In this document: one piece after another, positions 1 through 64,000 of the stretch
Layout: every line of letters starts with the position of its first letter
How positions within the stretch are numbered: position 1 is the first letter of the stretch
Source: Gemmatimonadaceae bacterium
GTDB taxonomy: Bacteria > Gemmatimonadota > Gemmatimonadetes > Gemmatimonadales > Gemmatimonadaceae
Reading direction: 5' to 3'
DNA: 64,000 nucleotides
Assembly: GCA_019752115.1 (NCBI GenBank)
Contig: JAIEMN010000053.1
Coordinates: 1 to 64,000 of the forward strand
Program-made: the position numbers and the translations under genes
Notes under the pieces: generated by a model
Databases searched by the model: none
Seen by the model: the letters and a program-made list of their open reading frames with translations, nothing else
Told to the model about the DNA's origin: nothing

Positions 1-1856
1 CGACCAATCCCTTTGTCTCGTGCCATGCTCCCAATCTCTCAAAGCGGGGAGCCTCCATCAAACCCGGGGCGCTTCAGGCCGTGTGGAACCAGGTACAGCC
101 GCTGTCACGCGCCAATCGCACGGACGAAGCTCGCGCACTGCTCGCCGGCACAGGTCGGGCGCTCTTCGATCAAGCCTCCCTTGAACTCGATTCGCTGGTC
201 GACCTGAATCGGAAGGGAGGGCAAGACGCGAGCGCATACGGCGACGTGGTCTATGCCAACAGCCGCTGGACGCTGATCGCGATCATCGTCGGCAGCGTGC
301 TGCTGGGACTTGTCATGGCCGTGTTGGTCGCCCGGATGATTGCTCGCCCGGTCACTGCCCTGACAACCGCCTCACAAGCACTCGCGCGGGGTGAGCTCGA
401 CATTACCGTTGATGTCGCCAGCCGCGATGAAATCGGCGATCTGGCGCGGTCGTTCACGGACATGGTGCACGCGCAGCAGCGCATGGCGCAGGGCGCGGCC
501 GCGATCAGCGCCGGCGATCTGTCGGTACAGATGCAGGCGCGGAGCGACAAGGATACCCTCGGCCAGGCGTTCATTGCGCTCCGCTCGGCCATTCACGGGA
601 TGATCAGCGAGACCAGCGCCCTGGTCATTGCGGCGAAGGCTGGCCGCCTCAACACGCGCGGCGAGGCGACGAAGTTCACCGGTGCCTATCGCGAACTCGT
701 GCAGGGGATCAACGACACGCTCGACGCGGTGGTGCAGCCGATCACGGAAGCGTCCAGCGTGTTGGAGAAGATCGCGGCGCGAAATCTCACCGTTCGCATG
801 AACGGCGATTATGCCGGCGACTTCGCCCTGATCAAGCACAGCATCAATACCGCCGCAGATACGCTCAACCAGGCAATGCTGCAGGTGAACCTCGCCGCCG
901 AGCAGGTCGCATCGGCTGGCGAGCAGATCGCCTCCGGCAGTCAGGCACTGGCCCAAGGCTCGTCGGAGCAGGCCGCGGCGCTGGAGCAGATCTCCGGCAG
1001 CCTTCAGGAGATGACGTCGTCCACCGTGCAGACGGCGCATAGCGCCCGGGACGCGCGGGCGCTGGCCGAGAGCACGCGCGACTCCGTCGCGCAGGGAACC
1101 GCGAGCATGGAGCGGTTGACCGACGCGATCGACAAGATCAAGCAGTCCAGCGACCAGACCGCCCGCATCGTCAAGACCATTGATGAAATCGCGTTCCAGA
1201 CGAACCTGCTCGCCCTGAACGCCGCGGTGGAAGCCGCGCGTGCCGGCGATGCCGGAAAGGGGTTTGCGGTCGTGGCCGAGGAGGTCCGGAGCCTTGCCAT
1301 CCGCAGCGCCGAAGCGGCCAAGAATACGACGGCCCTCATCGAGGATTCCGTGTCCAACACGCAACGGGGCGTCGCGCTCAACAGCGAGGTCCTGCAGCGC
1401 CTGCACGAGATCAACCATCAGGTACGCCAGGTCAACGAGGCCGTGTCGCATATCGCGAGCGCCGGCGAGCAGCAGAGTGAGGGCGTGCGCCAGATCAACC
1501 GCGCCGTCACCGAGCTCAACGAGGTCACGCAACAGGTCGCAGCCAATGCCGAGGAGTCGGCGAGCGCATCCGAGGAGCTGGCGGGCCAATCGGGGCAGCT
1601 CCGGGCAATGGTCGCCGAGTTCGAGATTACGAATACCTCGCCGGGCAGCACGGCCCGGCTTGCCGCCTCAGCGGCGCGCGGCGGCAAGGCGCAGGCGACC
1701 ACACCGCCGCGACGTATGGCGGCTTCGAGTGGGCGCGCCGCGCGCGGCGACCGCCTGCCCGTGATGGCCGCGTCCGGACGCCGTGCAGATGTCTTCGCCT
1801 CCACCCAGGTCACCGGCGGGGACCAGACAGATGACGCCGGATTGGCGGACTTCTGA
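1..1856 (+). CDS. Methyl-accepting chemotaxis protein, 5'-truncated by window edge
   Basis: Chemoreceptor that relays ligand sensing to the CheA/CheW array. The frame is open to the left edge (first full codon at base 3), so the N-terminal transmembrane helix and most of the periplasmic sensor lie outside; the GTG at 81 is an internal codon, not the start. The visible 617 residues hold the end of a helical, 4HB-like sensor, a transmembrane segment (about residues 87-110, [19 protein letters not shown]), a HAMP domain and further HAMP-like helices up to about residue 285. The long cytoplasmic coiled coil follows, with its conserved hairpin tip ([18 protein letters not shown], then [15 protein letters not shown]) near residues 397-428. 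The Arg/Ala-rich tail ends in GLADF and lacks a CheR-docking pentapeptide of the NWETF type. No other che gene is visible. Confidence 0.95.
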
Positions 1857-1887
1857 CGAGGGCGGACCGCCGTGACTCGCTGACCGG

Positions 1888-3030
1888 CTACGGCTGCGAG
1901 CGCGGCGGTCGCAGGGGATACACGAGCTGCCGGCCGAATCCATCCGGCACCGGATGGCCCTCAATGCCATACCCGCTCGGCCACTGGCCGTCGGGGCCAT
2001 AGTAGGTCCCAAAGAAGCGATCGATCCAGGGAAAGTGCACGGCGAAGTTGCGATCGATCGCTTCGTGTTCAATCGCGTGATGCCAGTGGTGGAAGCGCGG
2101 CGTGACGACGCACGCTTCGACCCAGCGCGGAAAGCGCCACGACACGTTGGCGTGAATGAACACCGCGTGGACCGAGACAAAGACGAGGTACGCGTAGAGC
2201 GGGCCGGTGTCGAAACCGAGCACGAACAGCGGCACGAACGTGATGCCGCGAGTGAGGACGACATCGAGCACGTGCAACCGAGAGCCCGCAATCCAGTCCA
2301 TGCTGGTCGAGGAATGGTGCACGGCATGAAAGGGCCACAGCCACCGCGTGGTGTGAAAGATCCGATGCACCGTGTATTCGGCGAGGTCGGCCACGATGGC
2401 GCATTCGAGAAACTGCAGCGCGCCCGGCTGTGACCGTATGGCGCCCTGAACGGCGGGATGCACCGCCCATGCGAAGAGCACCTGCGATGGCATGAGCGTG
2501 AGCAGCGTGGAGAGCTGCACCAGCAGATGGCTCACGAAGAAGTAGAGCACATCCGTGGTCCACTGGGGCCGAAAGACCGACTGCGGGCGCAGCGGCCAGA
2601 GGCGCTCGAGCGGGATGAACAGCACCGCGAGCAGCAGGATGTTGAGGAGAAACCAATCGAGCCCGAGATACACGGGCACCTTGGGCACCGCGCCATCCAC
2701 CGGAATGTTGCCCCCTCCGGCGAGCCCCGCGATCAGCGCGCAGCCCATGCCGGTCAGGCCGAGCACTTTTCGCTGGCGCAAGAGGGCGCTGATCAGTCCG
2801 AAGAGAAAGGCGAGACCGATGACCACCTGCAGCAGCGTGCGAACGGCGGGCATTGGCAACATGGCCCGCACGTCGGGGCTCGTCAGCAGCGCCGGCCAGT
2901 AGAAGCACGCGACCGCGCCGATTGAGAGCGCCCCCAGAAAGACCGAGACCGTACCGCTCAACCAGCCGGAGCCGATGGCGGTCGACTCATTGTCGTCGAA
3001 GAGCCGTGCGACCTGATCGTCGAGTGTCAT
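1888..3030 (-). CDS. Sterol desaturase / fatty acid hydroxylase family membrane protein
   Basis: Predicted di-iron membrane oxygenase of about 380 residues that would hydroxylate or desaturate a lipid; the substrate is unknown. Several hydrophobic segments precede the family's histidine boxes: HRIFH, HAVHH, and the C-terminal FHHWHH. These clusters are the iron ligands in the fatty acid hydroxylase superfamily. I chose the ATG at 3030; a TTG at 3051 would add seven residues but sits against a 16-bp hairpin stem (3053-3089). There is no clear Shine-Dalgarno; the leader is C/T-rich. The gene follows the act operon on the same strand, separated by the hairpin, and converges with the chemoreceptor gene. 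Confidence 0.88.
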   Translation of the reverse strand: MTLDDQVARLFDDNESTAIGSGWLSGTVSVFLGALSIGAVACFYWPALLTSPDVRAMLPMPAVRTLLQVVIGLAFLFGLISALLRQRKVLGLTGMGCALIAGLAGGGNIPVDGAVPKVPVYLGLDWFLLNILLLAVLFIPLERLWPLRPQSVFRPQWTTDVLYFFVSHLLVQLSTLLTLMPSQVLFAWAVHPAVQGAIRSQPGALQFLECAIVADLAEYTVHRIFHTTRWLWPFHAVHHSSTSMDWIAGSRLHVLDVVLTRGITFVPLFVLGFDTGPLYAYLVFVSVHAVFIHANVSWRFPRWVEACVVTPRFHHWHHAIEHEAIDRNFAVHFPWIDRFFGTYYGPDGQWPSGYGIEGHPVPDGFGRQLVYPLRPPRSQP

Positions 3031-3052
3031 GCGGAAGGGGGGCTGAAGCAAG

Positions 3053-3089
3053 ACAACCCACGAAGATCGCGATGATCTTCGTGGGTTGT
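3053..3089 (-). terminator. Perfect 16-bp hairpin after the act operon
   Basis: Bases 3053-3068 (ACAACCCACGAAGATC) are perfectly complementary to 3074-3089 around a 5-base loop. It lies 32 bases past the actF stop and 22 bases before the hydroxylase start. No T-run follows on either strand, so it may be a strong RNA hairpin that ends or stabilises the act message rather than a textbook intrinsic terminator. Confidence 0.6.
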
Positions 3090-3121
3090 CCCGAACCTCG
3101 AACGCTGTCCTGCGAAGCCGA

Positions 3122-4453
3122 CTACTCGTGGGCGGGCAGCGGTTCCATCGTCTTCACGTCCACCGGGACCTGCACTTCGTCGCGGTAGGGCGTCGTCATC
3201 ATGAACACGCGCATCTTCGGGAAGGCATCCATGAAGCTGAAGTAGCAGAACGCCCAGAGACCGATGAAGCCGATCGTGGTACCGATCTCCTGGAGCCCGA
3301 ACGGGAGGCTGGTGGCCTCACCGTAGATGCTCGGGTAGATCTCGATGTAGCGGTGGAGGTACACGCCGATCAGGCTGCAGATCGCGAAGAGCACGAACGT
3401 CGGCAGATACATCTTGGCGGCCTTCGAGATCAGGCCGAAGAACGGCAGCACGAAGCCGAAGATCGGGATGAGCTGCGTGACCGGCTTCCACACGCCCGAG
3501 AGCCGCAGGCGATAGAAGTGCGTTTCTTCCGGCATGTTGCCGTACCAGATCACCAGGTACTGCGAGAAGCTGATGTAGCCGACGAACGCCGTGAAGGCGA
3601 AGCCGAGCTTGCCCAGGTCCCACAGCTGGTCCATGGTCGCCACGTCCTTCATGTCGAGCTGATTGCGCCACCACATGGTGAGGAGCGACAGCAGCATGAC
3701 CATGTTGACCCACCCGGTCATGAAGACAATCCAGGCGTACATCGTCTGCTGGAAGTGCAGCGAGATGCTCATGGAGTAGTCCCACGCCATGAAGCACCAG
3801 CCGATCACGAACGCCATGCACACCGCGACGGCGAGCTTCCCCTGCGTGGAGTGCTGGTTGTGCAGCTCGCGACGCTCATCGCCCGACCAGGCGGCGCGCA
3901 TCTTGGCGCGCAGCCCCGCCGCCCACTTGGCGCCGCCTTCCGGCAACACCGCCACATCCATCTTGACGGAGTTCCAGACGAACAGGCCCTGCAGGATCGT
4001 GATGGCGCCGAAGAAGAAGAGGCCACGCAGCACGAAGAAGCCGTTGCTGAGGTAGGTGGCCTTCTCCGCCGACGGGATCGCCTCACGGCCGCGGAAGGTG
4101 TAGATGTGATCGCCGCTGAAGAGCAGCATGGCGACCAGGATGATGAACGCCACCGGCACGAAGGCGTAGAAGCCCTCGGCGAAGCGGACGATCGGACGCG
4201 ACCAGCGCGCCGTCACGATGCGCTGGACCGACGCGAACGCGGCGCCAGCGGTGGAGATGACGGCGAAGTACGTCCAGTTGTACTGGAGCGCCTGCCAGGC
4301 GCGATCGGGGTTCGAGAAGAGCCCCATGATGAACACGCCGAGACCGACAAGGGCAGCGATGAGGGCGGCGGTCTTGATGCCGCCCGGCACCGTCTTGCCC
4401 TGCAGGCGCTTGGCGAATTCCTCGCGCGACGGGTAGTGGTAGTGCTGGCTCAC
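3122..4453 (-). CDS. actF: Alternative complex III membrane subunit ActF (NrfD-like)
   Basis: Polytopic membrane subunit (443 residues) of alternative complex III, the quinol:cytochrome c oxidoreductase that replaces bc1 in many bacteria. It is a paralogue of ActC in the NrfD/PsrC family. About ten hydrophobic segments are visible, including a C-terminal stretch rich in aromatic residues (GLWAFCYFSFMDAFPKM). The start is a GTG whose last bases overlap the actE stop (GTGA), so translation is probably coupled. It is the last gene of the act operon here: no actG or terminal oxidase gene follows, only a strong hairpin and an unrelated hydroxylase. Confidence 0.93.
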   Translation of the reverse strand: MSQHYHYPSREEFAKRLQGKTVPGGIKTAALIAALVGLGVFIMGLFSNPDRAWQALQYNWTYFAVISTAGAAFASVQRIVTARWSRPIVRFAEGFYAFVPVAFIILVAMLLFSGDHIYTFRGREAIPSAEKATYLSNGFFVLRGLFFFGAITILQGLFVWNSVKMDVAVLPEGGAKWAAGLRAKMRAAWSGDERRELHNQHSTQGKLAVAVCMAFVIGWCFMAWDYSMSISLHFQQTMYAWIVFMTGWVNMVMLLSLLTMWWRNQLDMKDVATMDQLWDLGKLGFAFTAFVGYISFSQYLVIWYGNMPEETHFYRLRLSGVWKPVTQLIPIFGFVLPFFGLISKAAKMYLPTFVLFAICSLIGVYLHRYIEIYPSIYGEATSLPFGLQEIGTTIGFIGLWAFCYFSFMDAFPKMRVFMMTTPYRDEVQVPVDVKTMEPLPAHE

Positions 4454-5277
4454 TCGTGCTTCTCCTTGCTCTCAGCGCCACCCTTGGCTTCGTGCGACGA
4501 GCCATGGAGTTCGCGCATCTTGTCGCGCTCGTTGAGCCCCTTGAAGGTGCCGGAATTGATGTTCGGCGACCCCGGGGTGGGCTGCTGCGTGGGCTTGAGG
4601 TACGGGGCCGGCTTGGTCGGCGCGGTGAGCGTCGGCCCCGGCACCGTGGTGCCGTTCTGGCCCGGGTACCCGATGAGCGTCGTGTCGGCCGTGCCCTTCT
4701 GCAGCGCGCGCACGTAGTTCACGACATCCCAGCGATCGTGCTCTTCGATGCGGTTGTAGCTCGGCATGACGCCGCGGCCATTGCGCATCACGCCCCAGAT
4801 GTAGCCGTCGGAGCGACCCTTCGCCGACTCCGTCATCAGGCTCGGCGCGAAGCCGTAGGCCGGATTGACCTTCTTCAGGCCACCGTTGGCATCACCCGCC
4901 GCGCCGTGGCAGACGGCGCAGTTGATCTGGTAGTACTTCTTGCCATTCGCGAGCGACGCCTCCGAGCTGGGCGTCGGGTTCGGGATCGGCGTGAAGGAGT
5001 CGATGACCGTGGGGAGCGGCTGATAGCCGATCTGCCAGGCCGCCACCGTGACGCCCTGAATGGGCACACTGTACTTCGGCTGCCCGCGCGGCGGCGTGGT
5101 GGAGTCGGCATCGCTCTGCGACACCGGTTCCCACGGCTCGATCGAAGGCTGGCGCTTGAAGTCGGTGAACCACGAGCAGGCGCCGAAGGCGACCGGCAGC
5201 GTGACCACCGCCGCCGCGCGCAGGGCGCGGGACACGGCAGGCATCATGACAGAAGTGGATGCAGGCTTACGCTTCAC
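4450..5277 (-). CDS. actE: Alternative complex III monoheme cytochrome c subunit ActE
   Basis: Exported cytochrome c (275 residues) that carries electrons from the ActA/ActB side of alternative complex III toward the soluble cytochrome or oxidase. A basic N-terminus and hydrophobic segment end in a lipobox (PVAFGAC near residue 33), so it is probably a lipoprotein on the periplasmic face. The single heme motif is CAVCH near residue 120; the distal Met is probably in GVMPSYN. The GTG start at 5277 is preferred over the ATGs at 5247 and 5244 because GGAGGAGG lies six bases upstream. It overlaps the end of actD by 11 bases and the start of actF by 4. Confidence 0.93.
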   Translation of the reverse strand: MKRKPASTSVMMPAVSRALRAAAVVTLPVAFGACSWFTDFKRQPSIEPWEPVSQSDADSTTPPRGQPKYSVPIQGVTVAAWQIGYQPLPTVIDSFTPIPNPTPSSEASLANGKKYYQINCAVCHGAAGDANGGLKKVNPAYGFAPSLMTESAKGRSDGYIWGVMRNGRGVMPSYNRIEEHDRWDVVNYVRALQKGTADTTLIGYPGQNGTTVPGPTLTAPTKPAPYLKPTQQPTPGSPNINSGTFKGLNERDKMRELHGSSHEAKGGAESKEKHE

Positions 5278-5766
5278 GCCGCACCTCCTCCGCGCCGTGC
5301 TGGCGCAGGAGTTCCTCGGCCTTCGACGCGGTGTTCGCGTCGCAGGCGACGAAGACGCCGAAGTGCCCGGCGGAGAAGCGGTCGTCGTACCCGGTCGTGC
5401 TGGTGAGACGCGGGACGCGCGAGTTGATGAACATGCCGGCCACCGTGGAGAGGGCGCCGACGAGCACCATCACCTCGAAGCCGATGATCGTGTACGGGAT
5501 CCAGGAGGCGATCGCCTTGCCGCCGGTGACCAGCGGCCAGTAGTTCGACGACCACACCGCGACCCAGTAGCCGAAGCTCACGCCGAGGAGACCGCCGATG
5601 AGCGTGAAGCGGCGGACCACGCTGACGGGCGCCGCGATGGCATCCTCCAGCTCATGGCGGATGGTGGGCGAGTACACCGTGACATCGCCCAACCGCTTCT
5701 TCTTGAGGTCCTCGATCGCCTCAACGGTCGTGTCGAGGTGATGGAATACACCGAGTACACCTTGCA

Positions 5767-5767
<1 letters not shown>
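5267..5767 (-). CDS. actD: Alternative complex III subunit ActD (DUF3341)
   Basis: Small membrane subunit (166 residues) of alternative complex III. It begins MQGVLGVFHHLDTT, as is usual for DUF3341 proteins, and has a soluble N-terminal part of about 60 residues. Two transmembrane helices follow (around TLIGGLLGVSFGYWVAV and TIIGFEVMVLVGALSTVAG), then a cytoplasmic tail with the family's FSAGHFGVFV segment. Its ATG overlaps the actC stop in a TGATG arrangement, so the longer open frame upstream is an artefact. ActD has no cofactors; it is thought to tie the two NrfD-like subunits together. Confidence 0.93.
5284..5291 (-). promoter_or_regulatory. Strong Shine-Dalgarno for actE
   Basis: GGAGGAGG on the minus strand, six bases before the GTG at 5277 and inside the 3' end of actD. 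It decides the actE start and shows that this organism does use classical ribosome binding sites, at least inside operons. Confidence 0.75.
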
Positions 5768-7224
<1,457 letters not shown>

Positions 7225-7235
7225 GCGCGCTGTCC

Positions 7236-10277
<3,042 letters not shown>

Positions 10278-10296
10278 CGTGATGGAGGGTCGATGA

Positions 10297-10980
10297 TCAG
10301 TAGTGGCAGACGGCGCAGTCATAACGCGCCTTCTTCGCGGGCATCGCTTCGAGCTCGGGCGTGACCTTCTGGCCCGCGAGACGCGCCCCTTCGGCCGGCT
10401 TGTAGCCGTTCACGTGACAGTTGATGCACCAGCCCATGTTGAGCGAGTTCACCTGCTGCACGGGCACGTAGTTCGTGTCCGGCCCCTGCGCGCCCTGCTC
10501 CTGGATCTTGCCATGGCACGTCTGGCAGGTCACCCCGGCATTGACGTGGCGCATGTGCGGGAACTGGACGTAGTCCGGCACCTTGTGGACGCGATTCCAC
10601 GGAATCGGCAGTCCCTTGTTGTAGTACTCGGCCACCTTCTTGATCTGGGCCGACTGGCCCTTCACGATGAGGTGACAGCCCATGCACGTCGAAACCGACG
10701 CGTTGCCCGGATCAGGGGACTTATTGGCGGCGCTGTGGCAGTAGAGGCAGTTCATGCCTGCCTTCGCCACGTGAGGCGCATGGACGAACTTGACGGGCTG
10801 CTCGACGCGCGCACCCTGCGACGTCGACGCACCGCTGTACGCCGACAGGAGACCTGCCGCCGCCGCGAGTGCAAGGAACCCGGGGATCACCGTCCACTTC
10901 TTCTTGACCGTCATCGACTTGGGGGCCGGGAAGGCGTGAGGGGCCGTGCTGTACGGCGACACACGCGATGCGAGGGGCAT
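10297..10980 (-). CDS. actA: Alternative complex III pentaheme cytochrome c subunit ActA
   Basis: Periplasmic multiheme cytochrome c (227 residues) and first gene of the act operon. One N-terminal hydrophobic anchor (VIPGFLALAAAAGLLSAY) precedes five CxxCH heme motifs: CLYCH (about residue 78), CMGCH (100), CQTCH (153), CINCH (187) and CAVCH five residues from the C-terminus. Five hemes is the usual number for ActA. It takes electrons from the ActB clusters and hands them to ActE. The ATG at 10980 is used; an ATG at 10914 just before the anchor is an alternative. It is followed after 19 bases by actB. Confidence 0.94.
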   Translation of the reverse strand: MPLASRVSPYSTAPHAFPAPKSMTVKKKWTVIPGFLALAAAAGLLSAYSGASTSQGARVEQPVKFVHAPHVAKAGMNCLYCHSAANKSPDPGNASVSTCMGCHLIVKGQSAQIKKVAEYYNKGLPIPWNRVHKVPDYVQFPHMRHVNAGVTCQTCHGKIQEQGAQGPDTNYVPVQQVNSLNMGWCINCHVNGYKPAEGARLAGQKVTPELEAMPAKKARYDCAVCHY

Positions 10981-11215
10981 CGTGAGGGGCGAAACGCCCG
11001 AGGTGCGCCATACTCAGTCCCATACCCGGTGGAACGAGCGGTCTCAGCCTCGTAAGTCGCTGTCAACGCGTTTTTTGCAAGCGCGAAGTATCGCCAGCCC
11101 CGAATTTGTACGCAAGTGCAACTAGTACAACGTCCTTGGTACTGTCACGGACCTTCGCGCCCAGAGCAAGAACGGACAGAAAGTCCTGTGGTTCCCGGCA
11201 AATTTTTGCGGGGGG
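10981..11215 (-). promoter_or_regulatory. Leader and promoter region of the act operon
   Basis: Non-coding 235 bases between the amidohydrolase stop and actA; it must hold the act promoter. On the minus strand a TTGACA hexamer lies at 11066-11061, but no good -10 sits at the usual distance. Nearby is a TTGTAC...GTACAA inverted repeat (6-base arms, about 11105-11130). An imperfect GC-flanked hairpin around AAATTTTT (11194-11213) could end the upstream operon. None of these is strong enough to name. Confidence 0.4.
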
Positions 11216-12049
11216 TCAGCGCGTCGCCGGCGCGGCCGCCTGCGCCACCGCGGCAATCGACCGCCCATCGGCGAAGGGCAGCGGATCGCTCGTGAGATCG
11301 GCCGGGAGCAGATCGACCAGCGCGCGGGCCTGCTGGGTGAGACGGAGCGGCCACCAGCTGCTCCACGCCAGCCGCTCGGCGCCCACCGTGCGGAGCAGGT
11401 GCGCGAAGTGGTCTTCGGGCGGGCCCCAGAGCCAGTGCCAGTCATACCAGACCCGCGCCTGCTCGGCGGTCGTCAGCCCCCAGTGGATCTCCTCCAGCAG
11501 TTCTCGGCCCGCGCCGGCGACGACCAGATGGCAGCGGGACTCCGGCAGGCGCGCGAGATGCCGAACCACGGCCGCGGTCAGGTCGCCGGCCGTATCGAGG
11601 TGATGACGCTGGCGCAGATCCTCAAAGCGCACCGTGAGATGCAATACGATGCCGGCCTCGCCGCAGGCGTAGGCCAGGTCGCTCAGGGCGCCGGCACCGC
11701 CAAGGCCCCAGAGCGTCGGGTAGGCGCGGATGACCGGCGCCCCCTCGTCCCGGGCCGTGGCCAGCATCGGCTGCCAGCGCGGCCAGTCCGGACGCACCAT
11801 GGGGGCCGGTTGCAGCCACGCCCGGTGCGGCGCGAGCGCCTGGTACAACGTCCGGTTGGACGGCACCGGATCGCGATGGAACGCGCCCGGCAGATGGCCA
11901 ACCCATCCCCCGCCAAAGCCTTCGCGGTCGAGCACCCGCACGAGGACCTCAGGATCCGGATGCGGGATGTCGCGGAACGGATAGCCGCCGATCCAGGTGG
12001 TCACATCCACCGGACGCGGATCTCGGCTCGTGGCGCTCGCGCTGGTCAT
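11216..12049 (-). CDS. Amidohydrolase-related TIM-barrel protein lacking the HxH motif
   Basis: 277-residue protein with the fold pattern of COG2159-type amidohydrolases and last gene of a six-gene minus-strand operon. Where active members have a metal-binding HxH after the first strand, this one reads DVTTWIGGYPFRDIP. The x-W-G-x-YPFR pattern is shared by a subset of related proteins and suggests an altered or lost metal site. Later family features remain (GFGGGWVGHLPGAFHRDP, IRAYPTLWGLG). The ATG at 12049 overlaps the stop of the preceding amidohydrolase (ATGA), implying coupled translation and perhaps a heteromeric partner. Function cannot be assigned. Confidence 0.75.
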   Translation of the reverse strand: MTSASATSRDPRPVDVTTWIGGYPFRDIPHPDPEVLVRVLDREGFGGGWVGHLPGAFHRDPVPSNRTLYQALAPHRAWLQPAPMVRPDWPRWQPMLATARDEGAPVIRAYPTLWGLGGAGALSDLAYACGEAGIVLHLTVRFEDLRQRHHLDTAGDLTAAVVRHLARLPESRCHLVVAGAGRELLEEIHWGLTTAEQARVWYDWHWLWGPPEDHFAHLLRTVGAERLAWSSWWPLRLTQQARALVDLLPADLTSDPLPFADGRSIAAVAQAAAPATR

Positions 12050-12924
12050 GCCGCGACCTCCGCGAACGGCATGCGGAGTGCCGCGTCGAACGTTCCTGCC
12101 GGAAAGATCCGCACGGCATTGCGCCACCGCATGTCAGCGATCTCGTCGGCCGATGCACCGGTGTACGCGAGCGCGCGCAGTTTGGTGAGCCCGGTGCACA
12201 GGGTGAGATCCGAGGCCCAAAGGAGTCGCGACGCGCCGACCCAGCGTAGTGCTTCGTCGATCATGCCCCGATCGATCCCGCTGCCGGAGAGATCCATGAC
12301 GATGTTCGGGTGCTCGAGGACCGCCGGATTGGTGTGGGCCCAATCGCCCCCACCGCCGATGTGCGCGAGGATGAACGTGACCGTCGGGTGGCGGGCCGCG
12401 AGACGCGCGAGCTCCACACCATCCGAGGCATCCTGATTGCCCCAGTCCCGGCGGCGATGCTGCCAGATGTGCTGGAGCACGGGCACGCCGTATTGCGCCG
12501 CGGCGGCGCCGATGTCATCGAGCAGTGCATCGTCGGCCCGACGGCCGGCGGCGAGTTTGATTCCCACCGCGCCTCGCGCCATGCCGCGCGCGATTTCGGC
12601 CAGCGCATGGGCAGTGAAGTTGGGATTCACCGCCACAAAGGCCTTCACCCGTGGCGCGGCCGCCTCCACCAGATCGTATAGAAAGTCGTTGGCGCGCGTC
12701 TGATCGGCCGGCGACGCGAAGTAGGTCGGCGACGTGTGCCCCCACGAGCCCAGAATGGAGGCGACGTGACACCGGATGCCGATCCGGGCGCCATCGGTGA
12801 GCCGCGACGCGTTGTACCGCGCCCAATCGGCCCGGTTGGTGTACGGCGTGTGGAAGTGTGCATGCGGATCGATCAGCGGATCGGGACCGCCCAGCAGCAC
12901 GGGAGGCGTCGGGAGCTCGGTCAT
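12046..12924 (-). CDS. Amidohydrolase family protein (COG2159 type)
   Basis: Predicted metal-dependent hydrolase or decarboxylase of 292 residues. It has the N-terminal metal motif LIDPHAHFH, a possible Lys-bearing strand (GIKLAAG), the histidine strands VLQHIWQH and FILAHIGGGGDW, and the final Asp motif LLWASDL. The substrate is not evident. The ATG at 12924 is chosen because GGGTGA precedes it by about five bases; a GTG at 12933 would add three residues. It lies 16 bases after the aminotransferase gene and overlaps its shorter HxH-less paralogue by four bases, so the pair are probably made together. Confidence 0.82.
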   Translation of the reverse strand: MTELPTPPVLLGGPDPLIDPHAHFHTPYTNRADWARYNASRLTDGARIGIRCHVASILGSWGHTSPTYFASPADQTRANDFLYDLVEAAAPRVKAFVAVNPNFTAHALAEIARGMARGAVGIKLAAGRRADDALLDDIGAAAAQYGVPVLQHIWQHRRRDWGNQDASDGVELARLAARHPTVTFILAHIGGGGDWAHTNPAVLEHPNIVMDLSGSGIDRGMIDEALRWVGASRLLWASDLTLCTGLTKLRALAYTGASADEIADMRWRNAVRIFPAGTFDAALRMPFAEVAA

Positions 12925-12940
12925 CTGGTTCACCCGGTAA

Positions 12941-14146
12941 TCAGCGGACCCGGCGCGGGCCGGGCCGGAGCGCGTTCATGATGGCGGGCATGGCACGCGC
13001 CACCTCATCGAGTGCCGCCTCGTCGTGCGCGACGGCACCGAACTGATAGGCACCGCGCTTGAGCAGTACCCCGTGATGCGCCGCGGCGGCGACGAGGGCG
13101 TCGAGTTGCTCCTCCACGTCGGCGACGAGCCGCCACATCATCGGCGGTCCATCCACCCGCACACCGACCCACGGCGCATCGACCAGCGACGCGCCGATGA
13201 TCTCCTGCAGGCGACTGCCGGCCATGGCCATCTGCTGGCAGACATCGGTGCGGGTGTGCCAGTCGAGCACCGCCTGTGCCGCGGCCAATCCGGTGCTTTC
13301 AGTGGCGGCCGTCGAGGAGATCCAGGTCTCGGTCGCCGCCCGCATCACCTCGCGCCGACCACAGACCGCCGCGAGCGGATACCCGTTCGCGAACGCCTTG
13401 CCAATGGTCGTGAGATCGGGCGCAATGTCGTGATACACCTGGACGCCACCGGACCGTACGCGAAAGGCGGTCTTGATCTCATCGAAGATCAAGACCGCGC
13501 CCACGCGGTCGGCCAACCGACGCGCGGCGGTGAGCCAGGCATGGCTCGCGATATCGTGCACCAGCGGTTCAAGGATGATCGCGGCCGGCGCGGGCCCCTG
13601 CTCCACGGCCTGTTCGAGCGCCAGCAGATCGTCGAACGGGGTCCACGTGATGAGCGCCCGGTCCGCCGCCGGGACGCCGCGCGCGTCGCTGCACCAGTCG
13701 AGCCATCCGAAGTAGCCACTCGCGACGACCCGTTCGCGCCCGGTGAGCGTTCGGGCGATGCGCACCGCCGCCGCAGTCGCCTCGGCGCCGGTGCGCAGAA
13801 ACCGGACCTGTTCCGCACTCGGCATCACCGCCTGCAACCGCTCCGCCACGTCCACCTCGAGGCGATGCGGCAGTGCCGACACGTTCCCGGCCTGCGCGGC
13901 AGCAACCACGGCGCGCGTCACCAGCGGATCGGCATACCCGATCCCGACGGCCCCCAGCGCCATCCCGCAATCGATGAAGCGCCGCCCATCGGGCGTCTCG
14001 AGCGTGCACCCCTGCGCCCGTTCAAAGTGCGTGGGTACGGCACCGTCGTTGGCCCGCGTGCCGTACAGCGCATCCGGGCGCTTGCTACCGGTGGAACTGC
14101 CACCGGGAATATGCTGGGCGGCGCGGGCGCGCCACTCGGCGGTCAT
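12941..14146 (-). CDS. Class III aminotransferase, glutamate-1-semialdehyde aminomutase-like
   Basis: PLP-dependent class III aminotransferase (401 residues). The N-terminus IPGGSSTGSKRP resembles glutamate-1-semialdehyde aminomutases. The cofactor site is intact: the GAEATAAAVRIAR helix, FDEIKTAFR with the PLP-contacting Asp, and the Schiff-base lysine in TIGKAFANGYP. The ANGYP version and the non-heme context argue for a catabolic or sugar/amino-acid transaminase rather than HemL. The start is the ATG at 14146, seven bases after the RNA methyltransferase stop. Confidence 0.85.
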   Translation of the reverse strand: MTAEWRARAAQHIPGGSSTGSKRPDALYGTRANDGAVPTHFERAQGCTLETPDGRRFIDCGMALGAVGIGYADPLVTRAVVAAAQAGNVSALPHRLEVDVAERLQAVMPSAEQVRFLRTGAEATAAAVRIARTLTGRERVVASGYFGWLDWCSDARGVPAADRALITWTPFDDLLALEQAVEQGPAPAAIILEPLVHDIASHAWLTAARRLADRVGAVLIFDEIKTAFRVRSGGVQVYHDIAPDLTTIGKAFANGYPLAAVCGRREVMRAATETWISSTAATESTGLAAAQAVLDWHTRTDVCQQMAMAGSRLQEIIGASLVDAPWVGVRVDGPPMMWRLVADVEEQLDALVAAAAHHGVLLKRGAYQFGAVAHDEAALDEVARAMPAIMNALRPGPRRVR

Positions 14147-14153
14147 GCGGTCG

Positions 14154-14951
14154 CTACTCGCTCGCCGGCGTGCCCGTGGGCGCCGCCTGCAGCGCGCGCT
14201 CCACGGCAAGGCGGCTCTCGCGCTCGATCGTGCGCAACACCTCGATGGACGCGGTGCGCAGGATGAGCAGTTCGCGCTGATCGGGCTGCGCGCGGAAGAC
14301 GAGCGAGCGCATGGTGCGCATGATCAGTTCTTCGTTGCGCGTCTTGAAGTAGGCGATCGCGTCGAGCGCCTGGCGCATGTCCTCGAACGTCCGTTCGAAC
14401 ATCTCCTTGGTGGGCGCGCCCTTGTCGTGGCGCGGCTTCTGCAGGCGCCGCGTGGCGTCGCCAGCGAGGAGATGCAACTCGTACAGGGCCAGCAGGCAGG
14501 CCTGGGCCACGTTGAGCGAGAAGTGCTCGGTCGTGGGAATCGTGGCGACGGCGTGGCACCGATCGATCGCTTCGTTCGGCAGCCCGTGATCTTCCCGGCC
14601 GAACATGATGGCCACGCGCCCTTCGGGCGCATGGTCGAGCAGCTCCACAGCGGCGGACCGTGGGGTATGCCGCGCCCAGCGCGTGGCCTGCGGGCGCCCG
14701 GAGAAACCCACCACGTACACGCAATCGGCGATGGCGTCGTCGATCGTCTCGAAATGCTGAATGCGCTCGGCAAGATCGCGCGTGTCGTGCGCGATCTGCT
14801 CGATGCGATTGGGATCGTACGGACAGGGACGGATGAGCCGCAGATCGCGGACGCCCATGTTCTTCATCGCGCGGACGACGCCGCCGATGTTGATGGGGTC
14901 CTGCGACTCATATAGCACGACCGTGACCTGATGCAAAAGACTCTCGGACAT
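14154..14951 (-). CDS. SpoU-family RNA 2'-O-methyltransferase, TrmJ-like
   Basis: SPOUT-class methyltransferase (265 residues) with all three SpoU motifs in order: NIGGVVRAMKNMG (residues 21-33), FGREDHGLPNE near 125, and IPTTEHFSLNVAQACLLALYE near 142. The knotted C-terminal part binds S-adenosylmethionine. The layout and the C-terminal helical extension (about 80 residues) match the TrmJ/LasT group, which methylates the ribose of residue 32 in tRNA; rRNA is the alternative substrate. It sits oddly inside a catabolic-looking operon, nine bases after the heparinase-like gene. Confidence 0.87.
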   Translation of the reverse strand: MSESLLHQVTVVLYESQDPINIGGVVRAMKNMGVRDLRLIRPCPYDPNRIEQIAHDTRDLAERIQHFETIDDAIADCVYVVGFSGRPQATRWARHTPRSAAVELLDHAPEGRVAIMFGREDHGLPNEAIDRCHAVATIPTTEHFSLNVAQACLLALYELHLLAGDATRRLQKPRHDKGAPTKEMFERTFEDMRQALDAIAYFKTRNEELIMRTMRSLVFRAQPDQRELLILRTASIEVLRTIERESRLAVERALQAAPTGTPASE

Positions 14952-14960
14952 GGCCGGAAT

Positions 14961-17723
14961 CTAGCGCAGGAGGTCCGGGCAGGCGGCCGCATCCTCGCGG
15001 GCACCGGCGATGTACCGCCGGAACCCGCCACCGGCCATCCGCAGCTGGCCGCGCCGCCGCTCCCGCCACGCCGGGCGCTCGTTGATCGTGAGGGAGACGC
15101 GAAGCGGCCCGTCGGGGAGCGCGGCAAGGGGAAAGCGGAGCTCCATCTGCCAGCCATCGGCGTGCGCGCGCGCGGACACCAGCGGCGTGACCGACCACTG
15201 CGTGACCAGCGGCGTGGTCCGCACCCGCCCATCGGGCAAGAGTGCCGCGAGCCCCGCTGCCGCCCACTGATCCGAGGCCGCCTCGCCCAGATACCACTGC
15301 AGCGAATCGGCGTTCACATCCACCGGCTCGTTATCCAACGGATTCTCGGGCGGCGCTTCGGGGGTGCCGCCCACACTCACCAGTGCATGCCCCGTCTGCA
15401 CGCGCACGGCCATGCGCACCGCGTCGGCGGTGCGCTCGATCCGGATCTGGGCGGTGGGGGCATTCTCGCCGCCATACGGCTCTTCGGTCGCCAGGTAGTG
15501 CGCGCGGTCGAGCACCAGCGCGATGGGGGCGTCATGGACGCGCACCGACGTCGCGTTGGCGGGGCGCGCCACCGCCCGTGGCCATGGTGACACGGCCCCC
15601 TCGAGATCGATGCTGCTCCGCGCACCACCGGCGTGCAGCGCGATATGCCAGCCGTGTTCGGCGGCGCCATGCTCTGCGCGTGTGCCGCAATGCGTCGTCA
15701 CCGCCGCCACGATCGGGTCGTCGGGTGTCAGCGCGACCGTGTCGACGGCCGCCGTGTCGTCGGGCGCTGCCCACGTCCACACACCGACGATGCGCCCGGA
15801 TGCCCCGTGCGCTTCGAGTAGCAGCCGGGTCGTGTCGGGGAGACCGGGCGCGCCTGGACAGGCGGCATGCAACACCAGCGGCGTGCCCGTGGCGCTGTAC
15901 CACGCATGCGCGGCCCGCCCTTCCTGGACCGCCGCCCACGTCACGTGACGACCGGTGAGCGGTGCCTCGTGCAGCGCGTGCAGGAAGTCGAAGCCGTCCG
16001 CTTCGCCGCCGGCTCCGCGCGGCGCCGCCGGGCGCCACGCGCCATGCCCGCCGATGGCGTCGCGCGCGACTGCGGCCCCGATCGGCAGTGTGAGCGTCAC
16101 CGCCTGCGGCGCACTCCATTCGAGCACGTCCACGAGATATCCATCGAGGACAACCACCGAGCGCGTGCACGTCACATCGGGCGCAAGCTGCACCCGCTTG
16201 CGCATCCACCCCGCACCGCCGCGCTCCTCGAAATTGAGGACGACCGCCGGTTCTGCGCGCTGCGACGACCCGTTCACGAGCGGCGCATGATGCGCCAGCG
16301 TGCTGCGATACCAGAAGAGCGACCGGTCGACGTAACTGCCGGTACCGGGATCTTCGAGCAGACGGGCGCGCTCGGCCTGGAGCGTGAGCGTCAGGGCGTC
16401 GGGATGACCGTGACCGCGTGCGTCACCGCCCCCCTCGAGCCCGACGAATACCCGCGCCTGGTCGCGTCGCAACACCGCGAGCCCCTCCTGCTCCCGCCGG
16501 GCGCTCACCGGCGTCCATGTCGTGGTCGGTGCCGACTCGGGCGTCGCGAAGAGCAGCGCCCGCCACGACAGGCTGGCACGTGAAAGCGCCATGGCCGGTT
16601 CGTTGCGCTCGGCCTCACCGGTGGAGCGGGCGCGCGCATCACTCACCGTGGCAATGCGCCCGTCGTAGACGCGCGTGAGTAACCCCGCCAGCACGGGTGC
16701 GCGCGTAGCCGCGTAGCCGAGTTCCAGATACTCGGCGATGCGCCATTGCCGGATAGAGACGCGATACTGCGAATCCTTGCGCGATGGAAAGCATTCGTCG
16801 GGGAGGAGCCCCGAGAATGGGAAGGCGAAGCCGTTCGCGTAGCGCCGCGCTGCCTCCGCCTCGAGCGATACGCCCTGCGCCGTGAGGGCCTGCACCAGAT
16901 GCCAGAAGCCCCGATGCGCGAAGAGGTGATAGTTCTCGCCCTCGTACCAGCCGCCGTCGGCGCCGAGGCCCGACAGCAGCAAGGCGGTCACAGCATCCGG
17001 ACCATGCAGCGCGTCGAGCGCGGCGTTCGCCTCCCCGAGGAGGACGGCGGCGACCAAGCTCGCGGTGCCATTCCACACCTGCCGATTGGAACGCCCTTCG
17101 TGAAACCCCGCGATGAGCGCGGCACTCGGCGCGATGAGCGCGTCACGGACCGTCCCACCCACGGTGCTTGCACCGACCTGCTCGAGCAGCGACACCGCCT
17201 GACAGATGTTGAGCAGCCAACAACTCTCGAGATACGTGCTGAAGAACGGCCGCGTGGGCCCCAGCACGTTGTCCTGATTGGGATACGTGGGATACCGCTC
17301 GGCGAGCGCCGCGAGGAGGCGCTCGGCCAGCGCGCGGTGGGACGTGTCGCCACGTAGGGCATACAACGCGGCCGCATGCACGGCCCGTTCAGCCACCCAC
17401 AGCTGCGCTCCCATGGCCCACCAGTCGTCGTGCTCGGGTGCGACGTAGTCGGCGGCGCACAGCCGGCAGCGATGCCGATGCGGCTGCCACGGATCGAACT
17501 CGAGGTAGATCCCGTGCTGAGGGCAGCGCCCACCGACGCGCGTCAGGCGCGCCTTCCGGCGCGGAATGATCGCGTCCAGATCGGCGGTGCTCACCGGGAC
17601 CAGTTCCGCGGCGAGCGCGTCGGCCAACGCGCCGAGCGACGTCCCCGGTGCCGTGTCGCGACGGCGCTGCTCCAGATCCAGTGGCAGCAGCGCGTTGGCG
17701 CCCTGCACCAGCGGCAGACTCAT
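14961..17723 (-). CDS. Heparinase II/III family protein
   Basis: Large protein (920 residues) of the heparinase II/III superfamily, lyases that cut uronic-acid-containing polysaccharides. An N-terminal CPQH...CRLC group resembles a zinc site (residues 69-95). An alpha/alpha toroid follows, then the family's beta domain with ARGHGHPDALTLTLQ-type residues, GTGSYVDRSLFWYRSTLAHH and PLVNGSSQ. The last ~180 residues look like a separate beta-sandwich module. No signal peptide is obvious, so it may act in the cytoplasm on imported oligosaccharide. Its ATG overlaps the solute-binding protein stop (ATGA), linking it to an importer. Confidence 0.83.
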   Translation of the reverse strand: MSLPLVQGANALLPLDLEQRRRDTAPGTSLGALADALAAELVPVSTADLDAIIPRRKARLTRVGGRCPQHGIYLEFDPWQPHRHRCRLCAADYVAPEHDDWWAMGAQLWVAERAVHAAALYALRGDTSHRALAERLLAALAERYPTYPNQDNVLGPTRPFFSTYLESCWLLNICQAVSLLEQVGASTVGGTVRDALIAPSAALIAGFHEGRSNRQVWNGTASLVAAVLLGEANAALDALHGPDAVTALLLSGLGADGGWYEGENYHLFAHRGFWHLVQALTAQGVSLEAEAARRYANGFAFPFSGLLPDECFPSRKDSQYRVSIRQWRIAEYLELGYAATRAPVLAGLLTRVYDGRIATVSDARARSTGEAERNEPAMALSRASLSWRALLFATPESAPTTTWTPVSARREQEGLAVLRRDQARVFVGLEGGGDARGHGHPDALTLTLQAERARLLEDPGTGSYVDRSLFWYRSTLAHHAPLVNGSSQRAEPAVVLNFEERGGAGWMRKRVQLAPDVTCTRSVVVLDGYLVDVLEWSAPQAVTLTLPIGAAVARDAIGGHGAWRPAAPRGAGGEADGFDFLHALHEAPLTGRHVTWAAVQEGRAAHAWYSATGTPLVLHAACPGAPGLPDTTRLLLEAHGASGRIVGVWTWAAPDDTAAVDTVALTPDDPIVAAVTTHCGTRAEHGAAEHGWHIALHAGGARSSIDLEGAVSPWPRAVARPANATSVRVHDAPIALVLDRAHYLATEEPYGGENAPTAQIRIERTADAVRMAVRVQTGHALVSVGGTPEAPPENPLDNEPVDVNADSLQWYLGEAASDQWAAAGLAALLPDGRVRTTPLVTQWSVTPLVSARAHADGWQMELRFPLAALPDGPLRVSLTINERPAWRERRRGQLRMAGGGFRRYIAGAREDAAACPDLLR

Positions 17724-19327
17724 GGCCGCGTCCAGCGCGCCACGGTGGTCAGCTCACCGCGCAGATCCATCCGCACGCCCTGCAGCGCGCGCGAGCGCCC
17801 CTGCACGCCCCGGGCGTGGTAGATCCACACGACTGGGGCGTCGGCTTGCAACCGCTGATCGACTCGTGCCCACGCCGCGGCGGCCTCGGTGGGCGCCGCA
17901 CCGCGGGCCGTGGCAAGGGCCGTATCGAGCGACGCCGCGTGAAAGCCGGTGTAGTCGAGGGCGCCGCCGCGCTGCTCCGTGCTGAACATGGCCGAAAGGT
18001 GCCCCAGCGCGATGTCGCCGGGAATCCCGGTGATGGCCAGATCGAAGGTCTTCTGCGGCGCGCGCACCGTTGAGAGGAAGGTCGCGAGCTCCAAGACGCG
18101 CAGCGTGAGCCCAATGCCGCGGGCGGCGAGATCGGCCTGAACCAGCTGCTCAATCGCCATCTCGCCACTCCCGACAGTCAGCAGTTCGAGCGAGAGGCGC
18201 CGCCCGTCGCGCACCCGCACGCCGTCGGGACCGCGGAGCCAGCCAGCGGCATCCAGCAAGCTGTCCGCCCGTCGATTGGCGGCGGCGCGGTCGGCTGCCG
18301 TTTCGGTGGCCGGTGACGGTGACACCGGGAGCCCGGGCGGCAAACTGCTGATCGCGGGTGTCCCGAATCCCGCCACCGCCGCCGCGACGATGCGCGCCCG
18401 ATCGAGGCACAACGCGATGGCCTGACGCACCCGCGCTTCGTTGAGCGGCGCGCGCGTGGTATTGAGTGCCAGCACCGTGGAGAAGAGCGCGGGGGGTGTT
18501 TCGAGCGCGAGCGTGGAATCGCGCTGCACCAGACGCGCCATGGTCGGCGAGACCCCCGCGAGATCCAGCTCGCCGCTCACGAGGCCGGCGAACTTGGTGG
18601 CCGCTTCGTCCACCACGGCAACCACCAGCGCACGCAGCGCCGGCGGACCACCCATGGACGCCGGGAAATCCGCATTGCGCACAAAGCGCCACTGCCGGCC
18701 GGCGAGCCGACTCGCAAAGCGGAACGGCCCGTTGCCGACGGGCGCGGTGGCGAACGGGTGCTGCCGCCACCGCGCGGTTGGCACCGAGTCGAGCAGATGC
18801 GCGGGGACCAGCGGCAGCTCGGCGAGCACCGGCGGGAGTGTGGCCCGGGCCGTCGCAAGCACGACGCGCACGGTGTACGCATCGGTCGCGACGACGGAAT
18901 CGATCGCCATGGCCTCACCGCGGCGCGGCGACCCCAAGGCCGAGTCTCGCGCCATGCGGTAGGTGAAGGCCACGTCGCGCGCCGTGGTGGGCGCGCCATC
19001 GTGCCAGCGCAGCGCGCTGTCGAGGTGGAAGGTCACCGCGCGATGGTCCGGGGACCACGTCCAGGCGCGCGCGTAGTACGGCTCCGGCTGCAGCAGGCTG
19101 TCGAGGCGAACGAGCGTGACGAACAGGGCATGCCGCTGCACCTGCCGCGACAGGGTGTGCACGGTGACCAGCGGATTCCCCGATTCCAGATCGGTACCGG
19201 ACGCCATCACGACCGTCCCCGGCGCGCGCGCGCTGGGCTGGCAGGCGCTCAGCAGCACCGCCAGCAGCGCGTGGAGGGCCCGCCGCACGCGCCGACGGGT
19301 TGACGCGGGGGTTCCGCGGGGCATCAT
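17720..19327 (-). CDS. Peptide/nickel-type ABC transporter substrate-binding lipoprotein
   Basis: Extracytoplasmic solute-binding protein of family 5 (about 535 residues). The Arg-rich N-terminus, hydrophobic stretch and lipobox (LLAVLLSAC) indicate an exported lipoprotein. Family signs include GTDLESGNPL, a YYARAWTWSPDHRAVTFHL segment, LRWHDGAPTTARDVAFTY, and a variable C-terminal lobe. Members usually bind oligopeptides, but some bind oligosaccharides. A GGAGGG directly precedes two adjacent ATGs (19327 and 19324). An ATG at 19342 is possible but would overlap the divergent permease start. First gene of the operon running down to 11216; the two divergent permeases are its likely partners. 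Confidence 0.88.
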   Translation of the reverse strand: MMPRGTPASTRRRVRRALHALLAVLLSACQPSARAPGTVVMASGTDLESGNPLVTVHTLSRQVQRHALFVTLVRLDSLLQPEPYYARAWTWSPDHRAVTFHLDSALRWHDGAPTTARDVAFTYRMARDSALGSPRRGEAMAIDSVVATDAYTVRVVLATARATLPPVLAELPLVPAHLLDSVPTARWRQHPFATAPVGNGPFRFASRLAGRQWRFVRNADFPASMGGPPALRALVVAVVDEAATKFAGLVSGELDLAGVSPTMARLVQRDSTLALETPPALFSTVLALNTTRAPLNEARVRQAIALCLDRARIVAAAVAGFGTPAISSLPPGLPVSPSPATETAADRAAANRRADSLLDAAGWLRGPDGVRVRDGRRLSLELLTVGSGEMAIEQLVQADLAARGIGLTLRVLELATFLSTVRAPQKTFDLAITGIPGDIALGHLSAMFSTEQRGGALDYTGFHAASLDTALATARGAAPTEAAAAWARVDQRLQADAPVVWIYHARGVQGRSRALQGVRMDLRGELTTVARWTRP

Positions 19328-19333
19328 CCCTCC

Positions 19334-20314
19334 GTGCGCCATGTCTCGCTGCGCGTCGTGGACGCGCTCGTCCTGCTCTGGCTCGTCACCACCCTCACCT
19401 TCGCGCTGGTCCATCTGGCGCCGGGTGATCCGGCGACGCTGTTGATTGCCCCGACTGCCACGGCAGCCGAGGCGGCAGAGTTGCGGGCGCGACTCGGACT
19501 CGACGCACCGCTCGGTGTGCAATATGGCCGGTGGATCGGTGCCGTGCTGCGGGGGGATCTCGGCACGAGTCTGGTGACGTCGCGGCCGGTGACGCACGTG
19601 ATCGGTGACGCGTTGCCGATCTCCCTCTTTCTTGGGGGCGTCTCGCTCCTTCTCAGCTTCGTAATCGGGATCGGGCTGGGCGGTTGGCAGGCGCTCCGCG
19701 CCCGCACGCTGGGCGATCGGACCGCTTCGGTACTGGCCACGGTGTTATTCGCAGCGCCGGGCTTCTGGCTGGCGCTCGCGCTGGTCGCGTTGTTCACATC
19801 GGGAGCGGTCTGGCTCGGCCTCCCGGCGTGGTTGCGACTCCCGGCGTTCGGCATGCAATCGCCCGATGCGGGCGCTGATCCGTCGCTCGCGGATCGCTGG
19901 CGTCATGCCATGCTTCCGCTGCTGGTGCTCACGGTCCCCGGCGCTGCCGGGGTGGCCCGTTACGCCCGCGAAACCCTGCGCGATGCGCGTGGGTCGCTGG
20001 CCGTGCAGGCGGCGTTCGCGCGCGGACTCTCGCGGGCGCGTGTCGAGTGGCGCTACATCCTGCGCACCGCGCTGACGCCGCTGGTCGTGCTCTTTGGGCT
20101 CACGCTCCCCGGCATCGTGGCCGGTTCGGTGTTTGTGGAACAGGTGTTTGCGTGGCCCGGCCTCGGTCGCGCCCTGCTCTCGGCGATCGCGGGCCGCGAC
20201 TATCCCGTGGTCCTGGGCCTCACGCTCATCTACGGCGCGACCGTGATCGGTGCGAACCTGCTCGCCGATGTCGCCCTGTGGTGGCTGGACCCGCGCCGCC
20301 GGAGCCCCTCGTGA
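19334..20314 (+). CDS. ABC transporter permease, DppB/OppB type
   Basis: Inner-membrane permease (326 residues) of the peptide-type import family. It has the N-terminal helix LVVTTLTFALVHLAPGD variant typical of DppB, six predicted transmembrane helices, and the cytoplasmic EAA-like loop (AAFARGLSRARVEWRYILRTAL). It ends YGATVIGANLLADVALWWLDPR, also family-typical. The GTG start at 19334 has no Shine-Dalgarno and lies six bases from the divergent solute-binding protein start. Its TGA overlaps the GTG of the next permease. Confidence 0.9.
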   Translation: MRHVSLRVVDALVLLWLVTTLTFALVHLAPGDPATLLIAPTATAAEAAELRARLGLDAPLGVQYGRWIGAVLRGDLGTSLVTSRPVTHVIGDALPISLFLGGVSLLLSFVIGIGLGGWQALRARTLGDRTASVLATVLFAAPGFWLALALVALFTSGAVWLGLPAWLRLPAFGMQSPDAGADPSLADRWRHAMLPLLVLTVPGAAGVARYARETLRDARGSLAVQAAFARGLSRARVEWRYILRTALTPLVVLFGLTLPGIVAGSVFVEQVFAWPGLGRALLSAIAGRDYPVVLGLTLIYGATVIGANLLADVALWWLDPRRRSPS

Positions 20315-21150
20315 ACGGCGCGTCGCGCGCGCGCGACTGGCGCGTCACCGGTGGTGTTGGCGTGCTGCTGCTGATGCTCGCCCTCGCCATTGTGGTTCCC
20401 CTTCGCGCCCCGACCGAGCAGGCAGCGATCGGGGATGTCCTCGCCACGCGACTCACGCCGCCCCTGTCGCACGATGGACGCGGCGTCTTTCACCTGCTCG
20501 GGACGGATGCCTTCGGGCGTGATCTCGCGCTCCGCCTCTGGGTCGGGGCGCGCCTGTCGCTCCTGGTAGGTGTGGCGGGGACGGTGCTCTCGGGGATGAT
20601 CGGTGTGTTGCTCGGCGCGCTCGCCGGCTGGCGGGGCGGCCTGATCGACCGGGCGGTGACCGCGCTCGGCGACACGATGCTTGCCGTGCCACGCCTCGTG
20701 TTGCTGCTGGTGATTGCGGCGCTGTGGGGGCCGGGGGTCTCCACGGTCGTGGTGGTGCTCGGCGTGACCGGCTGGATGGCGGTGATGCGCCTGGTGCGCG
20801 CCGAGGTGCTTGGCGTGCGCCCGTTGCCCTACGTGGAGGGCGCACTCGCCCTGGGCGTACCCGCCTGGCGCACCGTGCTGCGCCACGTGCTGCCCAATGC
20901 GCTGGGGGGCGCGACGGTGGCCATGACGCTCGGGGTGGGCAACGCGATCGTGCTCGAAAGTGGCCTCAGTTTCCTGGGCCTCGGTGTGCAGCCTCCCGCC
21001 GCCAGTTGGGGCAACATGATTGCCGGCGGACGCGAGTGGCTCCTGGTGGCCCCATGGATTGCCCTGCTCCCCGGAGCGCTGCTGATCACCACGGTGGTGG
21101 CGTGCACGCTGCTGGGCGAGGGCCTTCGCGCCGCCCGAGACGACGCCTAG
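20311..21150 (+). CDS. ABC transporter permease, DppC/OppC type
   Basis: Second permease (279 residues) of the same importer. It shows the DppC hallmark HLLGTDAFGRDLALRLWVGARLS, further helices, the EAA loop (EGALALGVPAWRTVLRHVLPN), and the terminal SGLSFLGLGVQPPAASWGNMI signature. The GTG at 20311 overlaps the upstream TGA, so the two are co-translated. No ATPase gene (DppD/F type) occurs anywhere in the window. The TAG stop shares bases with the stop of the convergent dipeptidase gene. Confidence 0.92.
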   Translation: MNGASRARDWRVTGGVGVLLLMLALAIVVPLRAPTEQAAIGDVLATRLTPPLSHDGRGVFHLLGTDAFGRDLALRLWVGARLSLLVGVAGTVLSGMIGVLLGALAGWRGGLIDRAVTALGDTMLAVPRLVLLLVIAALWGPGVSTVVVVLGVTGWMAVMRLVRAEVLGVRPLPYVEGALALGVPAWRTVLRHVLPNALGGATVAMTLGVGNAIVLESGLSFLGLGVQPPAASWGNMIAGGREWLLVAPWIALLPGALLITTVVACTLLGEGLRAARDDA

Positions 21151-22214
21151 CCGATCACCGTGCGCAGCAGCCGGAGCATATTGCCGCCGAGCACCTTGTT
21201 GACCTCGTCGCGCCGCAATCCGCGCTGCATCAGGGCGTCCCCCCACTGCGCGAGTTGGGTATAGGCGCTGAAGACGGGATTGAGATTGCCGTCCATATCG
21301 GTGCCCAGCCCGACGTGATCGATGCCGACGACATCGATCAACCGCTTCGTGTTGTCGACGAACTCCTCGAAGCTCGTGTTGTAGCCGCTCGGCCACGCGC
21401 CGATGACGCCCCCCGTGCTGGCGACCAACTTGGCGTGCTCCTCCGAAATGGACCGCGCGGCGAGCAGGCGCGAGGGATCCCCGCGATTCAGGATACTGTG
21501 CGACAGCATGATCGGCGCTGTCGTCAGCGATACCACATCCCGTACCGTCTCGAACGACGCATGCGCCACGTCGACGAGCAGCCGACGCGCGTTGCAGCGC
21601 TTCACGACCGCCTTCCCGAGCGCCGACAGCCCGTGGTGCTGCGCGGGCTGCGTCTGCAGATCGCCGAGGGCGCTGGGTACGTAATGCACGATCTGGAGTG
21701 AGCGCAGTCCGTCGGCATGAAAGAGATCGACGCGCTCCGGGTCGCCGTCCACAAACTCACCGCCCTCGCAGGCCAGAAAGGCCGCCACCTTCTGTTCGCG
21801 CTGGGCGCGCACCAGATCGTCGGCGCGCAGCGCCAAAAAGGCATTCGTCTCGCGAATCTGCGCCTTCACCAGCGCCAGCTGGCGCGGATACTCCGCGCGG
21901 GCCTCGCCGGCGGCGTACGCGCCACGCACCTGCACCCCCTTGGGCGTCGACTCGATCAGCGGCGCATCACCCACCAGACTGAAGAACGCGCCCGACAGGT
22001 GCCCGGTGTTCATGCCGCGCACGGTCCCCGCAAATGAATCGACCACATAGCCCGGCTTCCCGTGGTTCGGGAACATCCCCGGGTGCGTATGCAGATCGAA
22101 GGTGAGTGGGGCCGATGCGGGCTGCGCCGGTGTGCCGCCGACCATGCGTGGCAGGAACGCGGCCCCGGCGGTGGCGAGCAACCCGGTGTGCAGAAACTCA
22201 CGACGAGACGTCAT
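21147..22214 (-). CDS. Exported membrane dipeptidase, peptidase family M19
   Basis: Zinc dipeptidase of the renal dipeptidase family (355 residues); members cut dipeptides, often with a D-residue at the C-terminal side. The N-terminus has a Tat-like signal (SRREFLHTGLLATAGAAFLP). Metal-site motifs are FDLHTHPG near residue 40, the bridging acid region AFLACEGGEF, and the later histidines in DVAHASF and IMLSHS. HVGLGTDMDG near the C-terminus is also typical. It lies nine bases after the GH38 gene and ends tail-to-tail on the permease gene with overlapping stops (CTAG). Its peptidase role fits the peptide-type importer. Confidence 0.88.
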   Translation of the reverse strand: MTSRREFLHTGLLATAGAAFLPRMVGGTPAQPASAPLTFDLHTHPGMFPNHGKPGYVVDSFAGTVRGMNTGHLSGAFFSLVGDAPLIESTPKGVQVRGAYAAGEARAEYPRQLALVKAQIRETNAFLALRADDLVRAQREQKVAAFLACEGGEFVDGDPERVDLFHADGLRSLQIVHYVPSALGDLQTQPAQHHGLSALGKAVVKRCNARRLLVDVAHASFETVRDVVSLTTAPIMLSHSILNRGDPSRLLAARSISEEHAKLVASTGGVIGAWPSGYNTSFEEFVDNTKRLIDVVGIDHVGLGTDMDGNLNPVFSAYTQLAQWGDALMQRGLRRDEVNKVLGGNMLRLLRTVIG

Positions 22215-22223
22215 TTGGACAGC

Positions 22224-24965
22224 TCAGTGTGATTGGAGATGCCGACGCACGCGGTACGTCACGACTTCGTGCGGATCGGCCGTAAACGGCAAGGTTTCCG
22301 TATAGGCGGCGGCGGCCTCCAGGGGCGTCTCGTCGAGCCATACCCGTTCCGCGCGCCACGGCCCGTCGTCGGGGAGACGCCATGCCCCCTGGGCGGTCAT
22401 CCCGGTCAGGTTGATGGCGCGAAGGATCACCGCGTGCGCATCCTGCTGCGACACCGTCACCGCGGACACCTCGAATGCCTCGCCCTCGAGCGCCACACCA
22501 CGAACCGTTGGTGCAGTGGCACTCCCGTCGAGATCGATCCACGTCTCCCCGACCAGCGGCACGAGCAGGTCATCGGCGGCGTCGCGGATACTGGCGAGCA
22601 CCGCGTTGGTGAGCGGCCCGTGCAACAGGAGGGCACAACGCGCCTCGAAGTCGCCGAGACATTGCGCGTCGGGCGTCGCGACGGGCCAGCCGGCATGTCC
22701 GGGCCGGGTGGCCAGCGCGGGTTTGGAGAGTTCGCCCACGGCGCGCAGCAGCGTGAGTGCGACGGTATCGCCGTCCACATGCGCTTCCGCGAGCCCGTCA
22801 CTGAACATCGTGGCGCCGACCTCCGCATTGGCGACGGTGATCCAGCGATGCAGGGGCTGCCCATCCGGAACGCGCTCGGCGCTCTCCGGTGGCGCATCGA
22901 TGGGAGCTCGACGCACGGGCCCAAGGGCGGCGTCGGCCGTGACGCGCCCGCGCTCCACGTCGGTATGCCACACCAGACGGAGGCGATGATTCGTGCGCGC
23001 ATTGCGCCCGCGCACGGTGCATTCAAGATACGGCACCCCCGCAGTCAACCGCAGCGTCGTCGTCACGCGCACCGGCCCTTCGTCGCGATCGCGCGGATCG
23101 AGCTCCGGGGCGGCCCAGGTGATGGCAATCGCACCGCGCAACGGCCCATGCTCACGCACGTCGACCTTCACGACGTCGAAGGAGAAGCTGACCAACGGCT
23201 TCGGGGTGTAGCTGTCGCCTTCATCACCGCAGGTGATCACCGAGAGGGCGCGATGCACGAGGCGATCCCCGCTCACGATGGTCACCCGGCCATTCGCGTC
23301 GACGGTGACATGGAGGTGGCCGTTGTCGAGATGCGCGACGTGGTCTTCGACGTGGACGCGCACGGCGGCATCAGGACCCGCCGTGGGCGGCTCGTGCGCG
23401 ATGCCCTGCACCGTGCGCACGCCGAACGCCGGAACCGGCGGGACCCACGCCAGGACACGATGCTCCACGATCGCGTCGTTATCCGGATAGTGCTGCGGCG
23501 ACTCGCGCCGATAGGCCACCACGCGCGGCGTGGCGAGTCGCTGCAACGGCCACGCCCCGAGCGACGGCAGCGCGCGCCCCGGCGGCCGTTGCGGCGCTAC
23601 GGCCCCCGCGCTGGCCGGCCCGACGGCGATATCGCCGACCCATTCACGCAGGAGCAGATGGGCCACACCGCCGCGGTCCCGCGCGGCGCGATTGCGCAGG
23701 ACGAGTCGTGCCGGGTCGCCGTGTGGGCGGCGCTCCCGTGCGTGCACCGGGTCATGCTGGAGCGCCAGCTGCAGCGCGGCTTCGCGGAGCCCGCGCCCCT
23801 GCTCCGCCACGGCATCCTGTCTCGCGTCCATCGCGCGGGCGACGTCGTCGGTGGAGCAGCCGCACAGCGTATCGTGTGGATGTGTCTCGAGCAGATCCTC
23901 CCACGCCCGCTGCAGGAGCGTCGGGAGCTGTGCCATGGTGAGGCGCGCCGCGCCGTCCACGGCCGCCGTTGCCCCGGTGCGATCGTGCAACCGCACCAAC
24001 GCCAACCATGGCTCCACGTCGCGCAGCAGCCCCCGTTCGAGGCGTGCGTTGCGCCGCTTCTGATGAGCCCGCGTGGCGAGCGTACCGCCGAGGGTCCACG
24101 TGTACCCGTAGGAGTTGCGCAGTTCGCCCTCCACGGTCGGCAGCGCCACCGACGCGGCCGCATCAGCGAACGCCTCCGACCAGGCCTGCAGCGACGACGG
24201 CGCGATGCGCACGGTCCCGGCGGTGGCCTGCAGCTGCTCGAGCGCGTGCCCCAACGCGTGCTGGCGCGCGTGGTGATCGGCGCCGTTGAGCAGCAACGCG
24301 ACCCCAGTGCGGGTGCGCGCGTCGAAGAGCGCGCGCAACGAGGCCCATCGCGCACGCACCGCGCCCCATTCGGTGGGGAGTGCACTCCCGAACTCGTAGC
24401 CATCCGGGGGGAGATGATACGTGAGCACACGACTGCCGTTCGCCGCCCGCCACCAGAAGGCATCGCTCCGCGGATGCGCCGTGCCACCGGCGCCGCGCCA
24501 TACCACCGCCACCGGTAGGCCGAATCCCGCGGCGATGATCGGCAGCGCCGCGGGATGCCCGAACGTGTCGGGACAGTAGGCCACCCGCGGCGCGGCCGCG
24601 CCGAGGCGCGCCAGGTACCGCCGCCCGGCCTCGAGGTTACGGATGATGGCTTCGCCCGAGGGGATCAGGTTGTCGGCGAGGACGTACCACGGCCCGGCCT
24701 CCAGACGATCGCTGCGCAGCGCGGCGCCCAGCGCCTCGGCGCGATCTTCACGCACCGCGAGATAGTCGCGCAGCACGATGGTCTGCCCGTCGAGGAGAAA
24801 CGGGCCCGGTCCGGGATCAGCCAGCAGGGCGTCGATCAGGGCCACCAGCCGCTGCCGAAAGCGCGCGTGCCCGTGGTACCACTCGCGATCCCAGTGCGTG
24901 TGGGAGACCACACACACGGTCTCAAGGGGACGGGCGTCCGGGAGCGGGGGCCGGGAATCACTCAC
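22224..24965 (-). CDS. Glycoside hydrolase family 38, alpha-mannosidase
   Basis: About 913-residue GH38 enzyme, expected to release alpha-mannose from glycans. The zinc and active-site motifs are intact: HTHWDREWY near the N-terminus, the nucleophile region YCPDTFGHPAALP near residue 130, NGADHHARQ, and HPHDTLCGCSTDDVARAMD. The C-terminal half has the beta-sandwich domains normal for GH38. The start is uncertain: a GTG at 24965 puts HTHWD at about residue 20, as usual, whereas the much longer upstream open frame is antisense to dedA and not credible. No signal peptide is visible, suggesting cytoplasmic action on imported glycans. Probably co-transcribed with the M19 dipeptidase. Confidence 0.88.
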   Translation of the reverse strand: MSDSRPPLPDARPLETVCVVSHTHWDREWYHGHARFRQRLVALIDALLADPGPGPFLLDGQTIVLRDYLAVREDRAEALGAALRSDRLEAGPWYVLADNLIPSGEAIIRNLEAGRRYLARLGAAAPRVAYCPDTFGHPAALPIIAAGFGLPVAVVWRGAGGTAHPRSDAFWWRAANGSRVLTYHLPPDGYEFGSALPTEWGAVRARWASLRALFDARTRTGVALLLNGADHHARQHALGHALEQLQATAGTVRIAPSSLQAWSEAFADAAASVALPTVEGELRNSYGYTWTLGGTLATRAHQKRRNARLERGLLRDVEPWLALVRLHDRTGATAAVDGAARLTMAQLPTLLQRAWEDLLETHPHDTLCGCSTDDVARAMDARQDAVAEQGRGLREAALQLALQHDPVHARERRPHGDPARLVLRNRAARDRGGVAHLLLREWVGDIAVGPASAGAVAPQRPPGRALPSLGAWPLQRLATPRVVAYRRESPQHYPDNDAIVEHRVLAWVPPVPAFGVRTVQGIAHEPPTAGPDAAVRVHVEDHVAHLDNGHLHVTVDANGRVTIVSGDRLVHRALSVITCGDEGDSYTPKPLVSFSFDVVKVDVREHGPLRGAIAITWAAPELDPRDRDEGPVRVTTTLRLTAGVPYLECTVRGRNARTNHRLRLVWHTDVERGRVTADAALGPVRRAPIDAPPESAERVPDGQPLHRWITVANAEVGATMFSDGLAEAHVDGDTVALTLLRAVGELSKPALATRPGHAGWPVATPDAQCLGDFEARCALLLHGPLTNAVLASIRDAADDLLVPLVGETWIDLDGSATAPTVRGVALEGEAFEVSAVTVSQQDAHAVILRAINLTGMTAQGAWRLPDDGPWRAERVWLDETPLEAAAAYTETLPFTADPHEVVTYRVRRHLQSH

Positions 24966-25076
24966 GAGCCAGAAGCTACCGCCCGCGTCACCAGGCTGGC
25001 CAGCCGGTTGACCCTGACCAGAGGGGTGCCGAGCTTTCACGCCGATTGCTCGACCTCCTCCCGCCTGGACGTTTGC

Positions 25077-25715
25077 TTGGAATTTCTGACCGAGTTCATC
25101 CATCGCCTGCGTGATCTCCCCGCCCTGGTACAGTGGGCGGGATACGTTGGGCTGACGGCCATCATTTTCGCCGAAACGGGGCTGCTGGTCGGCTTCTTCC
25201 TGCCGGGCGACTCCCTGCTTGTCACCGCCGGCCTCCTCGCCGCCGATCCCAGCTTTGGGCTGAATGTGTGGCTGCTCGGGGCGATTCTCACCGTGGCGGC
25301 GATCGTGGGCGACACGGTGGGCTACAACGTGGGCAAGGCCACCGGACCGCGCATCTTCACGCGCGAAGACTCCCTGCTCTTCAACAAGAAGCACCTGCTG
25401 CGAGCCCAGGCGTTCTACGAGAAGCACGGCGGCCAGACGATCATCCTCGCCCGGTTCATGCCCATCGTGCGCACCTTCGCCCCGGTCGTGGCCGGGGTGG
25501 GGCGCATGAACTACCGCTCGTTCCTCATGTACAACGTAGTGGGCGGCGTGGCGTGGATCTGGAGCATGCTGCTCATCGGCTTTGCGCTGGCCCGGACGGT
25601 CCCGGCCGTGGCCAAGCACGTGGAGAAGGTGATTCTCGTGGTCGTGTTCCTGTCGATCCTGCCCGGCATCATTGCCTGGCTCAAGGAGCGACGCCGCGCG
25701 GCCCCCTCGGCGTAG
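25077..25715 (+). CDS. DedA family membrane protein
   Basis: Polytopic inner-membrane protein (about 212 residues) of the DedA/SNARE-associated family, implicated in membrane lipid transport and proton-dependent homeostasis. Family features are ETGLLVGFFLPGDSLL, GDTVGYNVGKATGPRIF, the FYEKHGGQTIILARFMPIVRT block with its conserved Arg residues, and FLMYNVVGG. The start chosen is a TTG at 25077 giving MEFLTEFIHRL, the usual DedA beginning; a GTG at 25026 is an alternative. It diverges from the GH38 gene with about 110 bases between starts. Confidence 0.88.
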   Translation: MEFLTEFIHRLRDLPALVQWAGYVGLTAIIFAETGLLVGFFLPGDSLLVTAGLLAADPSFGLNVWLLGAILTVAAIVGDTVGYNVGKATGPRIFTREDSLLFNKKHLLRAQAFYEKHGGQTIILARFMPIVRTFAPVVAGVGRMNYRSFLMYNVVGGVAWIWSMLLIGFALARTVPAVAKHVEKVILVVVFLSILPGIIAWLKERRRAAPSA

Positions 25716-25814
25716 TCGACCTCGCCGTGCACGACGGCCCGCCTGCGCATTCGGCGGCGGTCGGCGTACCTTTCGTCAGTTCCTCAGTCATTCAACACAC
25801 CGGAGACGCCCCAG

Positions 25815-26417
25815 ATGGCCCATACCCTGCCCGCGCTGCCGTACGCGCCCGAAGCGCTCGAGCCGCATATCGATTCGCAGACGATGCAGATCCACCATGG
25901 CAAGCATCATCAGGCCTACGTGACGAATCTCAACGCCGCCATCGAGAAGGCGCCGGAGCTCGCGTCGTGGTCGCTCGACGATCTGTGCCGCAAGATCAAC
26001 GAGGTGCCGGAGGCGGTGCGCACCGCGGTGCGCAACAACGGCGGTGGGCACTGGAACCACTCGCTCTTCTGGCAGCTGATGGCACCGCATGCCGGCGGTG
26101 AGCCGACGGGTGCGCTCGCCGACGCGATCACGAAGGCGTTCGGCTCGTTCGCCACGTTCAAGGAGCAGTTCCAGGCGGCCGGCATGGGTCGCTTCGGCTC
26201 CGGCTGGGCGTGGCTCGTGAAGGGCAACGACGGCGCGCTGTCGATCATGAGCACGCCGAACCAGGACAACCCGCTCATGGAAGGCAAGCACGCCCTCCTC
26301 GGCGTGGACGTGTGGGAGCACGCGTACTACCTCAAGTACCAGAACCGGCGCGCGGATTACCTCAGCGCATTCTGGTCCGTCGTGAACTGGAGTGAAGTGG
26401 CGAAGCGGTTCGGTTGA
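25815..26417 (+). CDS. sodA: Superoxide dismutase, manganese type
   Basis: Fe/Mn superoxide dismutase (200 residues) that converts superoxide to peroxide and oxygen. Metal ligands are all present: His in MQIHHGKHH (near residue 27), His in GHWNHSLFW, and Asp/His in DVWEHAYY. The manganese form is indicated by [12 protein letters not shown], with the active-site Gln on the C-terminal side, and by [18 protein letters not shown]. No signal peptide, so cytoplasmic. The stop codon's last base is also the first base of the 201-bp palindromic element that separates this gene from the convergent TSUP gene. Confidence 0.95.
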
Positions 26418-26617
26418 GATCGCTCGACCTCTGGTCGAGCGTCACCCGCGGGGCGGTGCTCGTAACTCGCACCGTTCTCTAGGAGCCAGGGGGAAGAATT
26501 CAGGGGGGAGTGCCTCGGCGGCACTCCCCCCTCTGTCCTTCCCCCTGGTTCCTGAAATGCGGTGCCGGTGACCGGCACCAATTCGCGAGTGACGCTCGAC
26601 CACTAGTCGAGCGATCT
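26417..26617. repeat. 201-bp nested dyad-symmetric element between convergent genes
   Basis: The whole segment is symmetric about base 26517. Outer arms 26417-26445 and 26589-26617 match in 26 of 29 positions as inverted repeats, and each arm is itself a hairpin (CGCTCGACC-TCT-GGTCGAGCG on the left). Next come two facing GGTGC-type hairpins, 26454-26474 and 26561-26579. The core is a long stem: 26481-26496 pairs with 26538-26553 (15 of 16), and 26502-26514 pairs perfectly with 26520-26532 around a 5-base loop. It could fold as one giant hairpin or five separate ones. It may be a two-way terminator, a mobile MITE/BIME-like repeat, or both. Confidence 0.9.
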
Positions 26618-26622
26618 TTCCC

Positions 26623-27501
26623 TCACGCTATTGCCGCCTCCGGTGCGGGTGTCCTCGCACTGCGCAGGAGCGTGATGGCCGTATACGTCACCACGGCCGC
26701 CACCAGCCAGCGCACCGTGGAGATGTCCATGGACTTCACCACGTAGACCGCGATGAGCACGGCCGGCAGGCCGCCGACGATCATGCTGAGGACGGCCGGG
26801 CGGTGAATGCGCCCGAGCTTGATGAACTGCGTGGCCGCGGTGGGCATGAGGAAGGCGCAGCTCCCCATCATGACCGGGAAGGCGACCTTGGGGTCCATGC
26901 CGAGCAGGCTGACGAGCAGCATGCAGGGGCCGTAGAGGCCGATGCCGATGGTCATGAGCACACCGAGCCCGAAGTTCACGCCGAGCGCGATGGCGAGCTT
27001 GAGGCCGGTGACCCCAGTGGCGACGCCGCCGCCTGGGAGGATGGCCAGGGCCTGCGCGAGGAACATCGCGGCCGCGCCGAGGAGACAGATGCCCATGCCG
27101 AGGCGGATGCGCTGGATGGGCCACCGACCGACGAACGAGGCTCCCACCCACGCGCCGGCGGCCGCGGCGGCGATCATGCCGATGAGGGTGACCGGCTCGA
27201 CATCCACCGCCTGCGTGAAGATCAGCGCCTGCACCAGCGTGGCCATGGTGTGGCCGGCATTCAGCGTGCCCGGGATCTCGTCATCCGGCACCGTCTTCGT
27301 GGCGCGGAAGAGTGCCGTGGTCGTGGCGAAGGATCCGATGCCAAGCGTGTCGAAGAAGTTCGTCACGAAGCCGATGCCGATGAGCAGCGGCGTGGGCCGG
27401 GCATCAGCCTTCCCCTTGAGCCCCGCCCAGAGCGTCGCGATGTGGTAGAGGGTCATCAAAGCGAGCCCTCCAAGCAGCCACTGCTTGGCGTCGAGTTGCA
27501 T
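26623..27501 (-). CDS. TSUP family (TauE/SafE) membrane transporter
   Basis: Polytopic membrane protein (292 residues) of the sulfite/organosulfonate exporter family TauE/SafE. About eight hydrophobic segments form two related halves. The loop GIGFVTNFFDTLGIGSFATTTALFR in the first half is characteristic; the glycine-rich turn IAAAAAGAWVGASFVGR marks the next helix pair. The transported anion cannot be told from sequence. It converges on sodA across the 201-bp palindrome. Its leader is C-rich without a Shine-Dalgarno. Confidence 0.87.
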   Translation of the reverse strand: MQLDAKQWLLGGLALMTLYHIATLWAGLKGKADARPTPLLIGIGFVTNFFDTLGIGSFATTTALFRATKTVPDDEIPGTLNAGHTMATLVQALIFTQAVDVEPVTLIGMIAAAAAGAWVGASFVGRWPIQRIRLGMGICLLGAAAMFLAQALAILPGGGVATGVTGLKLAIALGVNFGLGVLMTIGIGLYGPCMLLVSLLGMDPKVAFPVMMGSCAFLMPTAATQFIKLGRIHRPAVLSMIVGGLPAVLIAVYVVKSMDISTVRWLVAAVVTYTAITLLRSARTPAPEAAIA

Positions 27502-27531
27502 GCGCGGGGATGGGGGAGGTGGGAACAGCCG

Positions 27532-27550
27532 GCGGCGTTATGGACGCCGC
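27532..27550 (-). terminator. Hairpin after the YIP1-like gene
   Basis: GCGGCGT (27532-27538) pairs with ACGCCGC (27544-27550) around five bases. It lies just past the YIP1 stop on the minus strand and before the TSUP start. No clear T-run follows, so termination is only a suggestion. Confidence 0.35.
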
Positions 27551-27566
27551 AGAGAATCGCGCGCGG

Positions 27567-28292
27567 TCAGCGAGTCAGCAAGGTCGGCAGGATCGGCAGG
27601 GCCGTTCCGAGCACCCAGGCCACCAGGGCGGCGACGAAACCGGTCGACCGTGCCACCCGCGCGGCGACGGAGATGCCCACGCCAAAGATCACCAGCTGCC
27701 ACAGGTTGAAGAGATCCACGCCGGCCAGCAGCTGCATCAGGACGGGGGAGACCTTCGTCGGATCGAGGAAGCGCGCCGGCCCGATGGACAGGTCGTACAA
27801 CGACCGCGCCTTGTCGCCATCGAGCACGAGGCCCATGACCGCCGAGGAGAGCAGCCCGAGGATGCGCGGCATCGAACCGAGCACGGCGATGAGGACCGCC
27901 TGACCATACGCCACCGGCGCCTGCACGATCTTGCTGCCGAGCAGCAGCATCAGGCCGCTGAAGAAACCACCCAACACCACGACAAAGAGCGGCGAAAAAT
28001 AGAAGCCGATACTGCCGAACTTCCGCGCCGAGGCCATCGCCTCCGGCGGAATGCTCCGGCCACTCGCCGCCGCCTGCTGCATCGACAAGTCGAACATGGC
28101 GTCGAGCCATGGTCCGGTCAGCCTGGCGGCGATGACCGTGACCACCGCGCACACCAGAAAGATCACCAGCATGTACTTCCCGAACGTCCGATACTGCGAC
28201 CGCTCGAATACCGTCGATGGCGCCCAGAGGACTTCGAGCATGTCTTCGAACACGTTGCCCAAGCTCGGGGGCGTCATCGTCGGTCGGTTCAT
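27567..28292 (-). CDS. YIP1 family membrane protein
   Basis: Membrane protein of 241 residues with five predicted transmembrane helices and the Yip1-domain start (LEVLWAPSTVFERSQ). Bacterial YIP1 proteins have no firm function. The segment DLFNLWQLVIFGVGISVAARVAR in the last third is typical of the family. Its ATG overlaps the stop of speA (ATGA), so it is probably translated together with arginine decarboxylase, but no functional link is known. Confidence 0.8.
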   Translation of the reverse strand: MNRPTMTPPSLGNVFEDMLEVLWAPSTVFERSQYRTFGKYMLVIFLVCAVVTVIAARLTGPWLDAMFDLSMQQAAASGRSIPPEAMASARKFGSIGFYFSPLFVVVLGGFFSGLMLLLGSKIVQAPVAYGQAVLIAVLGSMPRILGLLSSAVMGLVLDGDKARSLYDLSIGPARFLDPTKVSPVLMQLLAGVDLFNLWQLVIFGVGISVAARVARSTGFVAALVAWVLGTALPILPTLLTR

Positions 28293-30247
28293 CGCGCAGC
28301 CTCTCCTTCGAGATAGGTGTACCCTTCCAGACCCGCCACGAACTCGGCGATGAAGGTGTTGGCCTCCTCGCGCGAAATGGTGTTCGTGCCGTTCACCTTA
28401 CGGCGGAACGTGGCCAGGAGTTGCGAGGCCCCGAACTGGACGTAGTTGAGGACTTCGGTGACCGTGTCCCCTTCCACGAGGTCGGTGATGTCGTAGCCGC
28501 CCTTGTCGTTCAGGCGAATGTGCACCGCGTTCGTATCACCGAACAGGTTGTGGAGGTCACCAAGGATTTCCTGGTACGCGCCGGTCAGGAAGATGCCGAG
28601 GATATAGTCTTCCCCGTCCCGGAATTCGTGCAGTTCCAGGCTCGGGCGACCGTTCTTGTCCCCGACGAAGCGATCGATCTTGCCGTCGGAGTCACAGGTC
28701 ACATCCTGCAGCGTGCCGCGCCGGACCGGCTCTTCGAGCAGCCGGTGAATCGGCATGATCGGGAAGAGCTGGTCGATGGCCCAGCTGTCGGGGAGCGACT
28801 GGAAGAGCGAGAAGTTGCAGAAGTATCGGTCCACGAGGCTCGACTCGAGCTCGGGGAGAATGTCTTCGTAGGTGTCCGGGTCCGCCTTGGCGATGCGATA
28901 GATCGCATTCATACTGGCGAGCCAGAGCACCTCCGCCTTCGCGAGACCGCGCAAGTTGAGCACGCCGGAGTTGAAGTACTGCCGCGCCCGCTCCTTGTCG
29001 TACGACACATCGTGGAAGACTTCCAGCACCTTGCGGGTCTTGGGCTCCCGCTCGGTGAGCGTGCGCCAGTCTTCGTGCATTTCGTGCAACAGCGAGTGAT
29101 CGTCGTCGTGCAGCGCCGGCACGGGCTGCTCGGCGAGCGACTCCACATCGATCACCTTGAGCAACAGCAGCGCGTGATGCGCCGTGAGCGCGCGCCCCGA
29201 TTCGCTGATGATGTGCGGCATCGGGAGCTCGGCTTCACGGCACGCCTCGGCGATCGTATAGATCACGTCGTTGGCGTACTCCTGCAGCGTGTAGTTCACG
29301 CTCGCATTGTTCGTGGAGTTGGTGCCGTCGTAGTCGATACCGAGGCCACCGCCCACGTCCACGTGGGAGATGTCCACGCCGAGCGAGCGCAACTCGAGAT
29401 AGAAGCGCGCCACTTCCTGCAGCCCCGACTTGATGAAGCGGATGTCGGTGATCTGGCTGCCGAGATGGAAGTGGATCAGCTTGAGGATGTCGAGGCGATT
29501 CGCGGCCTGCAGCTTGTCGATCAGCTTGATCAGTTCGGCCGAGCTGAGGCCGAACTTGCTCTTCTCGCCGCCGCTCTGGGCCCAGCGACCGGCGCCCTCA
29601 CTCGCGAGCTTGATGCGCACGCCCGCGCACGGCTGCACGCCCAGTTCGTCGGCCACCTCGAGCAGCACATCGAGTTCGCTGACCTGCTCGAGCACGATGA
29701 AGACCTTGTGCCCGAGCTTCTGCCCCATGAGGGCCAGGCGCATGAACTCGTGGTCCTTGTAGCCGTTGCAGACGATCAGGTGCTCGGTGCTTTCGGAGAG
29801 CCCCAGCACCGCCTGCAATTCCGGCTTGGAGCCGCACTCGAGCCCCACGCCGTGCGTCTTGCCGAAGCGCACGATCTCTTCGACGACATGCCGCTGCTGG
29901 TTCACCTTGATCGGATACACGGCGGTATACCCGCCCGTGTAGTCGAACTCCTTGATCGCCTGCGCGAAGCGCTCGCTGAGCGTTTCGATGCGCGACTTGA
30001 GGATGTCGGAGAAGCGCAGCAGCACCGGCAACTGGATGCCCTGCCCTTCGAGATCTTCGGCGAGGACGCGCAGATCCATCGTGCGCTCCGGATGATCCGG
30101 ATCGGGGCGCACAATGACATGCCCGCGGTCGTTGACGTCGAAATAGCCGGCGCCCCACCCCTCCACGTTGTAGAGAGTGCGGGCGGACTCAACGGACCAG
30201 GGCTCGCTCACAGGCGGCGCGACGATGGGCTGGATACGGGTAGCCAT
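28289..30247 (-). CDS. speA: Biosynthetic arginine decarboxylase
   Basis: PLP enzyme (652 residues, normal length) that decarboxylates arginine to agmatine for polyamine synthesis in the cytoplasm. The Schiff-base lysine is in AVYPIKVNQQ near residue 110. Other fold-III barrel features are LECGSKPEL, HFHLGSQITD, VDVGGGLGIDYDGT and ISESGRA. The active-site Cys region of the partner subunit is probably CNFSLFQSLPDSW. The ATG at 30247 follows a C/T-rich stretch without Shine-Dalgarno, and a 19-bp terminator stem ends only 15 bases upstream, so transcription must start in or before that hairpin. Confidence 0.95.
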   Translation of the reverse strand: MATRIQPIVAPPVSEPWSVESARTLYNVEGWGAGYFDVNDRGHVIVRPDPDHPERTMDLRVLAEDLEGQGIQLPVLLRFSDILKSRIETLSERFAQAIKEFDYTGGYTAVYPIKVNQQRHVVEEIVRFGKTHGVGLECGSKPELQAVLGLSESTEHLIVCNGYKDHEFMRLALMGQKLGHKVFIVLEQVSELDVLLEVADELGVQPCAGVRIKLASEGAGRWAQSGGEKSKFGLSSAELIKLIDKLQAANRLDILKLIHFHLGSQITDIRFIKSGLQEVARFYLELRSLGVDISHVDVGGGLGIDYDGTNSTNNASVNYTLQEYANDVIYTIAEACREAELPMPHIISESGRALTAHHALLLLKVIDVESLAEQPVPALHDDDHSLLHEMHEDWRTLTEREPKTRKVLEVFHDVSYDKERARQYFNSGVLNLRGLAKAEVLWLASMNAIYRIAKADPDTYEDILPELESSLVDRYFCNFSLFQSLPDSWAIDQLFPIMPIHRLLEEPVRRGTLQDVTCDSDGKIDRFVGDKNGRPSLELHEFRDGEDYILGIFLTGAYQEILGDLHNLFGDTNAVHIRLNDKGGYDITDLVEGDTVTEVLNYVQFGASQLLATFRRKVNGTNTISREEANTFIAEFVAGLEGYTYLEGEAAR

Positions 30248-30254
30248 AAGGGAG

Positions 30255-30306
30255 AAAAAGCTAGACGGTTCGCGCCGGCGGAGATAGCCGCCGGCGCGAA
30301 CCGTCT
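30255..30306 (-). terminator. Intrinsic terminator with 19-bp perfect stem, abutting speA
   Basis: Bases 30263-30281 and 30288-30306 form a perfect 19-bp stem (arm ending CGCGCCGGCGG) with a 6-base loop. On the minus strand five Ts follow at 30259-30255. This is a clear rho-independent terminator for the S9 peptidase/AIM24 transcript. Its closeness to the speA start (30247) also makes it a candidate attenuator. Confidence 0.8.
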
Positions 30307-30347
30307 GGATTTGTCCGAAATTGTGACGGTGGCGCCCGGCCGCCGGG

Positions 30348-31139
30348 CTAGTTGTCGCCGTCCAGGAGCGCGCCCAGCCCGCCCAGCACCGACCCTTCCT
30401 CGCGCGAGCGCCCGCCGGCGCGGGGGGCGGCGGCGATGATCCGGTCCGCCAGGCGCGAGAACGGCAGCGTCTGGAGGATCACGCGGCCCGGGCCGGTGAG
30501 CTGGACGAAGAACAATCCTTCGCCCCCGAACAATGCCGTCTTGATCCCCGGCACGCGCTGGATGTCGTAGTCCACCGTCGGCTGGAAGGCCACCAGGCAA
30601 CCGGTGTCCACCCGCAACGTCTCCCCCGGCGCCAGATCGATCGCATGGAGCGTCCCCGAGGCGTGCAGGAAGGCCAGGCCATCGCCGGTGAGCTTCTGCA
30701 GGATGAAGCCTTCGCCGCCAAAGAAGCCGGCGCCGATCTTCCGGGTGAAGGCCACCGAGATGTCGATGCCGCGGGCGGCGCAGAGGAAGCTGTCCTTCTG
30801 GGCCATCACGGTGCCACCCCAATCCCGGAGGTTGAGGGGCACGATCTTGCCCGGATACGGGGCGGCGAAGGCCACATCGGCGCGGCGGGCACCGCTGTTG
30901 CCGAAGAGCGTGACGAAGAACGAGTCACCGGCCAGGACGCGCTTGCCGGCGCCCACCAGCTTGTCGAACAGCGAGCCGCTGCGCGCGTTCGGATCGAGCG
31001 TGGTGGCCATCGTGATCCCTTCGCGCATGAACATCATCGCGCCGGCCTCGGCGAATACCGCCTCGCCGGGGTCGAGGGTCACGATTACCGCCTGCAGGTC
31101 ATCGCCAATGATCTGGTAGTCGATTTCGTCAGCCGCCAT
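30348..31139 (-). CDS. AIM24 / TIGR00266 family protein
   Basis: 263-residue all-beta protein of the AIM24-like family (tryptophan-RNA-binding-attenuator-like fold), of unknown biochemical role. Features are a Gly-rich core with LDPGEAVFAEAGAMMFM near the N-terminus, GDSFFVTLFGN, FFGGEGFILQKLTGDGLAFLH and FGGEGLFFVQLTGPG. The repeated FGGEG turns are typical of the family's stacked sheets. The start codon overlaps the S9 peptidase stop as TGATG; the longer frame upstream runs inside that gene. The transcript ends at the 19-bp terminator. Confidence 0.85.
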   Translation of the reverse strand: MAADEIDYQIIGDDLQAVIVTLDPGEAVFAEAGAMMFMREGITMATTLDPNARSGSLFDKLVGAGKRVLAGDSFFVTLFGNSGARRADVAFAAPYPGKIVPLNLRDWGGTVMAQKDSFLCAARGIDISVAFTRKIGAGFFGGEGFILQKLTGDGLAFLHASGTLHAIDLAPGETLRVDTGCLVAFQPTVDYDIQRVPGIKTALFGGEGLFFVQLTGPGRVILQTLPFSRLADRIIAAAPRAGGRSREEGSVLGGLGALLDGDN

Positions 31140-34120
31140 CACTTGCCTCCGGTAGGGCCCGCGGGCGTCGTGCCGCGCGGAGCCGGTGTGGTCATCTTCA
31201 CCTGATCGCGGCCCTTCTCGAGGAACGGGATGCCGCGCACCATCCATGACGGGGGATCCTGCCCGAGGAGTTTCACCCCGAAGAACTCCTGCATCTTCTT
31301 GTCGATGTCCTTCTGATTGGCGGTCTTCGTGGGATTATGCCCGTCGCCGTTGTACGACACCATGTAGGCCTCCTTCTGCAGGCGGCGCATGGCGACGTAG
31401 AACTCGATCCCCTGGTACCATGGTACCGCCCCGTCATTGTCGTTCGCCATGAACAGCACGGGCGTCGTGACCCGGTCGAGGTGGAAGAGCGGCGAGTTTT
31501 CCATATACCGCTCCGGATACTGCCAGAGCGACCCGCCAATGCGGCTCTGCGTGTGCTCGTACTGGAAGGTCCGCGCGAGCCCCGACTCCCACCGGATGCC
31601 ACCGTAGGCGCTGGTCATGTTCACCACGGTCGCATTGGGCACGGCGGCGGCGAACAGGTTGGTCACCGTGATGAGGTACGCCGTCTGGTAGCCGCCCCAC
31701 GACTGGCCGGTGATGCCGATGCGCTTGGGATCCACGAAGCCCTTCGCCACGAGCGCCTGCACCCCGGGAATGATCGCCTTCGCGGCGCTCAGTCCGGGCT
31801 GCCCTTCGGTGTAGATGATGTCCGGCTCGAAGACGAGATACCCGAGGCTGTTGTAGACCATCGGGTTCACGACATTGCGCCCGGTCGGCGCCACGTAGCC
31901 ATGCAGCCCGTCGGTGAGCTTCTCGTAGTAGTAGACGACCATGGGCCACTGCTTCGACGGATCGAAGTTCTCGGGCTTGTAGAGCATGCCGCGCAGTGGG
32001 ATGCCGTCGCCGTTGGTCCAACTCATGAGTTCCACCGTGCCGCGCGGATACTGGGACTCCTGTGGGTTCACGTTGGAGATCTTCGTCGTGCTCGCAATCG
32101 CCGTCCCCGTCCAGAGATCCGGGAACTCGCGATAGGTGCTCTGCGTGAGGAGGTACTGCTCGGCGTTGCGCGCCTTCTGCAGCCCGTTGAGCGCCTTGTC
32201 GGCCATGACAATCTTCTCGGGCTTGCTCTCCACGCCGAGCTTGTCGCGCCAGTAGCCGCTGGCCTTGGTGAGCGTATCCACGGCGCGCAGATAGAGCGGC
32301 TGCGCCGGATCGAGCCCGGGCTCCTCGCGATCGAGGTCGACGACCCGGAAGGTCATCCCGGCGCGACGGCCCTCGCCCTCGGTGAGATTGCGCGGCGCCA
32401 CGACGCCCGCCGGATCGAGCTCCCAGACATCGAAGCGATCGTAGACGAGGAAGCGCTTATCCCCATTCGTCCAGCCCCCGACGCCGTAGGGGGGCGGAAT
32501 GTCGGGAGAATCGAAGTCCTCCTCCATCAGCTTGACCGGCAGCTTGGCCGTGAGATTCACGGTCTTGCCCGTCGCCACGTTGTACGACTGCCAGTGCCCG
32601 TCCGCGAACCAGGTGACGTACGCCCCGGTCGGTGAGAGCTGCGCATTGCCGTCGATCTTCTTGACGACCGGCGTCCGCGCGCCGGTGAGCGGATCGATCA
32701 GGAACACATCGCTCGCGCCTTCGCCCCAGAACTGCGGGATGGCGTACTCCAAGGCGTTCACCGCGAGCACGCGCTTGCCGTCGGGGCTCACAGTTACGCG
32801 CAGCGAGTCATTCGAGAGCTGCGTCCACTTGTTGGCGGCGAGCGTGTAGATCGCGGTGTAGGTGCGGTTGCGATCGCGCGCCGCGGTCAGCTTCTGCTGC
32901 GGCATGATGGCCGCGTCCTTCCAGTGCCACAGGTCATACACGGCCTTGTCGATGAGCGAGTCGGCCGGAATGGAGTCCAGGGGCGGGTTCCCGAGCGAAA
33001 AGAGCACCGCCGTCCCTTCGCGGGTGAAGCTCAGCGCGCCCCGATCGGCAATCATCAGGCCGGCCGGCGCGTCCTTGGCCGCGACGAGGGTGCGGGCGGC
33101 GACCGTCTTGCCCTTGGCGGGCGTGAGCGACGCGTAGTACACCGACATCTTGGGCGTGCGCGTGGTATCGCCATTGTCCGAGAGGAACGCCACCTGCGCA
33201 CCGGCGCGATCGATTGTGAGGCTCCGGTAGGTCCCGGTCCCCGCGAGCAGCGTGGTGACCGCGCCCGACGCGAGGGTACGCACGAATGCGCCGTTGTTGG
33301 CCCCGTCGCGCGTGGTCACCGTGTAGGCGAGCACCTTCTCGTTCTCGTCGAAGGTGAAGTTGGTTACGCCCTCGATGCGCGTGTCGGTGCCAGCAGCCAG
33401 ATCACGCAGCACGAGCGTGGTGCCGTAGTCGCGGCGCGGCCCGGCGGGGGCGGCGTTCGCTCCGGCCGCGCCGGCACCGTTGGCCCCACCCGCGCCACGC
33501 CCAGCCGCGGCCGTGGTGTCTTCCAGCTGATAGGCCAGAAAGCGCCCGCCATTCCGGGCGAGGCGGAAGCTCCGCACGTTTGGCACGCGGGTCACGGTGC
33601 CGTCGGCGAGATTCAGGATGCCCATCCCGTTGCGCGGCTGGGGCGTGCCGCGCCGCATGCGGGCGCGCTCCACATCGGCCTTGGGCGGATACGTCACGAA
33701 GACCACGAAGCGCGAGTCGGCACTCACCTGCGCCGGCGCGGCGCTGAACCGGGCCGCCGAGTCGGCGGCGGGCTGGAGCTGCGGCCGGCCGGTGTAGCCG
33801 CGCGCGGCGCGGTACTCGGTGTTGCCGGCCGTCGCGCGCACGACCAGTTCCCCTTCGCCCACCACCGGGCTCACCGTGTAGACGGCCCACTTGCCGTCGT
33901 TGGAGAGCGTGGCACCGCCGGCGATGCTGCGCCACTCGTCGTAGGTGTCCTGCGTGATCGGCTTCTTGCCGGCCGGCAGAGCCGGTGGCGTCCAACGGGA
34001 CACCGCCGTGTACGGATTGGCGGGCGTACCCTGCGCGCCAAGGGCGGAGGCGGCGACCGAACCGGCCGCGGCGCACGACAACCAGACGCGGAGGGCGGTG
34101 CGCAACGAGGGAGTTCGCAT
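31139..34120 (-). CDS. Exported S9 family peptidase (prolyl oligopeptidase type)
   Basis: Secreted serine peptidase of 993 residues. A signal peptide (LRVWLSCAAAGSVAASALGAQ, cut after the Ala-Gln region) starts at the ATG at 34120. A long beta-propeller-like region follows, with an Ala/Gly-rich insertion around GAGGANGAGAAGANAAPAG. The C-terminal alpha/beta hydrolase domain has the nucleophile in GQSWGGYQ, the acid in MANDNDGAVPW, and the His in NGDGHNPTK. It should cleave oligopeptides in the periplasm. The leader is strongly C/T-rich. It diverges from the DUF502 gene and is coupled to the downstream AIM24 gene. Confidence 0.9.
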   Translation of the reverse strand: MRTPSLRTALRVWLSCAAAGSVAASALGAQGTPANPYTAVSRWTPPALPAGKKPITQDTYDEWRSIAGGATLSNDGKWAVYTVSPVVGEGELVVRATAGNTEYRAARGYTGRPQLQPAADSAARFSAAPAQVSADSRFVVFVTYPPKADVERARMRRGTPQPRNGMGILNLADGTVTRVPNVRSFRLARNGGRFLAYQLEDTTAAAGRGAGGANGAGAAGANAAPAGPRRDYGTTLVLRDLAAGTDTRIEGVTNFTFDENEKVLAYTVTTRDGANNGAFVRTLASGAVTTLLAGTGTYRSLTIDRAGAQVAFLSDNGDTTRTPKMSVYYASLTPAKGKTVAARTLVAAKDAPAGLMIADRGALSFTREGTAVLFSLGNPPLDSIPADSLIDKAVYDLWHWKDAAIMPQQKLTAARDRNRTYTAIYTLAANKWTQLSNDSLRVTVSPDGKRVLAVNALEYAIPQFWGEGASDVFLIDPLTGARTPVVKKIDGNAQLSPTGAYVTWFADGHWQSYNVATGKTVNLTAKLPVKLMEEDFDSPDIPPPYGVGGWTNGDKRFLVYDRFDVWELDPAGVVAPRNLTEGEGRRAGMTFRVVDLDREEPGLDPAQPLYLRAVDTLTKASGYWRDKLGVESKPEKIVMADKALNGLQKARNAEQYLLTQSTYREFPDLWTGTAIASTTKISNVNPQESQYPRGTVELMSWTNGDGIPLRGMLYKPENFDPSKQWPMVVYYYEKLTDGLHGYVAPTGRNVVNPMVYNSLGYLVFEPDIIYTEGQPGLSAAKAIIPGVQALVAKGFVDPKRIGITGQSWGGYQTAYLITVTNLFAAAVPNATVVNMTSAYGGIRWESGLARTFQYEHTQSRIGGSLWQYPERYMENSPLFHLDRVTTPVLFMANDNDGAVPWYQGIEFYVAMRRLQKEAYMVSYNGDGHNPTKTANQKDIDKKMQEFFGVKLLGQDPPSWMVRGIPFLEKGRDQVKMTTPAPRGTTPAGPTGGK

Positions 34121-34264
34121 GACGGGGAGAAGGAGGGAGAAAGTGACGACCCGGCCGCGCCCGTCGCCGGGAGCCCCGCGTCTGCGGTAGAATGCTATTG
34201 ATTCCGCGAGCTTCGTGGAGGGGCCGACGCAGTGCGCCGGCCAAACAGATGCCCAAGGAGTGCG
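34121..34264. promoter_or_regulatory. Divergent promoter region, S9 peptidase / DUF502
   Basis: 144 bases between divergent starts. On the plus strand a -10-like TAGAAT lies at 34188-34193, with no convincing -35. On the minus strand a run of C and T fills the 25 bases before the S9 peptidase ATG. Confidence 0.35.
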
Positions 34265-34861
34265 ATGCGACGGTTGGTTGGCTACTTCGCGAGGGGGCTG
34301 GTCCTGCTCGCCCCCCTGGCGGTGACCATCTGGATCTGCTGGCTGGTCTTTACCCGCGTGGATGGGTGGCTGGGGCTCCCGATTCCCGGCGCGGGATTCC
34401 TCGCCACGATCGTCCTGATCACGCTGGTCGGCTTTCTCGGCTCGAACCTGCTGACCCGATCGGCCGTGGGCGCGCTCGAGGCCATCATGGCCCGCCTGCC
34501 GTTCGTCCGCCTGCTTTACGGCTCGACGAAGGATCTGTTGAACGCGTTCGTCGGGGAGAAGCGCCGCTTTGACAAGCCGGTGCTGGTGAAGGTGAGCACC
34601 GACGGCAGCGTGCGGCTGGTCGGCTTCCTGACGCAGGAGTCGCTGGTCCACCTCGGCCTCTCCTCGCACGTGGCCGTGTACTGTCCGCATTCCTACAACT
34701 TTTCGGGCCAGCTGTACGTGGTCCCATCGGCGCACGTCGAGCCGATCGACGTGACGAGCGCAGATGCGATGGCGTTCGTGGTCTCCGGTGGCGTGTCCGG
34801 GCTCGTACCGGCGTCGCAGTCCACGGGCGAGTTTGCCGCCGTACGCCTCCCGCGCAGCTGA
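34265..34861 (+). CDS. DUF502 family membrane protein
   Basis: 198-residue protein with two N-terminal transmembrane helices (LVLLAPLAVTIWICWLVF and FLATIVLITLVGFLGSNLL) and a soluble C-terminal domain, the standard DUF502 layout. Typical segments are RLPFVRLLYGSTKDLLNAF and a beta-rich region ending in VFSGGV-like AFVVSGGVSG. The function is unknown. The ATG at 34265 has a good Shine-Dalgarno (AAGGAG, four to five bases upstream); an upstream start at 34232 would add eleven Arg/Pro-rich residues and is less likely. Confidence 0.88.
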   Translation: MRRLVGYFARGLVLLAPLAVTIWICWLVFTRVDGWLGLPIPGAGFLATIVLITLVGFLGSNLLTRSAVGALEAIMARLPFVRLLYGSTKDLLNAFVGEKRRFDKPVLVKVSTDGSVRLVGFLTQESLVHLGLSSHVAVYCPHSYNFSGQLYVVPSAHVEPIDVTSADAMAFVVSGGVSGLVPASQSTGEFAAVRLPRS

Positions 34862-34889
34862 CGTGTTCTCCCTCCTCCCTTCCCTCCCG

Positions 34890-36203
34890 ATGCGCCGACT
34901 TTTCGCCCTCTCCTGCTGCGCCGCGTTCACGCTGCCGATGCTCGCGTTCTCGGCGGGGGCGCAGGCGCCCGCCGCGCCGCGCACCACGCCGGCCGCGCGG
35001 CCGATGCTCCTCGTCCCCGATGCCGTGTTCGACGGCACCGGCGCGCCCGCCCAGAAGGGATGGGCCGTACTCGTGCGCGGGGCGCGCATCGTGTCGGCGG
35101 GGCCACTGGCCTCGCTGCAGGTGCCTGCGGATGCTGAGCGGATTGCCCTGCCCGGCACGACGCTGCTGCCCGGGCTGAGTGACCTGCACAGCCATGTGCT
35201 GTTGCATCCCTATGACGAGACGCCCTGGAACGATCAGGTGCTCCGTGAGTCGCTGGCCCTGCGCACGGCGCGCGCCGTGAATCATCTCAAGGCCACGCTC
35301 GACGCCGGCTTCACGACCCTGCGCGATCTGGGCACCGAAGGCGCCGGTTACGCCGATGTGGGGCTCAAGGAGGCGGTGGATCAGGGGATCGTGCCGGGCC
35401 CCCGTTTGTTCGTCACGACCAAGGCGATCGTCGCGACGGGTTCCTACGGTCCGAAGGGCTTCGGCGCGGAGATCGGCGTACCGCAGGGCGCCGAAGAGGC
35501 CGATGGCGTCGAAGGGGTGACGCGCGTGGTGCGCGACCAGATCGGCCACGGTGCCGATTGGATCAAGATCTACGCCGACTATCGCTGGGGGCCGCGCGGC
35601 GAGGCCCGCCCCACCTTCACGACCGAGGAGTGGACGGCCATCGTGCGAACCGCGACCTCGAGCGGCCGGCCGGTGGTGGCGCACGCCAGTACCGACGAAG
35701 GCGTGCGGCGGGCGGTGCTCGCGGGTGTGGAAACCATCGAGCACGGCGATGCCGCGACGGCCGAAACCTTCGCCCTCATGAAGGAACGGGGCGTGGCCTT
35801 CTGCCCCACGCTCGCCGCGACCGAAAGCACCACGCGCTATCGCGGGTGGAAGAAGGGGGTCGATCCCGATCCGGCCGGCATCACCAACAAGAAGGCGATG
35901 TTCAAACTCGCCCTGTCGAGTGGCGTGACGATCTGCAACGGCAGTGATGTGGGGGTGTTCTCGCACGGCACGAACGCCATCGAACTCGAGCTCATGGTGG
36001 AGTACGGCATGAAGCCGATCGACGCGCTCAAAGCCGCGACCAGCGTGAACGCCAGGATCCTGCACCGCGAGAATGAGTTCGGCCGCGTCGCCCCGGGGCT
36101 GCTGGCCGATCTCGTGGCGGTACAGGGCGATCCCACGGCCTCAATTGGCGCGCTGCGCACCGTGAAGTTCGTGATGAAGGGGGGGACGGTCGTCCGGCGG
36201 TAA
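34890..36203 (+). CDS. Exported amidohydrolase (imidazolonepropionase/prolidase-like)
   Basis: Secreted metal-dependent hydrolase of 437 residues with an N-terminal signal peptide (LFALSCCAAFTLPMLAFSAGAQA). Binuclear amidohydrolase features are in order: the first-strand LSDLHSHVLLHP, the probable carboxylated lysine in DWIKIYADY, metal histidines in VVAHAS and TIEHGD, and the terminal Asp in NGSDVGVFSHG. Relatives act as Xaa-Pro dipeptidases or on cyclic amides. The start at 34890 is set by the signal peptide. The 25 bases before it are almost pure C and T. A perfect 12-bp hairpin lies 36 bases past the stop. Confidence 0.9.
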   Translation: MRRLFALSCCAAFTLPMLAFSAGAQAPAAPRTTPAARPMLLVPDAVFDGTGAPAQKGWAVLVRGARIVSAGPLASLQVPADAERIALPGTTLLPGLSDLHSHVLLHPYDETPWNDQVLRESLALRTARAVNHLKATLDAGFTTLRDLGTEGAGYADVGLKEAVDQGIVPGPRLFVTTKAIVATGSYGPKGFGAEIGVPQGAEEADGVEGVTRVVRDQIGHGADWIKIYADYRWGPRGEARPTFTTEEWTAIVRTATSSGRPVVAHASTDEGVRRAVLAGVETIEHGDAATAETFALMKERGVAFCPTLAATESTTRYRGWKKGVDPDPAGITNKKAMFKLALSSGVTICNGSDVGVFSHGTNAIELELMVEYGMKPIDALKAATSVNARILHRENEFGRVAPGLLADLVAVQGDPTASIGALRTVKFVMKGGTVVRR

Positions 36204-36239
36204 GCGCGGTTCCACGATTCTCCCCACGTCGGGATCCAG

Positions 36240-36268
36240 CACGCGGCGTCAGACGTTGACGCCGCGTG
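36240..36268 (+). terminator. Perfect 12-bp hairpin overlapping the photolyase start
   Basis: CACGCGGCGTCA (36240-36251) pairs perfectly with 36257-36268 around a 5-base loop. It is placed like a terminator for the amidohydrolase gene, but no T-run beyond TT follows. The GTG start of the photolyase gene (36266-36268) is the last three bases of the stem, so the hairpin could also hide that start. Confidence 0.55.
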
Positions 36269-37705
36269 TTTGCTATCGACCACCTTCCCGAGCCCCTCGC
36301 CGAGCGCGTCACCGATCACTCGGCCACCGACGACGCCACCACCGTGCGTGGCGAGTTCGTCCTGTACTGGATGCGCACCGCGGTGCGTGCCCACGAAAAC
36401 CCCGCGCTCGACGTCGCGCTGACCGTGGGGCGCGCGCTGGGGTTACCGGTGTTCGTGTATCACGCGCTCTCCGAGCGGTATCCCTACGCGAACGACCGGC
36501 ACCACACGTTCATTCTCCAGGGCGCCGTGGATGTCCAGGCGGAGTGTGCGGCCCGCGGTATCGGGTATGCCTTCCATCTCGAGCGCCCCGGGCACCGCGC
36601 CAAGGCGCTGGCCGCGCTGAGTGCGCGTGCCGCCGTGGTGGTCACCGAAACGATGCCGGTGCCGCCGCTCGATTGGCTCACGGACAGCCTGGCCGAGCAG
36701 GCGCCGTGTCCGGTGTGGAGCGTGGATACGGCGTGCGTCGTGCCGATGCCGCTCGTGGGTGAGGCGCATACGCGAGCGTATGGCTTTCGCGACGCCACGG
36801 CGCGACTCCGCCGGGATCGCCTCGAACGCCCGTGGGTGGACGTGGCGCCCGCGCACGCGCCGTTCGTGCCCGATCGCCTGCCCTTCGAACCGGTGGACCT
36901 CGCGCACGCCGACATTCCGGCGCTGGTGGCCAGCTGTGCCATCGACCATACGGTGCCAGCCGTCCACCATTCACGCGGTGGCACGCGCGCCGGCTATGCG
37001 CGGTGGGAGACGTTCATCGCCACCGGCGGACTGGCCCGCTACGCGGCGAAGCGGAACGATGCCACGCTCGATGCCGTGAGCCGCATGTCGGCGTACCTGC
37101 ACTACGGCATGGTGTCACCGCTGCGCCTCGCGCGCGACTGCGCGTCGCGCCCGGGCGAGGGGCCGGAGAAGTATCTCGACGAATTGCTGGTGTGGCGTGA
37201 GGTGGCCTACGCCTTCTGCTATTGGCACGAGGCGCCGACCACGCTCGACGCCGTACCACGCTGGGCACTCGAGACCCTGCGCGCCCACGAGCGCGATCCG
37301 CGCCGTGTCCTGCCGCTGGAGGTGCTCGCGCGTGGCGAGACGGGCGACCGGCTCTGGGACGCGGCGCAGCGATCACTCCGCGAGGCGGGGGAGCTGCACA
37401 ACAATGTGCGCATGACGTGGGGCAAGGCGATTCTGCACTGGTCGGCGAATGCCGCCGATGCGTGGGACAAGCTCGTGGATCTCAACCATCGCTACGCGCT
37501 CGACGGCCGCGACCCGGCGAGTTACGGCGGGCTGCTCTGGTGCCTGGGGCAGTTCGATCGCCCGTTCCAGCCCGAACAGCCGGTGATCGGCACGGTGCGC
37601 CCGCGCTCCACCGCCGACCATGCCAAACGCCTCGATGTGCGCCGGTTCGAGGCGCGCATCGAGGCGTTGCTCGCGTCCGGTTCGCACACCGGACGCGACG
37701 ACTGA
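36266..37705 (+). CDS. phrB: Deoxyribodipyrimidine photolyase, class II-like
   Basis: Flavin light-dependent DNA repair enzyme (479 residues) that splits UV-induced pyrimidine dimers. The N-terminal FVLYWMRTAVRAHENPAL is the class II-type start of the alpha/beta domain. FAD-domain features include VSRMSAYLHYGMVSPLRLA, YLDELLVWREVAYAFCYW, NNVRMTWGKAILHW, LNHRYALDGRDPASYGG and the final FDRPFQPEQPVIGTVR. The only start upstream of the conserved region without losing it is the GTG at 36266. It converges on the next gene with six bases between the stops. Confidence 0.88.
   Translation: MFAIDHLPEPLAERVTDHSATDDATTVRGEFVLYWMRTAVRAHENPALDVALTVGRALGLPVFVYHALSERYPYANDRHHTFILQGAVDVQAECAARGIGYAFHLERPGHRAKALAALSARAAVVVTETMPVPPLDWLTDSLAEQAPCPVWSVDTACVVPMPLVGEAHTRAYGFRDATARLRRDRLERPWVDVAPAHAPFVPDRLPFEPVDLAHADIPALVASCAIDHTVPAVHHSRGGTRAGYARWETFIATGGLARYAAKRNDATLDAVSRMSAYLHYGMVSPLRLARDCASRPGEGPEKYLDELLVWREVAYAFCYWHEAPTTLDAVPRWALETLRAHERDPRRVLPLEVLARGETGDRLWDAAQRSLREAGELHNNVRMTWGKAILHWSANAADAWDKLVDLNHRYALDGRDPASYGGLLWCLGQFDRPFQPEQPVIGTVRPRSTADHAKRLDVRRFEARIEALLASGSHTGRDD
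37672..37697. terminator. 10-bp hairpin at the convergent photolyase end
   Basis: CGCGTCCGGT (37672-37681) pairs with ACCGGACGCG (37688-37697) around six bases. It lies inside the last codons of the photolyase gene and just beyond the stop of the convergent gene, so it could serve both strands. Confidence 0.4.
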
Positions 37706-37711
37706 CCGGAT

Positions 37712-38422
37712 TTACTTGAGCGAGTCCGGCGCCTTGAACAGCGCGGCGTCGGGCGCGCCGAAGGTCACCGTCTGGATGTTGATGACCACATCACCCTGCG
37801 GCGTGGCCTGCACCACCTTGGTGGCGATCTTCTTGCCTTCGAAATCCTTGTAGTTCTGGTACATGATCTTCTGTTCGCCCATCGGCGTCTTGCCGATGGT
37901 CATGATGCGCAGCCCCGTCGCGACTTCGAAATACTCCAGCGACTCCTGACCACCCTTGGTGGTGATAGCCAGCTTGTAGCACTCGACGCCATTGGCCGTT
38001 TCCTTGGCCTCGACCGTCGCCTTGGCATAGCGCGAGACATCCAGGAAGGCCGCGCCGTTGGCGCTCGGCTCCGCCAGCGACTTCTCCTGCTCGGCCGGCA
38101 TGCGCTGCGGGCCCATCCCCTGGTCCATCCACCCCTTCTCGCCGTCAAAGCCCTGGTCGATCTTGGCCATCTGCAGGTCGATGATCATGCGCATCTTGTT
38201 CGGGAGCGCGGCGTGCCGCTCGTACGAGCCCGAGATGCCGGCGAACGTGATGTCCGCCGTGCCCTTCTCCGTGCGGCCGGTGACCTTCGCCCACGCCTCA
38301 CGGCCACCCACGGCCTGCGCGTACTTGTCGTACACCTGCTGCGCGGTCGGCAACTGCGCCTCCGCGCGCACTGCGCCCATCACCATCACAGCGGCGACTG
38401 CCGCCTGCATCACTCGACGCAT
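37712..38422 (-). CDS. Exported protein, LolA / outer-membrane lipoprotein-sorting-like
   Basis: 236-residue secreted protein with a signal peptide (VMQAAVAAVMVMGAVRAEAQ). The mature part begins PTAQQVYDKYAQAVGGREAWAKV, a start common among proteins with a LolA-like open beta-barrel. It continues in alternating beta strands (KGTADITFAGISG, LEYFEVATGLRIMTIG). No enzyme motif is visible. A lipid-binding role is possible but not shown. It stands alone, 167 bases after the M3 peptidase gene on the same strand. Confidence 0.7.
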   Translation of the reverse strand: MRRVMQAAVAAVMVMGAVRAEAQLPTAQQVYDKYAQAVGGREAWAKVTGRTEKGTADITFAGISGSYERHAALPNKMRMIIDLQMAKIDQGFDGEKGWMDQGMGPQRMPAEQEKSLAEPSANGAAFLDVSRYAKATVEAKETANGVECYKLAITTKGGQESLEYFEVATGLRIMTIGKTPMGEQKIMYQNYKDFEGKKIATKVVQATPQGDVVINIQTVTFGAPDAALFKAPDSLK

Positions 38423-38589
38423 TGCAACTCCGGTTGGGTTGAGTCCTTCGCGTTGGGACCTGCGGGATACTACGGGCCTGCACCTGCACCTTCAGCTCCA
38501 CCGCGAACTACGCGACGGGGCGATGCCCGGTTTCGGACACCGCCCCGCGGCGGAAGTTCACGATCGGGTGTCGCGCATAGCGCTCACGG

Positions 38590-40359
38590 TCACGAGGCCA
38601 GCGCGGCCGTGTTCGGTACCACGCCGTGGAATGGTGCATCCGCGCCAGCCCGCAGCGCGTCGATGCGCTCTTCGGTAAACGCGACCAGCTCAGCCATCGT
38701 CTCGGCATCGAATACCAGCTTCACCCCCGCCGCCGCGTACAATTCCGGGAGCGAGCGCGTGCCACCCAGCGCCAGGAAGCGCTTGTAGTTCGCGACCGCC
38801 TCCTGCGGATCGCGCACCGCATTGCGGAATACCTGCAACGCCCCCAGCTGGGCGATGCCGTACTCGATGTAGTAGAACGGCAGCTCGAAGATGTGCAGCT
38901 GGCGGTACCACCGCGCCTTGCGCTCGCGATCGAGTCCGGACCAATCCACGCCCCGCTCGAAGTCCGCGCGCAGCTGGAGCCACTTCGCATCACGGGCATC
39001 GCGATCCGCGCCGGCCGGGTCGGTGTAGATCCAGGCCTGGAAGGCATCGACGCTTGCGATGTGCGACAGCGCACCCAGCACGTCTTCGAGATGCTCGAGC
39101 CACGCGACGCGGGCATCCTCGCGGCTGTAATAGCCATCGGGCTGCACGAGGTACGGCATGGCCAGCAGCTCCATGCTCATCGACGCGAGCTCGGCGGCCT
39201 CATGCCCAGTGCGACGCTGCCAGGTGAACGGCAGGCCGTGCGTGGCAAAGTCGTGAAAGCAGTGGCCCGCCTCGTGCACGAGCGTCTGCACGTCGTCGGG
39301 TACGCCCACCGCGTTCATGAAGATGAACGGACGGCCGCGGAAGGCGAGATCGGTACAATAGCCACCGGGCGCCTTGCCGGGCCGGCTCTCGAGATCGAGC
39401 AGCTGCTCGTTTGCCATCAGGTCGAACTGCGCGCCCAACTCGCGGTCGACGCGCGAGAACACCGTACGCGCACGCGCGACAAACGTCTCCACCGTATCGA
39501 ACGGCTTGAGCGGCTCGGTGATGTCGAGATCGACACTCACGTCCCACGGGCGCAGCGTATCCACGCCGAGGACCCGCTGGCGGTGCTGCATCAGGCGCTC
39601 GACCGCCGGCGTGACCGTCGCCCGGACCGCCTCGTGAAAGCGGGCCGTGTCGGCGGGCGTATAGTCGAAGCGGTGCTTGGCGGCGAAGCAGTACTGCTGG
39701 TAGTCGGCAAAGCCGGCTTCCTTCGCCACGGCCACGCGCAGCGCGTACATCTTGTCGAACAGATCCGCGAGCTCGTCGCGCTTCGTCATGTACGCGTCGG
39801 CGCCGAGCCGGAAGGCGCGTTCCCGCGTCGCGCGATCGTTGGCCTTGAGATACGGCTGGAGCTGCGGAATGGTCTTGGCTTCGCCATCCCACTGCACGCT
39901 GAGCCCACCGGTCAGCTTCTGATAGCCAGCGGAGAGCTCCTCGATCTGCGCAAAGCGCTCGACGTTGGCCTCGCGGAAAATCTCGATATCGGTGCGGAAG
40001 CGCCGCAGCGTAGTTTCGAGATCGTCACGGGTCCACCCGAGATCGAGGAGGCGCTTGGCCAGCCGCACCTGCTGCTCCTCGAGCTTCGGGAAGATCTCCA
40101 TCGAGAAGCGGAGATACGCCTGCTCGGCCGCGGCATCGGCGGTGTTACCGGTATAGGCGATCATCGCCAAGGTCCCGGCCTCGCCTACGAGCGTATCGAG
40201 GCGGGACCAGGTGGCGAGCCATCCTTCGACCCCGTGCGGCCCCGGGAGAGGAGCCGCCGCAAGGGCGTCGTACCACGGGAGAACGTCGTCCCACGCAGCG
40301 TCGCGAAAAGCCTCGGGAGAGGCCGGGAGATCGATCATCGAGTTGGGAGTGTCGGACAT
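38590..40359 (-). CDS. M3 family oligoendopeptidase
   Basis: Zinc metallopeptidase of 589 residues, related to PepF/thimet oligopeptidase; degrades short peptides in the cytoplasm. The zinc motif HEAGHCFHDF is near residue 358, with the third ligand Glu in the following helix (ELASMSMELLAMPYL). The rest is helical with the family's YYIEYGIAQLGALQVFRN segment near the C-terminus. No signal peptide. It follows the ALDH16-type gene after 79 bases on the same strand and may be in the same transcript. Confidence 0.92.
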   Translation of the reverse strand: MSDTPNSMIDLPASPEAFRDAAWDDVLPWYDALAAAPLPGPHGVEGWLATWSRLDTLVGEAGTLAMIAYTGNTADAAAEQAYLRFSMEIFPKLEEQQVRLAKRLLDLGWTRDDLETTLRRFRTDIEIFREANVERFAQIEELSAGYQKLTGGLSVQWDGEAKTIPQLQPYLKANDRATRERAFRLGADAYMTKRDELADLFDKMYALRVAVAKEAGFADYQQYCFAAKHRFDYTPADTARFHEAVRATVTPAVERLMQHRQRVLGVDTLRPWDVSVDLDITEPLKPFDTVETFVARARTVFSRVDRELGAQFDLMANEQLLDLESRPGKAPGGYCTDLAFRGRPFIFMNAVGVPDDVQTLVHEAGHCFHDFATHGLPFTWQRRTGHEAAELASMSMELLAMPYLVQPDGYYSREDARVAWLEHLEDVLGALSHIASVDAFQAWIYTDPAGADRDARDAKWLQLRADFERGVDWSGLDRERKARWYRQLHIFELPFYYIEYGIAQLGALQVFRNAVRDPQEAVANYKRFLALGGTRSLPELYAAAGVKLVFDAETMAELVAFTEERIDALRAGADAPFHGVVPNTAALAS

Positions 40360-40438
40360 GCTACAGGATTGGGCACACGCGTCGCCGCAGTGTCATTCGT
40401 CTCGTCCCAGACGCGACCGCTGGCGTCGGAACCGGGTG

Positions 40439-42844
40439 CTACTCCCCATAGGGGATCCAGATGTTCTTGACCTGGACGGCCCGGCGCAGGAAATCCCTCC
40501 CCTCGCCGACGCGCGGGTCGAGCCACTCACGGCCGGTCCATTCGGTCCACGTCCGCTTGAGGTTGGCCGCCGAGGCCTTCTCCACCGCAGCCGCCCCCGA
40601 TTGTGATCCAAAGTACCACACTGCCTCAACATCGTCGTGCTCGGCGAGCACTTTGCTCAGGGCATCGCGCTGGCCGGTGACCAGATTGACGACCCCGGCC
40701 GGCACATCGGACGTCTCGAGCACGCTGTAGAAATCCGTTCCAAGAAGCGGGAAGCGCTCCGAGGGGACGGCGACGACCCGGTTGCCCGTGGCCAGTAGCG
40801 GACCGACGAGCGACACGAGCCCCAGCAACGGATACGGGTCCGGACAGGCCACGCCAACGACACCGATCGGTTCGTGCATCGCCAATGCGACGCCCCGCAG
40901 CGGTACGTCGTGCACCGCCCCATCGTGCTTGTCGGCCCAGGCCGCGTAGGTAAACAGGCGCGAGATCGCGGCGTTGACCTCGGCCTCGCCCGCACTCAGC
41001 GGATCGCCAGTGAGCGAGACGATGCGCGCAGCAAACTCCCCGGCGCGCACCGCCAGGTTCTCGGCCAGATAGTAAAGAATCTGCGCGCGCTGATGTCCCG
41101 ACAGCTTTGACCAGCCCGACGCCCCGCGCGCGGCTTCCACGGCGTTGCGCAGGTCCTTGCGATTGCCGTCGCCGACCTCACCCACGGCGTGACCGCTCAG
41201 CGAGCGAACCGTGATCGTGTAGCCAGAATCGGGGCGTGCCTGCTTGCCGCCGATGAAGAGCTTCGGGGTGCGATCGATGGCCGGCAGCGCCGGGGTCCCA
41301 CCGGTTGCACTCGCCGCCGCCTTCGGCGCCGGCATCACGGGCAGCGGCGCCGCGTCATGCGCGTGCACCGGCTTGAGGTACTCCCACATCCCTTCGCGGC
41401 CGCCTTCCCGCCCGAAGCCGGATTCGCGATAGCCACCAAACCCGGCCGCGGCATCGAAGAGGTTCGTGCTGTTGATCCACACCACGCCGCACTTGAGCTT
41501 GGGCGCGATATCGAGCGCGAGGTTGATGTTCTCGCTCCAGACGCTCGCGGCGAGGCCAAACGGCGTGTTGTTCGCCAGTGCCACCGCCTCTTCGGGAGTG
41601 CGGAACGTCATGCTGACGAGCACGGGGCCGAAGATCTCGACCTGTGCGATCGTGGCACTCGGCGCGACGTTCGTGAACAGCGTGGGCGGATGGAACCACC
41701 CGTCCTTCGGGGCGGCCCACGACGGCTGCCAGCAGGTGGCGCCTTCGTCGATGCCCTGCTGACAGAGCGCGCGAATGCGCTCCAACTGAACCGGCGCCAC
41801 GATGGCGCCCATGTCCACGGCCTTGTCGAGCGGCGCACCGACCCGCAGCGTCTCCATGCGATCGCGCAGCTTGGCGAGGAGTCGATCGGCGACGCCCTCC
41901 TGCACGAGCAAGCGCGAGCCGGCGCAGCACACCTGCCCCTGATTGAACCAGATCGCATCGACGACGCCTTCGACCACGGAGTCGAGATCGGCATCTTCGA
42001 AGACGACGAACGGACTCTTGCCGCCGAGTTCGAGCGAGAGCCCCTTGCCGGTCCCGGCCGTGGCCTTCCGGATCGCGCGCCCGACTTCGGTGCTGCCGGT
42101 GAAGGCGATCTTGTCCACGCCGGGATGATCCACGATGGCGGCGCCGGTTGCGCCGTCTCCCGTGACGAGGTTGAAGACGCCGGGCGGCAATCCGACTTCG
42201 TGCACGAGTTCCGCGAAGCGCAGCGCCGTGAGCGGCGTGTACTCGGCGGGCTTGAGCACCACCGTGTTTCCCGCGGCGAGCGCCGGCGCGACCTTCCACG
42301 CCAGCATGAGCAGCGGGAAGTTCCACGGGATCACCTGCCCCACGACGCCATACGCGTGGTAGCCGGCGAACTCGCGCTCCAGCAGTTGCGCCCATCCGGC
42401 GTGGTGGTAGAAGTGCCGCGCCACGAGCGGGATATCGATATCGCGCGTCTCGCGAATCGGCTTGCCGTTGTCGAGCGTTTCGAGCACCGCGAAGTGCCGC
42501 GCGTGCTTCTGGATGCCGCGCGCCAACGCGTACAACCAGCGTGCGCGCGCGTGATCGTCGAGCGCCTGCCAGGCGGGCAATGCGGCGCGGGCGGCCGCCA
42601 CGGCCGCGTCGACATCGGCGCTGGTGCCTTGCGCGACCTTGGCAAGCGCCGCGCCAGTGGCCGGCTCGTGCACATCGAACGTCGATGCGCCGGCGACCCA
42701 CTGGCCGTTGATGTAGTGCCCGAACGTGCCGCCGTGTTGCGCGATCCACTGCCGCACCGGGGCATCGCCCTCCGGCGCCGGCCCGTAGCTCATCTCGTCG
42801 TACAGCGCGCGCACCGTGGACACAGGAGGAGTGGTGGTTGCCAT
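40439..42844 (-). CDS. Two-domain aldehyde dehydrogenase, ALDH16 type
   Basis: 801-residue protein made of two aldehyde dehydrogenase domains. Domain 1 (about residues 35-500) is complete: GQVIPWNFPLLMLAWK, KPAEYTPLTAL, FTGSTEVGRAI, the general base in LELGGKSPF and the catalytic Cys in FNQGQVCCAGSRL. Domain 2 (about 530-801) keeps the fold (EPIGVVGVACPDPYPLLGL) but lacks a catalytic Cys and the E-L-G-G-K region. This architecture matches ALDH16, a family with a non-catalytic second domain. It oxidises an aldehyde using NAD(P). It lies 11 bases after the deoxyribose-phosphate aldolase gene, whose product acetaldehyde is a likely substrate. Confidence 0.9.
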   Translation of the reverse strand: MATTTPPVSTVRALYDEMSYGPAPEGDAPVRQWIAQHGGTFGHYINGQWVAGASTFDVHEPATGAALAKVAQGTSADVDAAVAAARAALPAWQALDDHARARWLYALARGIQKHARHFAVLETLDNGKPIRETRDIDIPLVARHFYHHAGWAQLLEREFAGYHAYGVVGQVIPWNFPLLMLAWKVAPALAAGNTVVLKPAEYTPLTALRFAELVHEVGLPPGVFNLVTGDGATGAAIVDHPGVDKIAFTGSTEVGRAIRKATAGTGKGLSLELGGKSPFVVFEDADLDSVVEGVVDAIWFNQGQVCCAGSRLLVQEGVADRLLAKLRDRMETLRVGAPLDKAVDMGAIVAPVQLERIRALCQQGIDEGATCWQPSWAAPKDGWFHPPTLFTNVAPSATIAQVEIFGPVLVSMTFRTPEEAVALANNTPFGLAASVWSENINLALDIAPKLKCGVVWINSTNLFDAAAGFGGYRESGFGREGGREGMWEYLKPVHAHDAAPLPVMPAPKAAASATGGTPALPAIDRTPKLFIGGKQARPDSGYTITVRSLSGHAVGEVGDGNRKDLRNAVEAARGASGWSKLSGHQRAQILYYLAENLAVRAGEFAARIVSLTGDPLSAGEAEVNAAISRLFTYAAWADKHDGAVHDVPLRGVALAMHEPIGVVGVACPDPYPLLGLVSLVGPLLATGNRVVAVPSERFPLLGTDFYSVLETSDVPAGVVNLVTGQRDALSKVLAEHDDVEAVWYFGSQSGAAAVEKASAANLKRTWTEWTGREWLDPRVGEGRDFLRRAVQVKNIWIPYGE

Positions 42845-42855
42845 GGTGCCTCGCG

Positions 42856-43905
42856 TCAGACCATCGGTTGGCGATGGGCCGCGGCATAGCGACCCGTCAC
42901 AAAGTGTTCGAGCTGTCGCTCGACGTCAGTGAGCAATCCGCTGGCGCCGAACCGGAAGAGATGCGGACGCAACCAGCGATCGCCGAGTTCTTCCTTCATG
43001 AGGATGAGCCAGTCGAGCGCCTGCTTGGCGGTGCGGATCCCGCCGGCCGGCTTGAAGCCCACTTCATGGCCGGTGCGGCTGCCGTACTCGCGGATCATGC
43101 GCGTCATGACGAGCCCCACGGGGAGCGTCGCGTTCGACGTCTCCTTGCCGGTGCTCGTCTTGATGAAATCGGACCCGGCCATCATGGCCACGAGGCTCGC
43201 GCGCGCGACATTGGTCAGCGTGGCCAGTTCGCCGACGCCCAGAATGGTCTTGAGATGCGCGTCGCCGCACGCCTCGCGGAAGGCCTTCACCTCGTCATAG
43301 AGCGCCTGCCAGTTGCCGGTGAGGACGTGGGCGCGGGTGATGACGATGTCGATCTCCGTCGCACCGGCCGCCACACTGGCGTGGATCTCGGCGAGACGCT
43401 GCTCGAACGGCGAGAGGCCGGCCGGGAAGCCCGTGGAGACGGCCGCGACCGGAATGCCGGAGCCCTTGAGCGCCTCCACCGCCGTGGCGACGTACTGGTG
43501 GTATACGCAGACCGCCCCGGTGGTGAGCCCGAGGTCGCCGATACCCAGCGCCTCGACCAGATCGGCGCGCAGGGGATGGCGGGCCTTGGCGCACAGGCGG
43601 CGGACGTTGCCCGCCGTGTCATCACCGGCGAGGGTGGTCAGATCCATGCAGCTGATGGCCCGCAATAGCCAGGCGGCCTGCCACTCTTTCTTGACCGTGC
43701 GGCGCGCCGGCAGGGCGGCCACCCGGCGCTCGACGGCACTCCGGTTCACCCGGGTGCCGCGCACCAGCGCGAGGTCGAGCGCCGTGCCCGGATTCCGGGC
43801 CGGATGCTCGTCAGGGGCGAGGCCGGACGGCCAGCGGACAGTGGGCCGGTCGGCCCCGTCGGCGGGGCGGATGGGCCGGGGGGCGTGCAGAGGAGTGACG
43901 GTCAT
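42856..43905 (-). CDS. deoC: Deoxyribose-phosphate aldolase, eukaryotic-like DERA type
   Basis: Class I aldolase (349 residues) splitting 2-deoxyribose-5-phosphate into glyceraldehyde-3-phosphate and acetaldehyde in nucleoside catabolism. The Schiff-base lysine is in GSDFIKTSTGKE, the second lysine in GFKPAGGIR, and the entry Asp region in ATEIDIVITRAHVLTG. It is longer than E. coli DeoC (about 259). The N-terminal DLTTLAGDDTAGNVRRLC and C-terminal KEELGDRWLRPHLFRFGAS match the animal DERA branch. It leads a minus-strand operon with the ALDH16-type gene. Confidence 0.94.
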   Translation of the reverse strand: MTVTPLHAPRPIRPADGADRPTVRWPSGLAPDEHPARNPGTALDLALVRGTRVNRSAVERRVAALPARRTVKKEWQAAWLLRAISCMDLTTLAGDDTAGNVRRLCAKARHPLRADLVEALGIGDLGLTTGAVCVYHQYVATAVEALKGSGIPVAAVSTGFPAGLSPFEQRLAEIHASVAAGATEIDIVITRAHVLTGNWQALYDEVKAFREACGDAHLKTILGVGELATLTNVARASLVAMMAGSDFIKTSTGKETSNATLPVGLVMTRMIREYGSRTGHEVGFKPAGGIRTAKQALDWLILMKEELGDRWLRPHLFRFGASGLLTDVERQLEHFVTGRYAAAHRQPMV

Positions 43906-44005
43906 GGCCCTACCAATCTAGAGGGGGGAGAAAAGCGGCGCTCAAGTTCCCGCCGTGTAACGCCGACACTCCCATTCGGAGAGGAGCACCCCGACCGAAA
44001 CCCGT
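43906..44005. promoter_or_regulatory. Divergent promoter region, deoC / Ig-like lipoprotein
   Basis: 100 bases between divergent starts, containing a purine tract (GAGGGGGGAGAAAAG on the plus strand), so the deoC message has a C/T-rich leader. I see no clear -35/-10 pair. Confidence 0.3.
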
Positions 44006-44692
44006 ATGCGTTCCCGACGTCCAATTCAGCTCGCTGCTCTCTTCGTAGCGATCCCGACGCTGCTTGCCTTTCCTGGCTGCACCAAAGCCACCGAAACGGC
44101 CGGCGCGTCGCGCCTGACGATTGTTCAGGGACATCTCCAGACGGCCGCGGTAGGTACGCTGCTGCCCACGCCGCTGATCCTGCGCGCGCTGGATACCGAT
44201 GGAAAGCCGGTCTCCGGCATCCCGATCAGCTTCAGCGTGGTGGCCGGCGGCGGCACGGTGGACCCCGCGACCGGCACCTCCGATGCCAATGGTGAGGTCA
44301 AGGCCAAGTGGACGCTCGGCCCGAGCTCACAGGTCCAGACGGTCCTCGGGAGCGCGGCCGGCGCCGAGCCCGTCACGATCAGCGCGCTGGGGATCCTCCC
44401 CTCGGACATGATCATCGCCCAGGGCAACAACCAGGTGGCCAAGCCGAGCACGGCGCTGCCGGTCCAGCTGGTGCTTCGGGTGACCGGCACGAACAACGTG
44501 CCCATTCCGAACCAGACCGTGGCGTTCTCGATCACCTCGGGTGGCGGGTCCCTCTCGCCCCAGAGCGCGGTCACGAACGCCCTCGGTGAGGTAACCGTGC
44601 GCTGGACGCTCGGCCCGACCGCCGGTCAGCAGGTGGCCATGGCGACGACGGGCAACATCGCCCCGGTGATCATCTCGGCGGTCGCGCAGTAA
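44006..44692 (+). CDS. Lipoprotein with two bacterial Ig-like (Big_1) domains
   Basis: 228-residue exported lipoprotein: signal peptide with lipobox LLAFPGC near residue 25, then two tandem Ig-like repeats. Each repeat has the Big_1/invasin-like pattern: VSGIPISFSVVAGGGTV...ANGEVKAKWTLGP in the first, and IPNQTVAFSITSGGGSL...ALGEVTVRWTLGP in the second. Such modules act as surface spacers or adhesion domains; no binding partner can be named. It is followed by an intrinsic terminator at 44766 and is probably monocistronic. Confidence 0.85.
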   Translation: MRSRRPIQLAALFVAIPTLLAFPGCTKATETAGASRLTIVQGHLQTAAVGTLLPTPLILRALDTDGKPVSGIPISFSVVAGGGTVDPATGTSDANGEVKAKWTLGPSSQVQTVLGSAAGAEPVTISALGILPSDMIIAQGNNQVAKPSTALPVQLVLRVTGTNNVPIPNQTVAFSITSGGGSLSPQSAVTNALGEVTVRWTLGPTAGQQVAMATTGNIAPVIISAVAQ

Positions 44693-44765
44693 GCGCGTTC
44701 ACGCATCACGATGTCTGCAGTCCGCGGGAACAGACCTCCGGTTCCCGTGTGTAGAGGAGGAGGCG

Positions 44766-44800
44766 AAACGGTCCGCGTACGCGCGGGCCGTTTTGTCTTT
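44766..44800 (+). terminator. Intrinsic terminator after the Ig-like lipoprotein gene
   Basis: AAACGGTCCGCG (44766-44777) pairs with CGCGGGCCGTTT (44782-44793), 11 of 12 matched plus a G-U, around TACG. The T-rich tail TTTTGTCTTT (44791-44800) follows, a textbook rho-independent terminator. Confidence 0.85.
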
Positions 44801-44842
44801 CCCATGGCGCGCTGACACGCGCGGTGCTTTTCCTTCGTATCG

Positions 44843-45781
44843 ATGCCCATGCCCCCCGCTGCTGACGCTCCCACACCCGCGACGACGCTGACCGGCCGCG
44901 TCGTCGTCGTGACGGGCGCCAGCGATGGCGTCGGCAAAGCGGCGGCCCGCGCGTTCGCGCAGCAGGGCGCGCACGTGGTCATGGTGGGGCGCAACGAGGC
45001 GAAGACCGCGGCGGCGGCACGGGCGATCATGTCGGAGAGCGGATCACGCACGGTGACGTGGGACATCGCCGATCTGTCCGATCCCGACGCGGTGCGCGAG
45101 CTGGCGGATCGACTGCGCGCGCGTCACCCGGTCGTGCACGTGCTCGTGAACAACGCCGGGGCGATGTTCCTCGAGCGGGGCGTCACGCGCGGCGGGTTCG
45201 AGCGCACCTTCGCGCTGAATCATCTGAGCTATGTGCAGCTCGCCCTCCGCCTGCTGCCGTCGCTCGTGGCGGCCGCCGAAGCCGGTGCGCCGGCGCGCGT
45301 GATCAACGTGGCGAGCCGCGCGCATCGGAACGCGCGCCCGGACCTCGACGACTTGCAGAGCGCGCGGGGCTACGGTGGATGGCGCGTGTACGCCAACTCC
45401 AAGCTGTTCAATCTCTGGTTCACGCAGGCGCTCGCCGCGCGCGTGGACGCCGCGCGCGTGTCGGTGCACGCCATGCACCCCGGCGTGGTCCGCACCCGCT
45501 TTGCGACGAACAACGGTCGCCTGGGGCGCGTGCTGCGGCGCCTGATGGATCTTCGCAGTGTCACGCCGGAGCAAGGGGCCGATACGATCGTGTGGCTGGC
45601 CAGCGCCCTCGAACCGCTGGCGCACCCCGGCGCCTACTGGGTGCGGCGGACGCGCACGACGCCGTCGCGCGTGGCGCAGGACGCCGCGCGCCGCGAGGCG
45701 CTGTGGACGCGCACGGCCGCGCTGCTGCAGATCGACGCTGACGCCATGATCCGCGACGCCTCGGCTGCCGTGACCCGATGA
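44843..45781 (+). CDS. Short-chain dehydrogenase/reductase, retinol-dehydrogenase-like
   Basis: NAD(P)-dependent oxidoreductase of 312 residues. It has the cofactor motif TGASDGVGKA near residue 25, the structural NNAG, and the catalytic YANSK with an upstream Ser in NVASRAH. Its length and C-terminal helix set place it with the retinol-dehydrogenase-like SDRs; the substrate is unknown. Its TGA overlaps the ATG of the ABC1-kinase gene (ATGA), so the two are co-translated, which suggests a lipid or quinone-related role (inference). Confidence 0.9.
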   Translation: MPMPPAADAPTPATTLTGRVVVVTGASDGVGKAAARAFAQQGAHVVMVGRNEAKTAAAARAIMSESGSRTVTWDIADLSDPDAVRELADRLRARHPVVHVLVNNAGAMFLERGVTRGGFERTFALNHLSYVQLALRLLPSLVAAAEAGAPARVINVASRAHRNARPDLDDLQSARGYGGWRVYANSKLFNLWFTQALAARVDAARVSVHAMHPGVVRTRFATNNGRLGRVLRRLMDLRSVTPEQGADTIVWLASALEPLAHPGAYWVRRTRTTPSRVAQDAARREALWTRTAALLQIDADAMIRDASAAVTR

Positions 45782-47250
45782 GCCGCGCGAACGACCGGAC
45801 GCCGCCGCTCTGGCGAGACCTCCCGCGGTTGGCCGTCATTCTCTGGCGCACGGTCCCGCTGGTGGTGTCGTTCCTGCGCGATCAGCATCGCTGGGTCACG
45901 CGCGGCCCGGCGGTCCCGCGCAGCATGGCCTTTCACGAGCGACGCGCGCGGCGGTTGGTGGAGCAGATCGCCACGCTCGGACCGGCGTTTGTGAAACTCG
46001 CCCAGATCTTTGCGACCCGCGCGGATCTGATCCCCGAGCCCTACCTCACGGCGCTGGTGTCGCTCACGGATCGCGTGCCGCCGGTGCCGTGGAGTGCGTT
46101 GCGCCCGGTGATGGCGCAGGCGTGGCAGGCAGCCCCCGAGTCGGTGGTGGAGGCGCTCGATCCGGTGCCGCTGGCCGCCGGCTCGCTGGGCCAGGTCCAT
46201 CGCGCCCGGTATCAGGGGCGCGAGGTGGTGGTGAAGGTGCTGCGCCCGCAGGTCGAAGCGATCGTGACGCGCGATGTCCGGTTGGCGCGCCGGATCGTGG
46301 ATTGGATGTACGCGCGCTGGCCGCACCACCACGTGTTGGGCTTCCGCGTCGTGCTCGATGAGTTTGGCCGACACGTAGGCGAGGAGATGGATTTCGAGCG
46401 TGAGGCGCTGCAATGCATGCGCATGCGCGAGCGGTTTGCCGATGAGCCACGGCTCCGCATTCCGCGCATCGAGACAGCGCTCACCCGCCGCGAGGTGCTC
46501 GTCATGGAGTACCTCGAGGGCACGCGCATCGATCAGCTCGACGCGCAGATCGCGAGCGGTCTCGTCTCCCCGCGCACGCTCGTCGAAACGCTCATCGAGA
46601 GCTACGCGCGCATGATGTTGCGCGACGGCGTCTTTCACGCCGATCCCCATCCCGGCAACCTGCTCGTCGATGCGCAGGGGCGTCTCATCCTGCTCGACTT
46701 CGGCATGGTGATCGATGTGCCGGTGGCCACGCGCAAGGCGCTGTTCGACACGATCGTGGCCGCGATCCGTCGCGATGCCGAGGGCACGTCGGCGGGGTTC
46801 TTTGCCCTCGGGTTGGTGGCGCCGGGCACGCCGCCGGAGACCATGCATCAACTCGTGGACGTGCTGCTGGGGATTGCGTACGCCGAGACGAGCACGGTGG
46901 AGCGCGCGCGTGTACTCGCCGATCGCGTCATGCGCGAACTCTTCGACTGGCCGATCGTGCTCCCCGGTGAACTCGTCTACTTTGCGCGCACCGCCGCCCT
47001 GATCGAAGGCGTGGGCGCACGGTACGACCGGCATTTCAACAGCATTCGCGTCGCGTCGCCCATCGTCATGCGGCTGCGCAACGAATTGCTGGCGGCGCTC
47101 CTGGGCGACGATGGCAAGCGGGAGCCGCTCGTGACCTTCGCGGCGACGCTCGGTGCCCTGGCGGGCACCGCCGCCCAGTGGCTCTCACGCGCCGGCCGAC
47201 AACTCCAGGCGCGATGGTCGGCGCCACCGGGAGATCCGTCGCTCAACTGA
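45778..47250 (+). CDS. ABC1/ADCK (UbiB-type) atypical kinase family protein
   Basis: 490-residue member of the UbiB/COQ8 family of atypical protein-kinase-like ATPases that support quinone and prenyl-lipid metabolism at the membrane. The signature KxGQ region reads GPAFVKLAQIFATRADLIP, with Ala in place of the usual Gly. The Ala-rich nucleotide loop reads LAAGSLGQVHRA, with Gly in place of an Ala. Catalytic motifs are normal: VVVKVLRP lysine, FHADPHPGN and LLDFGMV. A hydrophobic C-terminal segment (AATLGALAGTAAQWL) may be a weak anchor. Coupled to the SDR gene upstream; ends at a hairpin shared with the convergent PEP-CTERM gene. Confidence 0.9.
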   Translation: MSRANDRTPPLWRDLPRLAVILWRTVPLVVSFLRDQHRWVTRGPAVPRSMAFHERRARRLVEQIATLGPAFVKLAQIFATRADLIPEPYLTALVSLTDRVPPVPWSALRPVMAQAWQAAPESVVEALDPVPLAAGSLGQVHRARYQGREVVVKVLRPQVEAIVTRDVRLARRIVDWMYARWPHHHVLGFRVVLDEFGRHVGEEMDFEREALQCMRMRERFADEPRLRIPRIETALTRREVLVMEYLEGTRIDQLDAQIASGLVSPRTLVETLIESYARMMLRDGVFHADPHPGNLLVDAQGRLILLDFGMVIDVPVATRKALFDTIVAAIRRDAEGTSAGFFALGLVAPGTPPETMHQLVDVLLGIAYAETSTVERARVLADRVMRELFDWPIVLPGELVYFARTAALIEGVGARYDRHFNSIRVASPIVMRLRNELLAALLGDDGKREPLVTFAATLGALAGTAAQWLSRAGRQLQARWSAPPGDPSLN

Positions 47251-47276
47251 GCGGGTGATGCCAACGCATTACGAAA

Positions 47277-47308
47277 CGGCCCCGCCCTCCCGAAGGAGGA
47301 CGGGGCCG
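47277..47308. terminator. Hairpin between convergent ADCK and PEP-CTERM genes
   Basis: CGGCCCCG (47277-47284) pairs with CGGGGCCG (47301-47308), then one mismatch, then CCTCC with GGAGG around a CGAA tetraloop. It sits between two convergent stops and probably terminates both. The minus-strand exit has only TTT. Confidence 0.7.
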
Positions 47309-47329
47309 ATCGTTATGTCGCGAGCGTGC

Positions 47330-48061
47330 TTAGATCGACGCCTTGCGACGGCGACGGGCCACGAGACCCATACCGAGGAGGCCCGCCGTCATGAGCGCGT
47401 AGGTCGACGGCTCGGGAGTCACGACCGCCTTGCCCGGGCCGGACGTCAGAAACTCCTGATTCGATTCGCAGTTGTAGTCGTAACGACCACAGGACAACAC
47501 ATCATCCGAAAGAACAAACCAATTATTGGCCAAGTCCTTGGTGGTAATCGTCGTCGGCACGAAACCCAGCAGGCTGGAGTAGCCGCTCGTGGTAAAGTTG
47601 CTGTCGAAGAGCTTCCAGATCGTGCCCTGAATGTTCACCGCGCTGTAGACGCCGGCGGCGGTGGACGTTCCCTTCGACGCATCGTAGCGCTCGATGAGCC
47701 ACGCGGCCTTGAGGTACTTGTCTTCGGCGCCAGCACGCGTCCGCGTCCAGTTCCCGTCGCCGCGAACCGGATCCGAGTTGGTGGTGAACGCGGTGGCGTA
47801 GTACGAGTCGTAGGTCGTCTTGGAGGGTGCGAAGTGATTGAAGTCCACGCACCAGATGATCTGCTCGTTGTTATTGCCCAGCAGCGGCAGGAAGTCCTTC
47901 ACGTCGGCCTTGTAGGGACCGACCTGCGAGCCATTGACCGTGCCATTTCCAGACACATCGCCGACATACTTGACGTTCCCGAGTACCGGGGCCTTGGCTT
48001 GCGCCGATGCCGTCGATGCCGCGGCGACGAGGGAAAAGGCGAGGAGGAGTGTCTTACGCAT
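47330..48061 (-). CDS. PEP-CTERM sorting domain protein
   Basis: 243-residue exported protein with an N-terminal signal peptide (LLLAFSLVAAASTASAQ) and a C-terminal PEP-CTERM tail: TPEPSTYALMTAGLLGMGLVA followed by the basic cluster RRRRKA. Such tails are recognised by exosortase/EpsH, which cuts and places proteins at the cell surface or in extracellular polymer. The middle part (CVDFNHF, AAWLIERYDA, SAVNIQGTIWKLFD) resembles other secreted PEP-CTERM proteins with no known function. No exosortase gene is in the window. The ATG at 48061 has a C/T-rich leader (CTCCTCCCCG) instead of a Shine-Dalgarno. Confidence 0.88.
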   Translation of the reverse strand: MRKTLLLAFSLVAAASTASAQAKAPVLGNVKYVGDVSGNGTVNGSQVGPYKADVKDFLPLLGNNNEQIIWCVDFNHFAPSKTTYDSYYATAFTTNSDPVRGDGNWTRTRAGAEDKYLKAAWLIERYDASKGTSTAAGVYSAVNIQGTIWKLFDSNFTTSGYSSLLGFVPTTITTKDLANNWFVLSDDVLSCGRYDYNCESNQEFLTSGPGKAVVTPEPSTYALMTAGLLGMGLVARRRRKASI

Positions 48062-48128
48062 CGGGGAGGAGATTTAGGGAAGAGGCTGCATCATCTCGCT
48101 CGTCCATGAAGCAATCGCAATGCCAGAA

Positions 48129-48158
48129 AATTAATCCCCCTTCATACTCTGGCGGCAA
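48129..48158 (-). promoter_or_regulatory. Possible promoter of the PEP-CTERM gene
   Basis: On the minus strand TTGCCG (48158-48153) and TTAATT (48134-48129) are separated by 18 bases, about 70 bases before the ATG. This lies in the only clearly AT-rich non-coding stretch of the window (about 48110-48250). Confidence 0.25.
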
Positions 48159-48277
48159 ACGCGTAAGTGTTTACTCAATAAGCCTTTGCAATAGTCCCGC
48201 TCGCTTTGATAGGCGTGAGTTCGTCGCGGCGAACTTCAAATATCATGTAGCGTCCATCACACAGTTGCGGCGACGCC

Positions 48278-51200
48278 TCACCAGATCCATTCCTTGAACA
48301 GGTCGAAGCCAAACTGCCGTCGCGGGAGCTGATCCCCGCCGAGTCGGGTACACGGCGCGGCCCCGGGGTCCACGCCGATCTGAGCAAAGACGGTGGGCCC
48401 GACGCGGTACTCCGCCGCCAGACCCGCCCACAACCGATTCCCCCCGGTGACATCGCCGGTACCGCGGCAGACGCCCGTATTCACCCGCAGGAACGTCTTG
48501 TCGCCGATCTGCTTCCCGGCGGTGATGCTCAGATTGTCGAGCAGCCGCGTCGCCGAGAGCTGGGCCTGGTCCTGGCCGTTGCCCGTCTGGATCTGGAGGG
48601 TGCTCAGCTTCGGGAGCCACTGCTGCAGCTTCCCTTCGGCCAGCCCGCCCACCGTGGGGAGCAGGACGCCACTCACCGCCTGCACCGTGCTCTGGCGCTG
48701 CCCATCGAGCGCGAACGTCGGCGCGCCGAAGACCAGCAGCGAGATGATCTCCGATTCGGGCGCACTGGCATACAGCGGATCGGTGCTCGAGAGCGTCAGC
48801 ACCGGCACGTCGTAGGTGCCGCCGATGTGGACCCGCACCGGGATCTCGCTGCCGCCCGTCGCGCGCACCACGTTCGTGGCGTTGATGTCAAGCGTCGGGG
48901 GAATGGCCGCCTGTCCGTAGAAGCGCACCCGCCCCGAGTCGATACTGAAGCTGCGGTTGACGACGCCGAGATCGAGCCGATACTGCCCGCGATTGGTGAG
49001 GATCTCCCCTTCGAGGGCGAGGCGGTCGCCACTCATCGCGATCCCCAGCCCGCCGGTCAGCCGCACCCGCGCCTCGGGCGTCTGCACCCAGACTTCCTGG
49101 CCGAGATCGACCCGCGCATTCTCAACGGTCACCAGCGCCCCCAAACGCGAGAGGGACTGGGCGGCCGTCTCGGCGACCGGTACCTCATCAGCGCCGAGCA
49201 GCGCGCGCGCCGCGTCGGTGTTGAGATCGAGCGCCGTGCGGGCGCCCAAAGGATTCACCACCAGGTTGGCGCGCGGCACGACCAGCGCGCCGCTGACCAC
49301 CGGACGCTGCAGCTCGCCGCGAACGCTCATGCGCCCACCGATGGTGAGTTCGGTGCCGTCGCGCTGGCGCGCCGCGGCAAAGTTGTTGGCCGCGACGTCC
49401 ATCTGGATGCGCATCGGCTGGTTCGCCGTGAAGCGCAACACGCCCTGCGCCCCGAGGGTGTCTGCGACGCCGCCGCTCCGCAGGCGCAGCGACTCCAGCA
49501 CCAGCGAATCCGCGCGCGCGCGCACGATCACACGGCCGTCGGTTGGCGTGATGCCCAGCGCATCGAGCGAGGCGCCCGCGCCGTCGAGCTGCATGGTGCC
49601 ATCGGCCACCGGGCGGTCCACCGTCCCGGACAGGCCGAGCCGACCGGTGAGCACGCCGCGCAGGCGACTCACGCCGTCGATCTGCAGCGGGAGTGCCTGC
49701 AAACGGAGCGAGTCCGCAATGACCTCGCCGGTGATCACATCGGAGAGCAACCGCTTCTCGACGGTGGCGAGTCGCAGATCCATCGGCAACTGCCCCTGCG
49801 CACGCACCGCGCCGCCCAGGGAATCGCGCAGCAGCGCGTTGGCCACCAAGCGCCGATCCGCGTACTGCCCGGTCGTGACCACCGGTGGCAAGCGGTAGCC
49901 AATGACACCAAGTGAATCGCCGGTGATGTTCCAGCCGATGACCGGGGCGTCGCGCACGCCGGCGAGCGACGCGGTGCCACTCAAGGTGCCCTCGAACGGC
50001 GCGGTCCCGGCGAGCAGTGCCGCGACTTCGCCCACCGGGAAGCGCACGAGGCGCACCGCGCCGGTGACGGCCCCGGTCTTCGGGATATCCGCCTCGACGG
50101 CGAGCTCCCCGCCCTGATTCGAGCGCAGCGTCACCGGATCGAGGTGCACACTGCCGGCGTCCGTCACCAGCCGCAGCGGCTGCGGCGCGCGCCACGCGGC
50201 CTGATCGTAGGTGAGGCCGATCGAGTCGAGCTGCACGACGGTGCGCGCGCCGGCCGCGGTGTAGCCACCACGCACGACGAGATGCGCGTCCTCATCGGTG
50301 CTCACATCGAGCACGAGGCGGCCACTGTCGGTGCTGGCGTCGGCCACCCGGAAGGCGGCGGTCTGAATGCGGACCGCGCCGACCCCGCGCACGTCGTCGA
50401 GCGACGCCGCGCCCTCGAAGGCCGCGCGATGCGTCACGTCGCGCGCCAGCGCCGAACCCACGATCCGGCCGATGCGGATCGCGCCCACCTGCACCTCGCG
50501 GGCGCCGAGCGCCGCGGTGGCATCGAGCTGATCGACGCTGCCCGTGAGATAGCCGGAGAGCGACGCATCGCCACGCAACGTGTCGCTCACCAGGCGGCGC
50601 AGCGAGCCAGCCAACGCCGAGTCCACTGGCTGAAGCATCGCGGCCAGACGGCGCAGCTCGGGGCGCGCCGCCTCGATGCTGTCGGCGCGAATGGCCACCT
50701 CGAGCGTATCCACGTGCCGAGTGTCGCGCCCGAGCGCACCGTGGGCGGTGGCGCTGATACCGCCGAGCAGCACCGAGGCGGAATCCACCACCAGACGATC
50801 TCGGCCGAGCGTGGCGCTGGCCACCACATCGAACGCCGGCCGTTCTCCCGCCGCGAGCTGGTGCAGGACCACCTCGCCACCGCCTTCGATGGCCCGCCGC
50901 GCCAGGGAGTCCGCCGGCCCGCGGAGCGTGTCGCGGGTCGGTTCGCGCGGCCCCTGCGCCGCCAGACGCACGGTACCAGTGAGGGCCGTCGCCGGTACGT
51001 CGCGACGCCCGAGCCACTGGGCGAGATCGAAGGCGTCGAGGGTGCCCGCGGCCGTGCCGTGCCACGCGCTGGCCGTGAGCCCCGCGATGCCCTCCAACGC
51101 CAGCGTGCCGCCAACCGCCGCCGAGTCGCCCAGGAGCACGGGATGCAACACCCCCCGCCACTGCAGCGAGTCCAGGCGGCCGTCGAGCGTCACGCGACCG

Positions 51201-52873
51201 GCCAGCGACGCCCGCACCGGGAGCGTGGTGTCGATGCGCGCGAGCGCCCGCATCGACAGCGGATCGAGTTGCAGGTCGGCCGTGAGCGCAAGCGGTGTCC
51301 GGTCATAGCGCATGCGCACCGCCCCACGCACGGTGGAGACGTTCCCGCCGGCGTCGGTCCACGTAAGGCCGATGGCCGACAGGTCAGCGCTCGCGAGGTC
51401 CGCCGCGCGCACCGTGAGGCCACCGGTGAGCAGACCGTCGACGGCGGGCGCGGCCGGCGCTAACGCGCGCACGGAGCGCAGATCGAGCCGCGCATCCTGC
51501 GCCACGAGATCCCATGCGCGGGGCCGCGCACCCATGGCCACCATGCCGCGCAGTGTGAGGCTCGAGATGGCCGGCTCGGCCCCACCACGCGTTGAGACCG
51601 TCGCGTCCACGAAGCAGGCGTCGAGCAAATCGATCTTGAACGCCGTCAGCGGCCCGCCGCTCCGCGCCACCAGACGCCCCGCCAGCGTGCCCTGCACCGC
51701 CGCCGGCACCGCGCCGTAGCTCAGACGCCGCAGGAGATCGCTGTGCAGCGGCGTGAACGTCAGATCGACCCGATGCAGCAACAGATCGGCGGGACGCGAC
51801 GTGATGGCAATCTGTCCGCGCACGCGCGACGGCCCGCTGGCCACGTCGAGCGAATCGAGGGTGTACTCCGTGTTCCACGCGTCGGCGAGCGTGCGCAGAC
51901 GCACGAGGGCGCGCCCCCGCCCTTCCGTGGGCAGGACATCCCAGATCCACCCGAGGTCGGCCAGCCCCGCGTCGGCTCGCACCTGCACGTCGTAGTGCAC
52001 CGGACCAGGCTGATTCCACGCCACCGTGCCGACCGCCGAGCCCTGCGAGTGCGGCAACTCCACGTGCGTGAGCGCGAGCTGCAGCGAATCCGAGGTCCAG
52101 ACGACCTGCCCCTGCGCGTGGCGAATCGTCACCGGCGGATCCGACAGGACCCCGGAGAGTGAATCGAGCTGCAGCGACGCCGGGCGGCGTTGCACATCCA
52201 CCACCACCACATCGTGCGCCCGGGCGACCCCGATCGCGATCCGACGCCGCTCGAACAGCAACCCGGTGGGTGTGCGCACCAGATCGTGCACGCTGTCGCG
52301 CACCGCGATGACGCTGTCGCGCTGCCTCCCGGTGAACATCGGATGTGGCGCCCACGGGGCCCGCGTGCGGACCTCGCCGCCACGAATCACCAGCGTATCG
52401 ATGCGCACATCGTCGCCGAAGCCCGGGGCATGTGGCGTCTTGCTCGCGGTATCGCCGGCGATGATGTAGGCGAGGTTCCACTTCCGGCCGGTGGTGTCCT
52501 GCTGCAGCTCGAGCGTCACCCCCTCCGCGGCGAGGCGGCGGATACGAATAGCCTTGCTGAACAGCCCGCTCACGCTGAGTGCCCCTTCGATCCGCTGTGC
52601 CGTCACGACCGGCACCCCGGCGGTATCCACCAACGCCACATTTTCCGCCACCACACGATCGGGCGTGATCGAGCGAAGGCGTCCAATGCGCAGCGACCCG
52701 CGCCCCTTGAAGACGCCGTTCGCACGGCGCACGAGCGCTGTGAGCAACCAGGAGCGACCGGCGTCGGTCCCCGTGGCGACCAGATACGCGAAGCTCAGCC
52801 CCGCCCCGGCCCCCAGCAGGATCGCCACCGCCCACCAGAAGCGGCGCTGACGCGGCGTCATGACGCGCACCAT
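48278..52873 (-). CDS. tamB: TamB / DUF490 family translocation and assembly protein
   Basis: Very long envelope protein (1531 residues) with an N-terminal membrane anchor (FWWAVAILLGAGAGLSFAYLVA) and a repetitive beta-rich body of AsmA/DUF490 type. These proteins form a hydrophobic groove bridging inner and outer membranes for lipid transfer or barrel assembly. The C-terminal TamB domain is clear: YGQAAIPPTLDINATNVVR, IHIGGTYDVPVLTLSS-like strands, SESEIISLLVFG-type ESEIISLLVFGAP and GNGQDQAQLSATRLLDNLSITAGKQ split over the last 150 residues. It ends in an aromatic-rich FDLFKEWIW. The ATG at 52873 overlaps the stop of the TamA-like gene (TGATG). Confidence 0.92.
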   Translation of the reverse strand: MVRVMTPRQRRFWWAVAILLGAGAGLSFAYLVATGTDAGRSWLLTALVRRANGVFKGRGSLRIGRLRSITPDRVVAENVALVDTAGVPVVTAQRIEGALSVSGLFSKAIRIRRLAAEGVTLELQQDTTGRKWNLAYIIAGDTASKTPHAPGFGDDVRIDTLVIRGGEVRTRAPWAPHPMFTGRQRDSVIAVRDSVHDLVRTPTGLLFERRRIAIGVARAHDVVVVDVQRRPASLQLDSLSGVLSDPPVTIRHAQGQVVWTSDSLQLALTHVELPHSQGSAVGTVAWNQPGPVHYDVQVRADAGLADLGWIWDVLPTEGRGRALVRLRTLADAWNTEYTLDSLDVASGPSRVRGQIAITSRPADLLLHRVDLTFTPLHSDLLRRLSYGAVPAAVQGTLAGRLVARSGGPLTAFKIDLLDACFVDATVSTRGGAEPAISSLTLRGMVAMGARPRAWDLVAQDARLDLRSVRALAPAAPAVDGLLTGGLTVRAADLASADLSAIGLTWTDAGGNVSTVRGAVRMRYDRTPLALTADLQLDPLSMRALARIDTTLPVRASLAGRVTLDGRLDSLQWRGVLHPVLLGDSAAVGGTLALEGIAGLTASAWHGTAAGTLDAFDLAQWLGRRDVPATALTGTVRLAAQGPREPTRDTLRGPADSLARRAIEGGGEVVLHQLAAGERPAFDVVASATLGRDRLVVDSASVLLGGISATAHGALGRDTRHVDTLEVAIRADSIEAARPELRRLAAMLQPVDSALAGSLRRLVSDTLRGDASLSGYLTGSVDQLDATAALGAREVQVGAIRIGRIVGSALARDVTHRAAFEGAASLDDVRGVGAVRIQTAAFRVADASTDSGRLVLDVSTDEDAHLVVRGGYTAAGARTVVQLDSIGLTYDQAAWRAPQPLRLVTDAGSVHLDPVTLRSNQGGELAVEADIPKTGAVTGAVRLVRFPVGEVAALLAGTAPFEGTLSGTASLAGVRDAPVIGWNITGDSLGVIGYRLPPVVTTGQYADRRLVANALLRDSLGGAVRAQGQLPMDLRLATVEKRLLSDVITGEVIADSLRLQALPLQIDGVSRLRGVLTGRLGLSGTVDRPVADGTMQLDGAGASLDALGITPTDGRVIVRARADSLVLESLRLRSGGVADTLGAQGVLRFTANQPMRIQMDVAANNFAAARQRDGTELTIGGRMSVRGELQRPVVSGALVVPRANLVVNPLGARTALDLNTDAARALLGADEVPVAETAAQSLSRLGALVTVENARVDLGQEVWVQTPEARVRLTGGLGIAMSGDRLALEGEILTNRGQYRLDLGVVNRSFSIDSGRVRFYGQAAIPPTLDINATNVVRATGGSEIPVRVHIGGTYDVPVLTLSSTDPLYASAPESEIISLLVFGAPTFALDGQRQSTVQAVSGVLLPTVGGLAEGKLQQWLPKLSTLQIQTGNGQDQAQLSATRLLDNLSITAGKQIGDKTFLRVNTGVCRGTGDVTGGNRLWAGLAAEYRVGPTVFAQIGVDPGAAPCTRLGGDQLPRRQFGFDLFKEWIW

Positions 52874-55098
52874 CAGAACGCCTGCCCCAGGCCGAAGTGA
52901 AAGACGAGACGCGAGAGCACGCTGCGCGTCTCCGGCGGACGATAGGTCGCCGGACAGGTCAACGGATCGGAGTAGTCAGCCCCCGCCATGGTACGCGGAC
53001 TTGCACAGAGGATGTCCCCCGCAAACGCGCTCCCCGACGGTCCGAAGTACAGGGCACGCCCGGTGAGCGACGCATAGGGGCGATAGCCCACATCCACGCG
53101 GAAGGGGCCGAGCGGCGTGATGACGCGCACGCCCACCCCAGGGGTCGTGCGCAGGTCGCCCATGTGAAAGGCCTGACCGCGCGACTCCCACAGCGTGCCG
53201 GCGTCGAGAAAGGCCACCAGCTGCGCTTGCGACGACACCACCCGGAAGCTGCGACGCCACTCGAGATTGCCAACGAGCATCGCCGTACCGCCACGCGGGA
53301 CCTGGCGGAGCGGACGAGCGCCGTCGTTCACGACCACGCCGGCACTGCCATCCGGATTCACGGTGGTCCGCACATCGGAGACGACGTAAATGACCGGGCC
53401 CAGCAGATTCTGCTGATAGCCGCGCACGGAGTTCTGCCCACCGACGAACAGGCGCTCCTGCTGCGGAATCAGCGGCGTGCCATCCACGAGCGATGCACTC
53501 GGCGCGAACACCCCGGCGCTCTGCACGCGCACCGCCACCACGCCCCGAAAGAGCTTGCCGTACGCCGACGCCTCACCGGTGGACCGGTAGAAGGCGAAGT
53601 TGTCGAACGACGACGACGTCTTGCCGAACCGTTGCTCGGCCCGCACGCGCCAGCCGTGCGTGGGGTTCACGGCATCGTCGGACTGATCGTGCGTGGCCGA
53701 GACGCTGGCGATGCCGATGCCGCGCCCGAAGAGCGAGAGTGCCACGTCTTCCGGGCGACAGAGCCCGAAGCGCGTGCAGGAGACCGCCGGATCGGTGATC
53801 GTCTTGCCGTTCTCGTACTGGAAGCCCGCGGTGAGCGTGGTGCGCGCGGTGAGCCGCTGCGACAGTTCGGCGAGCGAGCCGATCTCGGTTTCGCGGAGAT
53901 AGGCGAACGCCTCGCTGCGCCGCTCACTGTAGACGGACACCAGCGGCACGATGTCGCGGCGGAAGAGTCGCGCCGTGGTGAACGTGGTGCCCACGTAGTA
54001 ATTGACCTTGGCACTCAGCGAATCGCGGCGCAGCACCGGCGAGCAGAGGCTCGGTGCGAAATCCGCGGGGGCGCCCAGTCCCAGCTTGGACGCGCGCACC
54101 GACAGCTCCACCCGGCGCCCGACCCCCAGAAAACCGCGGTCACTGATCCGCCCCTGCGCCCGGATGCAATCCTGGGTGGCCCAGCCGAGTCCAACCCGCG
54201 CGCTGCGCGTCTTCGCTTCGGCCACCGACACGCGCAGATCGAGCGTGCTGTCGGCACCGCGCGCTGGCGTCAGCGTATCCAGCAGCACCAGCCGGAAGGC
54301 TTCGGAGCGATAGAGCGTCTGCTGAGCCTCGAGGAGCCGGGACGCCCGAAAGCGATCGCCAGGATCGAGATCGAGCAGCGTGGCCACATCGGCAGAGTCG
54401 ACCTGCGGGCGCGCCGCGTTGAGTGACTGCACGCGCACATGGACGGCGCCGATGGTGGTGACGTGGCCGGCGTCGATCGCCAGATCGACCGTGGCCCGGG
54501 CCGCGAGGGTATCAATCCGGATGCGACTGTCCGCGAGTCGCGCGCGGGCGTAGCCGGCGTCGCGCAGGCGCGCGAGCACCGCCGTGACAGTGGTATCAAG
54601 CCGCGTCCGATCGAGGCGGTGTCCTTGCAGGCTGCGCAACGGCGCATCGAAGGCGCGGCGGCCCTCGGGCGCGACCGGCAGCCCCCGGATCTGGATGGTG
54701 TCAATCGCGAGTTCCGGTCCCGGCGCGATCTCGAATCGCACCCGTACGCCGTCGCGACGGCGTTCCAGCCGCGGTACGACCGACGCCTGAAACCATCCCG
54801 CCTGCCGATGGAGAATCGACAGCCGCAACGCGTCGCGACGAACCTCGAGGGAATCAAGACAGGGCGGCGTGCCGATATGGAACCAGCGGGTGGCCAGCCC
54901 TGGCGCGGCCGTCACGATGGCGGCAGCCATAGTGAGCTCGTCGAACGCCGGGCTGCCGCGGAAGCGTACGGCGCGAACCCGCTCCGGCGGCCCGCAGCGG
55001 GCGACACGCTGGGCATCGGCACGCGTCGCCCCGCCGCCAACCACAATGGCCAGCAGCAGGTGCACGACCACGCGGAGCGACATCGGGACCCGGGGCAT
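52873..55098 (-). CDS. BamA/TamA family outer-membrane beta-barrel protein
   Basis: 741-residue Omp85-type protein: signal peptide (VVVHLLLAIVVGGGATRADAQ), POTRA-like repeats over roughly residues 25-310 (for example LDTTVTAVLARLRDAGYARARL), then a 16-strand barrel domain. The barrel has the conserved ERLFVGGQNSVRGY motif of strand/loop 6 and ends in Phe (LVFHFGLGQAF), the outer-membrane signature. Pairing with TamB argues for TamA-like function. Unusual is the number of cysteines in the barrel half (six, several close together, such as SCTRFGLC), likely disulfides. The ATG at 55098 is chosen; another at 55083 is five residues on. Confidence 0.9.
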   Translation of the reverse strand: MPRVPMSLRVVVHLLLAIVVGGGATRADAQRVARCGPPERVRAVRFRGSPAFDELTMAAAIVTAAPGLATRWFHIGTPPCLDSLEVRRDALRLSILHRQAGWFQASVVPRLERRRDGVRVRFEIAPGPELAIDTIQIRGLPVAPEGRRAFDAPLRSLQGHRLDRTRLDTTVTAVLARLRDAGYARARLADSRIRIDTLAARATVDLAIDAGHVTTIGAVHVRVQSLNAARPQVDSADVATLLDLDPGDRFRASRLLEAQQTLYRSEAFRLVLLDTLTPARGADSTLDLRVSVAEAKTRSARVGLGWATQDCIRAQGRISDRGFLGVGRRVELSVRASKLGLGAPADFAPSLCSPVLRRDSLSAKVNYYVGTTFTTARLFRRDIVPLVSVYSERRSEAFAYLRETEIGSLAELSQRLTARTTLTAGFQYENGKTITDPAVSCTRFGLCRPEDVALSLFGRGIGIASVSATHDQSDDAVNPTHGWRVRAEQRFGKTSSSFDNFAFYRSTGEASAYGKLFRGVVAVRVQSAGVFAPSASLVDGTPLIPQQERLFVGGQNSVRGYQQNLLGPVIYVVSDVRTTVNPDGSAGVVVNDGARPLRQVPRGGTAMLVGNLEWRRSFRVVSSQAQLVAFLDAGTLWESRGQAFHMGDLRTTPGVGVRVITPLGPFRVDVGYRPYASLTGRALYFGPSGSAFAGDILCASPRTMAGADYSDPLTCPATYRPPETRSVLSRLVFHFGLGQAF

Positions 55099-55299
55099 TG
55101 CGGCGAATTTAACGCCCCTCCCGCATCCGAACGCAGCGCCGGCACCACGATTCGCTGTTTTCACAAGGGAATAATCGCTCCGCGCCGTACCGTCCGGGAC
55201 ATGGGGGCCGCGCCGTATCGCGTGTCCCGTTTACGTGCAGTTCATGTGCAGCCGGTAGATTGCTGCCCGTTGGCTCACCCGATCCCGGACCGATCTTCC
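55099..55299. promoter_or_regulatory. Divergent promoter region, TamA-like / redox cluster
   Basis: 201 bases between divergent starts. It contains moderately AT-rich patches (GAATTTAAC at about 55105 and TGTTTTCACAAGGGAATAAT at about 55156) but no pair of hexamers I would defend. Confidence 0.3.
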
Positions 55300-55989
55300 A
55301 TGATGTTGCTCCCCGGACTGACGGCGGCCCTGCTGCTGGTCTCGTCGACCAGCGCCGTGCGCCCGCTTCCAGTGGATACCCTGCCCCAGCGGGACGTGCC
55401 CGTGACGGGCATCACGCCGGATTCGCTGGCGGCAACACGGTCGACGCCGTCGCGCGTGGCGCCCGCGCTCGATACCGTCTTGCCCGCCACGTTGCTCGAG
55501 AGCCGGCCGGCCGGGTTGACCGTCACGTCCGATACGGTGCCGCGGAGGCGCCCCAAAGCCATCGTCTACTCCGATGCGTACGGCACGCGTCTCACGATTC
55601 ACAAGACGCTGAGCTGGGCCATGCTGCCGTTGTTCGCGGTCTCGTATGTGTCTGGGGACCAGCTGATCAAGAAGGGCGGCGAGGCGCCCGATTGGGCGCG
55701 CAACATTCACCCGGTGGCCGCCAGCGCCACCGCGGTGCTCTTCGGCGCCAACACCATCACCGGCGGCTGGAATCTCTGGGACAGCCGTCATGATCCGAAT
55801 GGTCGTGTGCGTCGCTATCTGCACAGTGCGCTCTTCATCGCCGCCAGCAGCGGTTTCGCCTATACGGGCACCAAGCTCGCCGAGGACGCGCAAGAGCGGC
55901 AATCGCAGCGGAACGTGCACCGCAACGGCGCGGTGATCTCGATGGGCGTCTCCACGGTGAGCTGGCTCATCATGCTCGTGGGTCGCTGA
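55300..55989 (+). CDS. Four-helix membrane protein with regularly placed histidines, unknown family
   Basis: 229-residue protein: N-terminal signal or anchor (MMLLPGLTAALLLVSSTSA), a 90-residue low-complexity Pro/Thr/Asp region, then four hydrophobic helices. Each helix is preceded or opened by one His: TIHKTLSWAML, NIHPVAASATAV, YLHSALFIAAS and NVHRNGAVISMG. Four helices with histidines on one side recall b-heme four-helix bundles such as cytochrome b561, but I cannot assign a family. Five bases later begins another small membrane protein gene, followed by two Rieske genes, so a role in membrane electron transfer is a reasonable guess. Confidence 0.75.
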   Translation: MMLLPGLTAALLLVSSTSAVRPLPVDTLPQRDVPVTGITPDSLAATRSTPSRVAPALDTVLPATLLESRPAGLTVTSDTVPRRRPKAIVYSDAYGTRLTIHKTLSWAMLPLFAVSYVSGDQLIKKGGEAPDWARNIHPVAASATAVLFGANTITGGWNLWDSRHDPNGRVRRYLHSALFIAASSGFAYTGTKLAEDAQERQSQRNVHRNGAVISMGVSTVSWLIMLVGR

Positions 55990-55994
55990 TCCCG

Positions 55995-56516
55995 ATGCTC
56001 GAGACGTTGACGACACTGTTCAAGCCGTGGGCGGATCTATACGGGGACAGCCACGTGCTGTCCACGGGCATCGTGGCCGCCCACGTGTTGTCGATGTTCA
56101 TCGGTGGCGGGATTGCCGTCGCCGCTGACCGTCGCGTGCTGCAGGCCGCGCCGGGGACGGCCGAAGCGCACCGTGCGGTCGCAGAAGACCTGAAGGCGCA
56201 GCACGCGATCGTGATTGGCTCCCTGGCGCTCATCGTGATCAGCGGGCTGCTGCTCGCCGCGGCGGATCTCGGGACCTTCGCGATCTCCCTGGTGTTCTGG
56301 GGGAAGATGGCCGCGTTTCTCATGCTGATGGTGAACGGGCTGCTCATGCGCCGCACCGAAGGCCGCGTCGTGACCGCCGCGAAGAACACGATGGAATTTT
56401 CCGTCGTCGGGCCGGATCTCACGCTGCCGTGGGGCGCGCTGCGGCGCTCCGCCTGGATCAGCATAGCCGGCTGGATCGTCACGGTCTTTCTGGGCGTGCT
56501 GCTGACCAACAACTGA
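55995..56516 (+). CDS. Small polytopic membrane protein of the Rieske gene group
   Basis: 173-residue protein with four predicted transmembrane segments (around GIVAAHVLSMFIGGGIAVA, AIVIGSLALIVISGLLLAA, FWGKMAAFLMLMVNGLLM and AWISIAGWIVTVFLGVLL). Helix-associated histidines occur in VAAHVLSMF and KAQHAIVIG. No named family is recognised. It starts five bases after the preceding four-helix protein gene and ends 44 bases before the first Rieske gene. The tight spacing suggests one transcript and one complex. Confidence 0.78.
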   Translation: MLETLTTLFKPWADLYGDSHVLSTGIVAAHVLSMFIGGGIAVAADRRVLQAAPGTAEAHRAVAEDLKAQHAIVIGSLALIVISGLLLAAADLGTFAISLVFWGKMAAFLMLMVNGLLMRRTEGRVVTAAKNTMEFSVVGPDLTLPWGALRRSAWISIAGWIVTVFLGVLLTNN

Positions 56517-56560
56517 CCGCGCGTCGCCGGTTGCCCATTTCCATTCGCCCCTGAATCGTC

Positions 56561-57052
56561 ATGTCTTCCGAGTCTCCCTCGCCGGCCTGCGTGTCGTGCA
56601 GTGCCCGTCGTGAGTTCTTGCGCACTGCCGTCACCGCCACCGTGCTCGCGGGCCTGAGCACCCTTGGGCCGGTGCAGGCGCTCGCGGCCCTCGAGCCGCG
56701 GCGCGCCGGCGCTGCCGTGAAGTACCCGCTGCCGGCGGCCGACGGCGTCTCCATCGATGCGACGAACGAAGTCATTCTCTGCCGCAACGGCGCCGAAGTG
56801 TACGCGTTCGCGCTCTCCTGCCCGCATCAGAACACCGCGCTCCGGACGCTTCCCAAGAACGGGGGCTTTCAGTGCCCGCGGCACAAGTCCAAGTACCAGC
56901 CCAACGGCACCTTCGTGAGCGGCCGCGCGACGCGCAACATGGACCGCCTGCAGATCAGCCGCGAAGGCAACCTGGTGGTGGTCGATCCGAACGTCGCCTT
57001 CGAGAGTGACGTCGATCCGGCCAAGTGGGCCGCCGCCGTCGTGAAAGTCTGA
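56561..57052 (+). CDS. Exported Rieske 2Fe-2S protein (Tat signal)
   Basis: 163-residue Rieske protein. The N-terminus carries CVSC directly before a twin-arginine motif (SARREFLRTAV) and a hydrophobic stretch ending LAALE, so export by Tat is likely. The 2Fe-2S ligands are Cys/His in SCPHQNTAL and Cys/His in QCPRHKSKY. The second box has Pro-Arg between Cys and His, and the cysteines used for a bc1-type disulfide are absent, so this is a ferredoxin-like rather than bc1-type Rieske protein. It should shuttle electrons in the periplasm, perhaps with the two membrane proteins upstream. Confidence 0.88.
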   Translation: MSSESPSPACVSCSARREFLRTAVTATVLAGLSTLGPVQALAALEPRRAGAAVKYPLPAADGVSIDATNEVILCRNGAEVYAFALSCPHQNTALRTLPKNGGFQCPRHKSKYQPNGTFVSGRATRNMDRLQISREGNLVVVDPNVAFESDVDPAKWAAAVVKV

Positions 57053-57101
57053 GTTCGCGTCCGCTCGCGCTGTTCGTCTGCCCCCGCACCCCAACGCGCC
57101 C

Positions 57102-57527
57102 ATGTCCGACTGCGCCCACTGCCTGTCCCGTCGTGCCTTCGTCGCCAACAGTACGCTGCTGGCCGTCTCGGCCTTTCTCGCCGGGTGCTCCAGCGCGGAC
57201 TCCACCGGGCCGAGCAATGTGAACGTCTCGGTGAAGCTCACGGACTACTCGGCGCTCGGGACGGTGGGCGGAATCGCCCGACTGAGCGGGACCAGCACCC
57301 CCATCGCGGTCGTGCGGACGGCCGCGAGCAGCTATCGGGCCTTTTCGCTCATCTGCCCCCACGAGGCCGGGAGCGTCGGGATCAACGGGGCGGGCTTCCT
57401 CTGCTCGAAGCATGGTGCCACCTTCAATAGCTCCGGCACCTGGACGGGCGGCGAGCGTACGACGAACCTGCGCGAGTTCGCGGTTACCTTCGACGCCACG
57501 GCCGGCACGCTCACGATCACTTCCTGA
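57102..57527 (+). CDS. Exported Rieske 2Fe-2S lipoprotein
   Basis: 141-residue second Rieske protein. Like its neighbour it begins with CAHC just before a twin-arginine motif (LSRRAFVANS); the hydrophobic stretch then ends in a lipobox (AFLAGC), so it is probably a Tat-exported lipoprotein. Cluster ligands are in ICPHEAGSV and LCSKHGATF. The domain is minimal, ending soon after the second ligand pair. It lies 49 bases after the first Rieske gene and five bases before the M20 peptidase gene. The two differ enough to be partners rather than recent copies. Confidence 0.88.
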   Translation: MSDCAHCLSRRAFVANSTLLAVSAFLAGCSSADSTGPSNVNVSVKLTDYSALGTVGGIARLSGTSTPIAVVRTAASSYRAFSLICPHEAGSVGINGAGFLCSKHGATFNSSGTWTGGERTTNLREFAVTFDATAGTLTITS

Positions 57528-57532
57528 CCTGC

Positions 57533-58861
57533 ATGCGTTCCTTCCGCACGTCGCACCGCGCCGGGGCCCTGCTCCCGGCGCTTTGTGTGTCCACCCTCGT
57601 GACCACCCTCGTGGCCACGCCGATGGCCGCCCAACGGCCCGCCACCAAGGGCGCGCCGACGCCGCTCGAGAGCACCGTCGACAAGATCGCGACGCATCCG
57701 TCGGTGGCCGCCGCGTTTGCGTCGCTCGAGCGCGAGAACGGCTGGACGATCGAGCAGCAGATCGCGCTCTGCCAGATCCCGGCCCCGCCCTTCAAGGAGG
57801 CCGCGCGCGCGGCGGCGTACCGTGAGCGCCTCAAGGGGGTCGGCGTCCAGAATGTGCGCATCGATGGCGAGGGGAATGTCATCGGGGAGATTCGCGGCAC
57901 ACGCCCCGGCCCCACGCTGCTGCTGGCGGGGCATCTGGATACGGTGTTCCCCGAGGGCACCAACGTCACCGTCAAGCGAGAGGGCACGAAGCTCACCGCT
58001 CCCGGTATCGGCGATGACTGCCGCGGGCTCGCCGTGGTGCTCACGGTGGCCCGACAGCTCGTCGCGCAGAAGGTGCCGTTCGGTGGCCGGGTGCTCGTGG
58101 TGGGCAACGTGGGGGAGGAGGGGCCCGGCAACCTGCGCGGCACGCGCGCGCTGTTCACCGGGCCGCTCAAGGATTCCATCGACCTGTTCATTTCGGTCGA
58201 TGGCACCGGCTACGGCATCACCAACGGCGGCGTGGGCAGCAACCGGTACCGCGTGAAGTACAAGGGTCCGGGCGGCCATTCGTACGGGGCATTCGGCATG
58301 CCCAACCCCATTCATGCGATGGGGCGCGCGATCGCCAAGATCGCCGATCTCGAAGCGACCACGACGCCCAAGGTCACGTTCAACGTGGGCATCGTCTCGG
58401 GCGGCACCAGCGTCAATTCCATCCCGTTCGAAGGCATCATGGAGGTGGATCTGCGGAGCGAATCGGCGGCGGCGCTCGCCGAGATTGACGGTCGCCTGCA
58501 GAAGGCCCTGCGTGACGCGCTCGCCGAGGAGAAGCAGCGCTGGCCCAACAGCAAAGCGGCGCTCGAGCTGGCGATCGATACCATCGGTATTCGCCCGGCG
58601 GGCAGCACGCCCGATTCGTCGCTCATCGTGCGCACGTCGTTGGCCGCGGCGCGCACCATGAACATCTACGCCCCACTCACCACCTCGAGCACCGACGCGA
58701 ACATCCCGATGAATCTCCATCGGCCGGCGGTCACGTTGGACGGCGGCGGAGTCGGCCGCGGGGCGCACTCTCTCGACGAGAGCTACGACGATCGCACCGA
58801 CGGCTTCAAGGGCCCGCAGTGGGTGATGCTCGTGGTGCTGGGGCTGCTGGGCGTGAAGTAG
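57533..58861 (+). CDS. Exported M20 family metallopeptidase
   Basis: 442-residue secreted zinc peptidase with a signal peptide (ALCVSTLVTTLVATPMAAQ). Di-zinc site features are LLAGHLDTVFPEG, GIGDDCRGLAVVL (the bridging Asp), and the Glu-Glu in NVGEEGPGN. The dimerisation lid (GPGGHSYGAFGMPNPIHAMGRA) and a C-terminal ligand His (GAHSLDE) are present. This is the tripeptidase T-like branch; it probably trims small peptides in the periplasm. It starts five bases after the second Rieske gene and may share its transcript. It converges on gluQ. Confidence 0.9.
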   Translation: MRSFRTSHRAGALLPALCVSTLVTTLVATPMAAQRPATKGAPTPLESTVDKIATHPSVAAAFASLERENGWTIEQQIALCQIPAPPFKEAARAAAYRERLKGVGVQNVRIDGEGNVIGEIRGTRPGPTLLLAGHLDTVFPEGTNVTVKREGTKLTAPGIGDDCRGLAVVLTVARQLVAQKVPFGGRVLVVGNVGEEGPGNLRGTRALFTGPLKDSIDLFISVDGTGYGITNGGVGSNRYRVKYKGPGGHSYGAFGMPNPIHAMGRAIAKIADLEATTTPKVTFNVGIVSGGTSVNSIPFEGIMEVDLRSESAAALAEIDGRLQKALRDALAEEKQRWPNSKAALELAIDTIGIRPAGSTPDSSLIVRTSLAAARTMNIYAPLTTSSTDANIPMNLHRPAVTLDGGGVGRGAHSLDESYDDRTDGFKGPQWVMLVVLGLLGVK

Positions 58862-58868
58862 CCGCCAG

Positions 58869-59816
58869 CTACGCGAATAGCTCCGGCAACGCCTCCACGG
58901 GCAGCGCACGGGCCTCCGGCACGAGCGCGGCCCGGTGGGCCGCCAGGCCAAAGAGATCGGCCGGCGTGGCGCCGGCCGCGCGCAGCTCGCGCAGCGACGT
59001 ATCGTGACTCGCCTTGCTCAACTTGCTGCCGTCGGGATGCACGAGCAGCGCGTGATGCAGGAGCTGCACCGGACGGTCGCGCCCGAGCATCGCGGCGAAC
59101 TGCAGCTGGCGTCCGGTGCTCGCGAGCAGATCTTCGCCACGAATGACGACGTCGATGCCATGCGCCGCGTCGTCGATCGTCACGGCGCACTGGTACGTCC
59201 ACTGATCGTGCCGGTCCTTCACGAGCATGTCCCCGCACTGCTCCGCGGGGATCTGCACGAGCGGGCCGAGACGGAGATCAGTGAAAGCGACCACGGTGCG
59301 CTCGAGCACGACCCGACGCGCAAAGGTGTCGGCGGGCGGGACGCTCGCCGCGCGGCAGGTGCCGGGATAGCGCGGCTCCTCCCCTGGGGCGTGCGGTACG
59401 AGTCGCTCAATGTCCCGTCGCGTGCAGCGGCAGGGATAGACGCGGCCATCCTGCACCAGCGGCGCGAGGGCGGCCGCGTACCTCGCGTGCTGATTGGACT
59501 GCCGCGCCGCATGCATGTGCGCGTCCGCGCGAAAGCTCTCGGTGGGAGCCAGATCGGGCACCAGCCCGAGCCAGTCGAGATCGTCGAGGAGCGCCGCCTC
59601 ATACTCCGGGCGGCAACGAGTCCGGTCGTGATCTTCGATGCGCAGCAGCACCGCGCCGCCGTGTGCGCGGGCAATGCCCCACACGTGCATGGCGTTGACC
59701 AGATGCCCGAGATGCAGATACCCCGTGGGCGCCGGCGCAAAGCGCGTGCGCCACGGCGCTGACGGCAGCGCCTCGGCGAGACGATCAATCCAGGGAGCGG
59801 GGCGTCGAACGGACAT
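58869..59816 (-). CDS. gluQ: Glutamyl-Q tRNA(Asp) synthetase
   Basis: 315-residue truncated glutamyl-tRNA synthetase that attaches glutamate to the queuosine base of tRNA-Asp. It has the HIGH-class motif in FAPAPTGYLHLGHLVNA, the KMSKS-class motif as GSKLSKASHD, and the family zinc site CRC...YPGTC around residues 130-155. It lacks the anticodon-binding domain of true GluRS, and its length is normal for GluQ. It lies 88 bases after the Rrf2 gene on the same strand and ends seven bases from the convergent M20 stop. Confidence 0.92.
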   Translation of the reverse strand: MSVRRPAPWIDRLAEALPSAPWRTRFAPAPTGYLHLGHLVNAMHVWGIARAHGGAVLLRIEDHDRTRCRPEYEAALLDDLDWLGLVPDLAPTESFRADAHMHAARQSNQHARYAAALAPLVQDGRVYPCRCTRRDIERLVPHAPGEEPRYPGTCRAASVPPADTFARRVVLERTVVAFTDLRLGPLVQIPAEQCGDMLVKDRHDQWTYQCAVTIDDAAHGIDVVIRGEDLLASTGRQLQFAAMLGRDRPVQLLHHALLVHPDGSKLSKASHDTSLRELRAAGATPADLFGLAAHRAALVPEARALPVEALPELFA

Positions 59817-59904
59817 GCCGGACGCTACCAGCGACCGGGATCCCGTTCAACACCTCGCGACATCTCCCGCACCGGCCGCCGCCCCATGGGGGAGCGGGCG
59901 CCGG

Positions 59905-60378
59905 TTACGCGCTCAGCATCGCGTACGAGCTGTTCCCTTCGGCCGACTTCCCCGACACGTTGCCAAAGGGGAGCGCGTTGGAGTCGGTCAGCAACTCGGA
60001 GATGGTGGTTTGCGCGAACCGCGCTGCCGCGTGGCCCACGATGGCCGACCAGCGGGCGTGCACCGCGCACGGGTTGGCCGCCTCGCAGACGTGGTTGCGC
60101 AGCAGACACGACGGCGTCCGCGCATGATCGTCGAACGGCGCGATGATCCGTGCCAGCGTGAGCTCAGTCGCCGGCACAGCCAGCGTGAAGCCGCCGGCCG
60201 CACCGCGGGCGCTGTGGACCACGCCCGCCTTGGCGAGCGCGTTCAGCGTCTTGGCCAGGTAGTTGCGCGGGGCGCCAAGTTCGGCGGCGATGGCATCAGC
60301 CGACAGAGCCTTGTGGCCGTCGTGTCGCGCGAGCAGCAGCACAGCGCGGACGGCATGTTCAGCAGTTGCCGAGAGCAT
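59905..60378 (-). CDS. Rrf2 family transcriptional regulator with three-cysteine cluster site
   Basis: 157-residue regulator: winged-helix N-terminal domain (LSATAEHAVRAVLLLARHDG, the LGAPRNYLAKTLNALAKAGVV recognition region, then RGAAGGFTLAVPA) and three cysteines (CLLRNHVCEAANPC) near residue 95-108. In IscR/NsrR/RsrR relatives this triad holds an Fe-S cluster that senses iron, nitric oxide or redox state. The ATG at 60378 gives the standard start; a TTG at 60405 would add nine residues. The regulon is unknown. A partial palindrome 30-45 bases upstream may be its own operator. Confidence 0.88.
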   Translation of the reverse strand: MLSATAEHAVRAVLLLARHDGHKALSADAIAAELGAPRNYLAKTLNALAKAGVVHSARGAAGGFTLAVPATELTLARIIAPFDDHARTPSCLLRNHVCEAANPCAVHARWSAIVGHAAARFAQTTISELLTDSNALPFGNVSGKSAEGNSSYAMLSA

Positions 60379-60407
60379 GACAGAGGGGGCTGGGGGGTCG
60401 GACAAAC

Positions 60408-60423
60408 CTCACGGTACGCTGAG
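60408..60423. promoter_or_regulatory. Candidate operator upstream of the Rrf2 gene
   Basis: CTCACGGTACGCTGAG: CTCA and TGAG are inverted around a palindromic GTAC, with two mismatched bases on each side. It lies about 30 bases before the Rrf2 ATG, where an autoregulatory site would be expected. Confidence 0.25.
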
Positions 60424-60552
60424 ATTCGTCATTCGCCCGCCGCCAGGGAGTCGGGGAAGCAACGCAATTTTCCACGCCCCGCCCGACAGCCGCGTCAGGG
60501 TTTTTCCGTATCCCGGACTGCGATTCAGCGCCTCGCGTCGCGACGCGGGAGG

Positions 60553-60993
60553 CTACTTCCAGCTCGTCAGATCGGCGTTCTTGCCCTCGCCGCCCGGCTG
60601 CCCGTCCGCGCCATACGACAGCAGGTCGTAACCGCTCGGGTTCGCCCGCCCCGGCGCGAGGTACACGTAGGGGTGCCCCCACGGATCCATCGGAATCGCC
60701 TTTCGCACGTAGGGCGCCGTCCAGTTGGCCGGCGGATCGACGGTCGGGCGCTGCCAGAGGGCGTCGAGCCCCTGCGCCGTGGTCGGATAGCGACCGTTGT
60801 CGAGCCGGTACGCGTCGAGCGCGGTGGCAAAGCTCTCGATCTGTGTCTTCGCCGTCGCGATGCGCGCATCATCGACGTTGCGGAAGAGATTCGGCGCCAC
60901 CAGCGATGCGAGAATGGCGATGACGACGATCACCACCAGCACTTCGATGAGCGTGAAGCCGCGGCGCATCCCGCGCGCCAGGCGACGGGTCAT
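60553..60993 (-). CDS. gspG: Type II secretion major pseudopilin, GspG-like
   Basis: 146-residue pseudopilin with a class III signal: basic leader ending MRRG, then FTLIEVLVVIVVIAILASLVAPN, cleaved before Phe with Glu at +5. The globular part has the GspG pattern DAYRLDNGRYPTTAQGLDAL, DPWGHPYVY and the C-terminal SYGADGQPGGEGKNADLTSW, which supplies the calcium site in GspG. No other secretion-system gene is in the window, so it is an orphan copy here. The ATG at 60993 is used; one at 60969 also gives a working leader. It lies 13 bases after the zinc-ribbon/SH3 gene. Confidence 0.9.
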   Translation of the reverse strand: MTRRLARGMRRGFTLIEVLVVIVVIAILASLVAPNLFRNVDDARIATAKTQIESFATALDAYRLDNGRYPTTAQGLDALWQRPTVDPPANWTAPYVRKAIPMDPWGHPYVYLAPGRANPSGYDLLSYGADGQPGGEGKNADLTSWK

Positions 60994-61006
60994 GCGGCGC
61001 GCGGTC

Positions 61007-61687
61007 TTACTCGCCACGCGTGCGCAGGCTGTCGGCTTCGAACAAGCGGGGATCGACCCACCCCTGCACATCGGTGGACTTCACCAGACGCCAGCCGGCG
61101 CGATCGGTGCCGAGCATCGCGCGCGTCGTGGGCTTGATCACCCCCACGACCTGCCCACCACGACTCGCATCGGAGCGCACGTTGACCCACGTGCGCGCCA
61201 CAGCGGGCGTCCACGTGATGCTGTCATCGGCCGCGGCCGTCTCGCCGGCACTCGCCACGATGGCGCTCGCCGAGTCGTTCGCGATCGGCGCCGCACCCAC
61301 TTCCATCGCGGTCGTCGGCAGCGCGGTCTCTGCGCGCCCACGCACGGCGGTACCGGCGGACTGTTCGCGCGCTTCACGGACGATGGCCGTCGTGTACTGC
61401 GCGAGCGAGGGCGCCACACGCCAGACGGCGCCGGCGCCCGTCAGCATCACCGCGACGGCGGCCGCACTGCGCCAGGTCGCACTCGACAGGCGCCACGACG
61501 ACTTCACCTCACCACACCAGTGACACGTGGCATCCGCGCGATGCATGATCCCACAGCCGCGACACTGCTTGAGCTTGACGCGTTCACCGCGGGCATCGAG
61601 CAGATGAAACGGATGCGCGCACTTTGGACACTGCGACGCAGCGACCAATGCCTTGGAACCACACTGAGTGCAGCGGAGGTAGGCCAT
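61007..61687 (-). CDS. Zinc-ribbon membrane protein with periplasmic SH3-like domain
   Basis: 226-residue protein of unknown role. Two zinc ribbons open it: CTQC...CPKC (residues 6-24) and CRGC...CHWC (about 43-58). One transmembrane helix follows (AAVAVMLTGAGAVWRVA, about 75-92), then a linker and a C-terminal bacterial SH3 domain (WVNVRSDASRGGQVVGVI, WRLVKSTDVQGWV). The layout puts the ribbons in the cytoplasm and the SH3 in the periplasm, a plausible envelope sensor or scaffold. It precedes gspG by 13 bases, so the two are probably co-expressed. Confidence 0.8.
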   Translation of the reverse strand: MAYLRCTQCGSKALVAASQCPKCAHPFHLLDARGERVKLKQCRGCGIMHRADATCHWCGEVKSSWRLSSATWRSAAAVAVMLTGAGAVWRVAPSLAQYTTAIVREAREQSAGTAVRGRAETALPTTAMEVGAAPIANDSASAIVASAGETAAADDSITWTPAVARTWVNVRSDASRGGQVVGVIKPTTRAMLGTDRAGWRLVKSTDVQGWVDPRLFEADSLRTRGE

Positions 61688-61971
61688 AGGGATGAGGCGG
61701 CCGAAGCAACCGTGGAAGAGTGGAGAGCGCCCAATCGGTGACGCTCGAATGCCAACGGCGTAACGATCGGCAGTGGTTCGGTCTGCCGCTACGTGAGACC
61801 GGGCAAGCCTTCGTGTGGGTTGCGTATCGGATTAATTGGTCGGGGTTTAGCGTCCGCGACCGGCGACGCTTTCCGCTTTTGAGAATACCAGTGGTCCCGA
61901 GCAACCAGCGCCCGTCGGTGCCGTGACGTAACCTCCAGCAGTACGACCGACGATTCCCCAGTCCCCTGCTC
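61688..61971. promoter_or_regulatory. Divergent intergenic region, SH3 protein / DUF5916 protein
   Basis: 284 bases between divergent starts, the longest non-coding stretch here. It contains an AT-richer patch (TTGCGTATCGGATTAATTGG at about 61817-61836) that could be part of the promoter for the downstream gene, but no convincing -35/-10 pair. A 68-codon open frame at 61720-61926 has no family resemblance and is probably chance. Confidence 0.35.
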
Positions 61972-64000
61972 GTGATCCCATCCCTGCTGTCTGGAGCGGC
62001 CGTGGCCGCCGCCCTCCTTGGCGCCGCCCTCCCGACCACCGTTCCGGCCTCACCAGGGGCGTCACGAGGGGCGTCACGAGGGGCGTCACGAGAGGCGTCA
62101 CCAGAAGCGCCGCCGGGGGGTGTCTTTCACGGGCGTCAGGGGGCGACGCAGGTCCCGCTCCCCCGTCAGGAGGCTACCGTCACGGTGGACGGTCGGCTCG
62201 ACGAAGGGGTCTGGAAGAATGCCGCGACGCTGACCGGGTTCTCGCAGTTCTTTCCCAATGACGGCGTGCCGGCGCGCGACAGCACCGAGGTGCTGGTCTG
62301 GTACTCGGGTACGGCGTTGCATGTGGGGATCCGGGCGTTCGCCGCACCGGGCATCGTGCGTGCGACGCTCGCCGACCGCGACAAGATCAGTCAGGACGAC
62401 AACATCCAGCTGTTTCTCGGCACCTACAACGACAGCCGGCAGGCGCTGGTCTTTTCGGTGAACCCGTTGGGGATCCAGAGCGACGGCGTCCTCACCGAGA
62501 CGGGCGCCGCGACCACCGGCGGCTTTCTGGCCAATACGTCGCGCGCCCGCGAAACGCCCGATCTGGCGCCCGACTATGTGTGGCAGTCGAAGGGGCGCGT
62601 CACCGAGACGGGCTACGAAGTCGAGCTGGTGATCCCCTTCAAGAGCCTGCGCTATCGGGCGGCGGATGTGCAGACCTGGCAGTTGAATGTCGTGCGCACC
62701 GTGCAGGCCACCGGCTTCGAGGAAACGTGGGCGCCGGCGCGGCGCGCGAGCGCCAGCTTTCTGGCGCAGAGTGGTACGCTGACGGGACTCACGAACCTGC
62801 AACGTGGGCTGACGGTGGATCTGATTCCGACGATCACGTCGAGCGCAAACGGCGCACCGGGTCCCGTCGCCGGCACGTGGCGCTATACGAGCAAGCGCCC
62901 GGAGATCGGCGGCAGCGCCCGCTGGGGGATCACCAGCAACCTGACGCTCGCCGCCACCGCCAATCCCGACTTTTCGCAGGTCGAAGCCGACGCGACGCAA
63001 TACTCACTCGACCCGCGCGCGGCCGTGTTCTATCCCGAGCGGCGCCCGTTCTTTCTCGAGAGTCAGGAACAGTTCACGGCGCCGAATCGCCTGATCTACA
63101 CCCGCCGGATCTCGCAGCCGACCTTTTCGACCAAGCTCACCGGCAAGCACGGTGGCTTCGACATTGGCGTGCTGACGGCCGTGGATGATCAGGCCGCCTC
63201 GGCCACGGGGCAGCATTCGCCCTTCTACAACATCCTCCGGCTGCAACGCGATCTCGGGAAACAGAGCCGCGCCGGCGTGGTGTACACCGACAAGATCGAC
63301 GGCGATCAGTGGAATCGCGTCCTCGGGGCGGACGGACGCCTCGTGCGCGGCGTGTGGGGGCTCCAGGGACAGGTGGCCCGGAGCTTCACGGGCACGGACA
63401 CCAGCAGCCGTCAGGCGCCCCTCTGGGATGCCTCCCTGGTGCGCAACGGTCGCGCCTTCTACGCCCGCTATTCGGGCAGTGGCATCAGCCGCGACTTCGA
63501 TGCGCAATCCGGTTTCATCTCGCGCACGAACGTGGCGGTGTTCAATGCGACCCATCGTCTGAATCTGTTCGGCAAGCCCGGGGCGCTGGTCGAGCTGTTC
63601 AGCCCCGAGATCTATCTCATGGCGCGGTACCGCTACGATGACCTGGTCGCCCGTCGCCCGTCACAGGATCAGCAACTGCACTTGCGCAGCAACACCCGCT
63701 TTCGTGGCGGATGGTCGCTCGGCGCGCAGATCCTGCGCGAGGAGTTCGGGTACGATCGCGAGCTGTACGCCAACTACGTGTATCTGCGGCCGCGGACGGG
63801 CGGCGTGGACACGGTGTCGTACACCGGCACGGCCCACCTTCCCAATCTCGACTACGTCGTGTCCGTGGCCACGCCGGAGTTCAAGCGGTTCAGCTATAAC
63901 GTCGTGACCATTTGGGGGCAGGACGAAAACTTCCAGGAGTGGAGCTCGGCCAAAATCCTGAACCTGCAGAACACGCTCACCCTACGGCCAACCGAGCAAC
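61972..64000 (+). CDS. DUF5916 / CBM9-domain outer-membrane protein, 3'-truncated
   Basis: Open from a GTG at 61972 to the right edge (676 residues visible). A signal peptide (SLLSGAAVAAALLGAALP) is followed by a short repeat linker, then a carbohydrate-binding family 9-like beta sandwich (VDGRLDEGVWKNAATLTGF, IQLFLGTYNDSRQALVFSVN, GYEVELVIPFKSLRY). From about residue 280 the DUF5916 part begins, with NPDFSQVEADATQYSLDPR and FYPERRPFFLES, leading into amphipathic strands likely to form an outer-membrane barrel. An in-frame TGA at 61924 bounds the start. Such proteins are thought to handle surface glycans, but none has a proven role. Confidence 0.87.
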   Translation, partial: MIPSLLSGAAVAAALLGAALPTTVPASPGASRGASRGASREASPEAPPGGVFHGRQGATQVPLPRQEATVTVDGRLDEGVWKNAATLTGFSQFFPNDGVPARDSTEVLVWYSGTALHVGIRAFAAPGIVRATLADRDKISQDDNIQLFLGTYNDSRQALVFSVNPLGIQSDGVLTETGAATTGGFLANTSRARETPDLAPDYVWQSKGRVTETGYEVELVIPFKSLRYRAADVQTWQLNVVRTVQATGFEETWAPARRASASFLAQSGTLTGLTNLQRGLTVDLIPTITSSANGAPGPVAGTWRYTSKRPEIGGSARWGITSNLTLAATANPDFSQVEADATQYSLDPRAAVFYPERRPFFLESQEQFTAPNRLIYTRRISQPTFSTKLTGKHGGFDIGVLTAVDDQAASATGQHSPFYNILRLQRDLGKQSRAGVVYTDKIDGDQWNRVLGADGRLVRGVWGLQGQVARSFTGTDTSSRQAPLWDASLVRNGRAFYARYSGSGISRDFDAQSGFISRTNVAVFNATHRLNLFGKPGALVELFSPEIYLMARYRYDDLVARRPSQDQQLHLRSNTRFRGGWSLGAQILREEFGYDRELYANYVYLRPRTGGVDTVSYTGTAHLPNLDYVVSVATPEFKRFSYNVVTIWGQDENFQEWSSAKILNLQNTLTLRPTEQ
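62053..62100 (+). repeat. Four 12-base tandem repeats in the DUF5916 gene
   Basis: Four in-frame units of about CGAGGGGCGTCA (62053, 62065, 62077, 62089) encode PGAS, RGAS, RGAS and REAS, just after the signal peptide. The copies are nearly identical, so the number may vary by slippage. Confidence 0.85.

Follow-up and report, generated by a model that had tools for sequence, protein, structure and literature searches.

What is the role of a locus that encodes two small membrane proteins and two exported Rieske proteins side by side? The four genes lie on the plus strand of the window (the whole 64,000-nucleotide stretch of Gemmatimonadaceae DNA analyzed here) and are designated P1 (55300-55989, 229 aa), P2 (55995-56516, 173 aa), P3 (56561-57052, 163 aa) and P4 (57102-57527, 141 aa). 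The intergenic gaps are 5, 44 and 49 bp, confirming the tight spacing described in an earlier, sequence-only reading of this DNA. P1, probably a diheme b-type cytochrome, consists of an N-terminal hydrophobic segment, a Pro-rich linker (residues ~20-90) and a four-helix domain; P2 is a four-helix membrane protein, P3 a Tat-type Rieske protein, and P4 a Tat-type Rieske lipoprotein. An unrelated minus-strand pair (48278-55164) lies to the left of the cassette, and an M20-type peptidase gene (57533-58861) lies to the right.

The genes are kept together well beyond this genome, as the sequence-only reading had asked of a true functional unit. In an evenly chosen sample of 200 Gemmatimonadota genomes, P1 is present in 59 and P2 in 57; 51 genomes have both (Fisher p = 4e-32), and in 48 of them P1, P2 and P3 lie together. 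Of the 61 P2 genes, 51 have P1 and 53 have P3 no more than 4.5 kb away in the same orientation, and P1 and P2 are separated by a median of 29 bp. Outside the source genus the flanking genes vary between genera, indicating that the cassette travels as a unit and that its linkage goes beyond local gene-order inertia. Among 104 distinct loci the most frequent gene orders are P1-P2-P3-P4 (40), P1-P2-P3 (26), P1-P4-P2-P3 (10) and P1-P4 (6); the remaining loci are rarer variants, and many of the incomplete ones end at contig boundaries. Both P1-P4 without P2 and P3, and P2-P3 without P1, exist; thus all four proteins need not belong to one complex.

Comparison of the relatives' flanks revealed no constant functional clue and no constant partner enzyme or cytochrome: the neighbors are housekeeping genes, a sigma/anti-sigma/TonB-like group (5 loci) and a kinase/porin group (2 loci). 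The former group consists of ECF sigma factor and TonB-receptor-like genes, named by eye, at L092, L102 and L105, and also at L095 and L101, with an anti-sigma gene present in three of these loci; a context of regulated import is possible there. At another locus (L165), three P2-like open frames precede P1 and P3.

All P1 matches in the 200-genome sample fall within one class of the phylum. When 84,980 species genomes were scanned for a single P1 motif, N[TA][VI]TGx[WM]N, 107 relatives came to light. Of these, 80 were kept, and the kept loci carry Gemmatimonadota names except for one labelled Acidobacteria and one bacterium without a name. On the basis of this single-motif scan, the cassette is likely restricted to Gemmatimonadota. 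The Acidobacteria-labelled record (L175) is a lake metagenome bin and may reflect mislabelling or transfer. A search of plasmids gave no match. Three complete, single-contig genomes from the genus contain the cassette, a sign that it is probably also carried by cultured Gemmatimonas strains.

The first membrane protein has the features of a heme-binding bundle. The AlphaFold2 model of P1 places its helices at residues 92-128, 131-161, 169-197 and 201-227, with pLDDT values of 94-98 over the bundle. Every helix has one His close to its start, as had been noted from the sequence alone: His101 (codon 55600-55602), His137 (55708-55710), His175 (55822-55824) and His207 (55918-55920), all on the plus strand, lie in helices 1 to 4, each 6-9 residues from the start of its own helix and separated by 36, 38 and 32 residues. 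With this placement, His101 and His175 would lie toward one face of the membrane, and His137 and His207 toward the opposite face. We propose that the first pair ligates heme A, on the membrane side from which helices 1 and 3 start, and that the second pair ligates heme B, on the other side. Alignment of 91 relatives supports the expected conservation of these residues: His101, His175 and His207 are invariant, and His137 is kept in 89 and replaced by Met in 2. The two relatives with Met (L177:5968-6477 and L185:2867-3379) are possible cases of a natural His/Met-ligated heme.

The residues surrounding these positions point in the same direction. With the His left out, the conservation moment of each P1 helix deviates from its His by 0, -7, 25 and 44 degrees, respectively (permutation P = 0.003, 0.008, 0.001 and 0.02), and invariant Gly at H1+18 and H2+18, together with small residues at H2+4 and H4+4, would leave room for hemes. 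The facing His pairs that the earlier reading expected structure prediction to reveal in both membrane proteins fit P1 as far as helix register and conservation show, but are not supported for P2. Taken with the predicted structure and the analogies discussed below, these patterns indicate that P1 probably binds two b-type hemes.

Homology searches place P1 less precisely. Taken member by member, the P1 family weakly matches DUF4079 (32/43), DUF420 (12/43) and the prokaryotic b561 family PF01292 (10/43, best E 0.0008, with the P1 of the window unmatched at E ≤ 1), and for both P1 and P2 all family matches lie below the curated cut-offs. We count DUF4079 and prokaryotic b561 toward the heme reading because these weak matches include heme membrane proteins. 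Fold searches returned only generic four-helix bundles, and cytochrome b561 was absent among the matches listed. The designed diheme protein 4D2 gave Z = 12.6 in the structure search, which is about the level expected of any bundle and was not taken as evidence of homology; a sequence match to 4D2 involves a short repeated motif in the designed protein and was judged to be chance.

The orientation of P1 is less clear, since two signals conflict. A simple scan found a short hydrophobic N-terminus in 98 of 113 relatives, and this exported-looking segment suggests that side A faces the periplasm. The side-A loops, in contrast, are basic throughout the family (net +2.9 and +2.0), and the positive-inside rule assigns basic loops to the cytoplasm. 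A Rieske protein could dock at this basic patch; alternatively, P1 could have the reverse topology.

P2 is likewise predicted with confidence as a four-helix protein (residues 20-50, 56-90, 99-132 and 140-172; mean pLDDT 95.7). In 80 sequences His30, Asp45, His70, Lys104, Asn114, Ser156 and Trp160 are invariant, while His20 and His59 are unconserved; only His30 and His70 are conserved among the histidines of P2. The further suggestion that facing histidines hold heme in P2 is not supported: the invariant His of helices 1 and 2 are offset in height by about six residues, counted along the helices, and are accompanied by Lys104, and the conservation moments of these two helices do not point significantly at either His. 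A single heme between His30 and His70 is possible from the residue pattern. Weak matches of P2 family members are to DUF2214 (28/40), DUF6644 (19/40), UPF0093/HemJ (14/40) and CopD (5/40); none exceeds the cut-off of PF03653 (HemJ), and the P2 of the window is unmatched at E ≤ 1. A clear HemJ is encoded elsewhere in the same genome (contig C20), and its profile comparison with P2 is insignificant. We therefore rejected the identification of P2 as HemJ and call it a linked subunit, probably one with a cofactor or quinone site of uncertain kind.

P3 and P4 score 32.4 and 31.4 bits against Pfam Rieske PF00355 (cut-off 20.3), and both contain the CxH...CxxH pattern and a Tat RR motif, which makes them members of that family; P4 also has a lipobox, LAGC. 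These features bear out the description of P3 as a Tat-exported Rieske protein and of P4 as a Tat-exported Rieske lipoprotein. The cluster motifs of P3 (CPH...CPRHKSKY) include the Ser and Tyr of high-potential clusters and lack the disulfide Cys, and those of P4 (CPH...CSKHGATF) lack Ser, Tyr and disulfide alike. In 100 P3-type proteins, all of which have the Tat motif, the second Rieske loop reads CxxHxSx[YF] almost throughout, with nearly invariant Ser and Tyr; where bc1 Rieske proteins have CxHxxC...CPCH, P3 has CPHQNT...CPRH, and the first disulfide Cys is replaced by Thr in 95 of the 100. Most P4-type proteins show HGxxF and neither Ser nor Tyr; a lipobox is present in about three quarters of them. 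Ser and Tyr raise the potential of bc1 Rieske proteins, and the corresponding residues of arsenite oxidase and bc1 have been discussed (PMC3758308); by this analogy P3 is expected to be the higher-potential carrier and P4 the lower-potential one. The nearest solved relatives of P3 are 9rk4 and 9rk3, both named bc1/b6f-like Rieske proteins, and AioB, and a search of solved structures found no relative of P4. Because CxxCH is absent from all four proteins, we rejected the presence of a cytochrome c subunit within the cassette.

Both Rieske signals have an unusual feature, a Cys pair immediately before the twin-arginine (P3, CVSC, 56588-56599; P4, CAHC, 57111-57122), at a place where the sequence normally stays in the cytoplasm or is removed. 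CxxC occupies this position in 75 of 88 distinct P3 signals and 42 of 67 distinct P4 signals, with CxxxC cases in addition. No such pair precedes the Tat RR of the genome's two bc-type Rieske proteins, and a literature search found no mention of one in Rieske signals. A role in inserting the cluster, or in quality control prior to export, is possible. A 527-aa frame elsewhere in the genome (L193:1595-3178, contig G000:C10), which has relatives in the genus, contains two P4-like Rieske domains, with a long repeat-like linker between them, and a Tat lipoprotein signal with CAAC before the RR.

The sequence-only reading held that the unit is neither bc1 nor alternative complex III (ACIII), and that the latter is also encoded in the window. 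The second statement proved right in kind: a molybdenum-oxidoreductase/4Fe-4S fusion (7236-10322, minus strand) adjoins an NrfD protein gene (5767-7224, minus strand), an ACIII-like arrangement spanning 5767-10322. The first is supported by these genes together with two bc-type sets that lie apart from each other in this genome (L194 on G000:C40 and L195 on G000:C43), each comprising a disulfide-type Rieske protein and a cytochrome b frame with a C-terminal CxxCH in addition. In at least 12 of the genomes that encode P1, no PF00033 cytochrome b was detectable. The cassette coexists with cytochrome b in many genomes, including the source, and stands apart from it in others, so we rejected replacement of bc1 as a rule.

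How might these parts work together? We consider it an evenly balanced proposition that the four genes form one membrane-to-periplasm electron-transfer unit, in which P1 is a two-heme conduit, P2 a second subunit, and electrons pass from quinol or another donor to the exported Rieske proteins and on to a periplasmic acceptor. The four-helix P1 would carry electrons across the membrane through its two b-type hemes, with heme A facing the periplasm should the N-terminal segment prove to be a signal peptide or anchor, and P2 may contribute one more site, for a cofactor or quinone, around His30, His70 and Lys104. Menaquinol, or another membrane or cytoplasmic-side donor, would provide electrons that cross P1/P2 and reduce the lipoprotein P4 (probably of lower potential) and P3 (probably of higher potential), which would in turn supply a periplasmic acceptor such as cytochrome c or an oxidase. 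The unit is possibly quinol- or substrate-linked; quinol as the donor, the outward direction and the final acceptor are guesses on our part. Menaquinol is plausible in view of the potentials of analogous hemes, those of superoxide oxidase being -23/+48 mV (PMC11869295). Partial distance correlations of 0.45 (P1-P3), 0.40 (P1-P4), 0.37 (P2-P3) and 0.03 (P2-P4) hint at contacts of P1 with P3, P1 with P4 and P2 with P3, and at none between P2 and P4, although such correlations are weak evidence because of shared species history.

Alternatively, the cassette could supply reductant to a single dedicated enzyme in the periplasm whose gene lies elsewhere, the Rieske carriers delivering the electrons; the logic would be comparable to that by which MsrQ feeds MsrP. 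Exported Rieske proteins without a catalytic domain fit this role, as do the similarity of P4 to ferredoxin-type Rieske proteins (HGxxF) and the modular occurrence of P1-P4 or P2-P3 alone, which suits a dedicated supply; against it, no enzyme gene is linked constantly in the flanks. We regard this explanation as unlikely. Less likely still is the mere clustering of two independent pairs, P1/P4 and P2/P3, with P2 acting as a HemJ-like enzyme or as a carrier that hands electrons to P3. Each pair is found without the other, they follow one another intact in the 10 loci with P1-P4-P2-P3, the weak HemJ matches of P2 members agree with the role given to P2, and the correlation is near zero for P2-P4 and positive within each pair; however, the commonest order is P1-P2-P3-P4, the highest correlation joins P1 with P3, and the true HemJ lies elsewhere with no significant profile similarity to P2.

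A third explanation, improbable to a similar degree, is a superoxide- or radical-scavenging unit, in which P1 would work as Escherichia coli superoxide oxidase does, drawing electrons from superoxide or lipid radicals at a basic patch on the periplasmic side and handing them to quinone; the Rieske proteins would be additional carriers in the periplasm or sinks for radicals. Superoxide oxidase has four helices and two b hemes, exchanges electrons with quinone, and bears a periplasmic arginine/lysine antenna beside one heme, a basic patch that attracts superoxide (PMC11869295); a b561/lipocalin pair guards envelopes against lipid peroxidation (PMC9113575). The basic side-A loops and the prokaryotic b561 matches of P1 agree with this idea, but every one of those matches is below cut-off, the P1 His pattern is unlike that of superoxide oxidase as far as the text of that paper gives it, and superoxide oxidase needs no Rieske protein while the cassette nearly always has a linked Rieske gene.

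If the electron-transfer unit proposed above is real, its importance lies in the partnership itself. Known Rieske partners are the cytochrome b of bc1/b6f, arsenite oxidase and oxygenases; a conserved pairing with a minimal b561-like diheme protein would be another connection from the membrane to exported Rieske proteins, and would illustrate how small the set of parts for such a link can be. Rieske genes of this kind do not mean complex III, which would make respiration harder to infer from genomes. The cassette looks like a small, so far undescribed electron device between membrane and periplasm.

It is instructive to compare the cassette with known systems. In the cytochrome b561 core, H1/H3 hold the non-cytoplasmic heme and H2/H4 the cytoplasmic heme (PMC10691727). 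P1 resembles this core (eukaryotic CYB561, Dcytb) in having four helices in succession, with one conserved His close to the start of each, and in the predicted placement of the first and third His opposite the second and fourth, a register that would suit pairing as H1/H3 and H2/H4. It differs in having four helices plus an N-terminal segment and linker, rather than six helices, and in the linkage of its gene to Rieske genes. Of the b561 small-residue signature (H3+4, H3+18, H4+4, H4+18), P1 has only H4+4 (Ala211), with Phe179, Leu193 and Met225 at the other three positions, and no P1 family member exceeds the PF03188 cut-off (one reaches E = 0.07). Since the signature is present at one position only, we do not assign P1 to this family, although it would function in the manner of a b561 core. 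With E. coli superoxide oxidase (CybB), P1 shares a minimal four-helix, probably two-heme design with one basic side; it differs in its sub-threshold PF01292 match and in the linked Rieske genes.

Like bc1/b6f, the cassette pairs a predicted b-type diheme membrane protein with a Rieske protein. Unlike them, it has no PF00033 cytochrome b (neither P1 nor P2 matches, and the genome's own two cytochrome b genes are on C40 and C43) and no cytochrome c1/f, and its Rieske proteins lack the disulfide Cys found in the genome's two bc-type Rieske proteins. Electron transfer from quinol to the periplasm, as proposed here, would be shared with ACIII, but the cassette has no NrfD, Mo-like/FeS or multiheme subunits, and the ACIII-like genes form a separate set in the window. 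P2 has four helices, as do DUF2214, DUF6644, HemJ (UPF0093) and CopD, and probably shares with HemJ a His conserved in its first helix and a Lys in its third, yet every match is below cut-off. AioB is among the nearest solved relatives of P3, and the AioB of NT-26, like P3, lacks the disulfide; P3, however, has Tyr where AioB has Phe, scores 26.1 bits against the AioB equivalog TIGR02694 (cut-off 95.65), and has no adjacent molybdenum subunit, no AioA-like gene being recognized beside the cassette in the window or in the relatives' flanks.

Compared feature by feature, the cassette does not match bc1, ACIII, HemJ, b561, superoxide oxidase or AioB in full. Our literature search found no paper describing the P1-P4 set; the combination is undescribed in the literature found, and its parts are of known kinds. 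A bolder reading, which we offer tentatively and think rather doubtful, is that the cassette represents a third kind of compact quinol-to-periplasm complex, apart from bc1/b6f and ACIII and known to date from the class Gemmatimonadetes alone. It would combine a minimal diheme cytochrome of four helices with a HemJ/CopD-like subunit, also of four helices, and with two Rieske proteins of different potential, whose Tat-signal Cys pair may act in assembly or sensing.
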